From Clostridium mediterraneense (GTDB lineage Bacteria > Bacillota > Clostridia > Clostridiales > Clostridiaceae): 55,741 nt of DNA. Below the pieces are notes generated by a model that was not told the DNA's origin, did no database searches, and worked only from the letters and a program-made list of their open reading frames with translations. Made by a program: the position numbers and the translations under genes. Of the stretch, positions 1 through 55,741 are shown piece by piece (position 1 is the stretch's first letter; every line of letters begins with the position of its first letter). The stretch is from NCBI RefSeq assembly GCF_900091705.1, contig NZ_LT594785.1, forward strand, positions 1,859,280 to 1,915,020, read 5' to 3'.

Positions 1-580
1 GCCATTCATTAATTGGTAAATTTGTTTTATAAGCAACATTTATAAGTAGTTTATTCGCTCCAAGTTCATTAACTAAAGCTTCTTTTTGTTCTTTGGTTCC
101 ATTTAAAAGAATATCCTGTTGGGTTTTAGTTAAATTAATATAGCCACTATTAGGTACTTTATTTTTTATTGCATTATAAACCATTTCTCTAAGCGCACCA
201 ACTGAAAGCCCCATTTTATATGCTTTAGCACCAAGTTCAGCATAATCTTGACCAGCTGCAACATCTATTGTAGAAAGATCACTTGGTAAAGTATTAGAAT
301 TATTACCTGTTACAGCTTTACTTACAATAGCTACTTTGGGATTATTTACAGTAGTATCTATATTATTTGAACTATGATCTACAGATACATTATCTTGTGT
401 AGTTGAACTAGTATTCTTTATATTTTCAGAGTCAGCTTTATTTACTGCTATTTTATTATCATTTATTTGATTAGTTTGAACTGTATTTTTAACTTGTGAA
501 GTATTGCTAAAACCTATATAACACGCTACTCCTCCAATAACTACTACTGCTACAATTATTCCTATAAGTAATTTCTTCAT
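1..580 (-). CDS. Partial membrane-anchored protein of unknown function (C-terminus missing)
   Basis: The reading frame is open from an ATG at 580 to the left edge (193 codons), so the C-terminus is missing. A strong ribosome binding site (GGAAGGAG) lies 7 bases upstream of the ATG. The N-terminus (MKKLLIGIIVAVVVIGGVAC) is a single hydrophobic signal anchor; the Cys sits in a poor lipobox, so a lipoprotein is possible but unlikely. Residues about 25-100 form a low-complexity Asn/Ser/Thr/Val linker. After that a more ordered, helix-prone segment begins (AELGAKAYKMGLSVGALREM and on). I do not recognise the family. An extracytoplasmic, cell-surface location is inferred from the anchor and linker. 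Confidence 0.7.
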   Translation of the reverse strand, partial: MKKLLIGIIVAVVVIGGVACYIGFSNTSQVKNTVQTNQINDNKIAVNKADSENIKNTSSTTQDNVSVDHSSNNIDTTVNNPKVAIVSKAVTGNNSNTLPSDLSTIDVAAGQDYAELGAKAYKMGLSVGALREMVYNAIKNKVPNSGYINLTKTQQDILLNGTKEQKEALVNELGANKLLINVAYKTNLPINEW

Positions 581-740
581 TTGTTTTCTCCTTCCAATTC
601 TTCAAATATAAGTTTACACCTAAAGCTTATAATAAAAGAAAAACTTTAGTAACAAAATAATGGAATAACTATAACTTATTAGAATTTAAACTTATATAAA
701 ATTTATTTATTCTTTAAACTTAAATTTTATATAACTATTA

Positions 741-781
741 ACAAAACAAAAAAAGAATTGCCTTAAAAAAGACAATTCTTT
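741..781 (-). terminator. Rho-independent terminator of the Ca2+ ATPase gene
   Basis: An 8-bp stem (753-760 with 773-780) is followed on the minus strand by a run of seven T. It lies directly after the stop of the ATPase gene. Confidence 0.75.
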
Positions 782-787
782 TCTTAA

Positions 788-3400
788 TTATTTCACAGCT
801 TTCATAACTGTTTTTCTTATCATATCTACTGGTATTATTGTTAATGCTAATACTAATATTAGCAGCCAATACTTAGCTTCGAAAGGATAGCAGTTAAATA
901 CATCTCCACCTATATAAGTTATGATAACTTGAACTACAAGTATTATTCCCATAACCTTAACAAAGCTCATATTTTCTTTTAAGCCAGAAGTTATATTTAG
1001 ACTATCTGTTCTTACATTAAATCCATTGAATACAACTACAAATACAAATAATGAGAAGTATGCAGTTGTTAATACATGTTGATTTTCAAACATATTCACA
1101 AATAGAGGTAACTTTAAGAATACTATACTTAATGCAGCTAACCATGCACCTGAAACTAAAACCTGTCCCATCATATCTTTTGATACAATACTTTGACTTC
1201 TTGACTTAGGTTTTTCTTTCATATAACTCTTAAGTGCTGGTTCTGAACCAAGTGCTAAAGCTCCAAGTCCATCCATTATAAGATTTATCCATAAAATATG
1301 TGTAATACTTAATGGTTCTGCTACCCCTATAAAAGGTCCTATTGCACATACTGCAACAGCAGCAACATTTATAGTTAATTGGAATTTTATAAACTTAAGT
1401 ATATTATTATAAATTGTTCTTCCATAAAGAATAGCATTTTCTATGGATTTAAAGTTATCATCTAAAATAACTATATCTCCAACTTCTTTTGCTACATCAG
1501 TACCTGATCCCATTGCAAATCCAACATCTGCTCTCTTAAGTGCTGGAGCATCATTAACTCCATCTCCTGTCATACCACAAACAAGATTTAATTCTTGTGA
1601 AAGCTTAACCATTCTTGATTTATCTGTTGGAAGTGCTCTTGCTATAACTCTTAAATTAGGTAATATTTTTTTAACTTCATCATCTGAAAGCTTATTAAGC
1701 TCTTCTGAAGTTAAAGCAATATCTGTTTCCTTTTCTATAAGTCCACAATCTTTAGCTATAGCTACTGCTGTTTCTTTTCTATCACCAGTAATCATAACTA
1801 CTTGGACACCAGCATTTTTAACATCATTTATAGCTTCTCTAGCTTCTGTTCTTACTTCATCTCTTATACCAACAAAACCAACAATAACTAAATCATCTGG
1901 TAATTCATTTGGAGTAAGAGGTTTTTCACTATATGCAAATGATAAAACTCTCATAGCTTTAGTTGCTAATAAGTCTATCTTATTATTAATCTTATCCTTA
2001 TCTAAATCTACAATTTCACCATTTTCATTTATATACTTTGTTGCCTTAGATAATAATCTTTCAGGCGCACCTTTATAAACTGTTTTCCCTTCTAATTCTG
2101 ATGATGAATATTTATTTGTTGAATTAAACTGCTGAGCATTTTTTATTTCAAGACTTTCATACTTATTAAAAGTATCTTTTCCAAGGAAATTAAGTAAAGC
2201 CTTATCAGTAGCATTTCCTCCAACAACTTCTCCATTTACATCAAACATAGCTCCTGTATTTTTTCCTATACATAAAGCCATAAGTTCATTAATTTTTGAA
2301 CTTTCATTATAAGTATCTTTAATATCTCCATCAAAGAATTCTACAACTTCTAATTGACCTTTTGTTATTGTTCCTGTTTTATCACTAAATAATATATTTA
2401 ATGAACCTGCTGTTTCAATCCCTATTGGCTTTCTAACTAAAACATTTCTTTGAAGCATTTTTGCAGTATTCTTCATAAGAACTATGGCTATCATAAGAGG
2501 TAAACCTTCTGGAACTGCCATAACTATAATTATTATAGCCATCATTAATATTTGAAGTATATCTTTAAATATGAAGATAAATCCTTCATTTAAATAAGCT
2601 GAAACTCCACCAACTGAAATTATACTTTGGAAAAGTAATGCTATAGCTATTACAACAGCACCAATATATCCAAACTTAGAAATTTTATTAGCAAGGTCTG
2701 TAAGCTTTAGCTTTAATGGACTTTCAACTTCATCAGCTGCCATATCCTCTGCCATAGCTCCCATAACTGTTTTCATACCAGTTTTAGTTACAAGCATTAC
2801 TCCAGAACCATCAATAGTAACTGCTCCTCTAAATAAAGAATATTTATCTACAAATATTTCTCCTGTAACAGCTACTTCAGCTTCTATATCAGAATCTACT
2901 AAAGAAGGGTTGGCTTCTTTTTTACATTCTTCTGCTTCTCCATTTAAAGCAGAGTTATCTACACTTATGTTACCTTCTATTAAATATCCATCAGCTGGAA
3001 TTTTATCTCCTGCTTGAAGAATAACATAATCTCCAGTAACTATTTCATCTATAATTATCTCGACAATCTGCCCATCTCTATAAACTTTACATTTATCTTT
3101 CTCAGCATTATTTTTAAGTTTTCTATATTCTTTATCAGACGCCATTTCTGTTTTTGCAGAAATTATAGTAACTAAAAATATAGCAACAACTATTCCTATA
3201 ATTTCTCCCCACTGCGCATAATTTAATATGGCCATAACAGCCATAATTGCAGTAATACCTAAAAGGAGTTTTATCATAGGATCTCCAAAGGCCGCTTTAA
3301 ACTTATCAAAGAAAGTTTCTATTTTAGCCTCATGAATTATATTATCTCCATATTTCTGTCTATTTCTTTCTACTTGTTGTTTATCAAGTCCTCGTTTCAT
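788..3400 (-). CDS. PMCA-type calcium-translocating P-type ATPase
   Basis: A P2-type ATPase of 870 residues, expected to export Ca2+ from the cytoplasm. Visible landmarks are an N-terminal cation-ATPase domain, an actuator loop with NGEA at about 153-156 (TGES in most relatives; the Glu is kept), the M4 calcium motif PEGLP at about 297-301, the phosphorylation motif DKTGT with Asp340, and the hinge TGDGVNDAPALKRAD near residue 625. Several hydrophobic segments at the C-terminus complete the usual ten membrane helices. The length fits bacterial PMCA-like pumps. The start at 3400 has AAGGGGAG upstream. It is a monocistronic gene with its own terminator. Confidence 0.9.
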   Translation of the reverse strand: MKRGLDKQQVERNRQKYGDNIIHEAKIETFFDKFKAAFGDPMIKLLLGITAIMAVMAILNYAQWGEIIGIVVAIFLVTIISAKTEMASDKEYRKLKNNAEKDKCKVYRDGQIVEIIIDEIVTGDYVILQAGDKIPADGYLIEGNISVDNSALNGEAEECKKEANPSLVDSDIEAEVAVTGEIFVDKYSLFRGAVTIDGSGVMLVTKTGMKTVMGAMAEDMAADEVESPLKLKLTDLANKISKFGYIGAVVIAIALLFQSIISVGGVSAYLNEGFIFIFKDILQILMMAIIIIVMAVPEGLPLMIAIVLMKNTAKMLQRNVLVRKPIGIETAGSLNILFSDKTGTITKGQLEVVEFFDGDIKDTYNESSKINELMALCIGKNTGAMFDVNGEVVGGNATDKALLNFLGKDTFNKYESLEIKNAQQFNSTNKYSSSELEGKTVYKGAPERLLSKATKYINENGEIVDLDKDKINNKIDLLATKAMRVLSFAYSEKPLTPNELPDDLVIVGFVGIRDEVRTEAREAINDVKNAGVQVVMITGDRKETAVAIAKDCGLIEKETDIALTSEELNKLSDDEVKKILPNLRVIARALPTDKSRMVKLSQELNLVCGMTGDGVNDAPALKRADVGFAMGSGTDVAKEVGDIVILDDNFKSIENAILYGRTIYNNILKFIKFQLTINVAAVAVCAIGPFIGVAEPLSITHILWINLIMDGLGALALGSEPALKSYMKEKPKSRSQSIVSKDMMGQVLVSGAWLAALSIVFLKLPLFVNMFENQHVLTTAYFSLFVFVVVFNGFNVRTDSLNITSGLKENMSFVKVMGIILVVQVIITYIGGDVFNCYPFEAKYWLLILVLALTIIPVDMIRKTVMKAVK

Positions 3401-3785
3401 TTCTCTCCCCTTGTCTTTTGTTATTTGTAATTATATAAAATTTATATAAAAACTTTAAATTATTAGTATACCAACCATATTTTTAATATTTCTTTAATTT
3501 AATTATAACATTTAAATAAAATCGAGTTTTTATTTGTAAATTCCTAAATATTCACTCCTTTTTATATTTTATTATCTTTTTATTATTAAAAATATATTTT
3601 TTTTGATATAAACCCTCCTAATTCAATTTTTATTTAACAATTTAATATTATATGTTTTTAATTGTTAAATATCTGTTAAAATAAATCTTATAACTTTATC
3701 TTATTTTAAACACTTCATTTAATATAATTCAAATAATTTGGAATAATAAAACTATAAAAAATTTAAATTTAAACATTTTATGACA

Positions 3786-3814
3786 TTGACGTAAACAAAA
3801 ATTCATAATATAAT
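3786..3814 (+). promoter_or_regulatory. Sigma-A promoter of the drug exporter gene
   Basis: TTGACG at 3786-3791 and TATAAT at 3809-3814 are separated by exactly 17 bases, giving a predicted start near 3821 and a leader of about 90 bases. Confidence 0.75.
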
Positions 3815-3850
3815 TCATATATCAACAAAAACTGATAAGTTTTTTTAGAA

Positions 3851-3866
3851 CTTAAAAGTTTTTAAG
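3851..3866. promoter_or_regulatory. Palindrome in the leader of the drug exporter gene, possible operator
   Basis: Two perfect 7-base arms (CTTAAAA-GT-TTTTAAG) lie 30-45 bases downstream of the predicted transcription start. This is a common place for a repressor site of a MarR/TetR-type regulator, but no such regulator gene is adjacent. It could also be chance in AT-rich DNA. Confidence 0.35.
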
Positions 3867-3911
3867 CAATAATATTACAAAAGAAAAATTAAAGGAAAGG
3901 AATTATACATT

Positions 3912-5351
3912 ATGGAAAACATTAATTCAAACAATCAAGAAAAAAAAGTTAATGTTCCTTTAATTGCTGCTATATTTTTACTTGGAGCTTTTGTTTCATT
4001 CTTTAATGAAACATCACTTACAACAGCTCTACCAATGATAATGAAAGATTTAAATGTAACAGCATCACAAGGACAATGGCTAACAACAATCTATATGTTA
4101 GTTGCTGGTATAATGATACCTGCTACACCATTCTTAATAAAAAGATTCTCAACAAAGGGATTATTTATATTATCAATAGGTAGTTTTACAATAGGTACTG
4201 CAATCGGTGCATATGCTAAAAACTTCGATACACTTTTAGCAGCTAGAACATTACAAGCTTTCGGAGCTGGTATGATTCTACCATTTATGCAAACAGTATT
4301 CTTAACTATCTTCCCAAAAGAAAAGAGAGGTATGTCCATGGGTATCATGGGTATAGTAATTGGTGTTGCACCTGCTATAGGACCTACTCTTTCTGGTTGG
4401 TTAGTTGAACACTATAAATGGAACGATTTATTCTTTATCTCATTACCACTTGTAGTAATAGATTTACTTGCAGGTATTTTCTTATTACAAAACATAAAAA
4501 GTGCTGAAAAAGCTAAACTTGATATTTTATCAGCTATAACATCAATCATTGGATTTGGTGGATTATTACTTGGATTCAGTAATGCTGGTACAGATGGTTG
4601 GGGAAGTGAAAAAACTTTAGTTCCTATAATCGTTGGTGTAATTTCATTAATTATATTTGTATGGAGACAATTAAAGATGGAAGATCCATTCTTAGATTTA
4701 AGAATCTTCAAGAACACAGTATTTACTAGTTCAACACTTATAATAATGGTTATCTTCGGAGGATTTATGGCATCTGAAGTATTACTTCCATTATATATTC
4801 AAGAAGCAAGAGGATATTCATCACTTGATTCAGGACTTACATTACTTCCTGGTGCTTTATGTATGCTTGTTGTCAGCCCACTTTCTGGAGCAATATTCGA
4901 CAAAATCGGAGCTAAGCTTCTTGCAATTATAGGACTTATATTAATGACAGGTGGTACATTAGCATTTGGATTCCTTACAGATACAACACCAATAGGATAT
5001 GTTGCTGGAATGTATGCTTTAAGACTTATAGGTCTTGGTCTTGTAATGATGCCTGTAACAACAACAGGATTAAATGAAGTAGATAAGAGATTATTCTCAC
5101 ATGCAACTGCTGCAAATGGTGCTCTTAGACAAATTGCTGGTTCAATTTCAACAGCTTTACTTGTAACAGTTATGTCTAACGGAATGAAGAACTATATAAC
5201 AAATAATGCTGCTACAGAACACGGAAAGAACTTAATGATTAAGGCTCAAGTTCACGGACTTAACTTATCATTCTTAATCGCAACAGGAGTTACATTTATA
5301 GCATTACTTCTTGCTATCTTTACTATTAAAGGTAAAAAGAAAACTGCTTAA
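3912..5351 (+). CDS. DHA2-family (EmrB/QacA-like) multidrug MFS exporter
   Basis: A 479-residue integral membrane protein with about 14 hydrophobic segments and family landmarks. Motif A is degenerate (FLIKRFSTKGLF after TM2). TM4-5 carry RTLQAFGAGMILPFMQTVFL and the motif-C-like segment GIVIGVAPAIGPTLSGWLVE. The second half begins after LDILSAITSI. The family exports drugs, toxic organic cations or bile salts by proton antiport; the substrate here cannot be read from sequence. AAAGGAAAGG precedes the ATG. The gene stands alone with its own promoter, a possible operator and a terminator, so it is probably induced by substrate through an unlinked repressor. Confidence 0.88.
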   Translation: MENINSNNQEKKVNVPLIAAIFLLGAFVSFFNETSLTTALPMIMKDLNVTASQGQWLTTIYMLVAGIMIPATPFLIKRFSTKGLFILSIGSFTIGTAIGAYAKNFDTLLAARTLQAFGAGMILPFMQTVFLTIFPKEKRGMSMGIMGIVIGVAPAIGPTLSGWLVEHYKWNDLFFISLPLVVIDLLAGIFLLQNIKSAEKAKLDILSAITSIIGFGGLLLGFSNAGTDGWGSEKTLVPIIVGVISLIIFVWRQLKMEDPFLDLRIFKNTVFTSSTLIIMVIFGGFMASEVLLPLYIQEARGYSSLDSGLTLLPGALCMLVVSPLSGAIFDKIGAKLLAIIGLILMTGGTLAFGFLTDTTPIGYVAGMYALRLIGLGLVMMPVTTTGLNEVDKRLFSHATAANGALRQIAGSISTALLVTVMSNGMKNYITNNAATEHGKNLMIKAQVHGLNLSFLIATGVTFIALLLAIFTIKGKKKTA

Positions 5352-5374
5352 TAAATAATTAAATAATAAAATTA

Positions 5375-5408
5375 GAGCTAACAAAATGAAAAAACATTTT
5401 GTTAGCTC
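5375..5408. terminator. Bidirectional terminator between the exporter and opp operon
   Basis: A perfect 14-bp stem (5375-5388 with 5395-5408) has a T-rich tract on the plus side and an A-rich tract on the left that reads T-rich on the minus strand. It serves convergent genes. Confidence 0.85.
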
Positions 5409-5422
5409 TTTATTTTTTTACA

Positions 5423-6319
5423 TTAACTACTCCTATAAACCCAATGCCCTTTTTTAATTTCTTCAAATTTAGAATTTTCAAAATCAAATCCCTTCATCTT
5501 TTCATTATAAGAAGATTGTAATGATAAGTTTTTAAATTTTGGATCTGGAATTAATCTAGAAGCCATTAAAAGCTTAGTATATGGATGTATAGGATTTTCA
5601 TAAATTTCTTTAGTACTAGCAAGCTCAACTACCTTCCCCTTATACATCACAGCTATTCTATCACTTATATATTTAACCATTGATAAATCATGTGCTATAA
5701 ATATACAAGTTAGCTTTCTCTCATTTTTTAAATTCTTAAATAAATTTATTATCTGTGCCTGCATAGAAACATCTAATGAAGCTATAGGTTCATCAGCCAC
5801 TATAAAATCTGGATTCATTATTAAAGCTCTTGCAATTCCTATTCTTTGTCTTTGTCCTCCAGATAATTCTGAAGGATATTTATATAAATCTTCATCTGAA
5901 AGTCCAACCTTATTCATCATTTCTAAAACTATCTGTTTTAAACTTTCTTTATTCTCATAACCTTTATTTATTCTAAGTGCTTCAGATATTATTTGAAAAA
6001 CATTTTTTCTTGAATTTAGAGAACTTATAGAATCCTGAAATATTATCTGCATTGATTTTACAATCTCTTTTTTATTAGCTTTATATACTTTCTTATCTGT
6101 AATTTCTAAATTATTATAAATTATACTTCCAAAGTTTGGAGTATGAATATTCATAATTAATCTACCCAGAGTTGATTTACCTGATCCTGATTCTCCAACT
6201 ACTCCTATAAATTCTCCTTTATATAAATCAAATGATATATTATCAACTGCTTTTATCTTTATTTTCTTACCAATGCTAAAGCTTTTTCTTAAATTTTTAA
6301 GCTCTAATATTTTTTCCAC
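5423..6319 (-). CDS. oppF: Peptide ABC transporter ATP-binding protein, OppF/DppF type
   Basis: A 298-residue ABC ATPase, last gene of a five-gene importer operon. Walker A is GESGSGKST at about 40-48, the signature is ELSGGQRQRIGIARAL, and Walker B is DFIVADEPIASLD. The oligopeptide C-terminal extension HPYTKLL follows. It starts 2 bases after the oppD stop, indicating translational coupling. With OppD it would energise uptake of short peptides through OppBC. The C-terminus ends soon after the HPYTK region and lacks the Cys-rich tail present in many OppF proteins. Confidence 0.88.
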   Translation of the reverse strand: MEKILELKNLRKSFSIGKKIKIKAVDNISFDLYKGEFIGVVGESGSGKSTLGRLIMNIHTPNFGSIIYNNLEITDKKVYKANKKEIVKSMQIIFQDSISSLNSRKNVFQIISEALRINKGYENKESLKQIVLEMMNKVGLSDEDLYKYPSELSGGQRQRIGIARALIMNPDFIVADEPIASLDVSMQAQIINLFKNLKNERKLTCIFIAHDLSMVKYISDRIAVMYKGKVVELASTKEIYENPIHPYTKLLMASRLIPDPKFKNLSLQSSYNEKMKGFDFENSKFEEIKKGHWVYRSS

Positions 6320-6321
6320 TA

Positions 6322-7311
6322 TTAAACTACTCCTATTTTTTTATTTAATTCTTGAGCTAAAGGATGTAATAGCCAAGTAGCGGCTTTATGAGTTTTACTT
6401 ATTTCAAACATTGGAGGCTCTTCTTTAAAATCTATTCTTAAAGCTTCTTTATTTCTCCTTGCAAAGCTATCACCCTTTGATAAATTAATTAAACTAGGAG
6501 GCATACCTTCTATACTAAATAAACTTCTTTCCTTATTATCTGTAGGAAGTGATTTTAAAAGTGCCTTAGTATAAGGATGTCTTGGATCATAAAATATATC
6601 TTCAACAGTTCCAAACTCAATAATTTTTCCTGCATACATTACAGCAATTCTATCTGCTACATTTGCGACAACTGATAAATCATGAGTAACAAAAATTATA
6701 GATAAATTCATTTTACGCTGTAATTCAATAATTAGATTTAAAATAACTTTCTGCATAGTAACATCTAAAGCTGTAGTTGGTTCATCTGCTATTAAAATTT
6801 TAGGCTTTAAACAAAGAGCTATTGCTATAACTATTCTTTGTCTCATTCCTCCTGAAAACTCATGAGGCATCGAATTAAATCTTTCTCTTGCAAACTCTAT
6901 CCCAACAGCCTCCATAATTTCTATAGCTTCTTTTTTTGCCTCTTTCTTAGATATCTTTTTACTATTTAAAATGCCCTCTACTATTTGCTTTCCTATTGAC
7001 ATAGTTGGATTTAAACTAGTCATTGGATTTTGAAATATCATAGATATTTCCTTCATACTAAATTTATTTGTTTTTTCTACCTTCCCCTCTTCATTTAATA
7101 GACTGATATCTCCTTGAATTTTCTTAGCATTATTAGGTAGTATTCCAGCTATACTTTTACATAAAATTGTCTTACCTGAACCTGATTCACCAACTATAGC
7201 TAAGACTTCTCCTCTTTTTAACTCAATATCAATTCCTCTAACGGCTTTAACAGTTCCTGCTTTTGTTTCTATATTAACTTTTAAATCTTTAATTTTTAAT
7301 ATTTCATCCAA
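6322..7311 (-). CDS. oppD: Peptide ABC transporter ATP-binding protein, OppD/DppD type
   Basis: A 329-residue ABC ATPase with Walker A GESGSGKT near residue 40, signature EFSGGMRQRIVIAIAL, Walker B ILIADEPTTALD, and the family tail beginning HPYTKALLKSLP. In typical OppD/DppD proteins this tail contains four Cys. Here the matching stretch (KGDSFARRNKEALRIDFKEE) has none, so any iron-sulfur or structural role of that motif has been lost. It lies between the binding protein and oppF and works as the second ATPase of the heterodimer. Confidence 0.88.
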   Translation of the reverse strand: MDEILKIKDLKVNIETKAGTVKAVRGIDIELKRGEVLAIVGESGSGKTILCKSIAGILPNNAKKIQGDISLLNEEGKVEKTNKFSMKEISMIFQNPMTSLNPTMSIGKQIVEGILNSKKISKKEAKKEAIEIMEAVGIEFARERFNSMPHEFSGGMRQRIVIAIALCLKPKILIADEPTTALDVTMQKVILNLIIELQRKMNLSIIFVTHDLSVVANVADRIAVMYAGKIIEFGTVEDIFYDPRHPYTKALLKSLPTDNKERSLFSIEGMPPSLINLSKGDSFARRNKEALRIDFKEEPPMFEISKTHKAATWLLHPLAQELNKKIGVV

Positions 7312-7357
7312 TTTATGCGCCCCCTTAAAACTAATGTCTTTAGTTTTAATCTATAAA

Positions 7358-8932
7358 TTAATCTTCTAACTTCCATTCATCTATATTAAAGAATATACCT
7401 ACTCCATGATGTCCAAGAACTGTATCTTTTGAAATTCCTTTTATATTTGAATTAGCAGCATAAATAGCATCTATATAAGCAATAAAAGTATATGGCATAT
7501 CCTTAGTTAATTCCTCTTGGAACTCTTTATATAAAGCAAGTCTTTCACTATCATCTTCTGTTTCTCTTGCTTCTTTTAAGATCTTATCTACATTTTTATT
7601 TGAGTAAGAACTATAATTTGCTCCTTTATCTGTTCCAAATACTTTATAAGTGTGATCATCTGGATCAAATGGACTTCCCCAACCAATTAAATATGAATCT
7701 TGATTTTCCCAATCTATTTCTGATTTAACAGCAACTTTAGCATCTACACCTATTTTATTAAATTGTTGTGCAGAAATATTAGCCATATCTATTCTTACTT
7801 GGTCACCTTCACCACAAACTATTTCAAAAGATAATTTTTTTCCATTCTTTTCATAGATTCCATCACTTCCTAGCTTCCATCCAAGCTTTTCAAGTTCTTC
7901 TTTAGCTTTGTCTTCATCATAAGTAAACTTTTCAATTTCACTATTATTATAAGGTCCCATTTGTAATGGAGAATAAGCTTCTACTCCATATCCTAATAAA
8001 ACATTATCAACTATTGCTTTTCTATCTATTCCATAACTTAAAGCATTAGCAAGTCCCTTATTTTCTTTAAAGATAGGAGCATTGAAATTATAAAGTATTC
8101 CTCTATAATCAGCTGTCTTCATTTTATATATTTCAAAGTCCTTATTTCCTTCTAAAACAGACATATCTTTTGGAGTTATTTGAGCTAAATCAAGTTCTCC
8201 TGATTTAAGTTGCATTGCTCTAGCTTTTACATCTGTTACTATTTTAAATACTATATTATCAATTTCAGGTTCACCTTTATAATATTTATCATTTTTAACT
8301 AATGAAATACTTTGTCCCTTATCCCATTTTTCTAATTTATAAGGACCTGTTCCTATAGGATTTTTATTAAATTCATCAGTTGTTATATCCTTTCCCTTTA
8401 AAATATGCTCTGGAATAACTCCTATAGTTAAATAATCAAGCATAGCTATATTAGGGCTACTAAGAGTTATTTTAACTTCTGAATCTGAAACAACTTCTAT
8501 ATTAGTTATATCCTCATAATTTGAAGCTATCTCTGACATATTCTTTGGATCTTTTATAGTTTCTAAAGTAAACTTTACATCACTAGCAGTAAATTTTTCT
8601 CCATCATGCCAAGTTACATCATTTCTTAATTTAAATGTATAAGTATTAGTTTTTTCATCAAACTCCCAACTTTCAGCAAGTGCTGGAATTACCTTATTAT
8701 CTTTATCATGAGCTGTAAGTCCTGTAAATAATAATGAATTTATTTCTCCATGTTCATATAAAGCTGGATTTATACTAGTATAATCTCCACTTCCATAAAC
8801 TAAAGTTTCATTAGATTTTGTTACTGGTGCTTTCCCTGTATCTTTTACACCAGATGAACAAGCAGACATTCCTATAGCTAAAAACATTGTTAATGCGATA
8901 GTTAATAATTTAAATTTTCTTTTCCCAATCAT
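7358..8932 (-). CDS. Family 5 peptide-binding lipoprotein of the opp-type importer
   Basis: A 524-residue solute-binding protein. It has a lipoprotein signal with lipobox MSAC (Cys25), then the SBP_bac_5 fold: ETLVYGSGDYTSINPALYEH, LAESWEFDEKTNTYTFKLR and VTWHDGEKFTASDVKFTLE near the N-terminus, and NPIGTGPYKLEKW around residue 190. It is anchored outside the membrane and would deliver peptides (or, in this family, nickel chelates) to OppBC. It is the third gene of the operon, between oppC and oppD. GGGGGA precedes the ATG. Substrate specificity is not readable. Confidence 0.9.
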   Translation of the reverse strand: MIGKRKFKLLTIALTMFLAIGMSACSSGVKDTGKAPVTKSNETLVYGSGDYTSINPALYEHGEINSLLFTGLTAHDKDNKVIPALAESWEFDEKTNTYTFKLRNDVTWHDGEKFTASDVKFTLETIKDPKNMSEIASNYEDITNIEVVSDSEVKITLSSPNIAMLDYLTIGVIPEHILKGKDITTDEFNKNPIGTGPYKLEKWDKGQSISLVKNDKYYKGEPEIDNIVFKIVTDVKARAMQLKSGELDLAQITPKDMSVLEGNKDFEIYKMKTADYRGILYNFNAPIFKENKGLANALSYGIDRKAIVDNVLLGYGVEAYSPLQMGPYNNSEIEKFTYDEDKAKEELEKLGWKLGSDGIYEKNGKKLSFEIVCGEGDQVRIDMANISAQQFNKIGVDAKVAVKSEIDWENQDSYLIGWGSPFDPDDHTYKVFGTDKGANYSSYSNKNVDKILKEARETEDDSERLALYKEFQEELTKDMPYTFIAYIDAIYAANSNIKGISKDTVLGHHGVGIFFNIDEWKLED

Positions 8933-8949
8933 TTTAAATCCCCCTAAAT

Positions 8950-9849
8950 TTATAAATTGCTAATCTTTTTATTTGATTTTTCTCTTAAATAATTTCCTAT
9001 ATTAGTTATAGACACTAATGTTAGAACTAAAAATATACCTGGAATTAAAATTATCCACCATAAATTTGATAATAAAGCTCCTTCAGCTAAAGAAAGCATA
9101 CTTCCCCAGGAAATAATCTCTATAGGAAGTCCTATTCCTAAAAAACTTAAAGTAGCTTCAGTACCAATAGCTGCTCCTATATTTGTTACAACCATAAACA
9201 TTATTGCTGGAAGAAAATTCAATATCATATGTTCTTTCAATATAAAGAAAAAGCTAGCCCCCATAGTTTTAGATGCAATTATATACTCACTATTCTTAAT
9301 TTGTCTTACTTCTGCTCTTATAATTTTAGCTATATTCATCCAACTAGTTATTCCTATAACAATAGCTAAAGATATAATATTTGTATTTCTAATTATTCCT
9401 TGAATAAATATTATTATTAATATTGAAGGAATACTAAGTATCATTTCCGTAATTCTCATCATTAAATCATCAATAAATTGATTTGAACAAGCGCTTATAG
9501 TCCCATATAAAATTGCTATTGATGTTGATATTATTGTTGATAAAATTCCTATAAAAAGTGAAATCCTACCTCCATACCAAATCATAGAAAATATATCTCT
9601 TCCCATAGTATCTGTTCCGAAATAAAATTCACTTCCTGGTTTAAGAGATGTATTTGCTAAATCCATATAAGTAGGGTCCTTAGTCATAATAAAATCTGCA
9701 AATATACAACAAATAACTATAATACTGAGAACTAAAATAGACTTATATGGAATCTCTTTAAATTTACTCATTGTCTTTATATCTTGTTTTTCTTCATCAG
9801 CCTTATACTTATTCCCTACAATCTCAAAATCATTTATATTAAGTTTCAA
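8950..9849 (-). CDS. oppC: Peptide ABC transporter permease, OppC type
   Basis: A permease with an N-terminal cytoplasmic segment, then about six membrane helices and the inner-membrane-component EAA loop (IIRAEVRQIKNSEYIIASKT). An upstream in-frame ATG exists at 9867, but the AGGAGG site lies inside those first codons. I therefore choose the TTG at 9849, which has this site at the proper distance (299 residues). This start overlaps the oppB stop by 11 bases, so translation is coupled. The motif FYFGTDTMGRDIFSMIWYGG is typical of OppC/DppC. Confidence 0.85.
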   Translation of the reverse strand: MKLNINDFEIVGNKYKADEEKQDIKTMSKFKEIPYKSILVLSIIVICCIFADFIMTKDPTYMDLANTSLKPGSEFYFGTDTMGRDIFSMIWYGGRISLFIGILSTIISTSIAILYGTISACSNQFIDDLMMRITEMILSIPSILIIIFIQGIIRNTNIISLAIVIGITSWMNIAKIIRAEVRQIKNSEYIIASKTMGASFFFILKEHMILNFLPAIMFMVVTNIGAAIGTEATLSFLGIGLPIEIISWGSMLSLAEGALLSNLWWIILIPGIFLVLTLVSITNIGNYLREKSNKKISNL

Positions 9850-10807
9850 GTGTATCCCTCCTAGCATGCTTTGTTCTAGGATCTATCTTATTGCTTATAA
9901 TATCTCCAATTATATTAGCTAAAATAACTACTACACCTGTAATAAGACATAAAACCATTAACATGTTATAATCATGATATTTCGCACTTTCAAAAGTTAA
10001 ACTTCCAAGTCCTGGATATGAAAATATTTTTTCTACTACATATGTTCCGCCAATAATATGAGGTATTGAAATTGCCATTATACTTATAAAAGCAGGCATT
10101 ATATTTCTAAGACAATGCTTAAATAAAATCCCCACATTACTAACTCCCTTCATTTTTGCTAAAAGAATATAATCTTCTCTTATTTCTTCAAGAAGTTTAT
10201 TTCTAATCATATAAGCGTAATACCATAAATGTCCTGAAATCATAACTATTAAAGGTAATATCAAATGTTTTATCCTACCTAATATACTGTGCTCCATTCC
10301 AATATCATAAGCTCCACTACTAGGTAAAATACTAAAATTTATACTAAATAATAAAATTAAAACTAAAGCAATCCAAAATGTAGGTATAGAATTTATAACA
10401 TTTCCAATCATACATATTATTTTATCTATTAATTTATTTTCATTAATCGCACAAAAAACTCCAAGAAGTAATGATAATGTAAAAGTTAAAATATATGAGA
10501 GTCCTCCCAAAATCAAAGTATTTATAAACACATCAGATATAACTGTTGTTACATCCTCTTTATATTTATATGAAATCCCAAACTCACCATCAAAATCATT
10601 TTCTAGCCATATTAAGTACTGCTTATAAATTGGTTTATTTAAACCTAATTTTTCTTTAGCTAAATCCTTTTCCTCTGTACTCATTCTCTCTATACTTTCT
10701 CCGTAATAAGCTTTTAATGGATCCCCTGGTGCAAGTCTTCCCATATAAAAAACTACAAAAGATAAAATAAATATAGAAAAAACAATTTGAACCACTTTTT
10801 TAATCAT
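9839..10807 (-). CDS. oppB: Peptide ABC transporter permease, OppB type
   Basis: A 322-residue permease and first gene of the operon. It has an N-terminal hydrophobic helix, then the family motif RLAPGDPLKAYYG near residue 25, a periplasmic loop, and five further helices. The EAA-like loop is YYAYMIRNKLLEEIREDYILLAKMKG; the C-terminal segment PHIIGGTYVVEKIFSYPGLG is characteristic of OppB/DppB. A purine-rich GGGGGG run lies about 11 bases upstream of the ATG. It pairs with OppC to form the channel. Confidence 0.88.
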   Translation of the reverse strand: MIKKVVQIVFSIFILSFVVFYMGRLAPGDPLKAYYGESIERMSTEEKDLAKEKLGLNKPIYKQYLIWLENDFDGEFGISYKYKEDVTTVISDVFINTLILGGLSYILTFTLSLLLGVFCAINENKLIDKIICMIGNVINSIPTFWIALVLILLFSINFSILPSSGAYDIGMEHSILGRIKHLILPLIVMISGHLWYYAYMIRNKLLEEIREDYILLAKMKGVSNVGILFKHCLRNIMPAFISIMAISIPHIIGGTYVVEKIFSYPGLGSLTFESAKYHDYNMLMVLCLITGVVVILANIIGDIISNKIDPRTKHARRDTLET

Positions 10808-11271
10808 TCAAAACTTTTCCCCCCTTAAACTAATTGATAATTAATTCTCTATTGATTATATAATATCAATTTTGTTTTTATTACTATTTAGTAAAATATT
10901 ATCAATAAAATATTTTTTCTAATAATAAAAATTTATTAAACTAAAAAATCTAAAAAAAATATCTAAATTATAGTTATCTTTTAAGATTTACTTAAATTCC
11001 AAAATAAATATTTTTTTCACTTTTATATACATTTACTTAAGCAATTCCCTAATACAAAAAATTAATAACGCTAATATAAAAGTTGATTATGCACAAAATA
11101 ATTATGGATAATAATATTTTAATCTTTACAATTACCAATAAAACTCAGCATTTATTTAAATATCTTTTTAATAAATAATTTTTAAATAACTATATAAGTC
11201 TTTACTAAAACTATATTGTCTGTCTTATATTTTAAAAATATTACTAAAATCAAAGATTGGGAGGTATTCAT
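10808..11271. other. 464-bp intergenic region between divergent units
   Basis: AT-rich, with no gene-like frame. A minus-strand TATAAT-like box (reverse complement at 10855-10860) is a possible -10 for the opp operon, but no good -35 accompanies it. I see no convincing regulator site. Confidence 0.4.
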
Positions 11272-11694
11272 ATGAATGATATTGAAAATGCAAAAACTGC
11301 TGACTATACAATTGAATATACTGTAAACAGCTTTATAATACTGCCTACAAACTTTAAAAGAACTCGCTATTTTAAAGATAGTAAATTTAGAGATATTATT
11401 TATGACCTAGAATCTTATGATGAACACGATAGAAATTTAGTTAAATTTATAAATAAATTTATATACTCCTTTTCAATCCTAAAAGAAAAGAATCTATTCT
11501 CTAAAGAATTAGAAGAATATAAAGACTCTATTGAAAGATATCTAGAAGTCATTTTAGAAATGAAAGATAAAGTTAGTGCGCAAGAAAGTGAATTATTAAT
11601 TCGCTCTCTTTCAAGTATTCCATTTCCAGCACTAAAAAAAGATGAGTTTATTGATATTAATTTAGATTTAGATAAAAAATCTTCAATCTCATAG
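11272..11694 (+). CDS. Hypothetical 140-residue cytoplasmic protein
   Basis: The best start is the ATG at 11272, seven bases after GGGAGG; an in-frame TTG at 11257 lies too close to that site. The protein is soluble and charged, with no signal peptide or membrane segment. Mixed beta/alpha content is followed by helical stretches (LFSKELEEYKDSIERYLEVI). I do not recognise the family. It stands alone between the opp operon and another small unknown gene. Confidence 0.6.
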   Translation: MNDIENAKTADYTIEYTVNSFIILPTNFKRTRYFKDSKFRDIIYDLESYDEHDRNLVKFINKFIYSFSILKEKNLFSKELEEYKDSIERYLEVILEMKDKVSAQESELLIRSLSSIPFPALKKDEFIDINLDLDKKSSIS

Positions 11695-12080
11695 ATTTTT
11701 TATTCTATACACTTTAAGTAATATTATTATTTATAAAATATAATTTGTTTTTATATTTATACATAAAAAAACAGGCTATCTATATAAAATAGTCTGTTTT
11801 TTCATATATGTTATTACCCTTTTTATTAACCCAATTTACAGCCACCATAGAAGCCCTACTCCAATAAACATAAAACCTATGTTTATTTTCCTCTTTATTC
11901 TTTTTCCCTTTTGTATTTATATTTTACTAATTAAAATCAATTATATAAAAGCTAGTTTTATATCAAATAGTTTACAAATTCTTTAATTTTTCTCCTAAAT
12001 CCCTTTATTAATTTCAAATATATTGTAAAATAATAATTATACTATAAATATAATTTATATAGAATTGAGGTTTACAAAAG
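11695..12080. other. 386-bp intergenic region
   Basis: It contains the terminator at 11765-11802 and an AT-rich stretch that must hold the promoter of the next gene. Nothing else is recognisable. Confidence 0.4.
11765..11802 (+). terminator. Terminator after the 140-residue hypothetical gene
   Basis: A 14-bp stem with one G-T pair (arms about 11765-11779 and 11789-11802), A-rich before and T-rich after. It may work in both directions. Confidence 0.75.
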
Positions 12081-12362
12081 ATGATTTATGAAGATATAAA
12101 CAGAAATGTTTCATTAGAAGAAATGGGCCGTTTTACTGTAATAGATGATAAAATATCAAAAGTTACAGGAATGCTTGCAGCAAGAAAAATGGCTAACGCA
12201 GGTTTAGATGTTAGAAAAATTTTCTTTGAATTAAAGGAAATAGATAACGATTATAAAACTTATGTTAGAGCTGGTAACTGCGATAACAAAATTGTTTATG
12301 AAAAAAGACTTGCAGTAGTAAATAAAATAACTGAAATAGAAAATCTTCTAAGAACTTTATAA
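12081..12362 (+). CDS. Hypothetical 93-residue protein
   Basis: A small soluble protein, mostly helical by appearance (MGRFTVIDDKISKVTGMLAA; KIFFELKEIDNDYKTYVRAG; EKRLAVVNKITEIENLL). GAGG precedes the ATG and a terminator hairpin follows the stop. It has no Cys pairs, membrane segments or known motif. Family not recognised. Confidence 0.55.
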   Translation: MIYEDINRNVSLEEMGRFTVIDDKISKVTGMLAARKMANAGLDVRKIFFELKEIDNDYKTYVRAGNCDNKIVYEKRLAVVNKITEIENLLRTL

Positions 12363-12368
12363 GAACCC

Positions 12369-12412
12369 TAACTTCCTATCTTAATGTTTAAACACATAAG
12401 ATTCGGAAGTTT
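12369..12412 (+). terminator. Terminator after the 93-residue gene
   Basis: An inverted repeat with AACTTCC/GGAAGTT outer arms and an inner ATCTTA/TAAGAT pairing, followed by TTTCTTTT. Confidence 0.6.
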
Positions 12413-12482
12413 TCTTTTAAAGATATATCTAAGCAATTATGATATAATATTCAAATAAATTTTAATACATGGAGATACTTAA

Positions 12483-14648
12483 ATGATTATAGGTTTAAAA
12501 AAAGAAGATGAAAAAAAATATTTAGATGAAACTATAGAAGCTATTGATAAGCTACTTGAATCTTTTGGTGTTTCATCTCAAAAACAAAATAAAGATATCA
12601 AAAATGATAGAAAAGATTTCTGGAATAATTTTAGTGAACTTGATGAAATTGAAGTACAACAATTTAATCAAGATATGGCTATGCAAGAAAAAATCTATCT
12701 AAAAAATATGAGTAAAATCAATACTCTTCAAACTCAAAGAAATTCTCCTTATTTTGCAAGAATTGATTTTAAAGAAGATTGTGAAAATGAAGCTGAAAGT
12801 TTTTATATAGGAATTTCAAGTATTCTTAAAGATGACTTTGATTTTCTTGTTGTTGACTGGCGTTCTCCTATTTCCAATATGTTTTATGATTTTGAAATGG
12901 GTAATGCTTTTTATGAAACTCCTAATGGAAAAATAGAAGGAGAAATTGTTTTAAATAGACAATATAATATTAAAAATGGAGAAATAAAGTTTATTCATGA
13001 AGCCAATTCTAGCCTACATGATGAATCCTTACTTGAAGTTTTACAAGCTAATACTTCAGATAAGATGAAAAATATAGTTTCTTCTATACAAAAGAAGCAA
13101 AATGAAATAATAAGAAATGATAGAGCTAAAATATTACTTTTACAAGGAGTTGCTGGTTCAGGTAAGACTTCTATAGCAATGCATAGAGCTGCATATCTTT
13201 TATATAAATATAGAAAAACTTTAAACGCTGACAATATATTAATATTCTCTCCTAATGATGTTTTTAGTGATTATATTTCTGATGTATTACCTGCTCTTGG
13301 AGAACAAAATATAGGTCAAACAACTTTTGAAAGTTTCTATAAAACTTATTTACCTTCTACTTATAGATATGAAAAGAAAAATGAATATCTTGAATATACT
13401 TACTCTACTGATTTAAATAAGGAGTATACTATAAGAGAAGCTTCAATGAAGTTTAAAAACAGTATTGAATTTACTAAAATATTAGATAAATTCTGCTCTA
13501 AGCTTCCAGATATACTACCTAGCTTTTCAGATATTATTTTAGGTAATGAAGTTATTATCTCAAAAGATAAAGTGAAAAAAGTATTTGTTGAAAGATTTAA
13601 TAAGGTTCCTTTCTTAAATAGAATAGATATTTTAAAGGAAAGTTTACTTTCTCAAATAGAAACAAAATACTATCAACAAGCTAAAAATAAAAATGCTTCT
13701 GATTTTGGTTATAACTATATAGATCATGGTGATAATTTCAAAGCTTATTTAGAAGATGAAGTAAATGCTCAAGTTAATGCTATGTTCACTATGTTAAATC
13801 CTATTGATATATACAAACTTTTATGGCTTGATATAGAAAATTATACAAATAAAGATGTTAGTGACATTGCAAATCTTACTTTAAAATCATTAAATGAACT
13901 TCTAGTTAATTTTGAAGATATAACACCAGCTTTATATCTTAGATCATACATGGAAGGATTCAGAGATTATAAAAATATAAAACATTTAATAATAGATGAA
14001 TGTCAGGATTACAGTCCTCTATTCTATAAACTTTTAAGAAAAACTTTCTCTGCTGCTTCTGCTACTATTCTTGGTGACTTAAACCAAAGAATTTCTAGCA
14101 ATACTAATATAGGTGCTAAAGAAGATATTTCAAATATATTTGGAAAAGAAAATACTGAGACTATAACTTTAACAAAGAGTTATAGATCAACAGAAGATAT
14201 AACAAACTTCTCAAAAAATATATTAAAATTTGCTGAACCTATAGAAGCTGTTGATAGAAAAGGGCTTCCTGTTCAATTTTATAATATAGATAACTCTATT
14301 GAAGATACTCTAGAAAAACTAATAATAGATATTAGAGAAAGAAGTTTAACTTCAATAGCTATAATAACTAAGACAGCTACTAAAGCAACTGAACTATATG
14401 ATAAATTAAAAGATAGAATAAATTCATTAAATCTTATAATTGATGATAATAGCTTCTATTCTAGAGGAATCACTATTATTCCATCATATATTGCGAAAGG
14501 ACTTGAGTTTGATGCAGTAATTATTCCTGATGGAGATAATAAAACTTACAATAGAGATTCTGAAAGAAATCTATTATATACAGTTTGTACAAGAGCCTTA
14601 CATGAATTACACATAGTAGATAGTGGAGATCCATCTTCATTATTCTAA
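12483..14648 (+). CDS. helD: HelD-like RNA polymerase recycling ATPase (UvrD superfamily 1)
   Basis: A 721-residue superfamily 1 helicase-like protein. The N-terminal 80 residues look like the HelD coiled-coil arm. The HelD-specific block follows (ARIDFKEDCENEAESFYIGI, FLVVDWRSPISNMFYDFEMG, ETPNGKIEGEIVLNRQYNIK), then Walker A GVAGSGKTS at about 222, a middle insertion, Walker B IIDECQD near 503, and LGDLNQRI and KSYRSTEDI helicase motifs. HelD binds RNA polymerase and uses ATP to strip it from nucleic acid; it is not a processive helicase. Slightly shorter than B. subtilis HelD as I recall it (about 770). It lies 28 bases ahead of a membrane-anchored gene and may be cotranscribed with it. 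Confidence 0.88.
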   Translation: MIIGLKKEDEKKYLDETIEAIDKLLESFGVSSQKQNKDIKNDRKDFWNNFSELDEIEVQQFNQDMAMQEKIYLKNMSKINTLQTQRNSPYFARIDFKEDCENEAESFYIGISSILKDDFDFLVVDWRSPISNMFYDFEMGNAFYETPNGKIEGEIVLNRQYNIKNGEIKFIHEANSSLHDESLLEVLQANTSDKMKNIVSSIQKKQNEIIRNDRAKILLLQGVAGSGKTSIAMHRAAYLLYKYRKTLNADNILIFSPNDVFSDYISDVLPALGEQNIGQTTFESFYKTYLPSTYRYEKKNEYLEYTYSTDLNKEYTIREASMKFKNSIEFTKILDKFCSKLPDILPSFSDIILGNEVIISKDKVKKVFVERFNKVPFLNRIDILKESLLSQIETKYYQQAKNKNASDFGYNYIDHGDNFKAYLEDEVNAQVNAMFTMLNPIDIYKLLWLDIENYTNKDVSDIANLTLKSLNELLVNFEDITPALYLRSYMEGFRDYKNIKHLIIDECQDYSPLFYKLLRKTFSAASATILGDLNQRISSNTNIGAKEDISNIFGKENTETITLTKSYRSTEDITNFSKNILKFAEPIEAVDRKGLPVQFYNIDNSIEDTLEKLIIDIRERSLTSIAIITKTATKATELYDKLKDRINSLNLIIDDNSFYSRGITIIPSYIAKGLEFDAVIIPDGDNKTYNRDSERNLLYTVCTRALHELHIVDSGDPSSLF

Positions 14649-14676
14649 ATTTAAATGATAGAAAGGGGATTTTATC

Positions 14677-15315
14677 ATGAATAAACTAATGAAAATTTTT
14701 ACTAGTATTGTAGTTATTATTTTAATAATTATAGGATTAGTAATAGGAACATATTATGTTTCATTTAAACCACAAGTTGCAACAACACCAATATCTCAAA
14801 ATGTTGAGCAACAAGAAAAAGAATTATTAAGGAAATTTATACCAAACAAGCTTGATTTAAGTCTTACACAAATAAGTGCTGATTCAACTGCAACTTTATC
14901 TGATACTGATTTAACTAGCTTATTTATAATAGCTGCTAGACAAATTCATAGTGATAAAATAGAAATAACAGGTGTTAAAGCACAGGTTGATGGCAAATAC
15001 ATAAATTCTTATATTGAATTTATGTATAAAGGAATTCCTTTAGAAGCAAAGCTAGTATTTGAACCATCAGCTCAAAATGGAAAAGGTATCTTACACTATG
15101 TTAGTGGAAATGTAGGATTTATAAGTATTCCAAAAGATTTAATCTTTGAAAAAGCAATTGATAATTCAATGGTTCAATTTGATAAATCTGCTGATAATAT
15201 AATTTTATCATTTAAAGATCTACCTGACCTAAAGATTCAAAGCTTCAAAACAAAGAATAATGAACTTGAAATTTCATTTAAAGCTACAGTAAATCTATGG
15301 GACTGGCTTAAATAA
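14677..15315 (+). CDS. Membrane-anchored YpmS-like (DUF2140) protein
   Basis: 212 residues with one N-terminal membrane helix (IFTSIVVIILIIIGLVIGTY) and an extracytoplasmic domain. The central part (YKGIPLEAKLVFEPSAQNGK followed by a LHYVSGNVGFISIPKDLIFE stretch) resembles the beta-rich YpmS/DUF2140 family from memory. The function of that family is not established. Good ribosome binding site (GAAAGGGG). The terminator follows directly. A lipid- or wall-associated role outside the membrane is only inference. Confidence 0.55.
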   Translation: MNKLMKIFTSIVVIILIIIGLVIGTYYVSFKPQVATTPISQNVEQQEKELLRKFIPNKLDLSLTQISADSTATLSDTDLTSLFIIAARQIHSDKIEITGVKAQVDGKYINSYIEFMYKGIPLEAKLVFEPSAQNGKGILHYVSGNVGFISIPKDLIFEKAIDNSMVQFDKSADNIILSFKDLPDLKIQSFKTKNNELEISFKATVNLWDWLK

Positions 15316-15317
15316 CA

Positions 15318-15358
15318 AATAAGGGTATATCTCATTTAATTTGAGATATACCCTTATT
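15318..15358. terminator. Bidirectional terminator
   Basis: A perfect 17-bp stem (15318-15334 with 15342-15358) lies between convergent genes, with flanking A/T tracts on both sides. Confidence 0.9.
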
Positions 15359-15360
15359 AC

Positions 15361-15888
15361 TTATTCAACAATTTCTTTTAATATAGCTAATTCACTTTCT
15401 TTACTTCCATCAATATCTATAACTTTAATTCCCTTTTGCTTTAATTGCTCTATTACACTAGAATTTATATTTTTAGTATTCCCCACAACTATATCAACAT
15501 TAGTTTTAATAATTCCGTTTATATTTAAATTATTACCTGAGCCAACATTAATAAGATTTGATGGAACTTCTTTAGAGTTTATCATTTCACTAGTAGCCCC
15601 TACAACATCATTTTCTTTTCCTAATGACTTTATAAGATTATATGTATTACTATCTAGTACAATTACTTTTTTTGCACTACTATTAAAATGTAACTTTTCA
15701 TTATTAGTATTTACTACTCTTATCTTTGAATCTGATGATATTACTGGTTTACTTTGTAAAATACTTGTATTATTTTTATTAGGAGCTTGTTTAGCATAGT
15801 TAAACTCATAAACTGCTGCTCCTCCAGCTACTATTATTACAAGAGCTGCTGCTATTTTTCCCTTTGATAACCCACCACTACTACACAT
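15361..15888 (-). CDS. Membrane-anchored single-lobe periplasmic-binding-protein-like protein
   Basis: 175 residues: an N-terminal membrane anchor (KIAAALVIIVAGGAAVYEF), a short linker, then a domain like the N-terminal lobe of Fe-siderophore/B12 binding proteins (AKKVIVLDSNTYNLIKSLGK, NDVVGATSEMINSKEVPSNL, NVDIVVGNTKNINSSVIEQL). The family is usually about 300 residues with two lobes joined by a long helix. Here the protein stops at the start of that helix (ELAILKEIVE). There is no permease or ATPase gene next to it, so it is either a reduced, non-transport binding module or a remnant. GGAG precedes the ATG. Confidence 0.65.
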   Translation of the reverse strand: MCSSGGLSKGKIAAALVIIVAGGAAVYEFNYAKQAPNKNNTSILQSKPVISSDSKIRVVNTNNEKLHFNSSAKKVIVLDSNTYNLIKSLGKENDVVGATSEMINSKEVPSNLINVGSGNNLNINGIIKTNVDIVVGNTKNINSSVIEQLKQKGIKVIDIDGSKESELAILKEIVE

Positions 15889-16246
15889 ACTTCATATCTC
15901 CTTAATAATTTATTCTTTTTTAATTCATAATTATTTAATAATTTGAAGTTTATCATAAATTAAATTACTAATCAATTACAAAGAATATTAGTTTTTTTAT
16001 AATAATTAATATTATTTGTATAATTTATTTAAATATAGATACTTTTTTATAACTATTTATTAATATTTTATATTTAATATTAAATTTAAAATATTTTATT
16101 TAGTTTAATATCACTACATTCCTTATTTATAAAGGAACTTAAGTAACATGAAAATATTATTATATACTATAAACAAAATCGAAGAGGTTTAAAATATTAA
16201 ACTTCTATATTTAAAAATTAGATTTAATTTATGAGGTGATTAACAA
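15889..16246. other. 358-bp AT-rich intergenic region between divergent genes
   Basis: It holds the unseen promoters of both neighbours. There is no coding frame, no palindrome longer than chance and no Fur-like box that I could see. Confidence 0.4.
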
Positions 16247-17818
16247 ATGAATAAAGAAGATAACTTAAATCAAGATAAAAAGCTTGATTTAACTAAAAAT
16301 CATAAAAGTAAAAGTAAAATTCCTAGTTTAGAAGACTTTACAGTCTCTCTTCAAGCTATCCTTGATTCTGAAGATAATGTATCAGAATGTGCATCAAAGC
16401 TCTTTAGTAAAATATTTTCAGGGGAATTAAGCTCAATAGAAGATATTCAGAAAAAATTAAGTTTATTATCAAATATTCTTCTACTCTATAGTAATAGAGA
16501 TTATTCTCTTGCTTCACTAATTGACTCGATTAGTTTTCCCCAAGAAAAATATGTTCCTAATCCCCATCTAGATACATTTGAAGAATGCTCTAAAGAAGAT
16601 TTCTTCTCTAGTATGAAATTTAAAGCACCTAAGAATTCAAGTTTTAAAGTAACTACTACTAAAATCACTACTGATTCTGCAGAGAATTCTGATAATCTAG
16701 ATAATGATACTGTAACAATTGATGAATTTAATAAAACTCTTGATAAGCTTCAAACTAATGAGCAGCAAGAAACAATTGATATTAATAATACACAAGATAT
16801 TAATAATTTATATAACTCTAATTCAACAGATACTAGAGATTCCACTAATATTTATAAATCTAAAGAAAAAATAAACCCTCATAACTTATTACAAAATAAT
16901 ACTGAACAAATAGATAAAGCTAATCCTAAGCTATTTACTGCTTCAAGAAGCTCTAATATAAATACCACTAATAACGAACAAATAAATCAAAATACTATTC
17001 TAGATAATACTTCTGGCTCAAATAATCAAATTATTACTTCTAGAAGTATAAACAATCAATTTAATCCTTTAAATAATGTAAATCAAACAATAGACCAAGC
17101 TAATAATTTAGTAAATAATAATCAATACAATACTGATACTAGCTATCAAGATAATACTCTTTTTAATAGCTCTAGAAATTTTAATAATCAGATAGGTGAA
17201 TTCAATCCACCTAATAATAAAAATCAAACAATAAATCAGACTAATAATAGTCAATATAATGTAGATCCTAGATATCAAGATAATAATTTATTTACTAACT
17301 CAAGAAATTTTAATAATCAAGTAAATCAATTTAATTCTACTGATACTAACAATCAACAAATAGATCAAATTAACAATCAATATATGGATACTAGATATCA
17401 AGCTTTTGAACCATTTAATAACTCACGAAATAGGCAAACAACTCAAATTAATAATTCTAGAAGCTCCAATACACAAGCAGATCAATTTAATACAACAAAG
17501 TACTCTGAACTAAATAATTTTTCATCTAATATGTCAAATACAGATGAAATGAATACCTGCACTATTAATGTTCCAGGCCTCGAAGGTTTAAATCCACCTT
17601 TCTGCTGTTCTAACACAGTTGGAGTTCCTGATTCTGCTAGTATTCTAAATGCTGCTTATATAAAAAATGGAGTTTATTTCTTAAAGAAAATAAGGCTTTA
17701 TATACGAGCTACTAAATCCTGTGTCTTCTATGAACTTTATTATAGTACTAGAACTCAAAAACTTTTATTTACTATTGCTAATAATCCTTATAATTATTCT
17801 CATACTTATATAATTTAA
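16247..17818 (+). CDS. Asn/Gln-rich low-complexity repeat protein of unknown function
   Basis: 523 residues with AGGTGA upstream of the ATG. It has three zones. Residues 1-130 are ordered and helical (LEDFTVSLQAILDSEDNVSE). About 135-440 are dominated by Asn, Gln, Ser, Thr and Asp. The last 85 residues contain hydrophobic and aromatic segments and four Cys (TCTINV, FCCSN, KSCVFY). Within the middle, a unit of about 43 residues recurs three times with decay (YQDNTLFNSSRNFNNQ / YQDNNLFTNSRNFNNQ / YQAFEPFNNSRNRQ). There is no signal peptide. Composition resembles prion-like or phase-separating domains, or spore coat proteins. I do not know the family. Confidence 0.65.
   Translation: MNKEDNLNQDKKLDLTKNHKSKSKIPSLEDFTVSLQAILDSEDNVSECASKLFSKIFSGELSSIEDIQKKLSLLSNILLLYSNRDYSLASLIDSISFPQEKYVPNPHLDTFEECSKEDFFSSMKFKAPKNSSFKVTTTKITTDSAENSDNLDNDTVTIDEFNKTLDKLQTNEQQETIDINNTQDINNLYNSNSTDTRDSTNIYKSKEKINPHNLLQNNTEQIDKANPKLFTASRSSNINTTNNEQINQNTILDNTSGSNNQIITSRSINNQFNPLNNVNQTIDQANNLVNNNQYNTDTSYQDNTLFNSSRNFNNQIGEFNPPNNKNQTINQTNNSQYNVDPRYQDNNLFTNSRNFNNQVNQFNSTDTNNQQIDQINNQYMDTRYQAFEPFNNSRNRQTTQINNSRSSNTQADQFNTTKYSELNNFSSNMSNTDEMNTCTINVPGLEGLNPPFCCSNTVGVPDSASILNAAYIKNGVYFLKKIRLYIRATKSCVFYELYYSTRTQKLLFTIANNPYNYSHTYII
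17125..17470 (+). repeat. Three degenerate repeats of about 43 codons in the Asn/Gln-rich protein
   Basis: Units begin near 17125, 17251 and 17380 and each contains a YQ(D)N.LF..SRNFNNQ-like core. They differ at many codons, so this is an old expansion, not recent slippage. Confidence 0.7.
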
Positions 17819-17845
17819 AAGTTTTAAATTATATTTTAAGCAATA

Positions 17846-17878
17846 ATAAAGAGCTATCTAAAAAAGATAGCTCTTTAT
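17846..17878. terminator. Bidirectional terminator before the chitinase gene
   Basis: A perfect 14-bp stem (17846-17859 with 17865-17878) between convergent genes. Confidence 0.88.
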
Positions 17879-17882
17879 ATTA

Positions 17883-18998
17883 TTATTTTAAATTATCAAA
17901 AAAGCTTCTATAAGCATTTGAGAATTTAAAGTTTGTTGTTTCATCCCAATTTGTTGACCAAGTCATAACACCTCTAAAATCTTTATAACCTGATTCATTT
18001 TGCATTTTATATTTTCCACCAAAGCTCTTTCCATTTATAAGATAATCAAGAGCCTTTATTCCTTCTTCTTCTGATATAAATCCACTACCAGCAGCTTTAG
18101 TAGATGAAGGTAATCCTATTGCTACTTTTGATGCAGGAAGTCCTGGGAAATGATTATTAGGATTTCTTCCAATATCAAAACCTGTAATCATCATTTCTGC
18201 CATAGCTACTTCAAAATCAGCTGTACCTTGTGCATAGGTGTTTCCATCTAAACCTTCTTGTGAACCATGATTATAATGTTGAACATGTAATAGTGTTAAT
18301 TCATCTCTTAAACCATGAATAACTGGAAGATATGCACCCCATGGACCTGAGTAAGCAATCATTCCACCTTGAACATATGTTATTTCTGGAGCCATTGTTA
18401 AAATAAACTTATCTCCAAATTCCTTAACAATTCTTTTTGTACCACTAATTAAATTTCTAACCTTTGGTGTTGATGGATTATTTATATCTACATCTCCAGG
18501 TCCTAATGATACAGCACCACCTTCAAGGTCTATATCCATTCCATCAAAACCATACTCTTTAATTATATCAGTCATACTAGTAACAAATTTATCTTCTTTT
18601 TCCTTAGTATCTAAATCTAATCTACCATTTTGTCCCCCTATTGATATAACTACTTTCTTACCTTTACTCTGAAGATATTCTATTTCTTTTTTGAACTCTT
18701 CTTTAGTAGCATTATAAGGTTCAAAAACCATAGTAGCTTGATCACTTAAAGATTCAGCAAAAGCAACATCTATTAAATCATAATTTAAAGATGTATCTTT
18801 TAAATGGGTTGTAGTTGATCCATTATCAAAATTATGCCAATATCCAACTAAAACCTTTTCAGGAAGTCCATCAGCTTTCAGTTCTTTTTGAGTCATCGTA
18901 TTATTATTTTTTGCAACTGCTATATCCCCTTGAGCACCTAAACATAAAACAGTAGCAGCACATACTATTGAAGCAATAATTTTTCTAACTTTTTTCAT
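17883..18998 (-). CDS. Secreted GH18 chitinase
   Basis: 371 residues with a Sec signal peptide ending near AVA-K (residues 29/30) and a single glycoside hydrolase family 18 TIM barrel. Visible motifs are VLVGYWHNF (first strand), KKVVISIGGQNG (the SxGG motif, about 115-124), and the catalytic DGMDIDLE with the acid Glu159. Further barrel strands include ILTMAPEITYV and LLHVQHYNHG. It hydrolyses beta-1,4 GlcNAc linkages in chitin or related glycans; an endo-N-acetylglucosaminidase activity cannot be excluded. It has no carbohydrate-binding or anchoring module, so it is expected to be released. The gene is monocistronic. A minus-strand TTACAT-N16-TAATAT pair around 19035-19062 is a possible promoter. 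Confidence 0.9.
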   Translation of the reverse strand: MKKVRKIIASIVCAATVLCLGAQGDIAVAKNNNTMTQKELKADGLPEKVLVGYWHNFDNGSTTTHLKDTSLNYDLIDVAFAESLSDQATMVFEPYNATKEEFKKEIEYLQSKGKKVVISIGGQNGRLDLDTKEKEDKFVTSMTDIIKEYGFDGMDIDLEGGAVSLGPGDVDINNPSTPKVRNLISGTKRIVKEFGDKFILTMAPEITYVQGGMIAYSGPWGAYLPVIHGLRDELTLLHVQHYNHGSQEGLDGNTYAQGTADFEVAMAEMMITGFDIGRNPNNHFPGLPASKVAIGLPSSTKAAGSGFISEEEGIKALDYLINGKSFGGKYKMQNESGYKDFRGVMTWSTNWDETTNFKFSNAYRSFFDNLK

Positions 18999-19102
18999 AT
19001 AACATCCCCCTTAAATATCTTATATACATATATTACCACAAATAAATAAAAATGTAATCATTTTAGATTAAGTTTTTAAATAAATTTATATTAATAAAAT
19101 AA

Positions 19103-19129
19103 AAAAGTCATCTTACAAAGATGACTTTT
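19103..19129. terminator. Terminator of the 152-residue hypothetical gene
   Basis: A 12-bp stem with a 3-base loop (arms 19103-19114 and 19118-19129) and T runs on both strands. Confidence 0.8.
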
Positions 19130-19138
19130 AAAATTTAT

Positions 19139-19597
19139 TTATATATCTACATTTCCTCTATAACTACTAAGACTTTTTACAGTAACATTAGTATCCTTTA
19201 AATTTCCACTTTCAAACTCTAAAACTTCTTCAATAACTTGATCTCCTGAGCTTCTACGAGCAACTTTTATTTGTCCAGTATAATTAGTTTCTAAATATAT
19301 ATCCTTATATTGTACTTCAAAATTACTTGATTTATAATTTACTTTAGTATCATCAAATCTTTCTGCATAGATATTTTTTATTAGCTCTGCATTAAGCCTT
19401 TCTGCCATTTTAGCTATTGATAAATGTTTTACTAATAAAGTTTCATTATAAATAGCATACTTGCATTTATATCCTCTAAAACATTGACTATCTATTGGTC
19501 TTAATCTAAACCCAAAATCTTTTGGTTTAAAAATATCTAAATTAGTAATTTCATATTCTCTATCTTTATAAATTAAAGCATCATTTACTTGTAACAT
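19139..19597 (-). CDS. Hypothetical 152-residue cytoplasmic protein
   Basis: A soluble protein with an SH3-like beta start (VNDALIYKDREYEITNLDIF), two Cys in QCFRGYKCKY, and beta-rich remaining sequence. There is no signal peptide or membrane helix. A G-rich site (GGGGGG) lies upstream of the ATG. It is preceded and followed by gaps, so probably a single-gene unit. Family not recognised. Confidence 0.55.
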   Translation of the reverse strand: MLQVNDALIYKDREYEITNLDIFKPKDFGFRLRPIDSQCFRGYKCKYAIYNETLLVKHLSIAKMAERLNAELIKNIYAERFDDTKVNYKSSNFEVQYKDIYLETNYTGQIKVARRSSGDQVIEEVLEFESGNLKDTNVTVKSLSSYRGNVDI

Positions 19598-19747
19598 ATT
19601 AAAAATCCCCCCTGATTGTCATTGTTGATACCTTAATTTTACAATAAAAGTAAACTACTTTCACTATATTTCTCTTATTATATAACAAATTTTATAGAAA
19701 AAATCCAATAAAACATAAAGTATTACACCAAAATATATTTCTTTATA

Positions 19748-20158
19748 CTAAAATTTTATTTCTGATTTTTTTATTCTTTCAACTAAATCTTTTATTTTTC
19801 CCTCTATTTTTCTTGCTATAATTATAAATTCATCATCACTCTTACCAGTAGGATCATCTAATCCCCAATCCTCAACATGTTTAGCTGGTAAATATGGACA
19901 TACTACATTACATCCCATTTTAATAACTATATCAGCACTTGGAATATCACTTAACAACTTAGATTTTTGTTTTTTATTCATATCAATATTATATAATTTT
20001 TTTATTATTCTAACAGCATCCTGATTAATTTGCGGTTTTAACTCAGTTCCTGCTGAATAACTTTCAAAAATATCTTTTCCATATAAATTCCCTAAAGCTT
20101 CTGCCATTTGTGATCTACATGAATTATGAACACATACAAATGCTACCTTTGGTTTCAT
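19748..20158 (-). CDS. arsC: Arsenate reductase, low-molecular-weight phosphatase type
   Basis: 136 residues. The phosphatase-type loop C-X5-R is CVHNSCR (Cys9-Arg15). Cys83 and Cys87 (MGCNVVCPYLP) would form the relay disulfide used by thioredoxin-coupled ArsC, and EDWGLDDPTGKSDDEF is the family's acid-loop region. It reduces arsenate to arsenite in the cytoplasm. It is the last gene after arsR and a MATE transporter, 28 bases from the MATE stop. No arsB or acr3 exporter gene is present, which is unusual (see findings). Confidence 0.88.
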   Translation of the reverse strand: MKPKVAFVCVHNSCRSQMAEALGNLYGKDIFESYSAGTELKPQINQDAVRIIKKLYNIDMNKKQKSKLLSDIPSADIVIKMGCNVVCPYLPAKHVEDWGLDDPTGKSDDEFIIIARKIEGKIKDLVERIKKSEIKF

Positions 20159-20186
20159 TTTACTCCCCCACTCCTTCAGTATTTTT

Positions 20187-21524
20187 TTAATTTAGATACT
20201 TATTACTTAAACTTTCATAAGTTTTATATATTCTAAATCTATAAATTAAAAATGATACAATTCCTTTGAATATACTGCTAAATGCTATACTTAACCATAT
20301 ACCATTTAAGCCTATATATTTTATCAAAATTAATGCCATAGGAATTCTCATACAAGTAAAAACTATACTAATAATAGATGGAATATTAGGCTTTCCTATC
20401 CCTGTAAATATTCCATTAGATACCATCTCAATCATACTAAATAACTGAGCTATTGCTATTATTTTTAAATATCTACTTGCCATAAAAATAGTTTCACTAT
20501 CATCAATAAAAATCTTAACTAGATTTACTGAAAATAAAATAAATATAAAAGTTATTAATATAGAATAAATGGCTCCTATTTTTATAGCAGTTATATATCC
20601 CTCATTTACTCTTTTAAATTTATTTGCTCCAAAATTTTGTCCAGTAAAACTTGCTATAGCTCCATTAAGTCCTCCTATAACCATATAAGTTACAGCTTCA
20701 ATTTGTAGTCCTATCTTTTGAGCTGCTATAGCATTATCTCCAAACACTGATATAATTCTAGCTAAAACTATATTTACTAATGTAAATATAATTCTTTGCA
20801 ATGACATAGGAAAACCTAACTTAATTATTTCGACTATCTTTTTATATTCTATAGCTTCACCACGATTAAATTTAATCATTTCCTTAGAATAAATATTAAA
20901 CAAAATAAACATTACTAGATTAGATATTAAAGTAGCTATCCCTGCTCCCAAAACTCCAAACTTAAATGTATATATAAGAATTGGATCTAACAATATATTT
21001 ATTATTATCCCAATAGCACTTATTTTAAGAGAAATTTTATTATTTCCAAAACTATTTAAGATTCTTATATATAAAGTATTAAAAAATGAAAAAAATAACA
21101 TAGGAGCACTAATTAATAAATATAAATATGAGTCTTTAACTACATTTATATTGCCAAGATTTAAAAACCCTATAAACTCCTTACCTAATACTATAATAAT
21201 AAAAGTATATATTAGGCCTGTAACTCCATTTAATATTAACCCTGCATTTATATATCTTTTTATATCTATATCTTTTTTAGCTCCTATTGAATGAGCTACT
21301 TTTATTCCAGTTCCTATTACAACTATAGAATTAATTGAATATCCTAGTCCTATAAAAAAACTTGATGAACCAATGCTAGTAACTGCATTACTTCCTAAAC
21401 CACCTACCCAAATCATATCTATTAAGTTATACATAAATTGAAGTACTGAACTTCCCATTATAGGTATTGATAACGTAGCTAATACTTTTATAACATTACC
21501 TTCTGTTAAATCTATCTTTTTCAT
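20187..21524 (-). CDS. MATE-family efflux transporter in an ars-type operon
   Basis: A multidrug and toxic compound extrusion protein of 445 residues with about 12 membrane helices in two halves (starts LSIPIMGSSVLQFMYNLIDM and LGFPMSLQRIIFTLVNIVLA). I chose the ATG at 21524, which has AGGGGGG just upstream. An in-frame ATG at 21557 has no ribosome binding site. MATE proteins exchange Na+ or H+ for organic cations and other toxic compounds. Lying between arsR and arsC, and behind palindromes overlapping its likely promoter, it is probably induced by the metalloid sensed by ArsR. The substrate is unknown. Confidence 0.85.
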   Translation of the reverse strand: MKKIDLTEGNVIKVLATLSIPIMGSSVLQFMYNLIDMIWVGGLGSNAVTSIGSSSFFIGLGYSINSIVVIGTGIKVAHSIGAKKDIDIKRYINAGLILNGVTGLIYTFIIIVLGKEFIGFLNLGNINVVKDSYLYLLISAPMLFFSFFNTLYIRILNSFGNNKISLKISAIGIIINILLDPILIYTFKFGVLGAGIATLISNLVMFILFNIYSKEMIKFNRGEAIEYKKIVEIIKLGFPMSLQRIIFTLVNIVLARIISVFGDNAIAAQKIGLQIEAVTYMVIGGLNGAIASFTGQNFGANKFKRVNEGYITAIKIGAIYSILITFIFILFSVNLVKIFIDDSETIFMASRYLKIIAIAQLFSMIEMVSNGIFTGIGKPNIPSIISIVFTCMRIPMALILIKYIGLNGIWLSIAFSSIFKGIVSFLIYRFRIYKTYESLSNKYLN

Positions 21525-21562
21525 AAGCCCCCCTAAAACTAAATCAAACAATATCATTATAT

Positions 21563-21592
21563 TATATACATAGATTATATTCTATGTATATA
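21563..21592. promoter_or_regulatory. Perfect palindrome overlapping the MATE promoter, likely ArsR operator
   Basis: Two perfect 12-base arms (TATATACATAGA and TCTATGTATATA) are separated by 6 bases. The spacer region carries a minus-strand TATAAT, so binding would block a promoter internal to the arsR-MATE gap. It shares the core ATAGA-N6-TCTAT with the palindrome at 21623-21656. Confidence 0.7.
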
Positions 21593-21622
21593 TATTTTTA
21601 TATCATTTTAAAGAGGTTATAT

Positions 21623-21656
21623 AAATAATATATAGATATATTTCTATATATTATTT
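21623..21656. promoter_or_regulatory. Perfect 34-bp palindrome over the arsR stop codon, likely second operator
   Basis: Arms of 14 bases (21623-21636 and 21643-21656) are separated by 6 bases and overlap the last codons of arsR. The core ATAGA-N6-TCTAT is the same as in the neighbouring palindrome. There is no T run after it, so a terminator role is unlikely. Confidence 0.6.
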
Positions 21657-21947
21657 GCAGATACATTCTTCTGTATCAGTTATAATTTCCATAAAAAAAA
21701 GTACTGTTCTATTTGAAATAGTATTATTTATTTTATAATAATTCCAAATACCTTCTTTTCTAGTATCAACTAAGCCACAATCTATTAAAACTTTCATATG
21801 ATGTGATAATGTAGGTTGAGTAAAATTAAAATATTCTAAAATTTCACATGCACACTTTTCTCCACAAGATAATAAGTCTAGTATCTTTAATCTTTTAGGA
21901 TCACTTAAAGCTTTAAATATCTTAGAGTTTTTTTCGTACTTATCCAA
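21651..21947 (-). CDS. arsR: ArsR/SmtB-family metalloid-responsive repressor
   Basis: 98 residues with a winged-helix domain. KALSDPKRLKILDLLSCGEK is the typical start. The alpha-3 metal motif CAC (in EKCACEILEYF) matches the CxC arsenite site of ArsR proteins. QPTLSHHMKVLIDCGLVDTR is the recognition helix plus wing. An extra Cys pair at the C-terminus (EECICK) could add ligands. The start codon is TTG at 21947, five bases after AGGAGG. It would release DNA on binding As(III)/Sb(III). It is the first gene of arsR-MATE-arsC. Confidence 0.88.
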   Translation of the reverse strand: MDKYEKNSKIFKALSDPKRLKILDLLSCGEKCACEILEYFNFTQPTLSHHMKVLIDCGLVDTRKEGIWNYYKINNTISNRTVLFFMEIITDTEECICK

Positions 21948-22031
21948 AATAGCCTCCTCGTTATATCTACATATTTAATCTAAATTTTCTAATACTTAAT
22001 TTAAAATATATTAAATCTAATATGCAGTTAT

Positions 22032-25000
22032 TTATATTAAATTCTTTAAAAATTCCTTTTTACTTTCTATTATATCTTTCTTAGTTAATTTATTTATTTC
22101 GTTTCTATCAAAGCAATTTTCTTCATAAACTCTAACACTCTGAGTTTTAGCTAGAATATCTACATAAGTCTTAATAACAAAACCATTACTAACTCTTACA
22201 TTAGTATATATCTCTTTTATAACTTCATCTAAAACTTCCTTTGCTCCTTCAGATAATTCAAGTTCCTTATCAGCTATTTTATTTAAAGCCATTTCCATTA
22301 AATTATCACTTGAAAAATCTTTAAAGTTTAACCATAGAGGGAATTTATAATTTAATTCAACATTTCTTTTCATAAGCTTAGTAAGCTTTTCTTTTTCACC
22401 TGAAATAACTATAATATTTCTCTTTCCACTTTCTTCAATAAAGTTAACTAAATTTGATATTATCTCTTTATCATTTTCTTCTTCTATAATTAAATCTGCT
22501 CTCTTTAAAAAGATTACTCTTCCTCTAACATTCTTCACTATTTCAGATAAACTTTTTCCATTCTTATATGAAGAAATTATTTTAGATACTCCTATTTCTA
22601 AAACACTACTGTTATCTAATATTCCCATACTACTAAGCATGTTTGCAAATATATCTAAACTTAATCTTTTTCCTGTTCCATCACTACCTGTAAATACAAT
22701 ATTTTGCATCATATCTATATAAGTATTAAGACCCTTTTTGGCTCTTTTTTCTTCTATCTTAATAATCTTATATTGTTGTCTTAAAAATTCTTTTATATTT
22801 TCATTTCCAACAATACTCTTAATATTTTCTTCTATATCAAAATCTGTATCATATTCAGAAACATTTATTTTTTCTATATCCTTTTCTGTTATAAGATTCA
22901 TTTCATAAACACTTATATCATTTTCTGCAATTCTAATACTTTGATTTCTAATAAGATTTTCAACATAATTTCTAACCATTCTTCCATTTCCTGATTGAGA
23001 ATCTAAGTTTTCATAAATATCTTTAAAACTCTTTTTCAGTTCTTTATACGCAAGTTCTGATACTTCAAATCCTTTAGACTTAATAATTTTAATAGCCATA
23101 GATAAAAGTTCTTCTGGGTTATAATCCTCAAAAGTAGTCCAAAGCGGAAATCTTGATTTAAGACCTATATTAATGGCAAAGAAATCTTCCATATCTTTTT
23201 CATACCCTGCAAGAATTACTATTACTTCTCCTCTATAATCCTCAATTAGCTTTAATAAAGTTTCTATTGCTTCTCTACCAATCTCATCTGCTGCTAAAAT
23301 ATAAGCTTCATCTATAAATAGAACTCCACCTATTGCTTCCTTAAATTTTGCTATTGTCTTTTTACTAGTTTGACCTGGTACTTCTGAAACAAAACTTGAT
23401 CTATCAGTTTCAATTAACTGCCCAACTTTTAAAGCTCCCATACTATTTAGCATTTCAGCAACAATTCTAGCTATACTTGTTTTACCTGTCCCTGGATTAC
23501 CTGCAAACACCATATTTAAATTTTGATCTATCTTTATGTCAATTCCTGCTGCTCTTCTTTTTTCTTGAGCAATAACTATCTTATATTGATTTCTAAGGAA
23601 ATTCTTAACCTCTTCTAGACCTATAATTTCATTTAACTTTTCTTCTAAATTAAATTTAGAATTTGCCTTAAAATTAAAATTATTTCTTTCAAGTAAATCT
23701 ATTTTCTTAGAACTATTACTCATATATTCTTTAGAAGCATCTAAAATAGCATTATCAACTACATTTCTAACAAATCTAGCATTTCCTAAATCATTCTTTT
23801 CAAGTGTTTGATTTCTCACAAATAACTCTATAAGCTCATCCTTAACATCATCACTTATTTTATACCCTTTTGATTTTGCTATATTTACAGCTATCTCATA
23901 CATTTCATTTGGATTATAATCTTCAAAAACTATTGTATTTGGAAATCTTGATTTAAGACCTGAATTAAATTCTAAGAATCTATCCATATCTTTTTCATAC
24001 CCAGCTAATATAACTATTAAATCTTCCCTATTATCCTCTACTCCCTTTAAAAGAGCATTTACTATTTCTTTTCCCATCTTATCATCTTCATTTTCACAAA
24101 GAGAATAAGCTTCATCAATAAATAAAACTCCCCCAATAGCAGACTCGATTATTTCTATAGTTCTACCTGCTGCTTCTTCTATATTTTCAGTTACAAAATC
24201 AGCCTTACTTACTTCTTTAAAAATTCCTTTTTTAAGTAGGCCTAGAGCATTTAAATATTCAAAAGTTACTCTTGCTGCATTAGTCTTTCCTGTACCTGCA
24301 TTACCTGCAAATATCATATTTAAAGACATCTTAGAAGTTTTAAGTCCTAATTTTTCTCTTATCTTTTGCACCTTATAATTATTTTCAATACTATTCATAA
24401 AATCTTTAAGCTGTTTCATTCCAATAATAGATTTCAGCTTATACTTTACTTCTTCTAAAGTTGCTGTTTGATATTTACTTAATTTAAAAGTTCCCTTTTC
24501 TGTTTCACAATATATCTCTTCATTTTCTAAATATAAAATTATACTATGACCTTCTTTTATCTCCTCAGATAATATGAACTTTTTAAGAGGTTTATATATT
24601 TCATATGCTATATACTCTCTTAATCTAAGGGAACTATCTGATTTATAATTACTATTTAAAAAACTAATTAAATTTTTATATTTATTCTCATCCTGATTAA
24701 ATATAAAATCAATTTTAAATTCTCCTAAGCTATCAATAGCTTTATTAAATTCTCTAGCAACTACCTTTTCTCTATCTTCTGTACTTAATTCTTCTGTATA
24801 TAAAACAAATGCTCTATTTATAAATTTATCATTAAATAATTTATTTAGTTGTATCCCATCCTCATTAGAAGTAAAAACAAAAAACTTCTCATGACAAATA
24901 AAATTATCAATACTTCCAAGCTCTTCTTTTTCAGCTTCAACTAAAAATTCATTTCTGATAACATAGCTACCATTAAGCATTAAACAAGTTTTAGGATATA

Positions 25001-25379
25001 GGTTAGATAACATTTTTAATATTTCGTCACTAGCTTTATTAAAATCTTTAAAAATTACTAATTCTGAATCACTATTTAAAACATTATATAAATCTGTTAT
25101 AAAAGCGTTATATCCTAAATTAAAATTATATGTATTTAAATCTATTTCATCTATAATATTATTTTTGAATAAGCCCTCTTTATTTAACTCATTTACTAAA
25201 AGCTCAATTGCACTCTTCTTTCCAGTATCTTTGCCTCCAAGTAAAAATATATTTCCCTTATTATCATTCTCTATTTTCTTCTCAAAATAATTACATAACT
25301 CTAATACAAAGTTATCTTGTCCTATAAGTTCATTTCTAAGTGTTTTTTCTATATTATTAAATTTTTCTTTATTGCTCAT
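22032..25379 (-). CDS. Four-module AAA+ ATPase of the CbxX/CfqX (SpoVK-like) type
   Basis: 1115 residues made of four AAA-like modules. Module 1 (about 10-200) is divergent, with Walker A-like GGKDTGKKS near 48. Modules 2 and 3 are intact: Walker A GNAGTGKT near 360 and GNPGTGKT near 627, Walker B GGVLFIDEAYSL near 420 and GGVLFIDEAYIL near 689. Both have the CbbX-type arginine region (LKSRFPNTIVFEDYNPNE, LKSRFPLWTTFEDYNPEE). Module 4 has GSDGTGKR near 899 but a broken Walker B (VIFLKRADL), so it is probably inactive in hydrolysis. Single- or double-module relatives include SpoVK and Rubisco activase CbbX. It probably remodels a protein complex. The substrate is unknown and no partner gene is adjacent. 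GAGGTGA precedes the ATG. Confidence 0.82.
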   Translation of the reverse strand: MSNKEKFNNIEKTLRNELIGQDNFVLELCNYFEKKIENDNKGNIFLLGGKDTGKKSAIELLVNELNKEGLFKNNIIDEIDLNTYNFNLGYNAFITDLYNVLNSDSELVIFKDFNKASDEILKMLSNLYPKTCLMLNGSYVIRNEFLVEAEKEELGSIDNFICHEKFFVFTSNEDGIQLNKLFNDKFINRAFVLYTEELSTEDREKVVAREFNKAIDSLGEFKIDFIFNQDENKYKNLISFLNSNYKSDSSLRLREYIAYEIYKPLKKFILSEEIKEGHSIILYLENEEIYCETEKGTFKLSKYQTATLEEVKYKLKSIIGMKQLKDFMNSIENNYKVQKIREKLGLKTSKMSLNMIFAGNAGTGKTNAARVTFEYLNALGLLKKGIFKEVSKADFVTENIEEAAGRTIEIIESAIGGVLFIDEAYSLCENEDDKMGKEIVNALLKGVEDNREDLIVILAGYEKDMDRFLEFNSGLKSRFPNTIVFEDYNPNEMYEIAVNIAKSKGYKISDDVKDELIELFVRNQTLEKNDLGNARFVRNVVDNAILDASKEYMSNSSKKIDLLERNNFNFKANSKFNLEEKLNEIIGLEEVKNFLRNQYKIVIAQEKRRAAGIDIKIDQNLNMVFAGNPGTGKTSIARIVAEMLNSMGALKVGQLIETDRSSFVSEVPGQTSKKTIAKFKEAIGGVLFIDEAYILAADEIGREAIETLLKLIEDYRGEVIVILAGYEKDMEDFFAINIGLKSRFPLWTTFEDYNPEELLSMAIKIIKSKGFEVSELAYKELKKSFKDIYENLDSQSGNGRMVRNYVENLIRNQSIRIAENDISVYEMNLITEKDIEKINVSEYDTDFDIEENIKSIVGNENIKEFLRQQYKIIKIEEKRAKKGLNTYIDMMQNIVFTGSDGTGKRLSLDIFANMLSSMGILDNSSVLEIGVSKIISSYKNGKSLSEIVKNVRGRVIFLKRADLIIEEENDKEIISNLVNFIEESGKRNIIVISGEKEKLTKLMKRNVELNYKFPLWLNFKDFSSDNLMEMALNKIADKELELSEGAKEVLDEVIKEIYTNVRVSNGFVIKTYVDILAKTQSVRVYEENCFDRNEINKLTKKDIIESKKEFLKNLI

Positions 25380-25441
25380 AAGCTCACCTCTTAATAATAT
25401 TTTGTATAAAATCTATTTGTTTATTTATAAATATAAAAAAA

Positions 25442-25463
25442 CATAGGATTGTATAATCCTATG
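25442..25463 (-). terminator. Second hairpin with T run upstream of the AAA gene
   Basis: A 9-bp stem (25442-25450 with 25455-25463), 4-base loop, followed on the minus strand by seven T. It lies after the mnmA terminator and before the AAA start, so it is either a tandem terminator or an attenuator in the AAA leader. Confidence 0.65.
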
Positions 25464-25512
25464 CTTTTTAACTCTACTTCTATATTCTACTACAAATACT
25501 ATTAAATTATCT

Positions 25513-25563
25513 ATAAATAAAAAAGATGTCAACTCTTTATAAGCTATCATCTTTTTTATTTAT
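25513..25563 (-). terminator. Terminator of mnmA
   Basis: Perfect 16-base arms (25513-25528 and 25548-25563) begin just after the mnmA stop. Confidence 0.8.
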
Positions 25564-25567
25564 AAAA

Positions 25568-26668
<1,101 letters not shown>

Positions 26669-26775
26669 TTATCACCTTTCCATATTTTTTATTTCAGTAT
26701 CATTTTATAAATTCCTAAATCTATAAATAATTATGTAACTTTTTACTTTACTATCCTAAATATTATTAAACAAAA

Positions 26776-26811
26776 ATAACTACTATATATAAATAGTATT
26801 ATAGTAGTTAT
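26776..26811 (-). terminator. Terminator of the metallo-beta-lactamase lipoprotein gene
   Basis: A perfect 12-bp stem (26776-26787 with 26800-26811) followed on the minus strand by TTTTTG. Confidence 0.75.
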
Positions 26812-26905
26812 CTTTTATAAATTCAAATTATTTATTTTTAGTAACTAAATTAGTTTCATAAAATTCTTATAATATATAAAATACTAAATTTTCTTTAAGT
26901 TAATC

Positions 26906-27832
26906 TTACTTTTTAGCATCTTTATCTCTATATAAATAACTTCCTTCTACACAATCAGTTTCTATACCTTGTCCTGTTGATTTAAAAATTATATCTCCAC
27001 ATTCATCTGTTCTATGAATTTTTATATCTTTATCTTTTACTCTATCCATAACTACTTTATGAGGATGATTATATTTATTATCTTTGCCAACAGTTATAAC
27101 TCCATACTCTGGATTTACTTTATCTAAAAACTCTTGTGATGTTGATGTCCTTGAACCATGATGTCCTAGCTTTAAAACATCTACATCTACCATTTTAGAT
27201 AATACCTCTGATTCAGTTGCAGCTTCAGCATCACCAGTAAATAAGAACTTATCATCTCCATTAACATATAAAGTAATTAAAGACTGCTCATTAGTATCTT
27301 TTCCACCATTAACATTATAAAATTGCATATAAGCCCCATTACCTAAATCAAATTTTCTACCTTCTAAAGGTACACTAGGATTTAATCCTCTATCACTAGC
27401 TGCCATTATAAAATCTTTATATGTTTTAGTATCTCCACTTCCATTAGATACAAGAAGATCTCCTATCTCTATATTTTCTATTACAGCATCTAATCCACCA
27501 ATATGGTCTGCATGATTATGTGTAGCTATTATATAATCTAATTTTTTCACTCCAAGTTTATTAAGATATGTAACTATTAATTTTTCATCATTATTATCTC
27601 CACCATCAATTAATACATTTTTCTCACCCTTAATTAAGATAGCATCACTATTTCCTGTATCAATAAAATGAACTTCTGCCTCAGTAGAATTATTTACTTT
27701 AGAATTTTGATTATTATTACTTTCAACTTTTGTATTATTACTATCAATAGCTTGACTACTACACCCTGAAACTAAAAATGCTACTCCAGTAAAAAGTGTA
27801 ATAATAGCTAACTTAAAATAATTTTTTCCCAT
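26906..27832 (-). CDS. ComEC C-domain-like metallo-beta-lactamase lipoprotein
   Basis: 308 residues. It has a lipoprotein signal with lipobox VSGC (Cys24), an Asn/Ser-rich linker to about 50, and a beta-lactamase-fold hydrolase domain. Motifs are VHFIDTGNSDAILI, the metal site HNHADH (His105, His107, Asp109, His110), LFTGDAE and LGHHGSRTS. This arrangement matches stand-alone ComEC/Rec2-type domains, which in some cases are nucleases for incoming DNA. Here it is anchored outside the membrane, and substrate and role in DNA uptake are unproven. No competence gene is adjacent. Confidence 0.82.
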   Translation of the reverse strand: MGKNYFKLAIITLFTGVAFLVSGCSSQAIDSNNTKVESNNNQNSKVNNSTEAEVHFIDTGNSDAILIKGEKNVLIDGGDNNDEKLIVTYLNKLGVKKLDYIIATHNHADHIGGLDAVIENIEIGDLLVSNGSGDTKTYKDFIMAASDRGLNPSVPLEGRKFDLGNGAYMQFYNVNGGKDTNEQSLITLYVNGDDKFLFTGDAEAATESEVLSKMVDVDVLKLGHHGSRTSTSQEFLDKVNPEYGVITVGKDNKYNHPHKVVMDRVKDKDIKIHRTDECGDIIFKSTGQGIETDCVEGSYLYRDKDAKK

Positions 27833-28103
27833 ATTATCCCCCTAATCGTTAAAAGACTATAACTATTATATACATTTTTTACAATTCAATCTTAAATAAT
27901 CTATTAATATAGCTTTAATTTACAATTAAATTAAAATTTTAAAATAAAACTAACTTTAATTAGTATTTACTAGCTTAATTTAAAAAGATAGTCTTTTAAA
28001 AAGAATTATTAAGTTAGATTTTAATTTGTATATAGTATATTATTAACTTAGCTTTGGCAAGAGGCTTTATATCTTGTACAAAATTATAAAGGTGGGACCT
28101 AAT

Positions 28104-28556
28104 ATGTCAGTTTATACAATTACATACTATTTAAAAGAAGAAACTCACGCTGATCACCACGATCATCATGAACATGAAGATCATAAGCATGAAAATGATA
28201 ATCACGGACATCATGAACATCATCACCATGATGAACATGAACACCATGACCATCATGAACATGATCATCACGAACATGACCACAATCATGGACACCATGA
28301 CCACCACAGCCATGAAGAACACATGCACACACATCCAAGAGATGAATTCCAAATAATTGGAGAAATCAAAACTTTAGGAGCATGGGCTCATATGATGCCT
28401 CATAGTTTCTTAGTTAAAACAGATTTAAGTGCAGAAGAAATTTTAGCTAAACTTAAAGCTGTTGTTCAATCAGAAGATATGATTTTTGTAACTAAAGTTG
28501 ATGCAAATGATGTTGCTTCATTAACACCTCAAGTTGTCGAATGGATTAGAGCTTAA
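28104..28556 (+). CDS. SinR/Cas2-like small protein with a large His-rich insertion
   Basis: 150 residues from the ATG at 28104 (AAAGGTGGG upstream); an in-frame TTG at 28074 is rejected. The flanks read as one small ferredoxin-like domain: VYTITYYLKE at 3-12, then FQIIGEIKTLGAWAHMMPHS, FLVKTDLSAEEILAKLKAVV, DMIFVTKVDANDV and VVEWIRA. This pattern resembles the Cas2-like 'SinR family' proteins from memory. Between the first strand and first helix sits a tract (about residues 15-77) with 34 His plus many Asp/Glu, as in metal-storage or metallochaperone His tails. It has no signal peptide, so it is cytoplasmic. Single gene with a strong terminator. Ni, Zn or Co binding is inference. Confidence 0.7.
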   Translation: MSVYTITYYLKEETHADHHDHHEHEDHKHENDNHGHHEHHHHDEHEHHDHHEHDHHEHDHNHGHHDHHSHEEHMHTHPRDEFQIIGEIKTLGAWAHMMPHSFLVKTDLSAEEILAKLKAVVQSEDMIFVTKVDANDVASLTPQVVEWIRA

Positions 28557-28565
28557 TATAAAATA

Positions 28566-28596
28566 AAAAAGCTATCTCTTTATGAGATAGCTTTTT
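28566..28596. terminator. Bidirectional terminator
   Basis: A 13-bp stem (28566-28578 with 28584-28596) between the His-rich gene and the cupin gene. Confidence 0.88.
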
Positions 28597-28619
28597 AAAT
28601 ATTCTAATTTAAATTATAA

Positions 28620-29018
28620 CTATTTTAATTTACTATATTCTTCATCACTAACTACTTCACACCATTCAGTAGAAGCACCTTCTACTGGCACTTCAATAGC
28701 AATATGTGCAAACCAACTATCCTTTGCTGCTCCATGCCAATGTTTTACTTCTGGTGATATACTTACAACATCACCTTGTACTAATTCTCTAGCTTCTTTT
28801 CCTTCTTCAACATACCAGCCTCTTCCTGATGTACAAAGAAGAATTTGTCTTCCTTTATGATGGATATGCCAATTATTTCTACATCCTGGTTCAAAAGTTA
28901 CATTCGCTATTATAGCACTATCCATTGTAAGCATATTAAGATAACTTTGTCCTATAAAGTATTTTGCATATCCATCATTTTTATCTCCTCTTGGAAAAAT
29001 ATCTTTAAATTCATTCAT
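28620..29018 (-). CDS. Single-domain cupin protein
   Basis: 132 residues, one cupin barrel. Motif 1 is NNWHIHHKGRQILLCTSGRG, with metal-ligand His of the HxH type, and motif 2 is GDVVSISPEVKHWHGAAKDS. Such proteins often sit with carboxymuconolactone decarboxylases or aldo-keto reductases, where they are thought to handle reactive carbonyls. No such partner is adjacent here. Upstream lies a MerR-type promoter with a 19-base spacer (listed separately), which suggests induction by electrophiles or oxidants. AAGGAG precedes the ATG. Confidence 0.85.
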   Translation of the reverse strand: MNEFKDIFPRGDKNDGYAKYFIGQSYLNMLTMDSAIIANVTFEPGCRNNWHIHHKGRQILLCTSGRGWYVEEGKEARELVQGDVVSISPEVKHWHGAAKDSWFAHIAIEVPVEGASTEWCEVVSDEEYSKLK

Positions 29019-29132
29019 TATTAATTTCTCCTTTTCTTTATAAATTTAATATAGTTTTAAATTCTTCCTCCAAATAGCTATTTAAAAGTAATTTTTATTC
29101 CTATCTTTTATTTCTTTAATTGATTTAAATTT

Positions 29133-29163
29133 ATCTTACTACTTGAAGTTAACTCTAAGTCAA
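29133..29163 (-). promoter_or_regulatory. MerR-type promoter with 19-bp spacer and dyad, upstream of the cupin gene
   Basis: On the minus strand TTGACT (complement of 29158-29163) and TAAGAT (complement of 29133-29138) are 19 bases apart. The spacer and its edge carry the imperfect dyad CTTAGAGTTAACTTCAAG (14 of 18 positions symmetric). Overlong 19-base spacers with a central dyad are the hallmark of promoters that MerR-family activators untwist. Confidence 0.7.
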
Positions 29164-29326
29164 GCTTTATTTTAATATTTTTTTATCTATACAAACTAAC
29201 TAAATTATAAAATATTAGTAAAACAACTAATAATATTTTAACTACTATTTCTATCTAATTTATTTTATAGTACACTTATTTCTTTATTTATAGCTATTGC
29301 TACTAATAATACTCCATTAAACAAAA

Positions 29327-29362
29327 AAATAACTTGATAGCATCAAATTTACCAAGTTATTT
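29327..29362 (-). terminator. Terminator of the J-domain/unknown gene pair
   Basis: A 10-bp stem (29327-29336 with 29353-29362) followed on the minus strand by a long T run. Confidence 0.75.
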
Positions 29363-29402
29363 CTTTAATGTTATTTTTACTCATATTTTAATTTATCTAT
29401 AT

Positions 29403-30113
29403 TTAATTAACTATTTCTTTAAAACGCTCATACCAATCTGTATTCATTTTATTTTCAATACAATAATCATATAACTCGTCTTCATCTTTTATATTATTTT
29501 TAGTTATATCGTCATGTACATCTTTATTTATTATAATTCCACAATTTATATTATCTGAAAACTCTACATAAATAGCTTTATTTCTTATATGATGAAATTG
29601 AGAATTAATAGTATCTAATATTTTACCTGTAAGCTCATCTACTTTTAATCCATATTTTAATATTCTTTTTCTCTTTAGCATCTTTTGTTCTTTTATTAAT
29701 AACCTATGATACTTTAACTTTAGATTTTCTACCTTATCAGAGTCCATTAGCCTATCATAATATTCTTTTGAAACTTTTAAATAATCATTGTTTTCTTTTT
29801 CTTCCATAAACTTATATAAAAAACTAATAACTTTTGATCCTCGTATATAATCCTTACCTGCAAAATTACTTAACTCTCTATCATCTACCCCCTCAATATA
29901 ATACATAGCTGTACTTCTATGAGTTCTAAGTATACAATGTAATTTTGATACAGGAACCCATATCCATCCTTTATTATCCACAACACAATTTCTAAAAGCA
30001 TTTTCTATGCTAGTTAATGTTCTATTATATAAATTATTACTTAACTCACTTCTCTCAAATTTAAACTTCTGAAAATCTCCTTTAATAACTATAAGCTGAT
30101 TATTTTGTTGCAC
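29403..30113 (-). CDS. Unknown protein, possible DNA-binding plus HNH-like domains
   Basis: 236 residues starting at a GTG with AAGGA nine bases upstream. It overlaps the preceding J-domain gene by 14 bases, so the two are translationally coupled. The N-terminal half (WVPVSKLHCILRTHRSTAMY followed by YIEGVDDREL) looks like a compact DNA-binding or antirepressor-like domain. A basic, helical linker follows (KYHRLLIKEQKMLKRKRILK). The C-terminal third (INSQFHHIRNKAIYVEF, then NCGIIINKDVHDDITK) has the HH...N.G....H spacing of HNH nucleases but lacks zinc Cys. Both domain readings are tentative. No phage genes are nearby. Confidence 0.45.
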   Translation of the reverse strand: MQQNNQLIVIKGDFQKFKFERSELSNNLYNRTLTSIENAFRNCVVDNKGWIWVPVSKLHCILRTHRSTAMYYIEGVDDRELSNFAGKDYIRGSKVISFLYKFMEEKENNDYLKVSKEYYDRLMDSDKVENLKLKYHRLLIKEQKMLKRKRILKYGLKVDELTGKILDTINSQFHHIRNKAIYVEFSDNINCGIIINKDVHDDITKNNIKDEDELYDYCIENKMNTDWYERFKEIVN

Positions 30114-30600
30114 TACTCTTCATCCTTCCATAAATTGTTGTAAGTTCAGCCATGGCTAATGTAGCCTTGGTATTTTTACTTTTGTCTGGGTGAATAGTCT
30201 TTGCTATATCTCTATACCATTTTTTCGCTTTATTTGCATCACTATAATGAGATCTATATATTTTTAGTTTTTTCCTTCTTAATTCACCATCTAACTCTAA
30301 AAGATAATATATAAACTTATCTTCCTCACTCTTAAAATATTCTACAGAACTCTTATTATCATTAATTAAAATACTCTTTGAATCAATATTTGAATTTTCA
30401 TAAATTATATTACTTAACTGCTTTAACATAAAAATTTTATTATACATATCTTTATAAGTTCTAGCCTTTATATTTATAAGTTTACTTTCATCATCAATAT
30501 TTAAATTACTTTTTAAATATTCTTTCATAACTACTTTTAAATCTTTAAGTTTCCCCATTCTCTTCAATTCATCTACTGAATTAACTTTTAATAATTCCAT
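30100..30600 (-). CDS. J-domain protein (DnaJ-like C-terminus)
   Basis: 166 residues from the ATG at 30600; an in-frame GTG at 30609 is too close to the AGGAA site. The C-terminal 50 residues read as a J domain: KAKKWYRDIAKTIHPDKSKN contains the essential HPD, and TKATLAMAELTTIYGRMK forms helix III. The N-terminal 110 residues are helical and unrecognised (LKRMGKLKDLKVVMKEYLKS). J domains stimulate DnaK ATPase and bring it to a client; here the client may be the coupled downstream protein. No dnaK or grpE gene is near. Confidence 0.65.
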   Translation of the reverse strand: MELLKVNSVDELKRMGKLKDLKVVMKEYLKSNLNIDDESKLINIKARTYKDMYNKIFMLKQLSNIIYENSNIDSKSILINDNKSSVEYFKSEEDKFIYYLLELDGELRRKKLKIYRSHYSDANKAKKWYRDIAKTIHPDKSKNTKATLAMAELTTIYGRMKSSATK

Positions 30601-30839
30601 AAAACACACTTCCTAGTCAATTAATATTCACTATATTATTATTTCCAAAAGATATACTAATATGAATAATTGTAAAAACTTATTTTAATAGCTTTTAACT
30701 ATAAGTATTTTATTATATACAAATAAATCCTTGACTCTAAGTACATACTAAACTAGTACACTTCTTAATTTATAAATTATAAAATAACAAATATTTTATT
30801 ATATAATAATTATAAAAGTATTATTTAAAGGAGAAAGAA

Positions 30840-31466
30840 ATGAAAGATGCTACACTTTTAGAAAAAGACTTTTTTAAGGGAGATTGCTTAAGTTTATCAA
30901 AAGAACTTTTAGGTAAAATACTAGTTAGAAATATTAATGGATTAGAACTTAAAGGACGCATAGTAGAAACTGAAGCCTATATAGGAAAAATAGATAAAGC
31001 ATCTCATGCCTATAATGGTAGAAGAACAGCTAGAACAGAAACTTTATATGCAGAAGGTGGAGTTACATATGTTTATTTAATTTATGGAATGTATCATTGT
31101 TTTAATGTTATTACAGGTAAAAAGGATGAAGCTGAGGGTGTTTTAATAAGAGCTTTAGAACCTTTAAATGAATTTGATTATTTATCTGAAAAAAGATTTA
31201 ATAAAAATAATTATAGTGAACTTAATAAATCACAAAGACTTGGTTTAACAAATGGGCCTGGAAAGCTATGCAAAGCTTTTTCTATAGATAAAAGTTTAAT
31301 AAATAATCCTCTTTATATAAAAGAAGAACTTTATATTGTTGATGATAATTTTAAAGATTTTGAAATAGTTGAAACTACAAGAATAGGTATAGATTATGCA
31401 GAAGAAGCAAAATACTTCCCTTGGAGATTTTATATAAAAGATAACCCTTATGTATCAAAAAAATAA
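30840..31466 (+). CDS. 3-methyladenine DNA glycosylase, AAG/MPG type
   Basis: 208 residues of the mammalian-like alkyladenine glycosylase family (base excision repair of 3-methyladenine, hypoxanthine and ethenoadenine). Motifs: [40 protein letters not shown] (with the catalytic Glu region), [17 protein letters not shown] and [21 protein letters not shown] and a terminal YFPWRFYIK are also typical. Full length. AAAGGAG precedes the ATG. Single-gene unit; convergent with the zinc-ribbon gene. Confidence 0.92.
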
Positions 31467-31492
31467 AGAATATCTATTATTTAGATATTCTT
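31466..31492 (+). terminator. Hairpin after the DNA glycosylase gene
   Basis: An 11-bp stem (31466-31476 with 31482-31492) begins at the stop codon. The downstream tract is only moderately T-rich. Confidence 0.55.
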
Positions 31493-31504
31493 ATAAATAA
31501 AAAA

Positions 31505-31527
31505 AGACTGTAGTTAAACTACAGTCT
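31505..31527 (-). terminator. Terminator of zinc-ribbon copy 1
   Basis: A 9-bp stem (31505-31513 with 31519-31527), then a T-rich run on the minus strand. Confidence 0.75.
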
Positions 31528-31544
31528 GTATACAAAAATTAAAA

Positions 31545-31697
31545 TTATCTTCTATTTTGTTCTTTTCTTGCTCTTCTACATGAAGCACATCTTACTGGAT
31601 CGTTATCGAATCCCTTTTCCTTATAGAATTCTTGTTCTCCTACTGTGAATACGAATTCTGAACTACAATCTCTACATACTATTGTCTTATCTGTCAT
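31545..31697 (-). CDS. Small zinc-ribbon (zf-trcl) protein, copy 1 of 3
   Basis: 50 residues starting MTDKTIVCRDCSSEF and ending RRARKEQNRR. Two Cys pairs, CRDC (8/11) and CASC (37/40), form one zinc site. The centre FVFTVGEQEFYKEKGFDND is shared nearly unchanged with the copies at 32638 and 45910. The C-terminal basic tail suggests RNA or DNA contact. In relatives this domain can be joined to cold-shock domains. AGGAGG lies seven bases before the ATG. Function unknown; likely abundant, given the strong site and structured leader. Confidence 0.85.
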   Translation of the reverse strand: MTDKTIVCRDCSSEFVFTVGEQEFYKEKGFDNDPVRCASCRRARKEQNRR

Positions 31698-31846
31698 AAT
31701 TAATTCCTCCTAAATTTAAAGATTCTAATTTCGATAATAATCTCAAATTTATGAGAAACTATTTACCTAACTAAAACTTTTTCTTTATTTATATGTTAGC
31801 ATTTCTGCTACTCTCTTATAGTAACACAGTTTTAAAATTATAGCAA
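31698..31846 (-). promoter_or_regulatory. Promoter and structured leader of zinc-ribbon copy 1
   Basis: On the minus strand TTGCTA (complement of 31841-31846) and TACTAT (complement of 31818-31823) are 17 bases apart. The transcript would begin near 31811 with a stem-loop UAGCA-GAAA-UGCUA (31797-31810). A second hairpin, TCTCA/TGAGA, lies at about 31740-31756, followed by a conserved segment ending in AGGAGG. The block 31794-31826 is identical over 33 bases to 46149-46181 upstream of copy 3. Confidence 0.75.
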
Positions 31847-31897
31847 GTATTTATTTATAAAATATTAAAAAAATATTTAATTTCTAAATAATTTATT

Positions 31898-32548
31898 TTA
31901 AATAAGCCCTTCTTTTTGATATTTTTTTAATAATTTAATTATATAACTTAAGGTACAAAAATCTTTTTCTAAATCTTTTGAAATCATTTTTAAGCCTTCT
32001 ATTAAGAATTTTTCCTTAAAGTTTTCTAGTAATATCATTACGCTTATAGGGTTTATATTCCCTTCTTTAGTATCTAATACTCTTGATTTTTTTATAAATT
32101 CATTTTCCATAGCTAAATTTATAGCCTCTTCTAACTGCTCACTTATTTTAAGTTCTGGCATTGTATCAAATATCTTAACATCCTTTTCTGAAAACTCTAA
32201 ATTATTTGCCTTAGATAAATCAGTTGCTATAAATATAACATTTTTAAATTCTGCTCCACTAAAATCTACTCCATCTAAATTTACAGCTTCAAATATTGTA
32301 TTTTGGAATATAGCTTTTTTAAACTTACTTTTCTTTAAATTACTTGCTATAAATTCTGCTGAATCAAAAGTACAAGCAAAGAAATCGCAAGACTTAAAAT
32401 GAGCTCCTCTAAAACTTGCAAAATTAAAATTTGATCCTGAAAAATCAGTATTATAACAATTACTTCTTCTTAAATCATTATACATAAAATTTTTATTTGT
32501 CTTTTGTGCTTTGTTGTAATTAAATTTAGTATTTGAGTTTTTATTCAT
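31898..32548 (-). CDS. Pentapeptide-repeat protein with helical C-terminal domain
   Basis: 216 residues. About 24-120 are pentapeptide repeats with the A(D/N)LXX-like period (LRRSNCYNTDFSGSNFNFAS, FRGAHFKSCDFFACTFDSAE, NLDGVDFSGAEFKNVIFIAT), expected to form a right-handed quadrilateral helix. The remaining 95 residues are helical and unrecognised (EQLEEAINLAMENEFIKKSR). Some repeat proteins of this type mimic DNA and protect gyrase; this one has no evidence for that. It lies between zinc-ribbon copies 1 and 2. GGGG lies upstream of the ATG. Confidence 0.75.
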   Translation of the reverse strand: MNKNSNTKFNYNKAQKTNKNFMYNDLRRSNCYNTDFSGSNFNFASFRGAHFKSCDFFACTFDSAEFIASNLKKSKFKKAIFQNTIFEAVNLDGVDFSGAEFKNVIFIATDLSKANNLEFSEKDVKIFDTMPELKISEQLEEAINLAMENEFIKKSRVLDTKEGNINPISVMILLENFKEKFLIEGLKMISKDLEKDFCTLSYIIKLLKKYQKEGLI

Positions 32549-32592
32549 TAAAATTCCCCTTTATAAAAATATTTTTTAATTATATAATCAAA

Positions 32593-32619
32593 AAAGCTGT
32601 AGGTAAAACCCACAGCTTT
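32593..32619 (-). terminator. Terminator of zinc-ribbon copy 2
   Basis: AAAGCTGT/ACAGCTTT outer arms with an inner GGT/ACC, then TTTTTT on the minus strand. Confidence 0.8.
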
Positions 32620-32637
32620 GTATTAAACAAATCAAAA

Positions 32638-32790
32638 TTATCTTCTATTTTGTTCTTTTCTTGCTTTTCTACATGCAGCACATCTTACAGGATCGTTATC
32701 GAATCCCTTTTCTTTGTAGAATTCTTGTTCTCCTACTGTAAATACGAATTCTGATCCGCAATCTCTACATACGATTGTCTTATCTGTCAT
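32638..32790 (-). CDS. Small zinc-ribbon (zf-trcl) protein, copy 2 of 3
   Basis: 50 residues, differing from copy 1 at only three positions that I can see (CRDCGSEF for CRDCSSEF; CAACRK for CASCRR). The same Cys pairs are present at 8/11 and 37/40. The same AGGAGG-AATTAAT-like spacing to the ATG is kept. Function unknown. Confidence 0.85.
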   Translation of the reverse strand: MTDKTIVCRDCGSEFVFTVGEQEFYKEKGFDNDPVRCAACRKARKEQNRR

Positions 32791-32934
32791 TATTAATTCC
32801 TCCTAAATTTAAAGATTCTAATTCGATAATAACCTCTAAATTTAGAGAAATTATTTTTCAAAAAAAATTCTTTATTTATTCCACAAGTTTCCCTTGTTTT
32901 ATATTATTATATCATATAAATTATTAGCTTTCAA
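32791..32934 (-). promoter_or_regulatory. Promoter and structured leader of zinc-ribbon copy 2
   Basis: On the minus strand TTGAAA (complement of 32929-32934) and TATAAT (complement of 32906-32911) are 17 bases apart. The predicted 5' end carries a stem-loop ACAAG-GGAAA-CUUGU (32883-32897), different in sequence from copies 1 and 3 but in the same place. The next hairpin is the palindrome CTCTAAATTTAGAG, and the conserved AT-rich segment ends in AGGAGG. Confidence 0.7.
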
Positions 32935-32956
32935 TATTTTTTTATAAGATATAATG

Positions 32957-33982
32957 TTAAAATCCTCTGCTATAAGCTTCTGGAATGTAATCTAGTTTTA
33001 TATTTTCCTTTATACTTTCATTTATCATAAAGTATGGATCTCTTAATAAAACTCTTGCTAAAAATACAAGGTCTGCTCTACTATTTTCAATAATTTCAGT
33101 TGCTTCCTTAGCAGTAGTTATACAACCTCCAGCAATAACAGGAACCCCTGTTTCTTTCTTTATATATTCAGCATGTGGAACTTGGTATCCAGCAAATACA
33201 TTTATTTTAGCATCTGCAACTACTGCACCAGTACTTACATTAACTAAATCTATTCCTTCTGATTTTAGTATTTCTACTATTTTGCTCATTTCAACCATAG
33301 TGTTACCACCTTTTGCATAATCTTCAGCAGAAACTCTTATAGCAAGTACTTTATCACTTGGCCAAACTTTTTTAATTTCTCTAATTACTTCAACAACAAA
33401 TCTTGTTCTATTTTCAATACTTCCACCATATTCATCTGTTCTAGTATTAGCTAAAGGTGATAAAAATTCTGAAAGTAAATATCCATGTGCTCCATGTATT
33501 TCAATAAAATCAAAACCTGCTTCATTTGCTCTTCTCGCACCTTCTTTAAATGCAAGCTTTACTTCTTCCATTTCTTTTTTACCCATTTCAACTGGAACAG
33601 CATAATTATCACTAAAAGCAATTTTTGAAGGAGCTATTATTGTTTCATCCTTTATTTCACACTTTCTTCCTGCATGACCTAATTGAATTCCCACTGCTGA
33701 ACCATATTTCTTTACTTCATCAGCTATTTTCTTTAAGCCTGTAATATGTTCATCACTCCATATACCTAAATCTTTATCAGTTATTCTGCCTCTTGGTTCT
33801 ACCCCTGTTGCTTCTAAAATTATAGCTCCTATTCCACCTATAGCTCTATTTACATAATGAACATAGTGAAAATTATTAACCATACCATCATTTTCAGCCA
33901 TATACATACACATAGGTGCCATAACTGCTCTATTTCTTAAAGAAAGATTCTTTAAATTATATTGTTTAAAAATCCCCTTCAT
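32957..33982 (-). CDS. namA: Old Yellow Enzyme-family NADPH dehydrogenase (YqjM/NamA class)
   Basis: 341 residues, an FMN-containing TIM barrel. Cys25 in MAPMCMY is the redox-tuning Cys of the YqjM class. The substrate-binding His pair is in IEIHGAHGYLLSEFLSP (near 161 and 164). LANTRTDEYGGSIENRTRF is the family signature. It reduces activated C=C bonds such as alpha,beta-unsaturated carbonyls and nitro compounds. Full length for the class (about 340). The gene has no operon partner. Confidence 0.9.
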   Translation of the reverse strand: MKGIFKQYNLKNLSLRNRAVMAPMCMYMAENDGMVNNFHYVHYVNRAIGGIGAIILEATGVEPRGRITDKDLGIWSDEHITGLKKIADEVKKYGSAVGIQLGHAGRKCEIKDETIIAPSKIAFSDNYAVPVEMGKKEMEEVKLAFKEGARRANEAGFDFIEIHGAHGYLLSEFLSPLANTRTDEYGGSIENRTRFVVEVIREIKKVWPSDKVLAIRVSAEDYAKGGNTMVEMSKIVEILKSEGIDLVNVSTGAVVADAKINVFAGYQVPHAEYIKKETGVPVIAGGCITTAKEATEIIENSRADLVFLARVLLRDPYFMINESIKENIKLDYIPEAYSRGF

Positions 33983-34201
33983 ATCTATATCACTCCCTAA
34001 TTATCTATTAAAATCATCTTTAAATTTATTATATCACTTCAAATTGATTATAATGCCAAATAGCATTTACAACTTTATTGCATATAAATTAAATCTTAAT
34101 TTTTATAAATATCTAGTATAATTAAATAAATTTTAAAATCACATTCCAGATATTTAATATAAATTATTAAACTAAAATATCTACATAAGGAGATGAACTT
34201 A

Positions 34202-34423
34202 ATGAATTCAGGACAAGAAAAATTTTTCAACTTTATAATGGAAAGAGTAGAATTAGAAAAGCAAGCTAAAGCAAAAGAATTACTTAGTGAAAGTTTTGCA
34301 AAACAAGCTGACGGAAGTTTTAATAAAGAATATATGATGAATTTTATTCCAAGAATGTTAGAATTAATAAAACCAGAATATATAGATGAGGTTAAAAATA
34401 TAATGACTAATCACAGAGCATAA
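34202..34423 (+). CDS. Small hypothetical protein (73 residues)
   Basis: Start chosen at the ATG at 34202, nine bases after AAGGAG; the in-frame ATG at 34193 directly abuts that site and cannot be used efficiently. The sequence is helical and amphipathic (FFNFIMERVELEKQAKAKEL; YMMNFIPRMLELIKPEYIDE). There are no Cys, membrane segment or known motif. A G+C-richer hairpin lies downstream. Confidence 0.6.
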   Translation: MNSGQEKFFNFIMERVELEKQAKAKELLSESFAKQADGSFNKEYMMNFIPRMLELIKPEYIDEVKNIMTNHRA

Positions 34424-34503
34424 TAATAATTCATATCTATTGACCATTAAGTAATTAAATGTTATTATCTATCTAACAGTTGGTACATAAGTGCTAATTA
34501 TTC

Positions 34504-34543
34504 GTAGAGCTTGGTTTGTCTTTCGCCGGATGCCAAGCTCTAC
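34504..34543 (+). terminator. GC-richer hairpin between the small gene and the helicase, terminator or attenuator
   Basis: An 11-bp perfect stem GTAGAGCTTGG/CCAAGCTCTAC with an 18-base loop containing TTTCGCCGGA, followed by TTTATTTTAT. It can end transcription of the small gene. It also lies in the leader of the helicase gene. Confidence 0.7.
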
Positions 34544-34586
34544 TTTATTTTATCTACAAACTCTACTCATGAAAGGAGCATAAATT

Positions 34587-35696
34587 GTGGATTTTAAAAA
34601 TTTAGGAATAAATGAATACATAATAAAAACTTTAAATAAGAATGGAATAAAAAATCCAACTCAAATACAAATTGAAAGTATACCAGCAATATTAAATAAT
34701 AAAGATGTTATTGGTGAAGCTAAAACTGGTACAGGAAAAACTTTAGCATTTCTTCTTCCTATCTTTCAAAATATTTCAAAGGAAAGTAAAACAACACAAG
34801 TATTAATTATTTCTCCAACAAGAGAACTCGCAATACAAATAACAGAAGAAGCTAATAAACTTAATACAAATAATGAAATAAATATATTAGCTGCTTATGG
34901 TGGAAAAGATGTTGGTTCTCAAATAAAGAAATTACAAAATAATATTCATCTAGTTGTTACAACTCCTGGTAGACTTCTTGATCACCTTAGAAGAAAAACT
35001 ATAAACCTTAGTAAATTAAAAACTGTAGTTATAGATGAAGCTGACCAAATGTTACTTATGGGATTCAAGAATGAAATAGAAGAAATAATGAAGTCTACTC
35101 CTAAAAAGAAACAAACTCTTTGTTTCTCTGCTACTATGGATTCAAAAGTAAAAAAACTTGCTTATAGATATATGAATGATCCTATATTTATAGATGTAAA
35201 AGATAATTCTGTAACAGTTGATAAAATAAAACAAGATGTTGTAGAAACTACTGATAGATGGAAGCAAGATTCTCTTTGCAAAGTTTTAGAAGAAGATAAT
35301 CCATTTATGGCTATAATCTTTTGTAGAACTAAAAGAAGAGCTGATGTTCTTGAAATAGCTTTACATCAAAGAGGATTCAATTGTCAAAAGATACATAGTG
35401 ATGTTCCTCAAGCTAAGCGTGAAAGAATAATGAAATCATTTAGAAATGCTGATATTCAATATTTAATAGCTACTGATGTTGCATCAAGAGGTATAGATAT
35501 TACTGGAGTTACTCATATTTATAATTATGATATTCCAGAAACTCCTGAAAGCTATATACATCGTATAGGTAGAACAGGAAGAGCTGGTGAAGAAGGATAT
35601 ACTTGTTTATTTGTAGATCCTAAGAATCAAAATCTTTTAGCTGAAATTGAAGAAAAACTAGGATTTAGCATACCTAGACGTGAAGTTTTAAGATAG
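34587..35696 (+). CDS. DEAD-box ATP-dependent RNA helicase
   Basis: 369 residues, essentially the two RecA-like helicase domains without a long C-terminal tail. Q motif near residue 20 (KNPTQIQIESIPAIL), Walker A AKTGTGKT near 45, PTRELA, VIDEADQML near 150, SAT, and HRIGRTGR. The start is GTG with AAAGGAG eight bases before it. Likely roles are unwinding of mRNA or ribosomal assembly, as for CshB-type enzymes, especially in the cold. A terminator with 17-bp stem follows. Confidence 0.92.
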   Translation: MDFKNLGINEYIIKTLNKNGIKNPTQIQIESIPAILNNKDVIGEAKTGTGKTLAFLLPIFQNISKESKTTQVLIISPTRELAIQITEEANKLNTNNEINILAAYGGKDVGSQIKKLQNNIHLVVTTPGRLLDHLRRKTINLSKLKTVVIDEADQMLLMGFKNEIEEIMKSTPKKKQTLCFSATMDSKVKKLAYRYMNDPIFIDVKDNSVTVDKIKQDVVETTDRWKQDSLCKVLEEDNPFMAIIFCRTKRRADVLEIALHQRGFNCQKIHSDVPQAKRERIMKSFRNADIQYLIATDVASRGIDITGVTHIYNYDIPETPESYIHRIGRTGRAGEEGYTCLFVDPKNQNLLAEIEEKLGFSIPRREVLR

Positions 35697-35697
35697 T

Positions 35698-35735
35698 AAA
35701 AAAGAGTTACCTAAGTTTTTAGGTAACTCTTTTTT
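35698..35735. terminator. Bidirectional terminator between the helicase and the heme/nitrogenase-like operon
   Basis: A perfect 17-bp stem (35698-35714 with 35719-35735) with A and T runs on both sides. It marks the 3' end of the seven-gene operon on the minus strand. Confidence 0.9.
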
Positions 35736-35737
35736 TA

Positions 35738-36199
35738 TTATTGATGTTGTTTTTCTATTACAACTTGAGTAGTTTGCCACTCACCATCTTTAAGTTCAAC
35801 ATCATAAGCTTTTCCAAAGCCTTTAACAAGTCTTCCTTTACCTACATTTATCTCAAATAGATTAAAGTCTAAACCTCTTAATAAATCCATTATAGTTTTT
35901 CCTTGAATTTCACTAAACTTACTCATAATTTCTTCTTTATCTTCTATCATCTTAGCCTCAGCATCAAATGATATTCTTGATCTTGCAAATGTTACATCAA
36001 CATTACTCTCATCTTCAATAACCATTATACTTACATTAGAATTATTTGATATATTATCGTAATGCTCTGCTACTTTACTTATATAAATATAGAACTTATT
36101 ATCCATAAAAACATATGGTGCATAACTTATTCTGGGATTTTTTTCACTATCTAAAGAACTTATTATTAAAGTCTTTTGCTTATTTAATATACTTTGCAT
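35738..36199 (-). CDS. HugZ/HutZ-like heme-utilisation protein (PNPOx fold)
   Basis: 153 residues with a split-barrel flavin/heme-binding fold. The order of motifs matches HugZ/HutZ: LIISSLDSEKNPRISYAPYV, FYIYISKVAEHYDNISNNSN, VSIMVIEDESNV-TFARSRISFDAEA, then the C-terminal FNLFEINVGKGRLVKGFGKAY. HugZ and HutZ bind heme and support its breakdown for iron. Heme oxygenation needs O2, so in an anaerobe this protein may bind, store or hand over heme. It is the last gene of the operon, 40 bases after the NifK-like gene. It resembles general pyridoxamine-phosphate-oxidase-fold proteins too, but the VKGFGKAY tail favours HugZ. Confidence 0.78.
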   Translation of the reverse strand: MQSILNKQKTLIISSLDSEKNPRISYAPYVFMDNKFYIYISKVAEHYDNISNNSNVSIMVIEDESNVDVTFARSRISFDAEAKMIEDKEEIMSKFSEIQGKTIMDLLRGLDFNLFEINVGKGRLVKGFGKAYDVELKDGEWQTTQVVIEKQHQ

Positions 36200-36239
36200 T
36201 ATTATTTCCCCCTATTTTTTTCACTTTTAATTTTATTGA

Positions 36240-37442
36240 TTACGCTGATAATATCTTTTCTAATAAATATAAACATCCCCTAAATCCTACAAATGGTGTA
36301 TAAGGATATATATTTACTTTATCAATATTAGGGTTACTTATTTGAAGTTCCATAGAACTTTCATGTTTCATATCTATACTTACACCATCAGCTAAAAGCA
36401 TAAATAATTTATTATCTCTTAAAAATTGTTCTCTCTCCATCTCTGAAGAATTTACAATAATATCATCTAATTTTTCTTTTACACCATGTAAAACTTCTGC
36501 TCTACTAACATTTAAACCAAGCTCACTTATAAAATCTTTCATAGAAATAACAGTATCTCTATCACCAAATATAGCAACATCTTTATTTTCTAAGCCTCTT
36601 ATTTTAAATCTAAGTCTAAAAAGATATTTCTTTATAAGTTTTTCCTCTTCTTCTACTCTTTGTTTATTAATCTCATATTTCATAAGTTCTGAAATTTCAT
36701 TAATCCAAGCAAGAGTTTGGGTTAAACCTACAGGCTTTTTATATACATAAGGAATATTGTATTTTTTCTCCATAAACTTAGCTACTTTTAATCCTTCTTT
36801 TCTAAGTACGATATTTAAAGAAGCCTCTGAAGCTTTTTCTATTTCATCTACTGAAGTATAAGCAGTAAATATAGTATTTAAATCTTTATTAAATACTTCT
36901 TTCATCATTCTTTTTACTTCTACACTATCCTGCATAAAGTTATAACAATCAGCTGTACTTCCAATAATGTTATAAGTATCTTTCTTTTCACTTGGAGCTT
37001 TAATCATATTTTTAGCTATTAATCCTAAGGCCTCTTCAACTCCAGCATTGTAATCATCCTTTAATCCACCTGTTGTTATTGGTATAAGCTTTGCATTTAC
37101 TTCATTTGCAAGTTCCATACAAACACTCTCAATATCTGCACCAATTATAGATGAAACTGATGATGCCATTATAAATATATATTTAGGTTTTACATTTACA
37201 TCAACTTCTCTAATACAATTTTCTATTCTTTTATATGAACCAAAAGTTATATCACTTTGATCCATATGAGTTGAATATAAAGTACATAAATCATCAGCAT
37301 TTAAAGTTCCTATTCCTTCAATTGCATAGTGAGTAGTTCCAGCTGGTCCAAATTCTATAATACAAACATCTTTTATAGTACATAATGTCCATATAATTCC
37401 CATTCTATCTGAAGCAACAGGATAATATTTATATAAATTCAT
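36240..37442 (-). CDS. Nitrogenase-like component 1 subunit lacking P-cluster cysteines (NifK/BchB-like)
   Basis: 400 residues, COG2710-like. The N-terminus YPVASDRMGIIWTLCTIKDV, followed by CIIEFGPAGTTHYAI, lines up with the NifD/K start, but the Cys positions are altered. The GP.GC Cys is Thr36 (GPAGTTHY) and the TTC.PE.IGDD position reads MASSVSSIIGADIES. No canonical cluster Cys remains; Asp12 is one possible non-Cys ligand by loose analogy with the Asp ligand of BchB. Other blocks are kept (IPITTGGLKDDYNAGVEEAL; NIIGSTADC; FTAYTSVDEIEKAS). It starts 2 bases after the NifD-like stop with AAGGAGG. It would pair with that subunit and accept electrons from the NifH-like protein. Confidence 0.82.
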   Translation of the reverse strand: MNLYKYYPVASDRMGIIWTLCTIKDVCIIEFGPAGTTHYAIEGIGTLNADDLCTLYSTHMDQSDITFGSYKRIENCIREVDVNVKPKYIFIMASSVSSIIGADIESVCMELANEVNAKLIPITTGGLKDDYNAGVEEALGLIAKNMIKAPSEKKDTYNIIGSTADCYNFMQDSVEVKRMMKEVFNKDLNTIFTAYTSVDEIEKASEASLNIVLRKEGLKVAKFMEKKYNIPYVYKKPVGLTQTLAWINEISELMKYEINKQRVEEEEKLIKKYLFRLRFKIRGLENKDVAIFGDRDTVISMKDFISELGLNVSRAEVLHGVKEKLDDIIVNSSEMEREQFLRDNKLFMLLADGVSIDMKHESSMELQISNPNIDKVNIYPYTPFVGFRGCLYLLEKILSA

Positions 37443-37444
37443 TA

Positions 37445-38701
37445 CTAATCCTCCTTAAAACTTTCTATTAAAACTTTCATAATTCCTATAGGAAGTTCAT
37501 ATCCTATTTTTTGTGCATTAGCATCTAAAGTTAATTGCTTTAAGCCTTTTTGTTTTAATAGCATAGGATTTTCATGACCTATATATATTTCTGAATTTAA
37601 CTTATCATATAAATGTCTAAGTGGTGCAATATTAGCTATTCTTGTTATATAAGGATTAAATCCTTTTTCTAAAATTTTATCCTTCCACTTAATATCAACA
37701 TCATATAATTCTCTAACTTGTATTAACTCTGGCTCAAGTCCAAGTTCAACTAAAAACTCAGCTGTTTCAAATGCCATCATAGGAGTATTACCATATATAA
37801 ATTTCTTTTTATCAAGTAATTTCTTTGCTTCTACAAATAGACAATCATACTCATCTCTTATTTGTACTAATTTATCTTGTAATTTTATTTCTAAAATTTC
37901 TTCTATCTTTCTATAGCACTCATCTATTGTTTCTTTATTCATATGCTTGTCAAAGAATATATAAGGAACATTAAATCTTTTTTCCATTTTTTCTGCTAAA
38001 TCTAAAGCTATCATATCTGTAACTATGTTGAGTTTTGCTTTAGTAGCATTTCTAATTTCATCAATTTCACATTTAGAAGGAATTATAGTATTTATTTCTA
38101 TCCCTTCTTCTTTAAGAAGTTTGATAAGTTCAGTATTTTCTACTCCCTCTTGTCTATGTCCTAAAATATTTATTCCATTATTATTTTCTTTCTTCTTCAT
38201 TAAATTAATTAATGCTGATATTGATCTTGTCATTCCTGGAATATGGCTATTACACTTATAATGTTCAGTCTTTACAACTAAAACTGGTATATCTAAATCA
38301 TCTGAAATTTCATCAACTATTCCTTCATAGTCTTCACCTATAAGTTCTGGAACACAAGTAGTAACTACCATTACTCCAGTAATATCATTATTTTTAGCTA
38401 TATACTCAACAGCTTCTTTAACTTTTCTATCTGCTCCAAATACAACATCATTTTCTTTTAAAACTAAAGAAAATACTTTATCATTTCCATTATGTCTGTG
38501 ATTTGAAAATACCTTTGTATAATAAGTACATTCGCTTGTCCCAACAACTAATAAGGCTAATCCCTTAATATATGAAGCTGTAAGAGCTACTCCAAATAAA
38601 GGACAATGTGTTCCAGGGAAAATAGCATAACTTAATCCCTTAATATCTTTATCTTCTTTTATCTTATCTAATCTATTTAAAACATCTAAATTATAATTCA
38701 C
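37445..38701 (-). CDS. Nitrogenase-like component 1 subunit with three cluster cysteines (NifD/BchN-like)
   Basis: 418 residues from the GTG at 38701 (AAAGGTG eight bases upstream), overlapping the ATPase stop by 11 bases. Three Cys occur at the positions used for the P-cluster or the NB-cluster: Cys33 in IFPGTHCPLFG, Cys58 in VGTSECTYY and Cys116 in TTCVPELIGEDYEG. The latter half has the alternating Rossmann-like blocks of the family (INILGHRQEGVENTELIKLL; KFIYGNTPMMAFETAEFLVE). It lacks the FeMo-co ligands (no Cys275/His442 context seen). The 3-plus-0 Cys split with its partner is closer to dark-operative protochlorophyllide reductase than to NifDK. Confidence 0.85.
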   Translation of the reverse strand: MNYNLDVLNRLDKIKEDKDIKGLSYAIFPGTHCPLFGVALTASYIKGLALLVVGTSECTYYTKVFSNHRHNGNDKVFSLVLKENDVVFGADRKVKEAVEYIAKNNDITGVMVVTTCVPELIGEDYEGIVDEISDDLDIPVLVVKTEHYKCNSHIPGMTRSISALINLMKKKENNNGINILGHRQEGVENTELIKLLKEEGIEINTIIPSKCEIDEIRNATKAKLNIVTDMIALDLAEKMEKRFNVPYIFFDKHMNKETIDECYRKIEEILEIKLQDKLVQIRDEYDCLFVEAKKLLDKKKFIYGNTPMMAFETAEFLVELGLEPELIQVRELYDVDIKWKDKILEKGFNPYITRIANIAPLRHLYDKLNSEIYIGHENPMLLKQKGLKQLTLDANAQKIGYELPIGIMKVLIESFKED

Positions 38702-39503
38702 AGTTCTTACACCTTTCCTCACTTTTATAACATACTTCTAATGGATATATTTGAGGTTTATTATTTATAGGCTCTTTATTTATGCAGCATTTAACATTAT
38801 AAACACTATGAATAATTTCTTTATTTATAACATCCTCAGGTTTTCCATCTGCAACAATATTTCCGTCTTTCATAATAATTACTCTATGACTATATCTAGC
38901 TGCTTGATTTAAATCATGTAAAACCATAAGAATAGTCATATTAAATTTTTCATTTATACTCTTAACAAGTTCCATTAATTCTAACTGATGACACATATCT
39001 AAATATGTAGTTGGCTCATCTAAAAGTAATATATTAGTTTTTTGAGCAAGAGCCATTGAAAGCCATACTCTTTGTCTTTCTCCACCTGATAGATTTGAAA
39101 CAGCTCTATCCTCATATTTTTTAACTCCAGTATTCTCTAAGGCCCAATCTACTATTTCTAAATCTTCTTTATTTTTAGATTCATACCACTTCTTATGTGG
39201 TATTCTTCCATAATAAACAAGATCTTTCACACTTATATCATTTGGTGATGAATTATGTTGTGAAAGTATAGCTAATGATTTAGCTATTTCATTATCTTTC
39301 ATTAAATCCATAGATTTATCCATAATAAATATTTCACCACACTCTTTTTTTAATAATCTAGACAAAGATTTTAAAAGAGTTGATTTTCCTGAACCATTTG
39401 GCCCTATTATAGAAACTATTTCACCTTTTTTAATATGAAGAGATAAATCATTTATTATCTTCTTATTTTCATATCCAACATTAATGTTCATTGCCTTTAA
39501 CAT
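38691..39503 (-). CDS. ABC transporter ATPase of the FecE/BtuD/HmuV type
   Basis: 270 residues. Walker A GPNGSGKST near 39, signature NLSGGERQRVWLSMALAQKT, Walker B ILLLDEPTTYLD, switch His in VLHDLNQAARY. The family imports heme, siderophores or cobalamin with a FecCD permease. An unusual Cys-rich tail follows the ATPase core (VKCCINKEP, CYKSEERCKNCEL), giving five Cys in the last 40 residues. These could bind iron, zinc or a redox signal. It is coupled to both neighbours. Confidence 0.85.
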   Translation of the reverse strand: MLKAMNINVGYENKKIINDLSLHIKKGEIVSIIGPNGSGKSTLLKSLSRLLKKECGEIFIMDKSMDLMKDNEIAKSLAILSQHNSSPNDISVKDLVYYGRIPHKKWYESKNKEDLEIVDWALENTGVKKYEDRAVSNLSGGERQRVWLSMALAQKTNILLLDEPTTYLDMCHQLELMELVKSINEKFNMTILMVLHDLNQAARYSHRVIIMKDGNIVADGKPEDVINKEIIHSVYNVKCCINKEPINNKPQIYPLEVCYKSEERCKNCEL

Positions 39504-40496
39504 CTATTTTGCACCTCTTTTTCTAAGTAAGTATAAGAAGAATGGTCCTCCAACTATAGACATTATTACTCCTACTGGTATTTCTAATGAACCAAGTATA
39601 GTTCTAGCTAAAGTATCAGCTACTAAAAGCACTATTGCTCCAAGTATCATTGAAAATGGAATTGAATATTTATGATCAGAACCAATAATCATTCTACTTA
39701 TATGTGGAACAATAAGCCCAACAAAACTTATAATACCAACAATTGCTGTTGAAGTACCTGCAAGAAATACTGCTACTACTGATAATAATACTCTTGTTTT
39801 ATTTACATTAAATCCAAGGCTAGTTGCAGAACTATCACCAAGACTTAATACATTTGCACCTCTTGCACATAATAATGATAAAGATAATCCAATTACAGAA
39901 TAAAAAGCTACAATTTTAACATCATCCCAGGTTTTTGAAGCAAGGCTTCCATTAAGCCATAATAAAGCTCCTTGAATTTTATCGCTATATAAAGTTGTAA
40001 GTAATGCTATTATTCCACCTAAAATAGCATTTACAGCAACTCCAGCTAAAACTACCCTAATTGGATCTAGCCCATTTTTCCAAGCCATAAGATAAACTAC
40101 AATACAAGCAATTGCTCCTCCAACAAAAGCTACTAAAGGAAGAATTCCTACATATTTAGGTAATAATAAAAGAATTATTATAGCCATAACACTAGCTCCA
40201 GAAGATACACCTGTTATTCCTGGATCAGCTAAAGGGTTTTTCATAACAGCTTGGAGTAAAAGTCCTGCTATTGCAAGACTTGCTCCAACTAAGACTGCTA
40301 ATACATTTCTAGGAAGTCTCATCTCATATAAAATAGTTGATGCCATTTTATTCTCACCAGATAAACCTGCTATCATTTCACTAAAAGATAATCTAACACT
40401 TCCTATTGTTCCAAATAAAAATATTAAAGCTATTAATATCACAAAGCTTGTACATATAATTACAAGCTTTTTTTTATCTAAAGATTTCTTTTTCAT
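39504..40496 (-). CDS. FecCD-family ABC permease for heme or siderophore
   Basis: 330 residues from the ATG at 40496, six bases after GGAG; the ATG at 40508 overlaps that site and the preceding stop. About ten membrane helices. Family motifs are MRLPRNVLAVLVGASLAIAG (TM2 start), QAVMKNPLADPGITGVSSGA, VGIISFVGLIVPHISRMIIG and ARTILGSLEIPVGVIMSIVG. It forms the dimeric channel of the importer with the lipoprotein at 40498 and the ATPase at 38691. Confidence 0.88.
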   Translation of the reverse strand: MKKKSLDKKKLVIICTSFVILIALIFLFGTIGSVRLSFSEMIAGLSGENKMASTILYEMRLPRNVLAVLVGASLAIAGLLLQAVMKNPLADPGITGVSSGASVMAIIILLLLPKYVGILPLVAFVGGAIACIVVYLMAWKNGLDPIRVVLAGVAVNAILGGIIALLTTLYSDKIQGALLWLNGSLASKTWDDVKIVAFYSVIGLSLSLLCARGANVLSLGDSSATSLGFNVNKTRVLLSVVAVFLAGTSTAIVGIISFVGLIVPHISRMIIGSDHKYSIPFSMILGAIVLLVADTLARTILGSLEIPVGVIMSIVGGPFFLYLLRKRGAK

Positions 40497-40497
40497 A

Positions 40498-41385
40498 CTA
40501 TTCTCCATAAACTATATTCCCTAGTTGTTTAATAGCTTCTGTTACTTTAAGATTTGCAGATACTCCAAAAATAGTAGGATCTAAATCAACTACGTTTCCG
40601 TTTTTAGTTGCATCTAAAGATTTCCAAGCTGGGTCTTTACTAAAAGCATCATCAAAAGCTTTTTTACTTGTTTCTAGATCTCCATGAGATAATCTTAAAA
40701 TATAATCTGGATTCATCTTTAAGATTTGCTCCATACTAAAGTTTAAATATGCTGAATCTACACTTTCCACATCATCTGTAACATTCTTAACACCAATAGT
40801 ATCAAGCAAATCTCCAACATAAGATTTATCAGTTGCTAACATAAAACTTTCTGATGTTCCAAAAAGAACTGCAACACTAGGAGTTTTACCTGTTTTCTCT
40901 TTAATTTTTAAAACATCATCAACAGAAGTTTGAAGCTCATCAGCTAATTTATTTGCTTCTTCCTCTTTTTCTGTTTCTACTCCAAGTTTCTTTATACTTT
41001 CTTTAAAATTTGAGAAACTTGTTGTATCAAAATAGAATGTATTTATTCCATATTTATTTGATTGCTCTTCAAATTTATCTTTAAAATTACTATCTATAAC
41101 TAAAAGATCTGGAGTTAAAGATGTTATAACCTCAAAATTAGGCTCAAAAGATTGTCCTACAGCTTTTACATCTTTATATCTTTCAGGTAATGTAGATTTT
41201 GTAGTAGGAATACCTACTAAGTCTAAATCTAGCTTATCCATAACTTGAGTAGCCGCAACAGTAGATGAAACTATTTTTAATTCTTTTTTAGGTTCTTGTA
41301 CTACTTTTTCTTCTGCTTGTCCCCCGCAAGAAACTAAAAGTAAACCTGCTCCTACTAATACACTTAACACTAATTTTTTTAACAT
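40498..41385 (-). CDS. IsdE-like heme-binding lipoprotein of the importer
   Basis: 295 residues. Lipobox LVSC (Cys20), then a PF01497-type two-lobe fold. It resembles S. aureus IsdE along its length as I recall that sequence: IVSSTVAATQVMDKLDLDLV then GIPTTKSTLPERY, and ILRLSHGDLETSKKAFDDAF, DLDPTIFGVSANLKVTEAI. The heme ligand His229 of IsdE corresponds to His234 here (LRLSHGDL). The second ligand Met78 falls on Phe80 or next to it (GQSFEPNFE), so it appears to be lost. This makes a heme or modified tetrapyrrole substrate more likely than a siderophore. It lies between the NifH-like gene and the permease. Confidence 0.82.
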   Translation of the reverse strand: MLKKLVLSVLVGAGLLLVSCGGQAEEKVVQEPKKELKIVSSTVAATQVMDKLDLDLVGIPTTKSTLPERYKDVKAVGQSFEPNFEVITSLTPDLLVIDSNFKDKFEEQSNKYGINTFYFDTTSFSNFKESIKKLGVETEKEEEANKLADELQTSVDDVLKIKEKTGKTPSVAVLFGTSESFMLATDKSYVGDLLDTIGVKNVTDDVESVDSAYLNFSMEQILKMNPDYILRLSHGDLETSKKAFDDAFSKDPAWKSLDATKNGNVVDLDPTIFGVSANLKVTEAIKQLGNIVYGE

Positions 41386-41396
41386 AATTCTCTCCC

Positions 41397-42149
41397 CTAA
41401 TTTTCACTATTTAATATTTTTTTAGCTAAATCAAAATATGTACCAGCCATATCAGACTTTTCATCATATTCTATAACTGTCTTTCCATCATTTTCAGAAG
41501 TTTGAACAGTCTTATCTCTAGGTATATATTTAATAATACTTGTATCTATTTCCTCACAAAGCTTCTCAACAAGCTCTTTTTCATTTTCAACATTTTTAGC
41601 ATTTAATATAAGTCCCTTTAAAGTTGCATAACCTTTATTTCTAAATTGTTTTACAGCAGTTGAAATATTACTTGCTGCATACATTGACATCATTTCTCCT
41701 GATGTTACAACAAAAACTTCTTCTGCATATCCATTTCTTATTGGCATTGAAAAGCCACCACAAACAACATCTCCTAAAACATCATAAATAACAATATCTG
41801 GTTTATATACTTCAAAAGCATTTAATTCTTCAAGTTTTTCAAATGCTGCAATTATACCTCTTCCAGCACATCCAACTCCTGGAGTTGGTCCACCTGCCTC
41901 AACACATAAAACTCCATTAAAACCTTCAAAAACTATATCACTAAGTTCTAAGTCATCTCCTTTTTCTTTCATAGCATTTAAAACTGTAGGTATAAATTTA
42001 CCTTTCATTAAATTTTTAGTAGAATCTGCCTTTGGATCACAACCAACTTGCATAACTTTATATCCTAAAACTGATAATGCAGCTGATAAATTTGAAACTG
42101 TTGTAGATTTTCCTATTCCACCTTTTCCGTATATAGCAATTTTTTTCAT
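41397..42149 (-). CDS. NifH/BchL-like iron-sulfur ATPase of the nitrogenase-like system
   Basis: 250 residues. P-loop GKGGIGKST (8-16), switch I region GCDPKADST (36-44), and the two [4Fe-4S] Cys of the homodimer at Cys94 (GVGCAGRGI) and Cys130 ([13 protein letters not shown]). The Arg of GCAGRG that is ADP-ribosylated in NifH is kept. It is shorter than NifH (about 275-290), lacking the C-terminal tail. It would pass single electrons, with ATP hydrolysis, to the NifD/K-like pair. It is the first gene of the operon, directly behind the Fur box; the component 1 genes lie four genes downstream. No nifB, nifE, nifN or nifV occurs in the window. Confidence 0.9.
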
Positions 42150-42182
42150 TTATTTTGACACCCTTCCATAATTTATAAATTT

Positions 42183-42211
42183 ATTATATAATGAAAATGA
42201 TTATCATTATT
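42183..42211. promoter_or_regulatory. Fur box overlapping divergent promoters
   Basis: Positions 42193-42211 match the 19-base Fur consensus at 16 of 19 positions (core AATGATTATCATTAT). A minus-strand TATAAT (complement of 42183-42188) follows directly for the NifH-like operon. A plus-strand TATACT at 42230-42235 lies downstream for the AraC gene. Iron-replete Fur would cover the -35 region of both. Confidence 0.88.
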
Positions 42212-42274
42212 AATTATTTTTAGATTTTTTATACTATTTTTACATAAAATAATTTAAATTTAGGGGGATGAAAG

Positions 42275-43030
42275 ATGAATCTAATAAAAAACACTCAATT
42301 TGCTACGATACTAGAAAATTTTTATTTAATAACCAAATCACCTATTTTAATGTTAGATACAAAAGATAATCTAATCATATATAAAGGAGGTCATGATAAT
42401 ATTTCTTTGCCTGATTGTTATATCAAAGAAATCTCTAATAATATAAAACTTAATAATGATATAAAAAATTCTAAATCTATAAAATTTATAAATCTAACTA
42501 ATAAATTAAAGTTACCTGTTATCTTTATTTCAAACAATAAATTAATTAATCATTACTTTGTATTCTTTCCTTTTAGACATGAAATTAAAGAATTAGATAT
42601 AGACTCCTGTTCAAATGCTACTTTTATACCTGAATACTGTTTTTCATATTTGGGTGAATTATTAAAAATAATTATTAATGATAGTTTAATTAATGATAAA
42701 GAAGCAAACTTTATGAGCCTAAACACAAGAAAGGCAATAGAACATATTCATAAAAATTTTGATACTAATATCAGTACTGACTTTATGGCTGATCAATTAA
42801 ATATTAATAAATGTTATTTTTGTAATCTCTTTAAAAAAGAGACAGGATTAACATTTACTAATTTTTTAAAGAAATTTAGAGTTGAAAAAAGTAAAGAGTT
42901 ATTAAAAAACTCTAATTTATCAATATTAGATGTAGCAATTTCGGTAGGATTTAATAGTCAAAATTACTATTCTATGAGTTTTAAAAAATTAAATAACATT
43001 ACACCTCTAGAATATAGAAATCTACTATAA
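42275..43030 (+). CDS. AraC-family regulator divergent from the heme/nitrogenase-like operon
   Basis: 251 residues. The C-terminal 100 residues are an AraC double helix-turn-helix (IHKNFDTNISTDFMADQLNI, CYFCNLFKKETGLTFTNFLK, LLKNSNLSILDVAISVGFNS, ITPLEYRNLL). The N-terminal 150 residues resemble a sensory domain (SPILMLDTKDNLIIYKGGHD) with a few Cys/His, family uncertain. GGGGG precedes the ATG. Sharing the Fur box with the operon, it is probably made under iron starvation. It would then activate the operon on binding a ligand such as heme; the ligand is inferred, not shown. Confidence 0.85.
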   Translation: MNLIKNTQFATILENFYLITKSPILMLDTKDNLIIYKGGHDNISLPDCYIKEISNNIKLNNDIKNSKSIKFINLTNKLKLPVIFISNNKLINHYFVFFPFRHEIKELDIDSCSNATFIPEYCFSYLGELLKIIINDSLINDKEANFMSLNTRKAIEHIHKNFDTNISTDFMADQLNINKCYFCNLFKKETGLTFTNFLKKFRVEKSKELLKNSNLSILDVAISVGFNSQNYYSMSFKKLNNITPLEYRNLL

Positions 43031-43107
43031 ACAATGTAAATATGAATAAAGCACCTTGAAATGATTATACTAAAATTAGATATTAATTATTGAAAGGTGT
43101 TTTACAT

Positions 43108-44034
43108 ATGAAAAAATTTATTAAAATTAGTTTATTAATATTTTCGATTATATTTATTTCTTTTAATCCGATTATTAGATATGTTAATGCACAACCAACT
43201 GCAACTCCTAGTCCTGCACCAGCACCTGCTCCAGCTCCTAATCAAGCACAAACTCCACCACCTTTAAGTCTTGTAAAGGAAGCTGATAACGTACTTGTGC
43301 TTCCAAAAAGATTTCGAAGGAGTACTGATGAAATAAATACTTCTCAAAATCCAAATCTAAATTTAAATGGATTAGATAAGTTAAATATATCTGGTAGTGC
43401 TCAATTTTCTGAAAATGAACTTTTAGTAGTAAAACAAGCTCTCGGAAATAAGATGCCTATTTACGTTATTGATTTAAGAGAAGAATCTCACGGATTTATA
43501 AATGGAATAGCTGTTAGTTGGAAAAATGCACATAATAATGCTAATAAAGGTCTTAGTTTTTTAGAAATTATAGATGCTGAAAATAAGTTATTAAATTCTG
43601 TGCAACTTAATAAACCTCTACAATTTTCTAATTCTAAAGAACAAATAGTTCCTGAAAGGGTACAAAATGAACTTGACTTAACTAAAGCTCACTCATTATT
43701 TTATGACCGTATTCCTGTAACTGATGGAGAATTACCAAGTGCTGAAAGAGTTAATTATTTTGTTGGCTTTGTTAAAAATCTACCTAAAGATACTTGGGTT
43801 CATTTCCACTGTAAAGAAGGTATAGGTAGAACTACTACTTTTATGATAATGTATGATATTATGAGAAATTGTAGTAATGTTAGTCTAAATGATATTATCT
43901 CTAGACAAGTATTACTTGCAGGACTTAATGAAAAAGAAACCCTTAGTTTTACTACTGGAAAAAGGTATGAATTCTTAAATAAATTCTATGCAGATTACAA
44001 CGCTTCAGCTTGTACTTTTTCTATAGCAAGCTAA
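43108..44034 (+). CDS. Secreted PTP-like inositol polyphosphatase (phytase)
   Basis: 308 residues from the ATG at 43108 (AAAGGTG eight bases upstream; in-frame TTG at 43090 rejected). Signal peptide to about residue 28 (VNA-Q), then a Pro/Ala linker (PTATPSPAPAPAPAP) and a protein-tyrosine-phosphatase-like domain. The P-loop HCKEGIGRTTTFM holds Cys235 and Arg241. The general acid is probably Asp206 in IPVTDGELPS. The segment after the P-loop (MIMYDIMRNCSNVSLNDIIS) closely resembles the Selenomonas PhyA-type phytases as I recall them. It would release phosphate from inositol phosphates outside the cell. Own gene unit with a terminator. Confidence 0.85.
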   Translation: MKKFIKISLLIFSIIFISFNPIIRYVNAQPTATPSPAPAPAPAPNQAQTPPPLSLVKEADNVLVLPKRFRRSTDEINTSQNPNLNLNGLDKLNISGSAQFSENELLVVKQALGNKMPIYVIDLREESHGFINGIAVSWKNAHNNANKGLSFLEIIDAENKLLNSVQLNKPLQFSNSKEQIVPERVQNELDLTKAHSLFYDRIPVTDGELPSAERVNYFVGFVKNLPKDTWVHFHCKEGIGRTTTFMIMYDIMRNCSNVSLNDIISRQVLLAGLNEKETLSFTTGKRYEFLNKFYADYNASACTFSIAS

Positions 44035-44035
44035 A

Positions 44036-44063
44036 AAAATCCACGATTAAACTCGTGGATTTT
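44036..44063. terminator. Bidirectional terminator overlapping the end of ogt
   Basis: An 11-bp stem (44036-44046 with 44053-44063) that starts just after the phytase stop and overlaps the last ogt codons. Confidence 0.85.
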
Positions 44064-44514
44064 CTATATTTAAAAGTTTTTTCTTTATTTCAATTCCACA
44101 AGCATATCCTGTGAGATTACCATTACTTCCTATTACTCTATGACATGGAACTATAATTAAAATTGGATTTTTATTATTAGCCATACCTACTGCTCTTGCT
44201 GCCTTTGGATTCCCAATCTTTTCAGCTATATCTTTATAACTTACAGTAGTTCCAAAAGGTATTTTTATTAATTCATTCCAAACTCTTTTTTGAAAATCCG
44301 TTCCCTCAGGTGCAAGTGGAATAGTAAATTCTTTTCTTTTACAATCTAAATATTCATTAAGTTGTTTTGCAGTTTCTTTAATAAGCTTTGTTTCTTTTTC
44401 TTCTATTTTATCTATTTCTAACATTTCAGATGGATATATATTAGTGATTCCCCCACTATTCTCAATAATAGCAATTCTACCTATTTTAGTATTATAGTAA
44501 TATATACTTTTCAT
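44047..44514 (-). CDS. ogt: Methylated-DNA--protein-cysteine methyltransferase
   Basis: 155 residues from the ATG at 44514, with GAGGTG eight bases upstream; the in-frame ATG at 44580 has no such site. Acceptor Cys124 is in IVPCHRVIG. The helix-turn-helix GTTVSYKDIAEKIGNPKAAR and the Asn hinge (MANNKNP) are intact. It transfers the methyl group of O6-methylguanine to itself. Stand-alone Ogt type without an Ada domain. Confidence 0.92.
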   Translation of the reverse strand: MKSIYYYNTKIGRIAIIENSGGITNIYPSEMLEIDKIEEKETKLIKETAKQLNEYLDCKRKEFTIPLAPEGTDFQKRVWNELIKIPFGTTVSYKDIAEKIGNPKAARAVGMANNKNPILIIVPCHRVIGSNGNLTGYACGIEIKKKLLNIENPRV

Positions 44515-44613
44515 ATAAATTTCACCTCTAAAAATTTTTAAAATATTATATTTTTCTTTTAAGAGATATTTTAAAATCAAGAATTACATTCTAACATGAT
44601 ATAAAAAATAATA

Positions 44614-44640
44614 AAAGGAGGATATTACATCCTCCCTTTT
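44614..44640 (-). terminator. Terminator of the 164-residue membrane protein gene
   Basis: GGAGGAT/ATCCTCC stem with a 5-base loop, followed by a T-rich run on the minus strand. Confidence 0.75.
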
Positions 44641-44644
44641 AATT

Positions 44645-45139
44645 TTAAATATATTTAATTGTTGTAATCTTAATATATTTTATTATATTAACAATACTTT
44701 TAGTAAATATAGTAACTACAGTAAGAACTAAAAGAGCATTCCCTACTTCACTAGCTATACTTGGAACTTCAAAGCCTAAAACTAATTTAATTACTATTTT
44801 TATTAATATTAAAGAAACTAATATTATTAAATCTATTATTGAATTTTTTAAATAAACTTCACCTGTTTCTTTATTTAATGTTAAATGAGAAAACTTTGCT
44901 CTAAATACTCCAATTATTATTCCTAAAATAGCCATTATACCTAATACAGATACTTCTCCTATAGATATTGAAGTATGTATATTTGATGTGCTGTGTGAAT
45001 TTACAATTGAAGAATATATTAAATATAAAATTACTAATGGTAATATACAAAGTGATTTTAAAGTTACTTTTTTATCTTCATTTACTGATTTAAATCTTTT
45101 TAAAATTATAATTAATATTACTATTGCTGGTATTTGCAT
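44645..45139 (-). CDS. Hypothetical membrane protein, about five helices (CcdC/DUF1453-like)
   Basis: 164 residues. Hydrophobic segments are at about 1-13, 29-44, 62-80, 100-122 and 135-158. Between segments three and four lies the cytoplasmic loop GVFRAKFSHLTLNKETGEVY. The G(x)FR..F..L..N..TG.(V/I)..K pattern is reminiscent of CcdC/DUF1453 proteins, but the match is weak. AGGAG and AAGGA lie upstream of the ATG. No partner genes. Confidence 0.5.
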   Translation of the reverse strand: MQIPAIVILIIILKRFKSVNEDKKVTLKSLCILPLVILYLIYSSIVNSHSTSNIHTSISIGEVSVLGIMAILGIIIGVFRAKFSHLTLNKETGEVYLKNSIIDLIILVSLILIKIVIKLVLGFEVPSIASEVGNALLVLTVVTIFTKSIVNIIKYIKITTIKYI

Positions 45140-45278
45140 TCCTTATCGCTCTCCTACAATTTATCAAATCTTATATACTTATTATAAAAAAAATTAATAA
45201 TATTGTAGTGTTACTAAAGTAATATAAAAAGTAATATTTTTTATTATAAAAAATTAAATATCTTAAATTAAGTAAAAA

Positions 45279-45311
45279 AATAACTAGCTTAATTAAAATA
45301 AGCTAGTTATT
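45279..45311 (-). terminator. Terminator of gloA
   Basis: A perfect 13-bp stem (45279-45291 with 45299-45311) followed by T7 on the minus strand. Confidence 0.85.
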
Positions 45312-45323
45312 CTTATATTAAAA

Positions 45324-45704
45324 TTATAATCTTATTACTTCAACCTTATATCCATCTGGATCAGTTACAAAATAATACTTTGGAGCTTCACCTGGTAATC
45401 CCTTTAATGGTGTTACTTCATATCCTAAAGCAATATGCTTTTCTCTTTCTGCTTCTAAATCTTCCACCCCTACTGCTGTATGGCTAAATCCATTTCCTAT
45501 TTCATAAGGTATTTCTGTATCATAATTATAAGTAAGCTCTATTTCATATCCATCCATTTTATCTGAAAGATATACTAATGTAAATTTATGCTCTGGGAAA
45601 TCTTTTCTTCTTGTTTCAACTAAACCTAAAGCATCTCTATAAAATTTTAAAGATTCTTCTAAATCCTTAACTCTAATACATGTATGAAGCATTTTTATTG
45701 CCAT
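45324..45704 (-). CDS. gloA: Lactoylglutathione lyase (glyoxalase I)
   Basis: 126 residues from the ATG at 45704 (GGAG eight bases upstream; an in-frame GTG at 45713 rejected). Vicinal-oxygen-chelate fold with both beta-alpha-beta-beta-beta units: MLHTCIRVKDLEESLKFYRD (metal His7) and GFSHTAVGVEDLEAEREKHI, ending KYYFVTDPDGYKVEVIRL (metal Glu). The length is that of the short, Ni/Co-type bacterial enzymes such as the clostridial one. It detoxifies methylglyoxal hemithioacetals. Monocistronic. Confidence 0.9.
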   Translation of the reverse strand: MAIKMLHTCIRVKDLEESLKFYRDALGLVETRRKDFPEHKFTLVYLSDKMDGYEIELTYNYDTEIPYEIGNGFSHTAVGVEDLEAEREKHIALGYEVTPLKGLPGEAPKYYFVTDPDGYKVEVIRL

Positions 45705-45871
45705 AAATATCACTCCTAAAAATTTATTATTTATATCTAGTAAATAAAATTCTCTTTTAATTATTAATTATATCATTTAACCATAAAAATACAATATAAG
45801 TACTATTTATATCTATAATTAAAAGTTTGTCTTATTCTAACTATTACTTCTTAATGTTAAAAAATAAAAAA

Positions 45872-45891
45872 GCTGTAGTTTTACCTACAGC
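45872..45891 (-). terminator. Terminator of zinc-ribbon copy 3
   Basis: GCTGTAG/CTACAGC stem followed by TTTTTT on the minus strand. The same GCTGTAG stem motif is used after copy 2. Confidence 0.75.
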
Positions 45892-45909
45892 ACAAATTAC
45901 AATCTAAAA

Positions 45910-46062
45910 TTATCTTCTATTTTGCTCTTTTCTAGCTCTTCTACATGAAGCACATCTTACTGGCTCATTATCGAAACCTTTTTCTTTATAGAATTCTTGT
46001 TCTCCTACTGAAAATACGAATTCTTCGTTACAATCTCTACATAAAATTATTTTATCTGACAT
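45910..46062 (-). CDS. Small zinc-ribbon (zf-trcl) protein, copy 3 of 3
   Basis: 50 residues starting MSDKIILCRDCNEEF and ending RRARKEQNRR, with the shared core VGEQEFYKEKGFDNEPVRCA. The Cys pairs are at 8/11 and 37/40. It differs from copy 1 at about seven positions, mostly at the N-terminus. The leader shares 33 identical bases with copy 1 although the two genes are 14 kb apart. It lies just downstream of the NiCo-riboswitch-controlled P-type ATPase but has its own promoter. Confidence 0.85.
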   Translation of the reverse strand: MSDKIILCRDCNEEFVFSVGEQEFYKEKGFDNEPVRCASCRRARKEQNRR

Positions 46063-46201
46063 AAATAATTCCTCCTAAATTTAAAAGATTCTAATTTATA
46101 ATAATCTCCAATTAAGAGAAACTAATATATAATAAAAACTTTTTTTGTTGTTAGCATTTCTGCTACTCTCTTATAGTAACATATAAAAAAATATATTGCA
46201 A
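46063..46201 (-). promoter_or_regulatory. Promoter and structured leader of zinc-ribbon copy 3
   Basis: On the minus strand TTGCAA (complement of 46196-46201) and TACTAT (complement of 46173-46178) are 17 bases apart. The 5' stem-loop UAGCA-GAAA-UGCUA is at 46152-46165. A second hairpin, TCTC/GAGA, and a conserved AT segment lead to AGGAGG. Positions 46149-46181 are identical to 31794-31826. Confidence 0.75.
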
Positions 46202-46251
46202 GCTTTTTACAAAAATAAAATTATTTTTAAAGATTTTATTTTTCTGTATCT

Positions 46252-48792
46252 TTATTTTATCATTTGTTTTCTCTTTATCAATTTATATAACTTCACTAAT
46301 TCATACCACATAATAGAAGCTATTGATACAACAACTACTATAAGTAATCTACAAAAATTAAGTGGTGCTAAATTTAAGAAAGCTGAAATAGGTGTATATA
46401 GTATTAAAGCTAATCCTAAAACTGTTATAATACCTACTCCCCACATAACTGGATCTTTTTTAAGTTTCATCATTGACCTATATGCAAAATCTTTATCGGA
46501 ACTATTAACTTGTACAAGGAATATATTAGAAAGTATCAATATAGAAAGTCCCATCGAACGAGCTATATTATCTGAAACATTATTTACTTTTAGTTCTATA
46601 TAATAAACCATAAAAGCAGCAGCAAATAAAATCACACCTTGCACTATACTCTTTATTATTAATTTTGAATTTACTATACTTTCTTTAGGATTTCTTGGTT
46701 TTCTAACCATAATATCATCTTCTGCTGGTTGTCTTTCTAAAACAATAGAACAAGTAGGGTCTATTATTAATTCTAATAAAACAACATGCACAGGTAATAG
46801 AAGAAGAAATCTAGCATTTATTCCAAGAAGAGGTGCTATTAAAGAAGAAAGAGCTATTGGTAAATGTATAGTTATTGCATAACCTATTGCTTTTCTTATA
46901 TTATCATAAATTCTTCTACCATCCCTAATTGTATTAATTATAGTAGAAAAATTATCATCTAAAAGAACTAAATCAGCTGCTTCTCTTGAAACTTCTGAGC
47001 CCCTTTTTCCCATCGCAATACCAATATCAGCATATTTAAGAGCTGGTGCATCATTAACTCCATCACCTGTCATAGCAACTATTTCTCCATTTTCTTTAAG
47101 TGCTTTAACTATTCTCATTTTATGCTCTGGAATAACTCTTGAAAAAATACTTACGTCTTTAACTTTACTTTTAAGTTCTTCATCACTCATATTACTAAGA
47201 TCATCACCAGTAATTATTGACTTACTATGTGGAATTCCAACTTGTTTTGCAATTGAACTTGCTGTAATACCATTATCTCCAGTAATCATAACTACTCTTA
47301 TACCAGCCTTTAAACAATTTTTTATATCTTCTTTAATTCCTTCTCTTGGTGGATCTTGAAGTCCTATAAGTCCAAGAAACTCTAATTTACAATCATAGAT
47401 ATTACTTGGTACCTCTTCCTTACTAGCTACCATCATTTTACCTACTGCAATAACTCTATGACCATTAGAAGAAATCTTAAATATTTTTTCTTCTATCTCT
47501 TTTCTTTCAGAATCACTTAAACTACAAAGAGTTAAAATTTTCTCTGGTGAACCCTTAGCAGCTACAATAACACCTTCATCTTCTCTATTCCAAACATGTC
47601 CCATCATTTTTCTTTCAGTAGTAAAAGAATACTCTGTAACTAATTCTCCACTAAATAATTCATCCTTTGTTATATTTAATTCTTCACAATATTTAAGCAT
47701 GGCTTGTTCCATTGGGTCATAAGCATCAGTTTCACAAGCCATTCCCATTACTCTGATTAATTCTTTTATATCATAATTCAAAGCCCAAGTTTGACTAACA
47801 CTCATTTTATTCATAGTAATAGTTCCTGTTTTATCTACACATAAAACAGATACTTCTCCTAAAGTTTCAACTGATGATACCTTACGTACTACAGCTTTTT
47901 TTCTTGCTATTCTCCATGCTCCCATAGATAAAAAAACTGTTAAAATAACAAGTATCTCTTCTGGTATCATTGCCATTGCAAGAGTTATACTAGATAATAT
48001 ACTCTCTATAATTCTATCTACAAATGAAAGATATGAAAAATTTAAATAACTTATAATAAAAACTGCTACACATAGCCCTACTGCTATAATTCCACATACC
48101 TTAATTAATTTTCTTATTTGTTTTTGCATTGGAGTAGGTTTTTCAGGAGCTTCTACTACATTAGTTCCTATCTTTCCATACTCTGTTTCAGCTCCAATCT
48201 TTTCAACTAAAACAGTTGCACTTCCTTGAATAACAAGAGTTCCTGCATAGCAATAATTTCTTTTCCAATGCTCTTTATTACTTTTATCATCATAATCTCT
48301 CTTCCAAATAACCTTTGATTCACCTGTTAATGATGATTCATCAATACAAAGATCATTAAGCCTTAGAATTCTACCATCTGCTGGAACCTTTACGCCCTCA
48401 GTTATTATCATTAAATCACCAGGAAGTAAGTCATAACTTTTTATAACTGTTTCTTGTCCATCTCTTATTACAGTTATATTAGGAGCTGATAAATTTTTAA
48501 GTGCATTTAAAGTTTTATCAGTTTTCCATTCCTGAATAACATCAATACCAACCATACCAATTACAAATATTATCATTATAACAGCATCACGAGGTTCTCC
48601 AAGTATAAAGTAAATAATTGCTGCTATAGTTAAAAATAAAAACATAGGCTCCTTTAAAACTTCTAGGAGCTTTAAAAATAAATTCTCTTTTTTATCAGGA
48701 ATAAGTTTATTATCCCCATATATAAGTTTCCTCTCTAGTACTTGACTTGAATTTAGCCCTTTTAATTCCTCTATCTTTTTTTGTTCTGTCAT
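46252..48792 (-). CDS. P-type cation ATPase controlled by a NiCo riboswitch (probable Ni/Co/Fe exporter)
   Basis: 846 residues from the ATG at 48792 (TGGAGG eight bases upstream; the ATG at 48807 overlaps that site). P2-like architecture: TGES at about 156-159, DKTGT with Asp320, TGDGVNDAPALKYADIG, ten predicted helices. The M4 ion-site motif is IPEEIL (276-281) instead of the Ca2+ pump's PEGLP. The M6 region reads LLELIIDPTCSIVLERQPAE. It therefore differs from the Ca2+ pump at 788-3400. The upstream riboswitch points to Co2+, Ni2+ or Fe2+ as substrate; this is inference from regulation. No N-terminal metal-binding domain is present, unlike P1B pumps. Confidence 0.82.
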   Translation of the reverse strand: MTEQKKIEELKGLNSSQVLERKLIYGDNKLIPDKKENLFLKLLEVLKEPMFLFLTIAAIIYFILGEPRDAVIMIIFVIGMVGIDVIQEWKTDKTLNALKNLSAPNITVIRDGQETVIKSYDLLPGDLMIITEGVKVPADGRILRLNDLCIDESSLTGESKVIWKRDYDDKSNKEHWKRNYCYAGTLVIQGSATVLVEKIGAETEYGKIGTNVVEAPEKPTPMQKQIRKLIKVCGIIAVGLCVAVFIISYLNFSYLSFVDRIIESILSSITLAMAMIPEEILVILTVFLSMGAWRIARKKAVVRKVSSVETLGEVSVLCVDKTGTITMNKMSVSQTWALNYDIKELIRVMGMACETDAYDPMEQAMLKYCEELNITKDELFSGELVTEYSFTTERKMMGHVWNREDEGVIVAAKGSPEKILTLCSLSDSERKEIEEKIFKISSNGHRVIAVGKMMVASKEEVPSNIYDCKLEFLGLIGLQDPPREGIKEDIKNCLKAGIRVVMITGDNGITASSIAKQVGIPHSKSIITGDDLSNMSDEELKSKVKDVSIFSRVIPEHKMRIVKALKENGEIVAMTGDGVNDAPALKYADIGIAMGKRGSEVSREAADLVLLDDNFSTIINTIRDGRRIYDNIRKAIGYAITIHLPIALSSLIAPLLGINARFLLLLPVHVVLLELIIDPTCSIVLERQPAEDDIMVRKPRNPKESIVNSKLIIKSIVQGVILFAAAFMVYYIELKVNNVSDNIARSMGLSILILSNIFLVQVNSSDKDFAYRSMMKLKKDPVMWGVGIITVLGLALILYTPISAFLNLAPLNFCRLLIVVVVSIASIMWYELVKLYKLIKRKQMIK

Positions 48793-48810
48793 AAAGATTA
48801 CCTCCATTTT

Positions 48811-48834
48811 AATCTTTAATTTAAATTAAAGATT
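48811..48834. promoter_or_regulatory. 24-bp perfect palindrome just upstream of the ATPase ribosome binding site
   Basis: Self-complementary sequence AATCTTTAATTT followed by its complement, ending about 7 bases before the ribosome binding site. It may form an RNA hairpin in the leader or serve as a protein site. Confidence 0.5.
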
Positions 48835-48901
48835 TTTTGTTTGATAGCTCTATGTCATTGCATTAAAGATTTTATCTCAGTTATTGTTCTAATATTGTTC
48901 T

Positions 48902-49020
48902 AAAAATAAAAAAAACCAGTAGAACAATTTACTGTCCCACAGGTATCATAATATCCTGCTGCCAATTAAGGCCCGGCTCCGATAAATACATGATTTATTG
49001 GCCTGCTCAGTTTGTACTGT
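48902..49020 (-). promoter_or_regulatory. NiCo (czcD) riboswitch with expression-platform terminator
   Basis: On the minus strand the conserved blocks appear in order: ACTGAGCAGGC, GGAGCCGGGC, GGCAGCAGG and CCTGTGGGACAGT, forming a four-way junction. P1 is ACTG/CAGT, P2 is a hairpin with ATAAAT/ATTTAT, P3 is GCC/GGC, P4 is CAGG/CCTG. Downstream, CAGTA/TACTG (48917-48934) and eight T form a terminator that would compete with the last arm. In this class Ni2+, Co2+ and reportedly Fe2+ binding turns the gene on. It precedes the P-type ATPase by 110 bases. Confidence 0.9.
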
Positions 49021-49110
49021 AGATTTGTATGCAGTGCAAAGAGATTTCTTTATATACTATGTGCAAACAAAAAAAATTCCACTTAATTAAAATATTTTTT
49101 TAAATTAATA

Positions 49111-49140
49111 AAAAAAAACCCTCTAAAAACTTAGTGGGTT
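49111..49140 (-). terminator. Terminator of the azoreductase gene
   Basis: AACCC/GGGTT outer arms with inner CTAA/TTAG, followed on the minus strand by nine T. The interval 49021-49110 must contain the riboswitch promoter; no clear boxes were seen. Confidence 0.75.
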
Positions 49141-49165
49141 CCTCTTTTATGTTTATTATTTTAGA

Positions 49166-49762
49166 TTAGAAATTCTTTATTATTTCTCTTCCTTCTTCAA
49201 TAGCTGCATTTATTGTAGCTTCAACATCTGTTGAACTTTGATTTAAACCATCTAATGCTATTGTTTTAACATCTTGAATTCCATATAATCCAAGTACTGT
49301 TCTAAGATATCTATCTCCCATTTCTACTGGAGAATTAGCATATACTCCGCCTCTAGATACAACATGAACAGCTTTTTTACCTTCTAAAAGTCCTACTACA
49401 CCTTCTGATGTATATTTAAATGTAATTCCTGCTACTGATACATAATCTATGTAAGCCTTTAATATTGCTGGTACACTTAAATTCCACATTGGTGCTGCAA
49501 ATACATATTTATCTGCTTCTGCAAATTGATAAACATACTTTAATAATGAATCATTCTTACTATTTTCATCCTTAGGTCCATATAATTTTCCCAAATCTTC
49601 TGGTCTTAAAAAATCTATATCTTCTTTATATAAATCTAATACTTCAACTTCATCATTAGGATTAGCCTTTTTATAATCTTCTACAAATTTATCAGCGACT
49701 TCAAAAGTTTTTGATTGTCCTTCTGGTTTAATATTTGCTTTAATATATAATAATTTACTCAT
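49166..49762 (-). CDS. azoR: FMN-dependent NADH-azoreductase (flavodoxin-like quinone reductase)
   Basis: 198 residues, flavodoxin-like fold. LLYIKANIKPEGQSKTFEVA is the FMN phosphate region. YVFAAPMWNLSVPAILKAYI is the AzoR signature and HVVSRGGVYANSP the second FMN contact. It reduces quinones and azo dyes with NAD(P)H. GGAG precedes the ATG. An inverted repeat (49842-49858) lies upstream. Single-gene unit. Confidence 0.9.
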   Translation of the reverse strand: MSKLLYIKANIKPEGQSKTFEVADKFVEDYKKANPNDEVEVLDLYKEDIDFLRPEDLGKLYGPKDENSKNDSLLKYVYQFAEADKYVFAAPMWNLSVPAILKAYIDYVSVAGITFKYTSEGVVGLLEGKKAVHVVSRGGVYANSPVEMGDRYLRTVLGLYGIQDVKTIALDGLNQSSTDVEATINAAIEEGREIIKNF

Positions 49763-49841
49763 GTCGAATACTCCTTTGTCTTTTGTTTATATATCAAAAA
49801 TCTTTATTTTTAAAAATTATATTTTTATAATTTTATCATGA

Positions 49842-49858
49842 TTGATACTCTTTATCAA
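49842..49858. promoter_or_regulatory. Inverted repeat upstream of azoR, possible operator
   Basis: TTGATA-CTCTT-TATCAA, perfect 6-base arms, about 80-95 bases before the azoR start. Azoreductase genes are often under MarR/HxlR-type control, but the regulator is not adjacent. Confidence 0.35.
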
Positions 49859-49989
49859 ACTTGTTTTACTTTCAAATAATTATTTTTATATAGTAATTAC
49901 TTTAATTTTTAATTTCTTAAACAGTTTTAAGTATATTATCTAATAATAAAAATTTGATAAGTGAGATAAATATTTTACATAATAAAACT

Positions 49990-50017
49990 AATGGAAGTAG
50001 CTTTTCCTACTTCCATT
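49990..50017. terminator. Terminator of the sigY-type operon
   Basis: An 11-bp stem AATGGAAGTAG/CTACTTCCATT with T or A runs on both sides, just after the yxlD-like stop. Confidence 0.85.
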
Positions 50018-50051
50018 TTCTATATATAAAACTATAACTATATCATTACAT

Positions 50052-50261
50052 TTATTTATTTTTTTTATTTATTTTCTTAAAATAGAATCTTCTATAAACT
50101 AAATAAATTATCGCTGATGATGGTATATTCATAAGTCCTATAATTCCCCAAAGCCATGGATTAGGTAATCCTTTTTTCATTGCATCCCTAAATATAAGAG
50201 TCCCCTGTATAATTAAAATTATAAGTAAAAATATAATCAATATCTTCTCTACTTGTGTCAT
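50052..50261 (-). CDS. yxlD: YxlD-like small membrane protein (SigY antisigma component)
   Basis: 69 residues, two membrane helices (ILIIFLLIILIIQGTLIF and LWGIIGLMNIPSSAIIYLVY) with the family signature RDAMKKGLPNPWLWG-GL-N-PSS-IIYL. The start ATG overlaps the yxlC-like stop (TAATG), so translation is coupled. In B. subtilis, YxlC and YxlD together hold SigY inactive at the membrane; the same is inferred here. Confidence 0.75.
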   Translation of the reverse strand: MTQVEKILIIFLLIILIIQGTLIFRDAMKKGLPNPWLWGIIGLMNIPSSAIIYLVYRRFYFKKINKKNK

Positions 50262-50638
50262 TATACTCTTTGCCCCTTTCTTCTCTTTAATAAAACTGTA
50301 TTTAATATTAATAATATAATTAACAGAATAAATTGGAATCCAAGTACTACTTCAAAAGAAATTTTCATCCCAATAACTCCAACAATAATTGATATTAAAA
50401 TAGATAAACTTAAAAATTCAAAAGTAGATTTTTTAAGCTTTTTCTTAAAACTTATATCAAGACCTTGTTCAACTATAAAATCTAGATTAATAGGAATTTT
50501 GACCTCTTTTTCTATATTCTCAATGCAAGACATCTTATCTAAAGCATCTTTCAAATCTCTATTTTCAGAGGTAGCACCATCTAGTGATCCCTCATAATAT
50601 TTATCAATATCTTTATTAAATTCATCAAAAGATTTCAT
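50261..50638 (-). CDS. yxlC: YxlC-like antisigma protein
   Basis: 125 residues. Cytoplasmic N-terminus (FDEFNKDIDKYYEGSLDGAT and a basic middle KIPINLDFIVEQGLDISFKK), then two membrane helices (FLSLSILISIIVGVIGMKIS; FEVVLGFQFILLIILLILN). Length and position after the sigma gene fit YxlC. It starts 1 base after the sigY stop. Confidence 0.7.
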   Translation of the reverse strand: MKSFDEFNKDIDKYYEGSLDGATSENRDLKDALDKMSCIENIEKEVKIPINLDFIVEQGLDISFKKKLKKSTFEFLSLSILISIIVGVIGMKISFEVVLGFQFILLIILLILNTVLLKRRKGQRV

Positions 50639-50639
50639 T

Positions 50640-51176
50640 TTATCTACCTCCCTTAAATTTTGAAATAATCTCTTTTATTCCATAGTGTAATCTTGATCTT
50701 ACAGTCCCAATTGGACAGTCAACTATATCACTTATCTCATCATAGCTATATCCATAATAATGCTTTAGTATAAAAACTATTCTTTTATCATTTGGCATAT
50801 CTTTTAATATTTTTAGTACTTCTTCTATCTCATTTTTCTTAATCACTTCATCCTCTAAACAATATGACGATGGAATTACATCAAGTAAAATATCTGTTTC
50901 TTTAACTTTCCTCAAATAATCTCTATATTTATTAGTAGCTATTTTTATTAGCCAAGTTGAAAATTTAGCTTTAGGGGTAAACTTATTTATATTAATAACA
51001 GCTGATAATAAGGTATCTTGTATTATATCTTCTGTTAATTCTTTATTACACGTAAGCTTTAATACATATCCTTTTAAAATAGAAAAATTCTTATTAATTA
51101 ATATTTCAAAAGCATACTTATCTCCATTTTTAGCTCTAGCTATTAAATTTTCTTCCTTTAAATTTTTAAAATCCAT
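50640..51176 (-). CDS. sigY: ECF RNA polymerase sigma factor, SigY-like
   Basis: 178 residues with region 2 (LTEDIIQDTLLSAVININKF, FSTWLIKIATNKYRDYLRK) and region 4 (LPNDKRIVF-like LKDMPNDKRIVFILKHYYGY, SYDEISDIVDCPIGTVRSRL). The assignment to SigY rests mainly on its neighbours (yxlC, yxlD, yxlE, yxlF and yxlG homologs), which in B. subtilis form one operon. It directs polymerase to TGAAC-N16-CGT(C/T)-type promoters; one such site precedes the first gene of this cluster. It lies 144 bases downstream of yxlG, where no ECF promoter is seen. Confidence 0.82.
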   Translation of the reverse strand: MDFKNLKEENLIARAKNGDKYAFEILINKNFSILKGYVLKLTCNKELTEDIIQDTLLSAVININKFTPKAKFSTWLIKIATNKYRDYLRKVKETDILLDVIPSSYCLEDEVIKKNEIEEVLKILKDMPNDKRIVFILKHYYGYSYDEISDIVDCPIGTVRSRLHYGIKEIISKFKGGR

Positions 51177-51320
51177 AAAATATTCCCCTTATTTTAAACT
51201 TATGTCAATATCTTAAATGCCAAAAATTGAATTTTATTAAGTTATATTTTAGAGTAGCTTTTTAAATCTCTTTAGGGTTTTATAGCCAATAGAAGAATTA
51301 AAGTTATTTTATCTAATATT

Positions 51321-52088
51321 TTAAATTTCTTGTTTATTAAATATAAAACATCCTGCTAATATGAGCATTAATGATAACATACTTACACATATTACAGGTT
51401 TTAAGAATTCAACTCCACTAACACCACTTAGTACTTTATTCGCAGAATCAACAATACTATTTGGTGATATAGAACTAATAAATTCTCCTAAATATTTAGG
51501 AACAATAATTAAAATATTATATAATATAAAAGCTCCAACAGCTACTGCTAATTGCTTTTTCAAAAAGCTAGATAAAATTAATACTATAGAAACTACCAAT
51601 AATAGATTAGGTAGATATATTGCAGCTCCTTTAAATAAAGCGCCCCATTCTACACCACCATATAAAATATCTGTATAATATCCACAAATTCCTATAGCAA
51701 TAAAGAAACTAATACTAAACAATACACTATAAATGATTAACTTACTAAAATAATATAGTCCTCTTCCTATCGGCTTTACTAATACCATAGCAGTTACACC
51801 ACTTGAACGTTCTTCAACTATAGTTCCCATCATTATTAAAATAATAGTAATAACACCTAATTGCTCAAATTGACTTAATATAGAACCTAATACATCTGAA
51901 ACTCCTATAGTTCCAATATTAATAACCATTCCTGCTGGTAAATTACTACTTGATTCTAGTAATTTAGGCAACAACTTTAACACTATTGGCTGCATTAATA
52001 ATATTCCAATGAATATTAATGGAAGCATTATTATTTTATAATTCTTAAATAGCTCTTTTGCTTCTTTAATCAACATTTGATTCATCAT
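51321..52088 (-). CDS. yxlG: YxlG-like ABC transporter permease
   Basis: 255 residues with about six membrane helices. MLIKEAKELFKNYKIIMLPL is the N-terminal amphipathic start typical of ABC-2 permeases. The segment IMMGTIVEERSSGVTAMVLV with its E-R-G motif fits NatB/YxlG-like proteins. It overlaps the ATPase gene by 23 bases. With the ATPase it may export a toxic peptide or modify the envelope. Confidence 0.78.
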   Translation of the reverse strand: MMNQMLIKEAKELFKNYKIIMLPLIFIGILLMQPIVLKLLPKLLESSSNLPAGMVINIGTIGVSDVLGSILSQFEQLGVITIILIMMGTIVEERSSGVTAMVLVKPIGRGLYYFSKLIIYSVLFSISFFIAIGICGYYTDILYGGVEWGALFKGAAIYLPNLLLVVSIVLILSSFLKKQLAVAVGAFILYNILIIVPKYLGEFISSISPNSIVDSANKVLSGVSGVEFLKPVICVSMLSLMLILAGCFIFNKQEI

Positions 52089-53007
52089 AATTGCTGCTCA
52101 CCACCTTTAGAAAAATATCTTCTAATGATATATTACCTTCGTTATAAGAAAGTAAGTTTAAATTTTCATCTATAATCATCTTAAGAATTTCTTTACTTGC
52201 TTCTTCTTTTTTATCAGTACTAACCTTAAATCTAACACCATCCCATTCAACATTATAAATATATGATCTTTTAGCTAAGATATCTTTTATATTCTTATCT
52301 GTTTGTTCAATAGAAAATTCTATTACATTTTTAGCATACTTCTGTAGCAATGATTCCATTGAATCTGCTATAACAACTGACCCTTTATCAATTATTACAA
52401 CTTCATCTGCAACTCTAGCAATATCATCTATAATATGTGTAGATATAAATATTGTCATATTACTTTTTAGCTCCTCTATTAACTTTAGAACATCATATCT
52501 ACCTATAGGATCAAGTGCTGAAACTGGCTCATCTAATATTAATAATTTAGGATTGTTAATTAAAGCTTGAGCTATTGCTAATCTTTGTTTCATTCCACCA
52601 CTATATTCTCCTATTTTTCTATTTCTTTCTTCCCATATTCCACATTTTTTTAATAGCTCTTCACTTTTATTTTCTATAGTCTTTTTATCTAACTTAAACA
52701 TACTTCCAATCCAGTACATCCACTCTAGTGCTGTCATATAATCATAAAACATAGGCATCTGAGGACAATACCCAATAACTTTCCTAATTTTTTTGCTATA
52801 TTTACTTACATCATAACCAACCACTTCTACTTTTCCTGAAGTAGCTTTTGCTAATCCTGCTAAAATTTTGATAGTAGTAGTTTTTCCAGCTCCATTTTTC
52901 CCTAAAAAACCTATACAGCCTGTCCCTTCAACACTAAAGCTTACATTTTTTAATGCAATTTTCTCTTTATATATTTTTGATAATCCCTCACAATTAATAA
53001 CTTTCAT
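52066..53007 (-). CDS. yxlF: YxlF-like ABC transporter ATPase
   Basis: 313 residues. Walker A GKNGAGKTT near 38, signature EYSGGMKQRLAIAQAL, Walker B LLILDEPVSALD, switch His in ISTHIIDD. It belongs to the NatA/bacitracin-export (BcrA-like) branch, with a C-terminal domain after residue 220 seen in exporters. It pairs with the permease at 51321. Confidence 0.82.
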   Translation of the reverse strand: MKVINCEGLSKIYKEKIALKNVSFSVEGTGCIGFLGKNGAGKTTTIKILAGLAKATSGKVEVVGYDVSKYSKKIRKVIGYCPQMPMFYDYMTALEWMYWIGSMFKLDKKTIENKSEELLKKCGIWEERNRKIGEYSGGMKQRLAIAQALINNPKLLILDEPVSALDPIGRYDVLKLIEELKSNMTIFISTHIIDDIARVADEVVIIDKGSVVIADSMESLLQKYAKNVIEFSIEQTDKNIKDILAKRSYIYNVEWDGVRFKVSTDKKEEASKEILKMIIDENLNLLSYNEGNISLEDIFLKVVSSNYDESNVD

Positions 53008-53042
53008 CTCTGCTCACTTTCTACTATATCTAAAATCATCTA

Positions 53043-53240
53043 TTATCTTTTTTTCTTTCCCACAGTTAAATAAATAATTGGTCCAATAAATCCTATAAAT
53101 GCAATTATTGCTGCCCATAAAAACTTATTTTCACCTTTTATTTTTTCTTTATCTATTTTAAATAAATCTACTAAGCCTATTAACATCACAACAACCTGTA
53201 TTATTATTAATGGCATTATTAACTTTAAATCTACCCCCAT
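53043..53240 (-). CDS. yxlE: YxlE-like small membrane protein (PLDc_N-type)
   Basis: 65 residues with two membrane helices (LIMPLIIIQVVVMLIGLVDL and LWAAIIAFIGFIGPIIYLTV), the pattern of the PLDc_N domain. AGGAGGG precedes the ATG. First gene of the cluster behind the ECF promoter, 35 bases before yxlF. In B. subtilis YxlE lies in the same operon and modestly antagonises SigY. Confidence 0.75.
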   Translation of the reverse strand: MGVDLKLIMPLIIIQVVVMLIGLVDLFKIDKEKIKGENKFLWAAIIAFIGFIGPIIYLTVGKKKR

Positions 53241-53309
53241 GACTTTCCCTCCTACTTTTTTATTTTAAATCTAAAATATTTGAAAGCTTTCTTTTTATTT
53301 CACTTCTTT

Positions 53310-53335
53310 AACGTATCATTTTAAAAAAAAGTTCA
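53310..53335 (-). promoter_or_regulatory. ECF (SigY-type) promoter of the yxlEFG genes
   Basis: On the minus strand TGAACT (complement of 53330-53335) and CGTT (complement of 53310-53313) are exactly 16 bases apart with an intervening T run. This is the layout of ECF promoters recognised by SigY-like factors. It lies about 70 bases before the yxlE start. Confidence 0.7.
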
Positions 53336-53499
53336 ACAAAATAAAAATTTATTTTTACTATAATTATATTTATAAATTATAATTTACTTTAATTTATAGA
53401 AATACTTATAAAATTAAATTAATGCTACTTATCTTTATGCAATAAATTTTAATATTTAAGAAAAACTAATTATAAAATAAATTTGAAAGGATTGATTTT

Positions 53500-53640
53500 A
53501 TGAGCACAACAGGTGAAAAACCAGGAAAAGGACAATATACTTGTACTAACTGTGGAAAAACTATTCTTTTAGATAAAAATTCTGACAAGCTTCCACCTTG
53601 TCCAAATTGTCATGAAACTGATTATAAAGTAACAGATTAA
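53500..53640 (+). CDS. Small zinc-ribbon protein (46 residues)
   Basis: Starts MSTTGEKPGKGQYTCTNCGK and ends ETDYKVTD. Two Cys pairs, CTNC (15/18) and CPNC (34/37), form a rubredoxin-like zinc knuckle. GAAAGGA lies upstream of the ATG and a strong terminator follows. Such mini-proteins are widespread in clostridia; function not known. Confidence 0.82.
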   Translation: MSTTGEKPGKGQYTCTNCGKTILLDKNSDKLPPCPNCHETDYKVTD

Positions 53641-53650
53641 AATAATAAAA

Positions 53651-53689
53651 AAGGCTATATAGGTAATATTAATCAACCTATATAGCCTT
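53651..53689. terminator. Bidirectional terminator before the surface protein gene
   Basis: A perfect 14-bp stem (53651-53664 with 53676-53689) between convergent genes. Confidence 0.9.
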
Positions 53690-53705
53690 CTATATTTAAT
53701 TTAAA

Positions 53706-55741
53706 TTATTTTTTTCTTCTGAAAATTCCTATAGCTGCTATAGCTGACATTATTCCTGCTAATAAGCCAAGGTCATTTTCTGTATTATTTAATCCAGTGT
53801 CTGGTAATCCTGTTTTGTTAACAGTTTCTTCATTATCACTTTTAATAGTAGATCCTGAATTACTACTATTATTAGTTACTCTTGGATTTACATTAGCACT
53901 ATTATCAGTATGGCTTCCATTATGATTTTCTATTGGATTATCACCAATATTATTTCCATTATGGTTTTCTACTGATTTTGTATTACTATTTTTATCAGTG
54001 TTGTTTCCACTATGGTTTACTGTTGAATTTACATTACCATTATTATCAGTAGTATTTCCATTATGATTTACTGCTGGTTTCACATCATTATGATTATCAA
54101 TAGTATTTCCATCATGATTTACTGCTGGTTTTGTATCATTATGATTATCAGTAGTATTTGCATTATGATTTACTGCTAGTTGATCTGATACTACATTGTA
54201 AATAATAGTAGTTTCACCCTTTTCAACTTTAGTAGGAACTTCTTGTACTTTATTACCATTTACAGTAGCAGATACTGATTGTAATTTATAACCACTTGGT
54301 ATAACTACTTTATTTATCTTACTTCCTACAGGTTCATTATAATTACTATCTAATAATACCTTACCATCATTAGTAATAATTTCTTCCTTTACTGTTCCTT
54401 TTTCTGCTTTAGCTGGTTCTTGATTTACTTTTTTAATCTTACTTACATGATAGATTATAACTGTATCTCCTTTAACCACCTTAGTAGGTACTATATTAAC
54501 ATTTGTTCCATCTACAGTAGAATCTACACTATCTATATGATATCCACTAGGTATGTTAACTGATTTAATTTCACTTCCTACTTTTTCCTTTGAATCAGTA
54601 CTATAAATTACTCTACCATTGTCAGCAATAACTTCTACCTTAACATTTCCACCTTCACTAATATCTTTCTTATTACTATCTGAATTATTATTATTTGTTA
54701 CTGGACTCACATTATTAGGTATATTTGTTGAATTATTTTTATCACTACCTATAGTATTATTTATATCTGATTTGCCATTAGCATTTACAGTATTTCCTTG
54801 ATTATTATTTTCAGGTACATCTACATTATAAATTATAATAGTCTTATTATCTGTATCTGGATTACTTACTATTTCATTCTTAACATTACTTTCTGAAACA
54901 GTATTTCCATTTACAGTTATATTAACTAACTTATCTTTACTTGGAATTGTTATAGGATTGAATTTTAATCCTACTACTCCATTATGAGCAGCTTCTTCAA
55001 CAACTTTTCCATTTTGATCAATTACCTTAACAATTACCTCACCTTGTTCTTGTGGTTTAACTACTGGTTTACTGTCATTCTTATCAGTGCTTGGTTTGTT
55101 TTGATCATTATGATCTACTGCTGGCTTGTTATCAGTATTTCCTGCCTTATGATTTCCATCAGGTTTAACCGCTGGTTTACTATCATTCTTATCAATACTT
55201 GGTTTGTTTTGATCATTATGATCTACTGCTGGCTTGTTATCAGTATTTCCTGCTTTATGATTTTCATCCGGTTTAAACGCTGATTTACTATCATTCTTAT
55301 CAGTACTTGATTTATTTTGATTATTATGATCTACTACTGGTTTATTTTCAGTATTTCCTGCTTCATGCTTTTGTTCTGGTTTAACTATTGGCTTAGCACT
55401 TGGTATTTGCTCAACAACATATACTATTGAAGTAGTATCTTTACCTATTTCAACTTTATAGTTATCAGCATCCTTTACTTCTTTACCATCTATAGTTACC
55501 TTTTCTAATTTATAACCTGCTGGTACTGTAAGACCCTTAACATCTACTTCTGTATTTTCTTCTGCTGTTTTTACAGTCTTAGTTGGTATTAAAACTTTAC
55601 CTGTATTTGTTATCATAGTTTCTGTTACAGAATTACTTGGTATTTTAGCTAAATGATAAACAACAACTTGTTTTTCATTCTTATAATCTAAATCATTTAC
55701 TGAATCTACTTTCTTTCCGTTTACTGTTATTGATTCAACTT
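53706..55741 (-). CDS. Partial LPXTG-anchored repeat-rich surface protein (N-terminus missing)
   Basis: The frame stays open to the right edge (at least 677 residues), so the ATG at 55616 is internal. The C-terminus has the sortase motif LPDTG, a hydrophobic segment and RRKK. Upstream are beta-domain units of about 70 residues (VKEEIITNDGKVLLDSNYNE, VIPSGYKLQSVSATVNGNKV, VPTKVEKGETTIIYNV), at least five counting partial ones. They are separated by two low-complexity zones: a threefold repeat of about 33 residues (HKAGNTDNKPAVDHNDQNKP) and a repeat of about 17-18 residues rich in Asn, His, Gly (AVNHNGNTTDN). It would be covalently attached to peptidoglycan and project repeats outward, perhaps as an adhesin. 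Confidence 0.85.
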   Translation of the reverse strand, partial: VESITVNGKKVDSVNDLDYKNEKQVVVYHLAKIPSNSVTETMITNTGKVLIPTKTVKTAEENTEVDVKGLTVPAGYKLEKVTIDGKEVKDADNYKVEIGKDTTSIVYVVEQIPSAKPIVKPEQKHEAGNTENKPVVDHNNQNKSSTDKNDSKSAFKPDENHKAGNTDNKPAVDHNDQNKPSIDKNDSKPAVKPDGNHKAGNTDNKPAVDHNDQNKPSTDKNDSKPVVKPQEQGEVIVKVIDQNGKVVEEAAHNGVVGLKFNPITIPSKDKLVNITVNGNTVSESNVKNEIVSNPDTDNKTIIIYNVDVPENNNQGNTVNANGKSDINNTIGSDKNNSTNIPNNVSPVTNNNNSDSNKKDISEGGNVKVEVIADNGRVIYSTDSKEKVGSEIKSVNIPSGYHIDSVDSTVDGTNVNIVPTKVVKGDTVIIYHVSKIKKVNQEPAKAEKGTVKEEIITNDGKVLLDSNYNEPVGSKINKVVIPSGYKLQSVSATVNGNKVQEVPTKVEKGETTIIYNVVSDQLAVNHNANTTDNHNDTKPAVNHDGNTIDNHNDVKPAVNHNGNTTDNNGNVNSTVNHSGNNTDKNSNTKSVENHNGNNIGDNPIENHNGSHTDNSANVNPRVTNNSSNSGSTIKSDNEETVNKTGLPDTGLNNTENDLGLLAGIMSAIAAIGIFRRKK
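53860..54180 (-). repeat. Asn/His/Gly-rich short repeats in the surface protein
   Basis: About six copies of a unit near 17-18 codons (NHNGNTTDNHNDTKPAV-like) with gradual divergence towards the anchor. Confidence 0.8.
55060..55375 (-). repeat. Threefold repeat of about 33 codons in the surface protein
   Basis: The units (HKAGNTDNKPAVDHNDQNKP-STDKNDSKP.VKP) are nearly identical at the DNA level across two of three copies (55083-55160 against 55182-55259), suggesting recent duplication. Confidence 0.8.

Follow-up and report, generated by a model that had tools for sequence, protein, structure and literature searches.

A seven-gene operon of Clostridium mediterraneense, in which genes for nitrogenase-like proteins flank those for an ABC importer, is proposed to encode a system that, under iron starvation, reduces imported heme with ATP-driven electrons and without O2 so as to liberate its iron. 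We assign this reading a probability of roughly 60%. The operon lies within a 55,741-nucleotide stretch of DNA, referred to here as the window. The gene set, its conservation, the ligand residues and the linkage to NEAT and IsdE genes were observed directly, and the sequence evidence for a heme link of the operon is strong. We infer that heme would be the enzyme's own substrate, and likewise the type of cluster, reduction of the ring and release of iron; ring reduction is suggested by analogy, from the precedent of the family and the cluster cysteines.

Operon organization and probable iron regulation

The seven genes occupy 35738–42149 on the minus strand, downstream of a Fur-like box. They encode a NifH-like ATP-dependent reductase (41397–42149; 250 aa; PF00142 Fer4_NifH, 332 bits), an IsdE-like binding lipoprotein (40498–41385; 295 aa; Peripla_BP_2, 140 bits; lipobox Cys 20), a FecCD-type permease (39504–40508; 334 aa; PF01032, 314 bits), the importer ATPase (38691–39503; 270 aa; ABC_tran, 113 bits), a NifD-like subunit (37445–38722; 425 aa; PF00148 Oxidored_nitro, 203 bits), a NifK-like subunit (36240–37442; 400 aa; PF00148, 241 bits) and a HugZ/HutZ-like split-barrel protein (35738–36199; 153 aa; PNPOx_N, 49 bits), all on the minus strand. 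All open reading frames were confirmed at these coordinates, and their Pfam matches agree with the identities assigned in an earlier, sequence-only reading of the window. That reading had also described overlaps between most genes, which did not hold: overlaps were found at two of the six junctions (11 and 32 nt), the remaining gaps being 11, 0, 2 and 40 nt. Judged from alignment, the true start of the NifD-like protein may lie a few codons inside its ORF. At the operon end, a terminator-like hairpin (35698–35735, listed on the plus strand; 17-pair stem with a T tail) separates the operon from a converging helicase gene; two terminator-like sites were found in the operon region versus 1.3 expected.

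For comparison across species, scanning 84,980 species genomes with a pattern yielded 45 relatives, and 52 distinct loci were compared, of which 17 (window included) form clade A and 30 form clade B; the related loci among them do not count as independent samples. Gene order is mostly conserved across the 52 loci, and one locus (L059) retains the three nitrogenase-like genes without the binding protein and permease.

From its sequence, the gene cluster looks iron-controlled. Using a 19-bp consensus, a Fur-like box was located upstream of the first operon gene (42193–42211, minus strand; 2/19 mismatches), where three matches overlap at one place versus 0.16 expected by chance, bearing out the Fur box of the sequence-only reading. 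The site contains the 15 bases TGATAATCATTTTCA, which recur within the Fur box that PMC5026354 reports for the cht heme locus of C. perfringens. Upstream regions with a Fur-like box (at most 4/19 mismatches) numbered 11 of 16 for clade A and only 2 of the 22 examined for clade B. An AraC-type regulator gene (PF12833; 42275–43030, plus strand) is divergent from the operon; in clade A 10 of the 17 loci, and in clade B 21 of the 30, have an AraC-type gene near the operon.

The nitrogenase-like proteins

The NifH-like protein has a P-loop from residue 8, and its Cys 94 and 130 fall within Fe-S ligand motifs, as the sequence-only reading had it. Its best model is CfbC (355 bits, cut-off 402), followed by NifH (352 of 394). 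The three cluster cysteines claimed for the NifD-like protein were also borne out: Cys 40, 65 and 123 align with the cluster cysteines of BchN and NifE and are kept in 35, 34 and 35, respectively, of 35 proteins. The column of the FeMo-cofactor ligand Cys275 holds no cysteine in 34 of the 35 NifD-like proteins (D, N, S, H or E), with Asp in the window. No cysteine occupies the cluster positions of the NifK-like protein, which has Ser at the position of a BchB Cys and Thr 36 at that of the BchB Asp ligand; because of this threonine, a DPOR-like cluster is not established. Thr36 is kept in at least 90% of 39 NifK-like proteins, with His in clade C.

The other models of the characterized enzymes gave scores well below their cut-offs. 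Window proteins reached at most 92 bits with the NifD and NifK models (cut-offs 427 or more), the two subunits scored 37.6 and 35.4 bits with CfbD (cut-off 268), and all of the BchL/N/B/X/Y/Z cut-offs were missed (at best BchL 213 of 345, BchX 199 of 331 and BchB 115 of 490). In the tree, DPOR/COR and the operon proteins lie on separate branches; clade A is well supported in the NifD half (0.91) but not in the NifK half (0.22). The window genome contains only two PF00148 matches, both inside the operon. It has no nifB match at E 1e-30, in keeping with the nifB absence noted in the sequence-only reading, nor does any of the other five family genomes of clades A and B; this absence (0/6 versus 68/200 family genomes, p 0.18) is not significant.

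The importer and its putative heme ligands

The window lipoprotein scored 269 bits with the IsdE model TIGR03659, below the cut-off of 298.65, and its best PDB matches were 5joq and 2q8p. The heme ligands of IsdE, which we take to be His229 and Met78, align with His 234 and Phe 80, respectively, of the window protein. Among 15 aligned clade A binding proteins, His229 is kept in all and Met78 in 12; IsdE was the best NCBIfam model for all nine tested of the 16 in the clade, and the Hathewaya protein from locus L053 passes the curated IsdE cut-off at 357.7 bits. That locus, which is Isd-type and shares its genome with L031, encodes NEAT, a sortase and a Shr-type hemoglobin-interacting domain; NEAT genes stand beside the operon at 3 of 17 clade A loci (L053, L054 and L055). 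The window ATPase scored 299.5 of 375 bits with the FecE model and 253.9 of 261 with the heme ABC ATPase PRK13548. Heme import under iron starvation, as the sequence-only reading had proposed, is well supported by what the relatives carry: the IsdE-type histidine, NEAT, FldH-type flavodoxins and Fur-like boxes.

Putative heme-binding helper proteins

With the HugZ-like protein of the window, both models fell short of their cut-offs (TIGR04109, 131 of 240 bits; TIGR04110, 123 of 225), while the match to the HutZ structure 3tgv had an E value of 1.4e-22. HugZ and HutZ bind heme through a C-terminal His. The window protein has His 46 and a C-terminal His 152, and all five HugZ-like proteins have, by chain position, a His within the last three residues, a candidate for that ligand. 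The expected conserved linkage to both heme transport and HugZ was found in part: clade A keeps its IsdE-type and NEAT company, so that consistently non-heme transporters are not its pattern, but HugZ-like genes occur in only 5 of its 17 loci.

An FldH-type flavodoxin, never together with HugZ, is carried by 25 clade A/B loci. For the two operon flavodoxins compared with the PDB, the sole match at E 0.001 was 8g64, heme-bound FldH. The heme ligand of FldH, His134, is present in all 24 full-length flavodoxins of the operons versus 5 of 22 unlinked family copies (Fisher p 1.5e-8). One of these five has an ABC ATPase gene on one side and a HutW-like radical-SAM gene on the other, and therefore the same helper pairs with two different core enzymes. 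The window genome has no PF12641 flavodoxin match at E 1e-15.

As regards established heme degraders, none of 206 family genomes scored above the HutW cut-off (TIGR04107, 400). None of the four clade A genomes in the family carries heme oxygenase (PF01126), against 36 of 202 family-wide, a difference that is not significant (p 1.0). In the seven genomes of the window's own genus, heme oxygenase occurs in four and the NifD-like protein in two, never both.

Proposed mechanism

In the proposed scheme, heme would enter the cell by way of the IsdE-like lipoprotein, the FecCD permease and the ATPase. The NifH-like protein, reduced again by the ferredoxin or flavodoxin of the cell, would hydrolyse ATP and supply low-potential electrons to a complex of the NifD- and NifK-like subunits with a three-Cys-ligated Fe-S cluster, and this complex would reduce the tetrapyrrole ring as in DPOR, COR and CfbCD. 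With the aromaticity of the ring lost, Fe2+ could leave. The heme-binding accessory protein (HugZ-like here, an FldH/HmuF-like flavodoxin in many relatives) may pass heme to the complex, further reduce the product, in the way that HmuF acts alongside the radical-SAM enzyme HmuW, or both. The broader proposition, that this branch of the nitrogenase superfamily in gut and rumen Clostridia is heme-catabolic, dearomatizing or opening the ring with a flavodoxin or HugZ-like protein as chaperone and product reductase, we regard as an even bet.

Alternative functions

The sister clade C is linked to siderophore-type genes, at loci L036, where the binding protein is FecB/FepB-like, and L091. Sporomusa pSPTER couples NifH, NifD- and NifK-like genes to a TonB-dependent siderophore receptor (as annotated), a binding protein, two FecCD-type permeases, an ATPase and an esterase that, among NCBIfam models, matches enterochelin esterase best, though weakly. 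Because of the clade C linkage, a plainer reading stays alive, in which the NifHDK-like proteins are a general low-potential reductase for the ferric iron of any imported complex and leave the ligand intact; the FecCD type shared by the importers linked to clades A, B and C agrees with it. We nonetheless consider it unlikely. Reduction alone does not release iron from protoporphyrin, and clades A/B differ from clade C at positions invariant in A/B, such as His383-Glu384 of the NifD-like protein. Furthermore, ATP-driven electrons should be needless for ferric heme, because HmuF-bound heme has a potential of −115 mV in the data cited from PMC10404700. It is less probable still that imported heme is remodelled into a modified tetrapyrrole serving as a cofactor of the cell: the characterized nitrogenase-like tetrapyrrole reductases DPOR, COR and CfbCD are indeed biosynthetic (PMC7242693, and general background), but the Fur-like boxes, the iron-acquisition neighbours and helpers with a known role in heme breakdown speak against it, and with the baits used no conserved neighbour was found beyond importer, regulator, flavodoxin and HugZ. 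Metal transport coupled to metal-cofactor assembly, given as a possibility for transporter-linked family members in 2012 (PMC3464626), is very improbable in view of the absence of nifB from the clade A/B family genomes, the missing FeMo-cofactor cysteine and the IsdE, NEAT and FldH company, which indicates heme.

A further reading, compatible with heme reduction in clade A, confines heme to that clade and has clade B handle another gut or rumen iron or tetrapyrrole complex. Clade B binding proteins are divergent, with weak IsdE scores (59–106 bits in the ten single-domain ones tested) and His229 kept in none in the alignment of IsdE ligand columns; the two family genomes that belong to clade B each have a heme oxygenase, and Fur-like boxes are scarce. 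Set against this, His134, the iron ligand, is kept in all 17 full-length clade B flavodoxins, and in seven domains of binding proteins His and Met have traded places between the two ligand columns of IsdE. Such a division seems possible, if somewhat doubtful.

Comparison with known systems

DPOR (BchL-BchN-BchB) and COR (BchX-BchY-BchZ), which are known to act on tetrapyrroles, are likewise three-gene systems of NifH/D/K type, and the D-type subunit of the operon has three cysteines at the BchN/BchY cluster positions; the operon differs in adjoining an importer, not bacteriochlorophyll genes. HmuS is a CobN-like chelatase, in contrast to the nitrogenase-like reductase of the operon. As described in part of one report, it is a heme dechelatase by which gut commensals remove iron from heme (PMC12583661). 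CfbCD, the Ni-sirohydrochlorin a,c-diamide reductase, supplies the best, sub-threshold model for the NifH-like protein, but CfbD/NflD is a single-gene subunit (PMC3464626, in the section concerned), whereas the operon has two D/K-type subunits. Class C radical-SAM systems (ChuW/HutW/HmuW with HutZ or HmuF), as far as the sources cover them, likewise combine an iron-regulated heme-uptake operon, a HutZ- or HmuF-like heme-binding helper and an O2-independent core enzyme, with a radical-SAM core in place of a nitrogenase-like one. The Isd/Cht systems with heme oxygenase share the IsdE-type binding protein, FecCD permease, NEAT and sortase with the Hathewaya locus, which resembles the cht locus of C. 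perfringens as presented in PMC5026354; the operon differs from them in that it contains NifHDK-like genes and PF01126 is missing from the four clade A family genomes.

No characterized system with this gene set, the sequence-only reading had held, was known; none appeared in the literature searched, but the family itself was noted in 2012, when Dos Santos et al. pointed to clostridial genes of this nitrogenase-like kind adjacent to ABC transporters (PMC3464626). Their NifEN-like family (CLM_0808/0809, Clos_0313/0314), in the sections devoted to it, has the same anatomy: NifH and an ABC ATPase upstream, three cluster cysteines in one subunit and none in the other, and no FeMo-cofactor ligands. 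Matched by description only, it is probably the family to which the operon genes belong. Those sections make no heme link and suggest that the transport of metal is coupled with the assembly of a cofactor.

Implications

The anaerobic heme degraders named in the relevant part of a 2025 review are ChuW/HutW-type and ChuS-type proteins (PMC12670364). In our judgement, the means by which iron is released from heme in anaerobes that have neither heme oxygenase nor a radical-SAM degrader are largely open. If the proposal is true, there would be another way to obtain heme iron without O2, beside the radical-SAM and chelatase enzymes, and gut and rumen NifH/D/K homologs that could be mistaken for nitrogen-fixation genes would gain a function. 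It would also offer a three-component candidate whose product is directly readable by spectroscopy and mass spectrometry. Roles of the nitrogenase family have so far comprised N2 fixation, pigment and cofactor synthesis, and sulfur salvage; heme reduction, if demonstrated experimentally, would add a new function to these, and nitrogenase-like enzymes would also serve catabolism and iron nutrition.

Operon layout and genome content

The operon is made up of seven genes on the minus strand, with ORFs running from 42149 down to 35738 of the window. Pfam and NCBIfam identified their products as a NifH-like protein, an IsdE-like binding lipoprotein, a FecCD permease, an ABC ATPase, two PF00148 subunits (NifD-like and NifK-like), and a HugZ-like split-barrel protein. 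A Fur-like box is located at 42193–42211, 43 bases ahead of the NifH-like start. At the other end, the last gene is followed by a T-tailed hairpin; the closely spaced genes behind a Fur box described in the sequence-only reading were thus recovered. Junction spacing along the operon is 11, −11, 0, −32, 2, and 40 nt, and overlaps, which had been claimed for most junctions, were found at only two of the six. None of the seven proteins reached the curated cut-offs of the nitrogenase, DPOR, COR, CfbCD, IsdE, or HugZ models, and for this reason none was filed as a member of those families.

The genome (3.08 Mb in five contigs) contains no PF00148 gene besides the two in the operon. No match in it was obtained for nifB at E 1e-30, for NEAT domains or heme oxygenase (PF01126) at E 1e-6, or for PF12641 flavodoxin at E 1e-15. 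Elsewhere in the window, a PTP-like phytase (PF14566, 89 bits) is encoded at 43090–44034 on the plus strand, directly 3' of the AraC-type regulator of the operon. A NiCo riboswitch (Rfam RF02683, 71 bits) occupies 48930–49020 on the minus strand, a short distance 5' of the gene for a P-type cation-transporting ATPase (46252–48807, same strand), which is likely a nickel/cobalt-controlled transporter.

Distribution and phylogeny of the operon

Two of the seven genomes of the genus encode a NifD-like protein (E 1e-30), as do 25 of 206 genomes of the family at E 1e-20, with true nif proteins counted in. A scan of 84,980 species genomes with two short peptide patterns gave 45 confirmed loci. Adding the window and six earlier, non-redundant loci brought the total to 52, counted as loci found; four loci repeating genomes (L029–L032) were excluded. 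The usual gene order is a divergent AraC-type regulator, NifH, binding protein, FecCD, ATPase, NifD, and NifK; HugZ or a flavodoxin is often present as well. Seventeen loci form clade A, to which the window belongs together with, among others, Clostridium gallinarum, Sarcina ventriculi, [Eubacterium] tenue, Paraclostridium benzoelyticum, Tissierella (L050, L051), Hathewaya massiliensis, and Alkaliphilus transvaalensis (L055). The 30 loci of clade B come mainly from Lachnospiraceae, Oscillospiraceae, and other Clostridia of gut and rumen, and the remaining 5 of the 52 belong to clade C or elsewhere. A complete set of binding protein, permease, and ATPase is present in all but one of the clade A loci (16 of 17). 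A binding protein is found in 22 of the 30 clade B loci, where several contigs end early and genes missing through contig ends were scored absent.

A tree of D- and K-type subunits was built from 35 NifD-like and 34 NifK-like proteins, other loci being placed by identity and gene order; IVA and X on its reference sequences are working names coined for this analysis. Clades A and B fall outside the BchN/B/Y/Z and NifD/K/E branches, and clade C (L035–L038 and L091) is another relative. Clade A has a support of 0.91 in the D half and 0.22 in the K half of the tree, and clade B of 0.997 and 0.98, respectively; one locus, L034, takes different positions in the two halves. Two scans found no relatives on viral contigs. 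The NifD-like protein matched 197 plasmid records, with nif genes among the 20 matches listed and a Sporomusa plasmid as the best; a search with that Sporomusa protein returned only itself.

Operon copies were also seen in bins whose labels are far from Clostridia (L080, NPL-UPA2; L064, Spirochaetaceae), which reflect either horizontal transfer or mis-binned contigs. Other nitrogenase-like pairs adjoin FecCD-type importer genes at L041 (3294–11559) and L045 (9045–15128), on separate tree branches, and at L041 a nifB-like match under the cut-off adjoins NifH. Loci L040 and L042 carry two tandem NifH-D-K-like sets, between which lie an ORF of ~785 aa and ORFs of 352 and 334 aa.

Conserved residues of the enzyme core

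The three cluster cysteines noted from the sequence alone in the NifD-like protein held up on alignment: Cys40, Cys65, and Cys123 are conserved in 35, 34, and 35 of 35 proteins, respectively, and align with cluster cysteines of BchN, BchY, and NifE. The column of FeMo-cofactor Cys275 holds Cys in a single protein of the 35. In the NifK-like protein of the window, the three cluster positions are Ser, Thr, and Ser, with Thr36 at the position of the BchB Asp ligand. His39, His154, His383, and Glu384 of the NifD-like protein, together with Arg13, His59, and Asp352 of the NifK-like protein, are invariant across clades A and B and differ in the reference enzymes compared. NifD-like His160 and NifK-like His38 are likewise invariant in the two clades.

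Canonical nitrogen fixation was rejected on the grounds of the missing FeMo-cofactor Cys, the lack of a nifB match, and the presence of just two PF00148 genes in the genome. Across the family the nifB contrast is not significant (0 of 6 clade A/B genomes versus 68 of 200, p 0.18). Membership of DPOR, COR, or CfbCD was likewise dismissed, as model cut-offs, tree position, and the missing Asp ligand all argue against it.

Binding lipoproteins and surface proteins

IsdE was the top NCBIfam model for all nine clade A binding proteins tested (window, L048, L050, L053, L054, L055, L057, L058, and L080), at 191–358 bits, with the cut-off passed by one, from Hathewaya (L053). From clade B, 11 proteins of 10 loci were tested, and IsdE was again the top model for all of them, though at lower scores. 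It was not the top model for L036 and L091, the clade C loci linked to transporters, or for two control proteins of L045. Since IsdE was top at 40 bits for a control protein of L041, weak IsdE matches alone say little. On alignment with IsdE, all 15 clade A proteins retain His229 and 12 of them Met78, Phe replacing the latter in the window, C. gallinarum, and Sarcina; the binding protein of L054, encoded >9 kb away, was omitted. None of 30 non-clade-A sequences or domains has His in the His229 column, and seven have the two residues swapped, with His in the Met column and Met in the His column, a swap that would predict heme binding by the clade B proteins concerned. Four clade B binding proteins of 620–637 aa (L062 6346–8259, L064 6253–8115, L069 5286–7172, and L072 6219–8099) look like two binding domains per chain, and the second domain of those from L062, L069, and L072 has His and Met exchanged at the ligand columns.

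The Hathewaya operon forms the continuation of an Isd-type locus, in the order large NEAT protein, small LPXTG NEAT protein, binding protein, permease, ATPase, sortase, NifH, NifD, and NifK. The large protein combines NEAT, a Shr-like hemoglobin-interacting domain, and leucine-rich repeats. This arrangement is comparable to the cht locus of C. perfringens, in which hemO (heme oxygenase) lies five ORFs upstream of chtD (PMC5026354). A NEAT protein is encoded in two more loci, L054 and L055. NEAT is found in 4 of 6 clade A/B genomes versus 28 of 200 other family genomes (p 0.006), a contrast that is confounded by kinship and was given no weight.

Flavodoxins and HugZ-like proteins

A flavodoxin is present in 25 of the 47 clade A/B loci (7 of 17 in clade A and 18 of 30 in clade B), and in none of the 47 does it occur together with HugZ. 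When two of these flavodoxins were searched against PDB at E 0.001, each gave a single match, 8g64, which is heme-bound FldH of Fusobacterium nucleatum; HmuF and FldH are described as supplying HmuW, a radical-SAM enzyme, with heme and afterwards reducing the HmuW product (PMC10404700). The heme ligand His134 is retained in all 24 full-length operon flavodoxins, the 25th being truncated at a contig end, compared with 5 of 22 PF12641 copies outside these operons in family genomes (Fisher p 1.5e-8, indicative as the sequences are related). The other states of this column in the controls are Asp (8), Glu (1), and gap (8); L104 and L115 are partial sequences. Three His134 controls neighbor a catalase-like gene (L109) or flavorubredoxin-like genes (L113, L114) and no heme-uptake genes, so His134 is no proof of a heme locus.

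A further His134 control, at L096 in Clostridiaceae genome G176, lies between the gene for an ABC ATPase and one for a radical-SAM protein, the three together at 264–2795; the best family of the radical-SAM protein is ChuW/HutW at 240 of 400 bits. This is a probable anaerobic heme degradation locus, and G176 additionally holds a clade C NifHDK-like set. Flavodoxin helpers of one kind thus go with core enzymes of both the radical-SAM and the NifHDK-like type. At E 1e-30 the HutW model has matches in all 206 family genomes; the best reaches 238 bits. These were read as HemW/HemN relatives, G176 perhaps excepted, and only the count above the 400-bit cut-off, 0 of 206, was relied on. At L032 (11158–11751), from the same genome as L073 (Clostridium cuniculi), an ECF riboflavin transporter S component lies directly 3' of the NifK-like gene, fitting the flavin demand of the operon flavodoxin.

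A survey of NifD/K-like homologs for conserved linkage to heme-transport and HugZ genes had been suggested from the sequence alone. The IsdE-type importer genes were indeed found in clade A, but HugZ in only 5 of 17 loci, all in one subclade, of which Sarcina is also a member but lacks it. All five HugZ-like proteins have a His matching His46 of the window and another within the last three residues; the C-terminal His could correspond to the axial ligand of HugZ.

Alternative functions

Replacement of heme oxygenase was abandoned as a statistical claim (0 of 4 clade A genomes versus 36 of 202 in the family, p 1.0) and retained only as a genus-level observation. Clade B may handle a complex other than heme: its binding proteins are divergent, both of its genomes in the family hold heme oxygenase too, and Fur-like boxes were found in 2 of 22 clade B regions compared with 11 of 16 in clade A, a scan covering 22 of 30 and 16 of 17 loci, respectively, in which the L050 site overlaps the start codon region.

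A general role of the NifHDK-like complex in reductive iron release is a serious rival, because clade C L036 and the Sporomusa plasmid copy are placed among siderophore-type genes. The Sporomusa cluster has TonB receptors and an esterase that, of the NCBIfam models, scores highest against enterochelin esterase (32 bits, cut-off 222); no importer was seen near clade C L035, L037, or L038. On plasmid pSPTER of Sporomusa termitida, the NifHDK-like set and its uptake cluster span L091 4170–12301, including two permeases, the esterase, and the flanking TonB receptors.

Proposed pathway

Dos Santos et al. (2012) described clostridial NifEN-like proteins with the same Cys pattern, encoded 3' of genes for NifH and an ABC ATPase, and suggested for transporter-linked cases that metal transport is coupled to cofactor assembly (PMC3464626). 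The claim that no such system has been characterized stands in part: among the papers listed, no title or abstract opening joins nitrogenase-like enzymes to heme import or degradation, which is weak evidence from a search mostly without subscription papers and bioRxiv, but what is probably the same family was described in 2012. What is new is accordingly the function proposed and the evidence for it, rather than the existence of the genes.

Homology and linkage give good support to the import of heme, as first proposed, through the IsdE-type binding proteins, NEAT loci, and His134 flavodoxins that they revealed. By analogy with DPOR, COR, CfbCD, and the HmuW/HmuF operon, imported heme would then be passed to the NifDK-like complex, to which the NifH-like protein would deliver electrons in an ATP-gated manner. 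Reduction of the macrocycle by multiple electrons would release Fe2+, and the flavodoxin or HugZ-like protein may reduce the product further or remove it.
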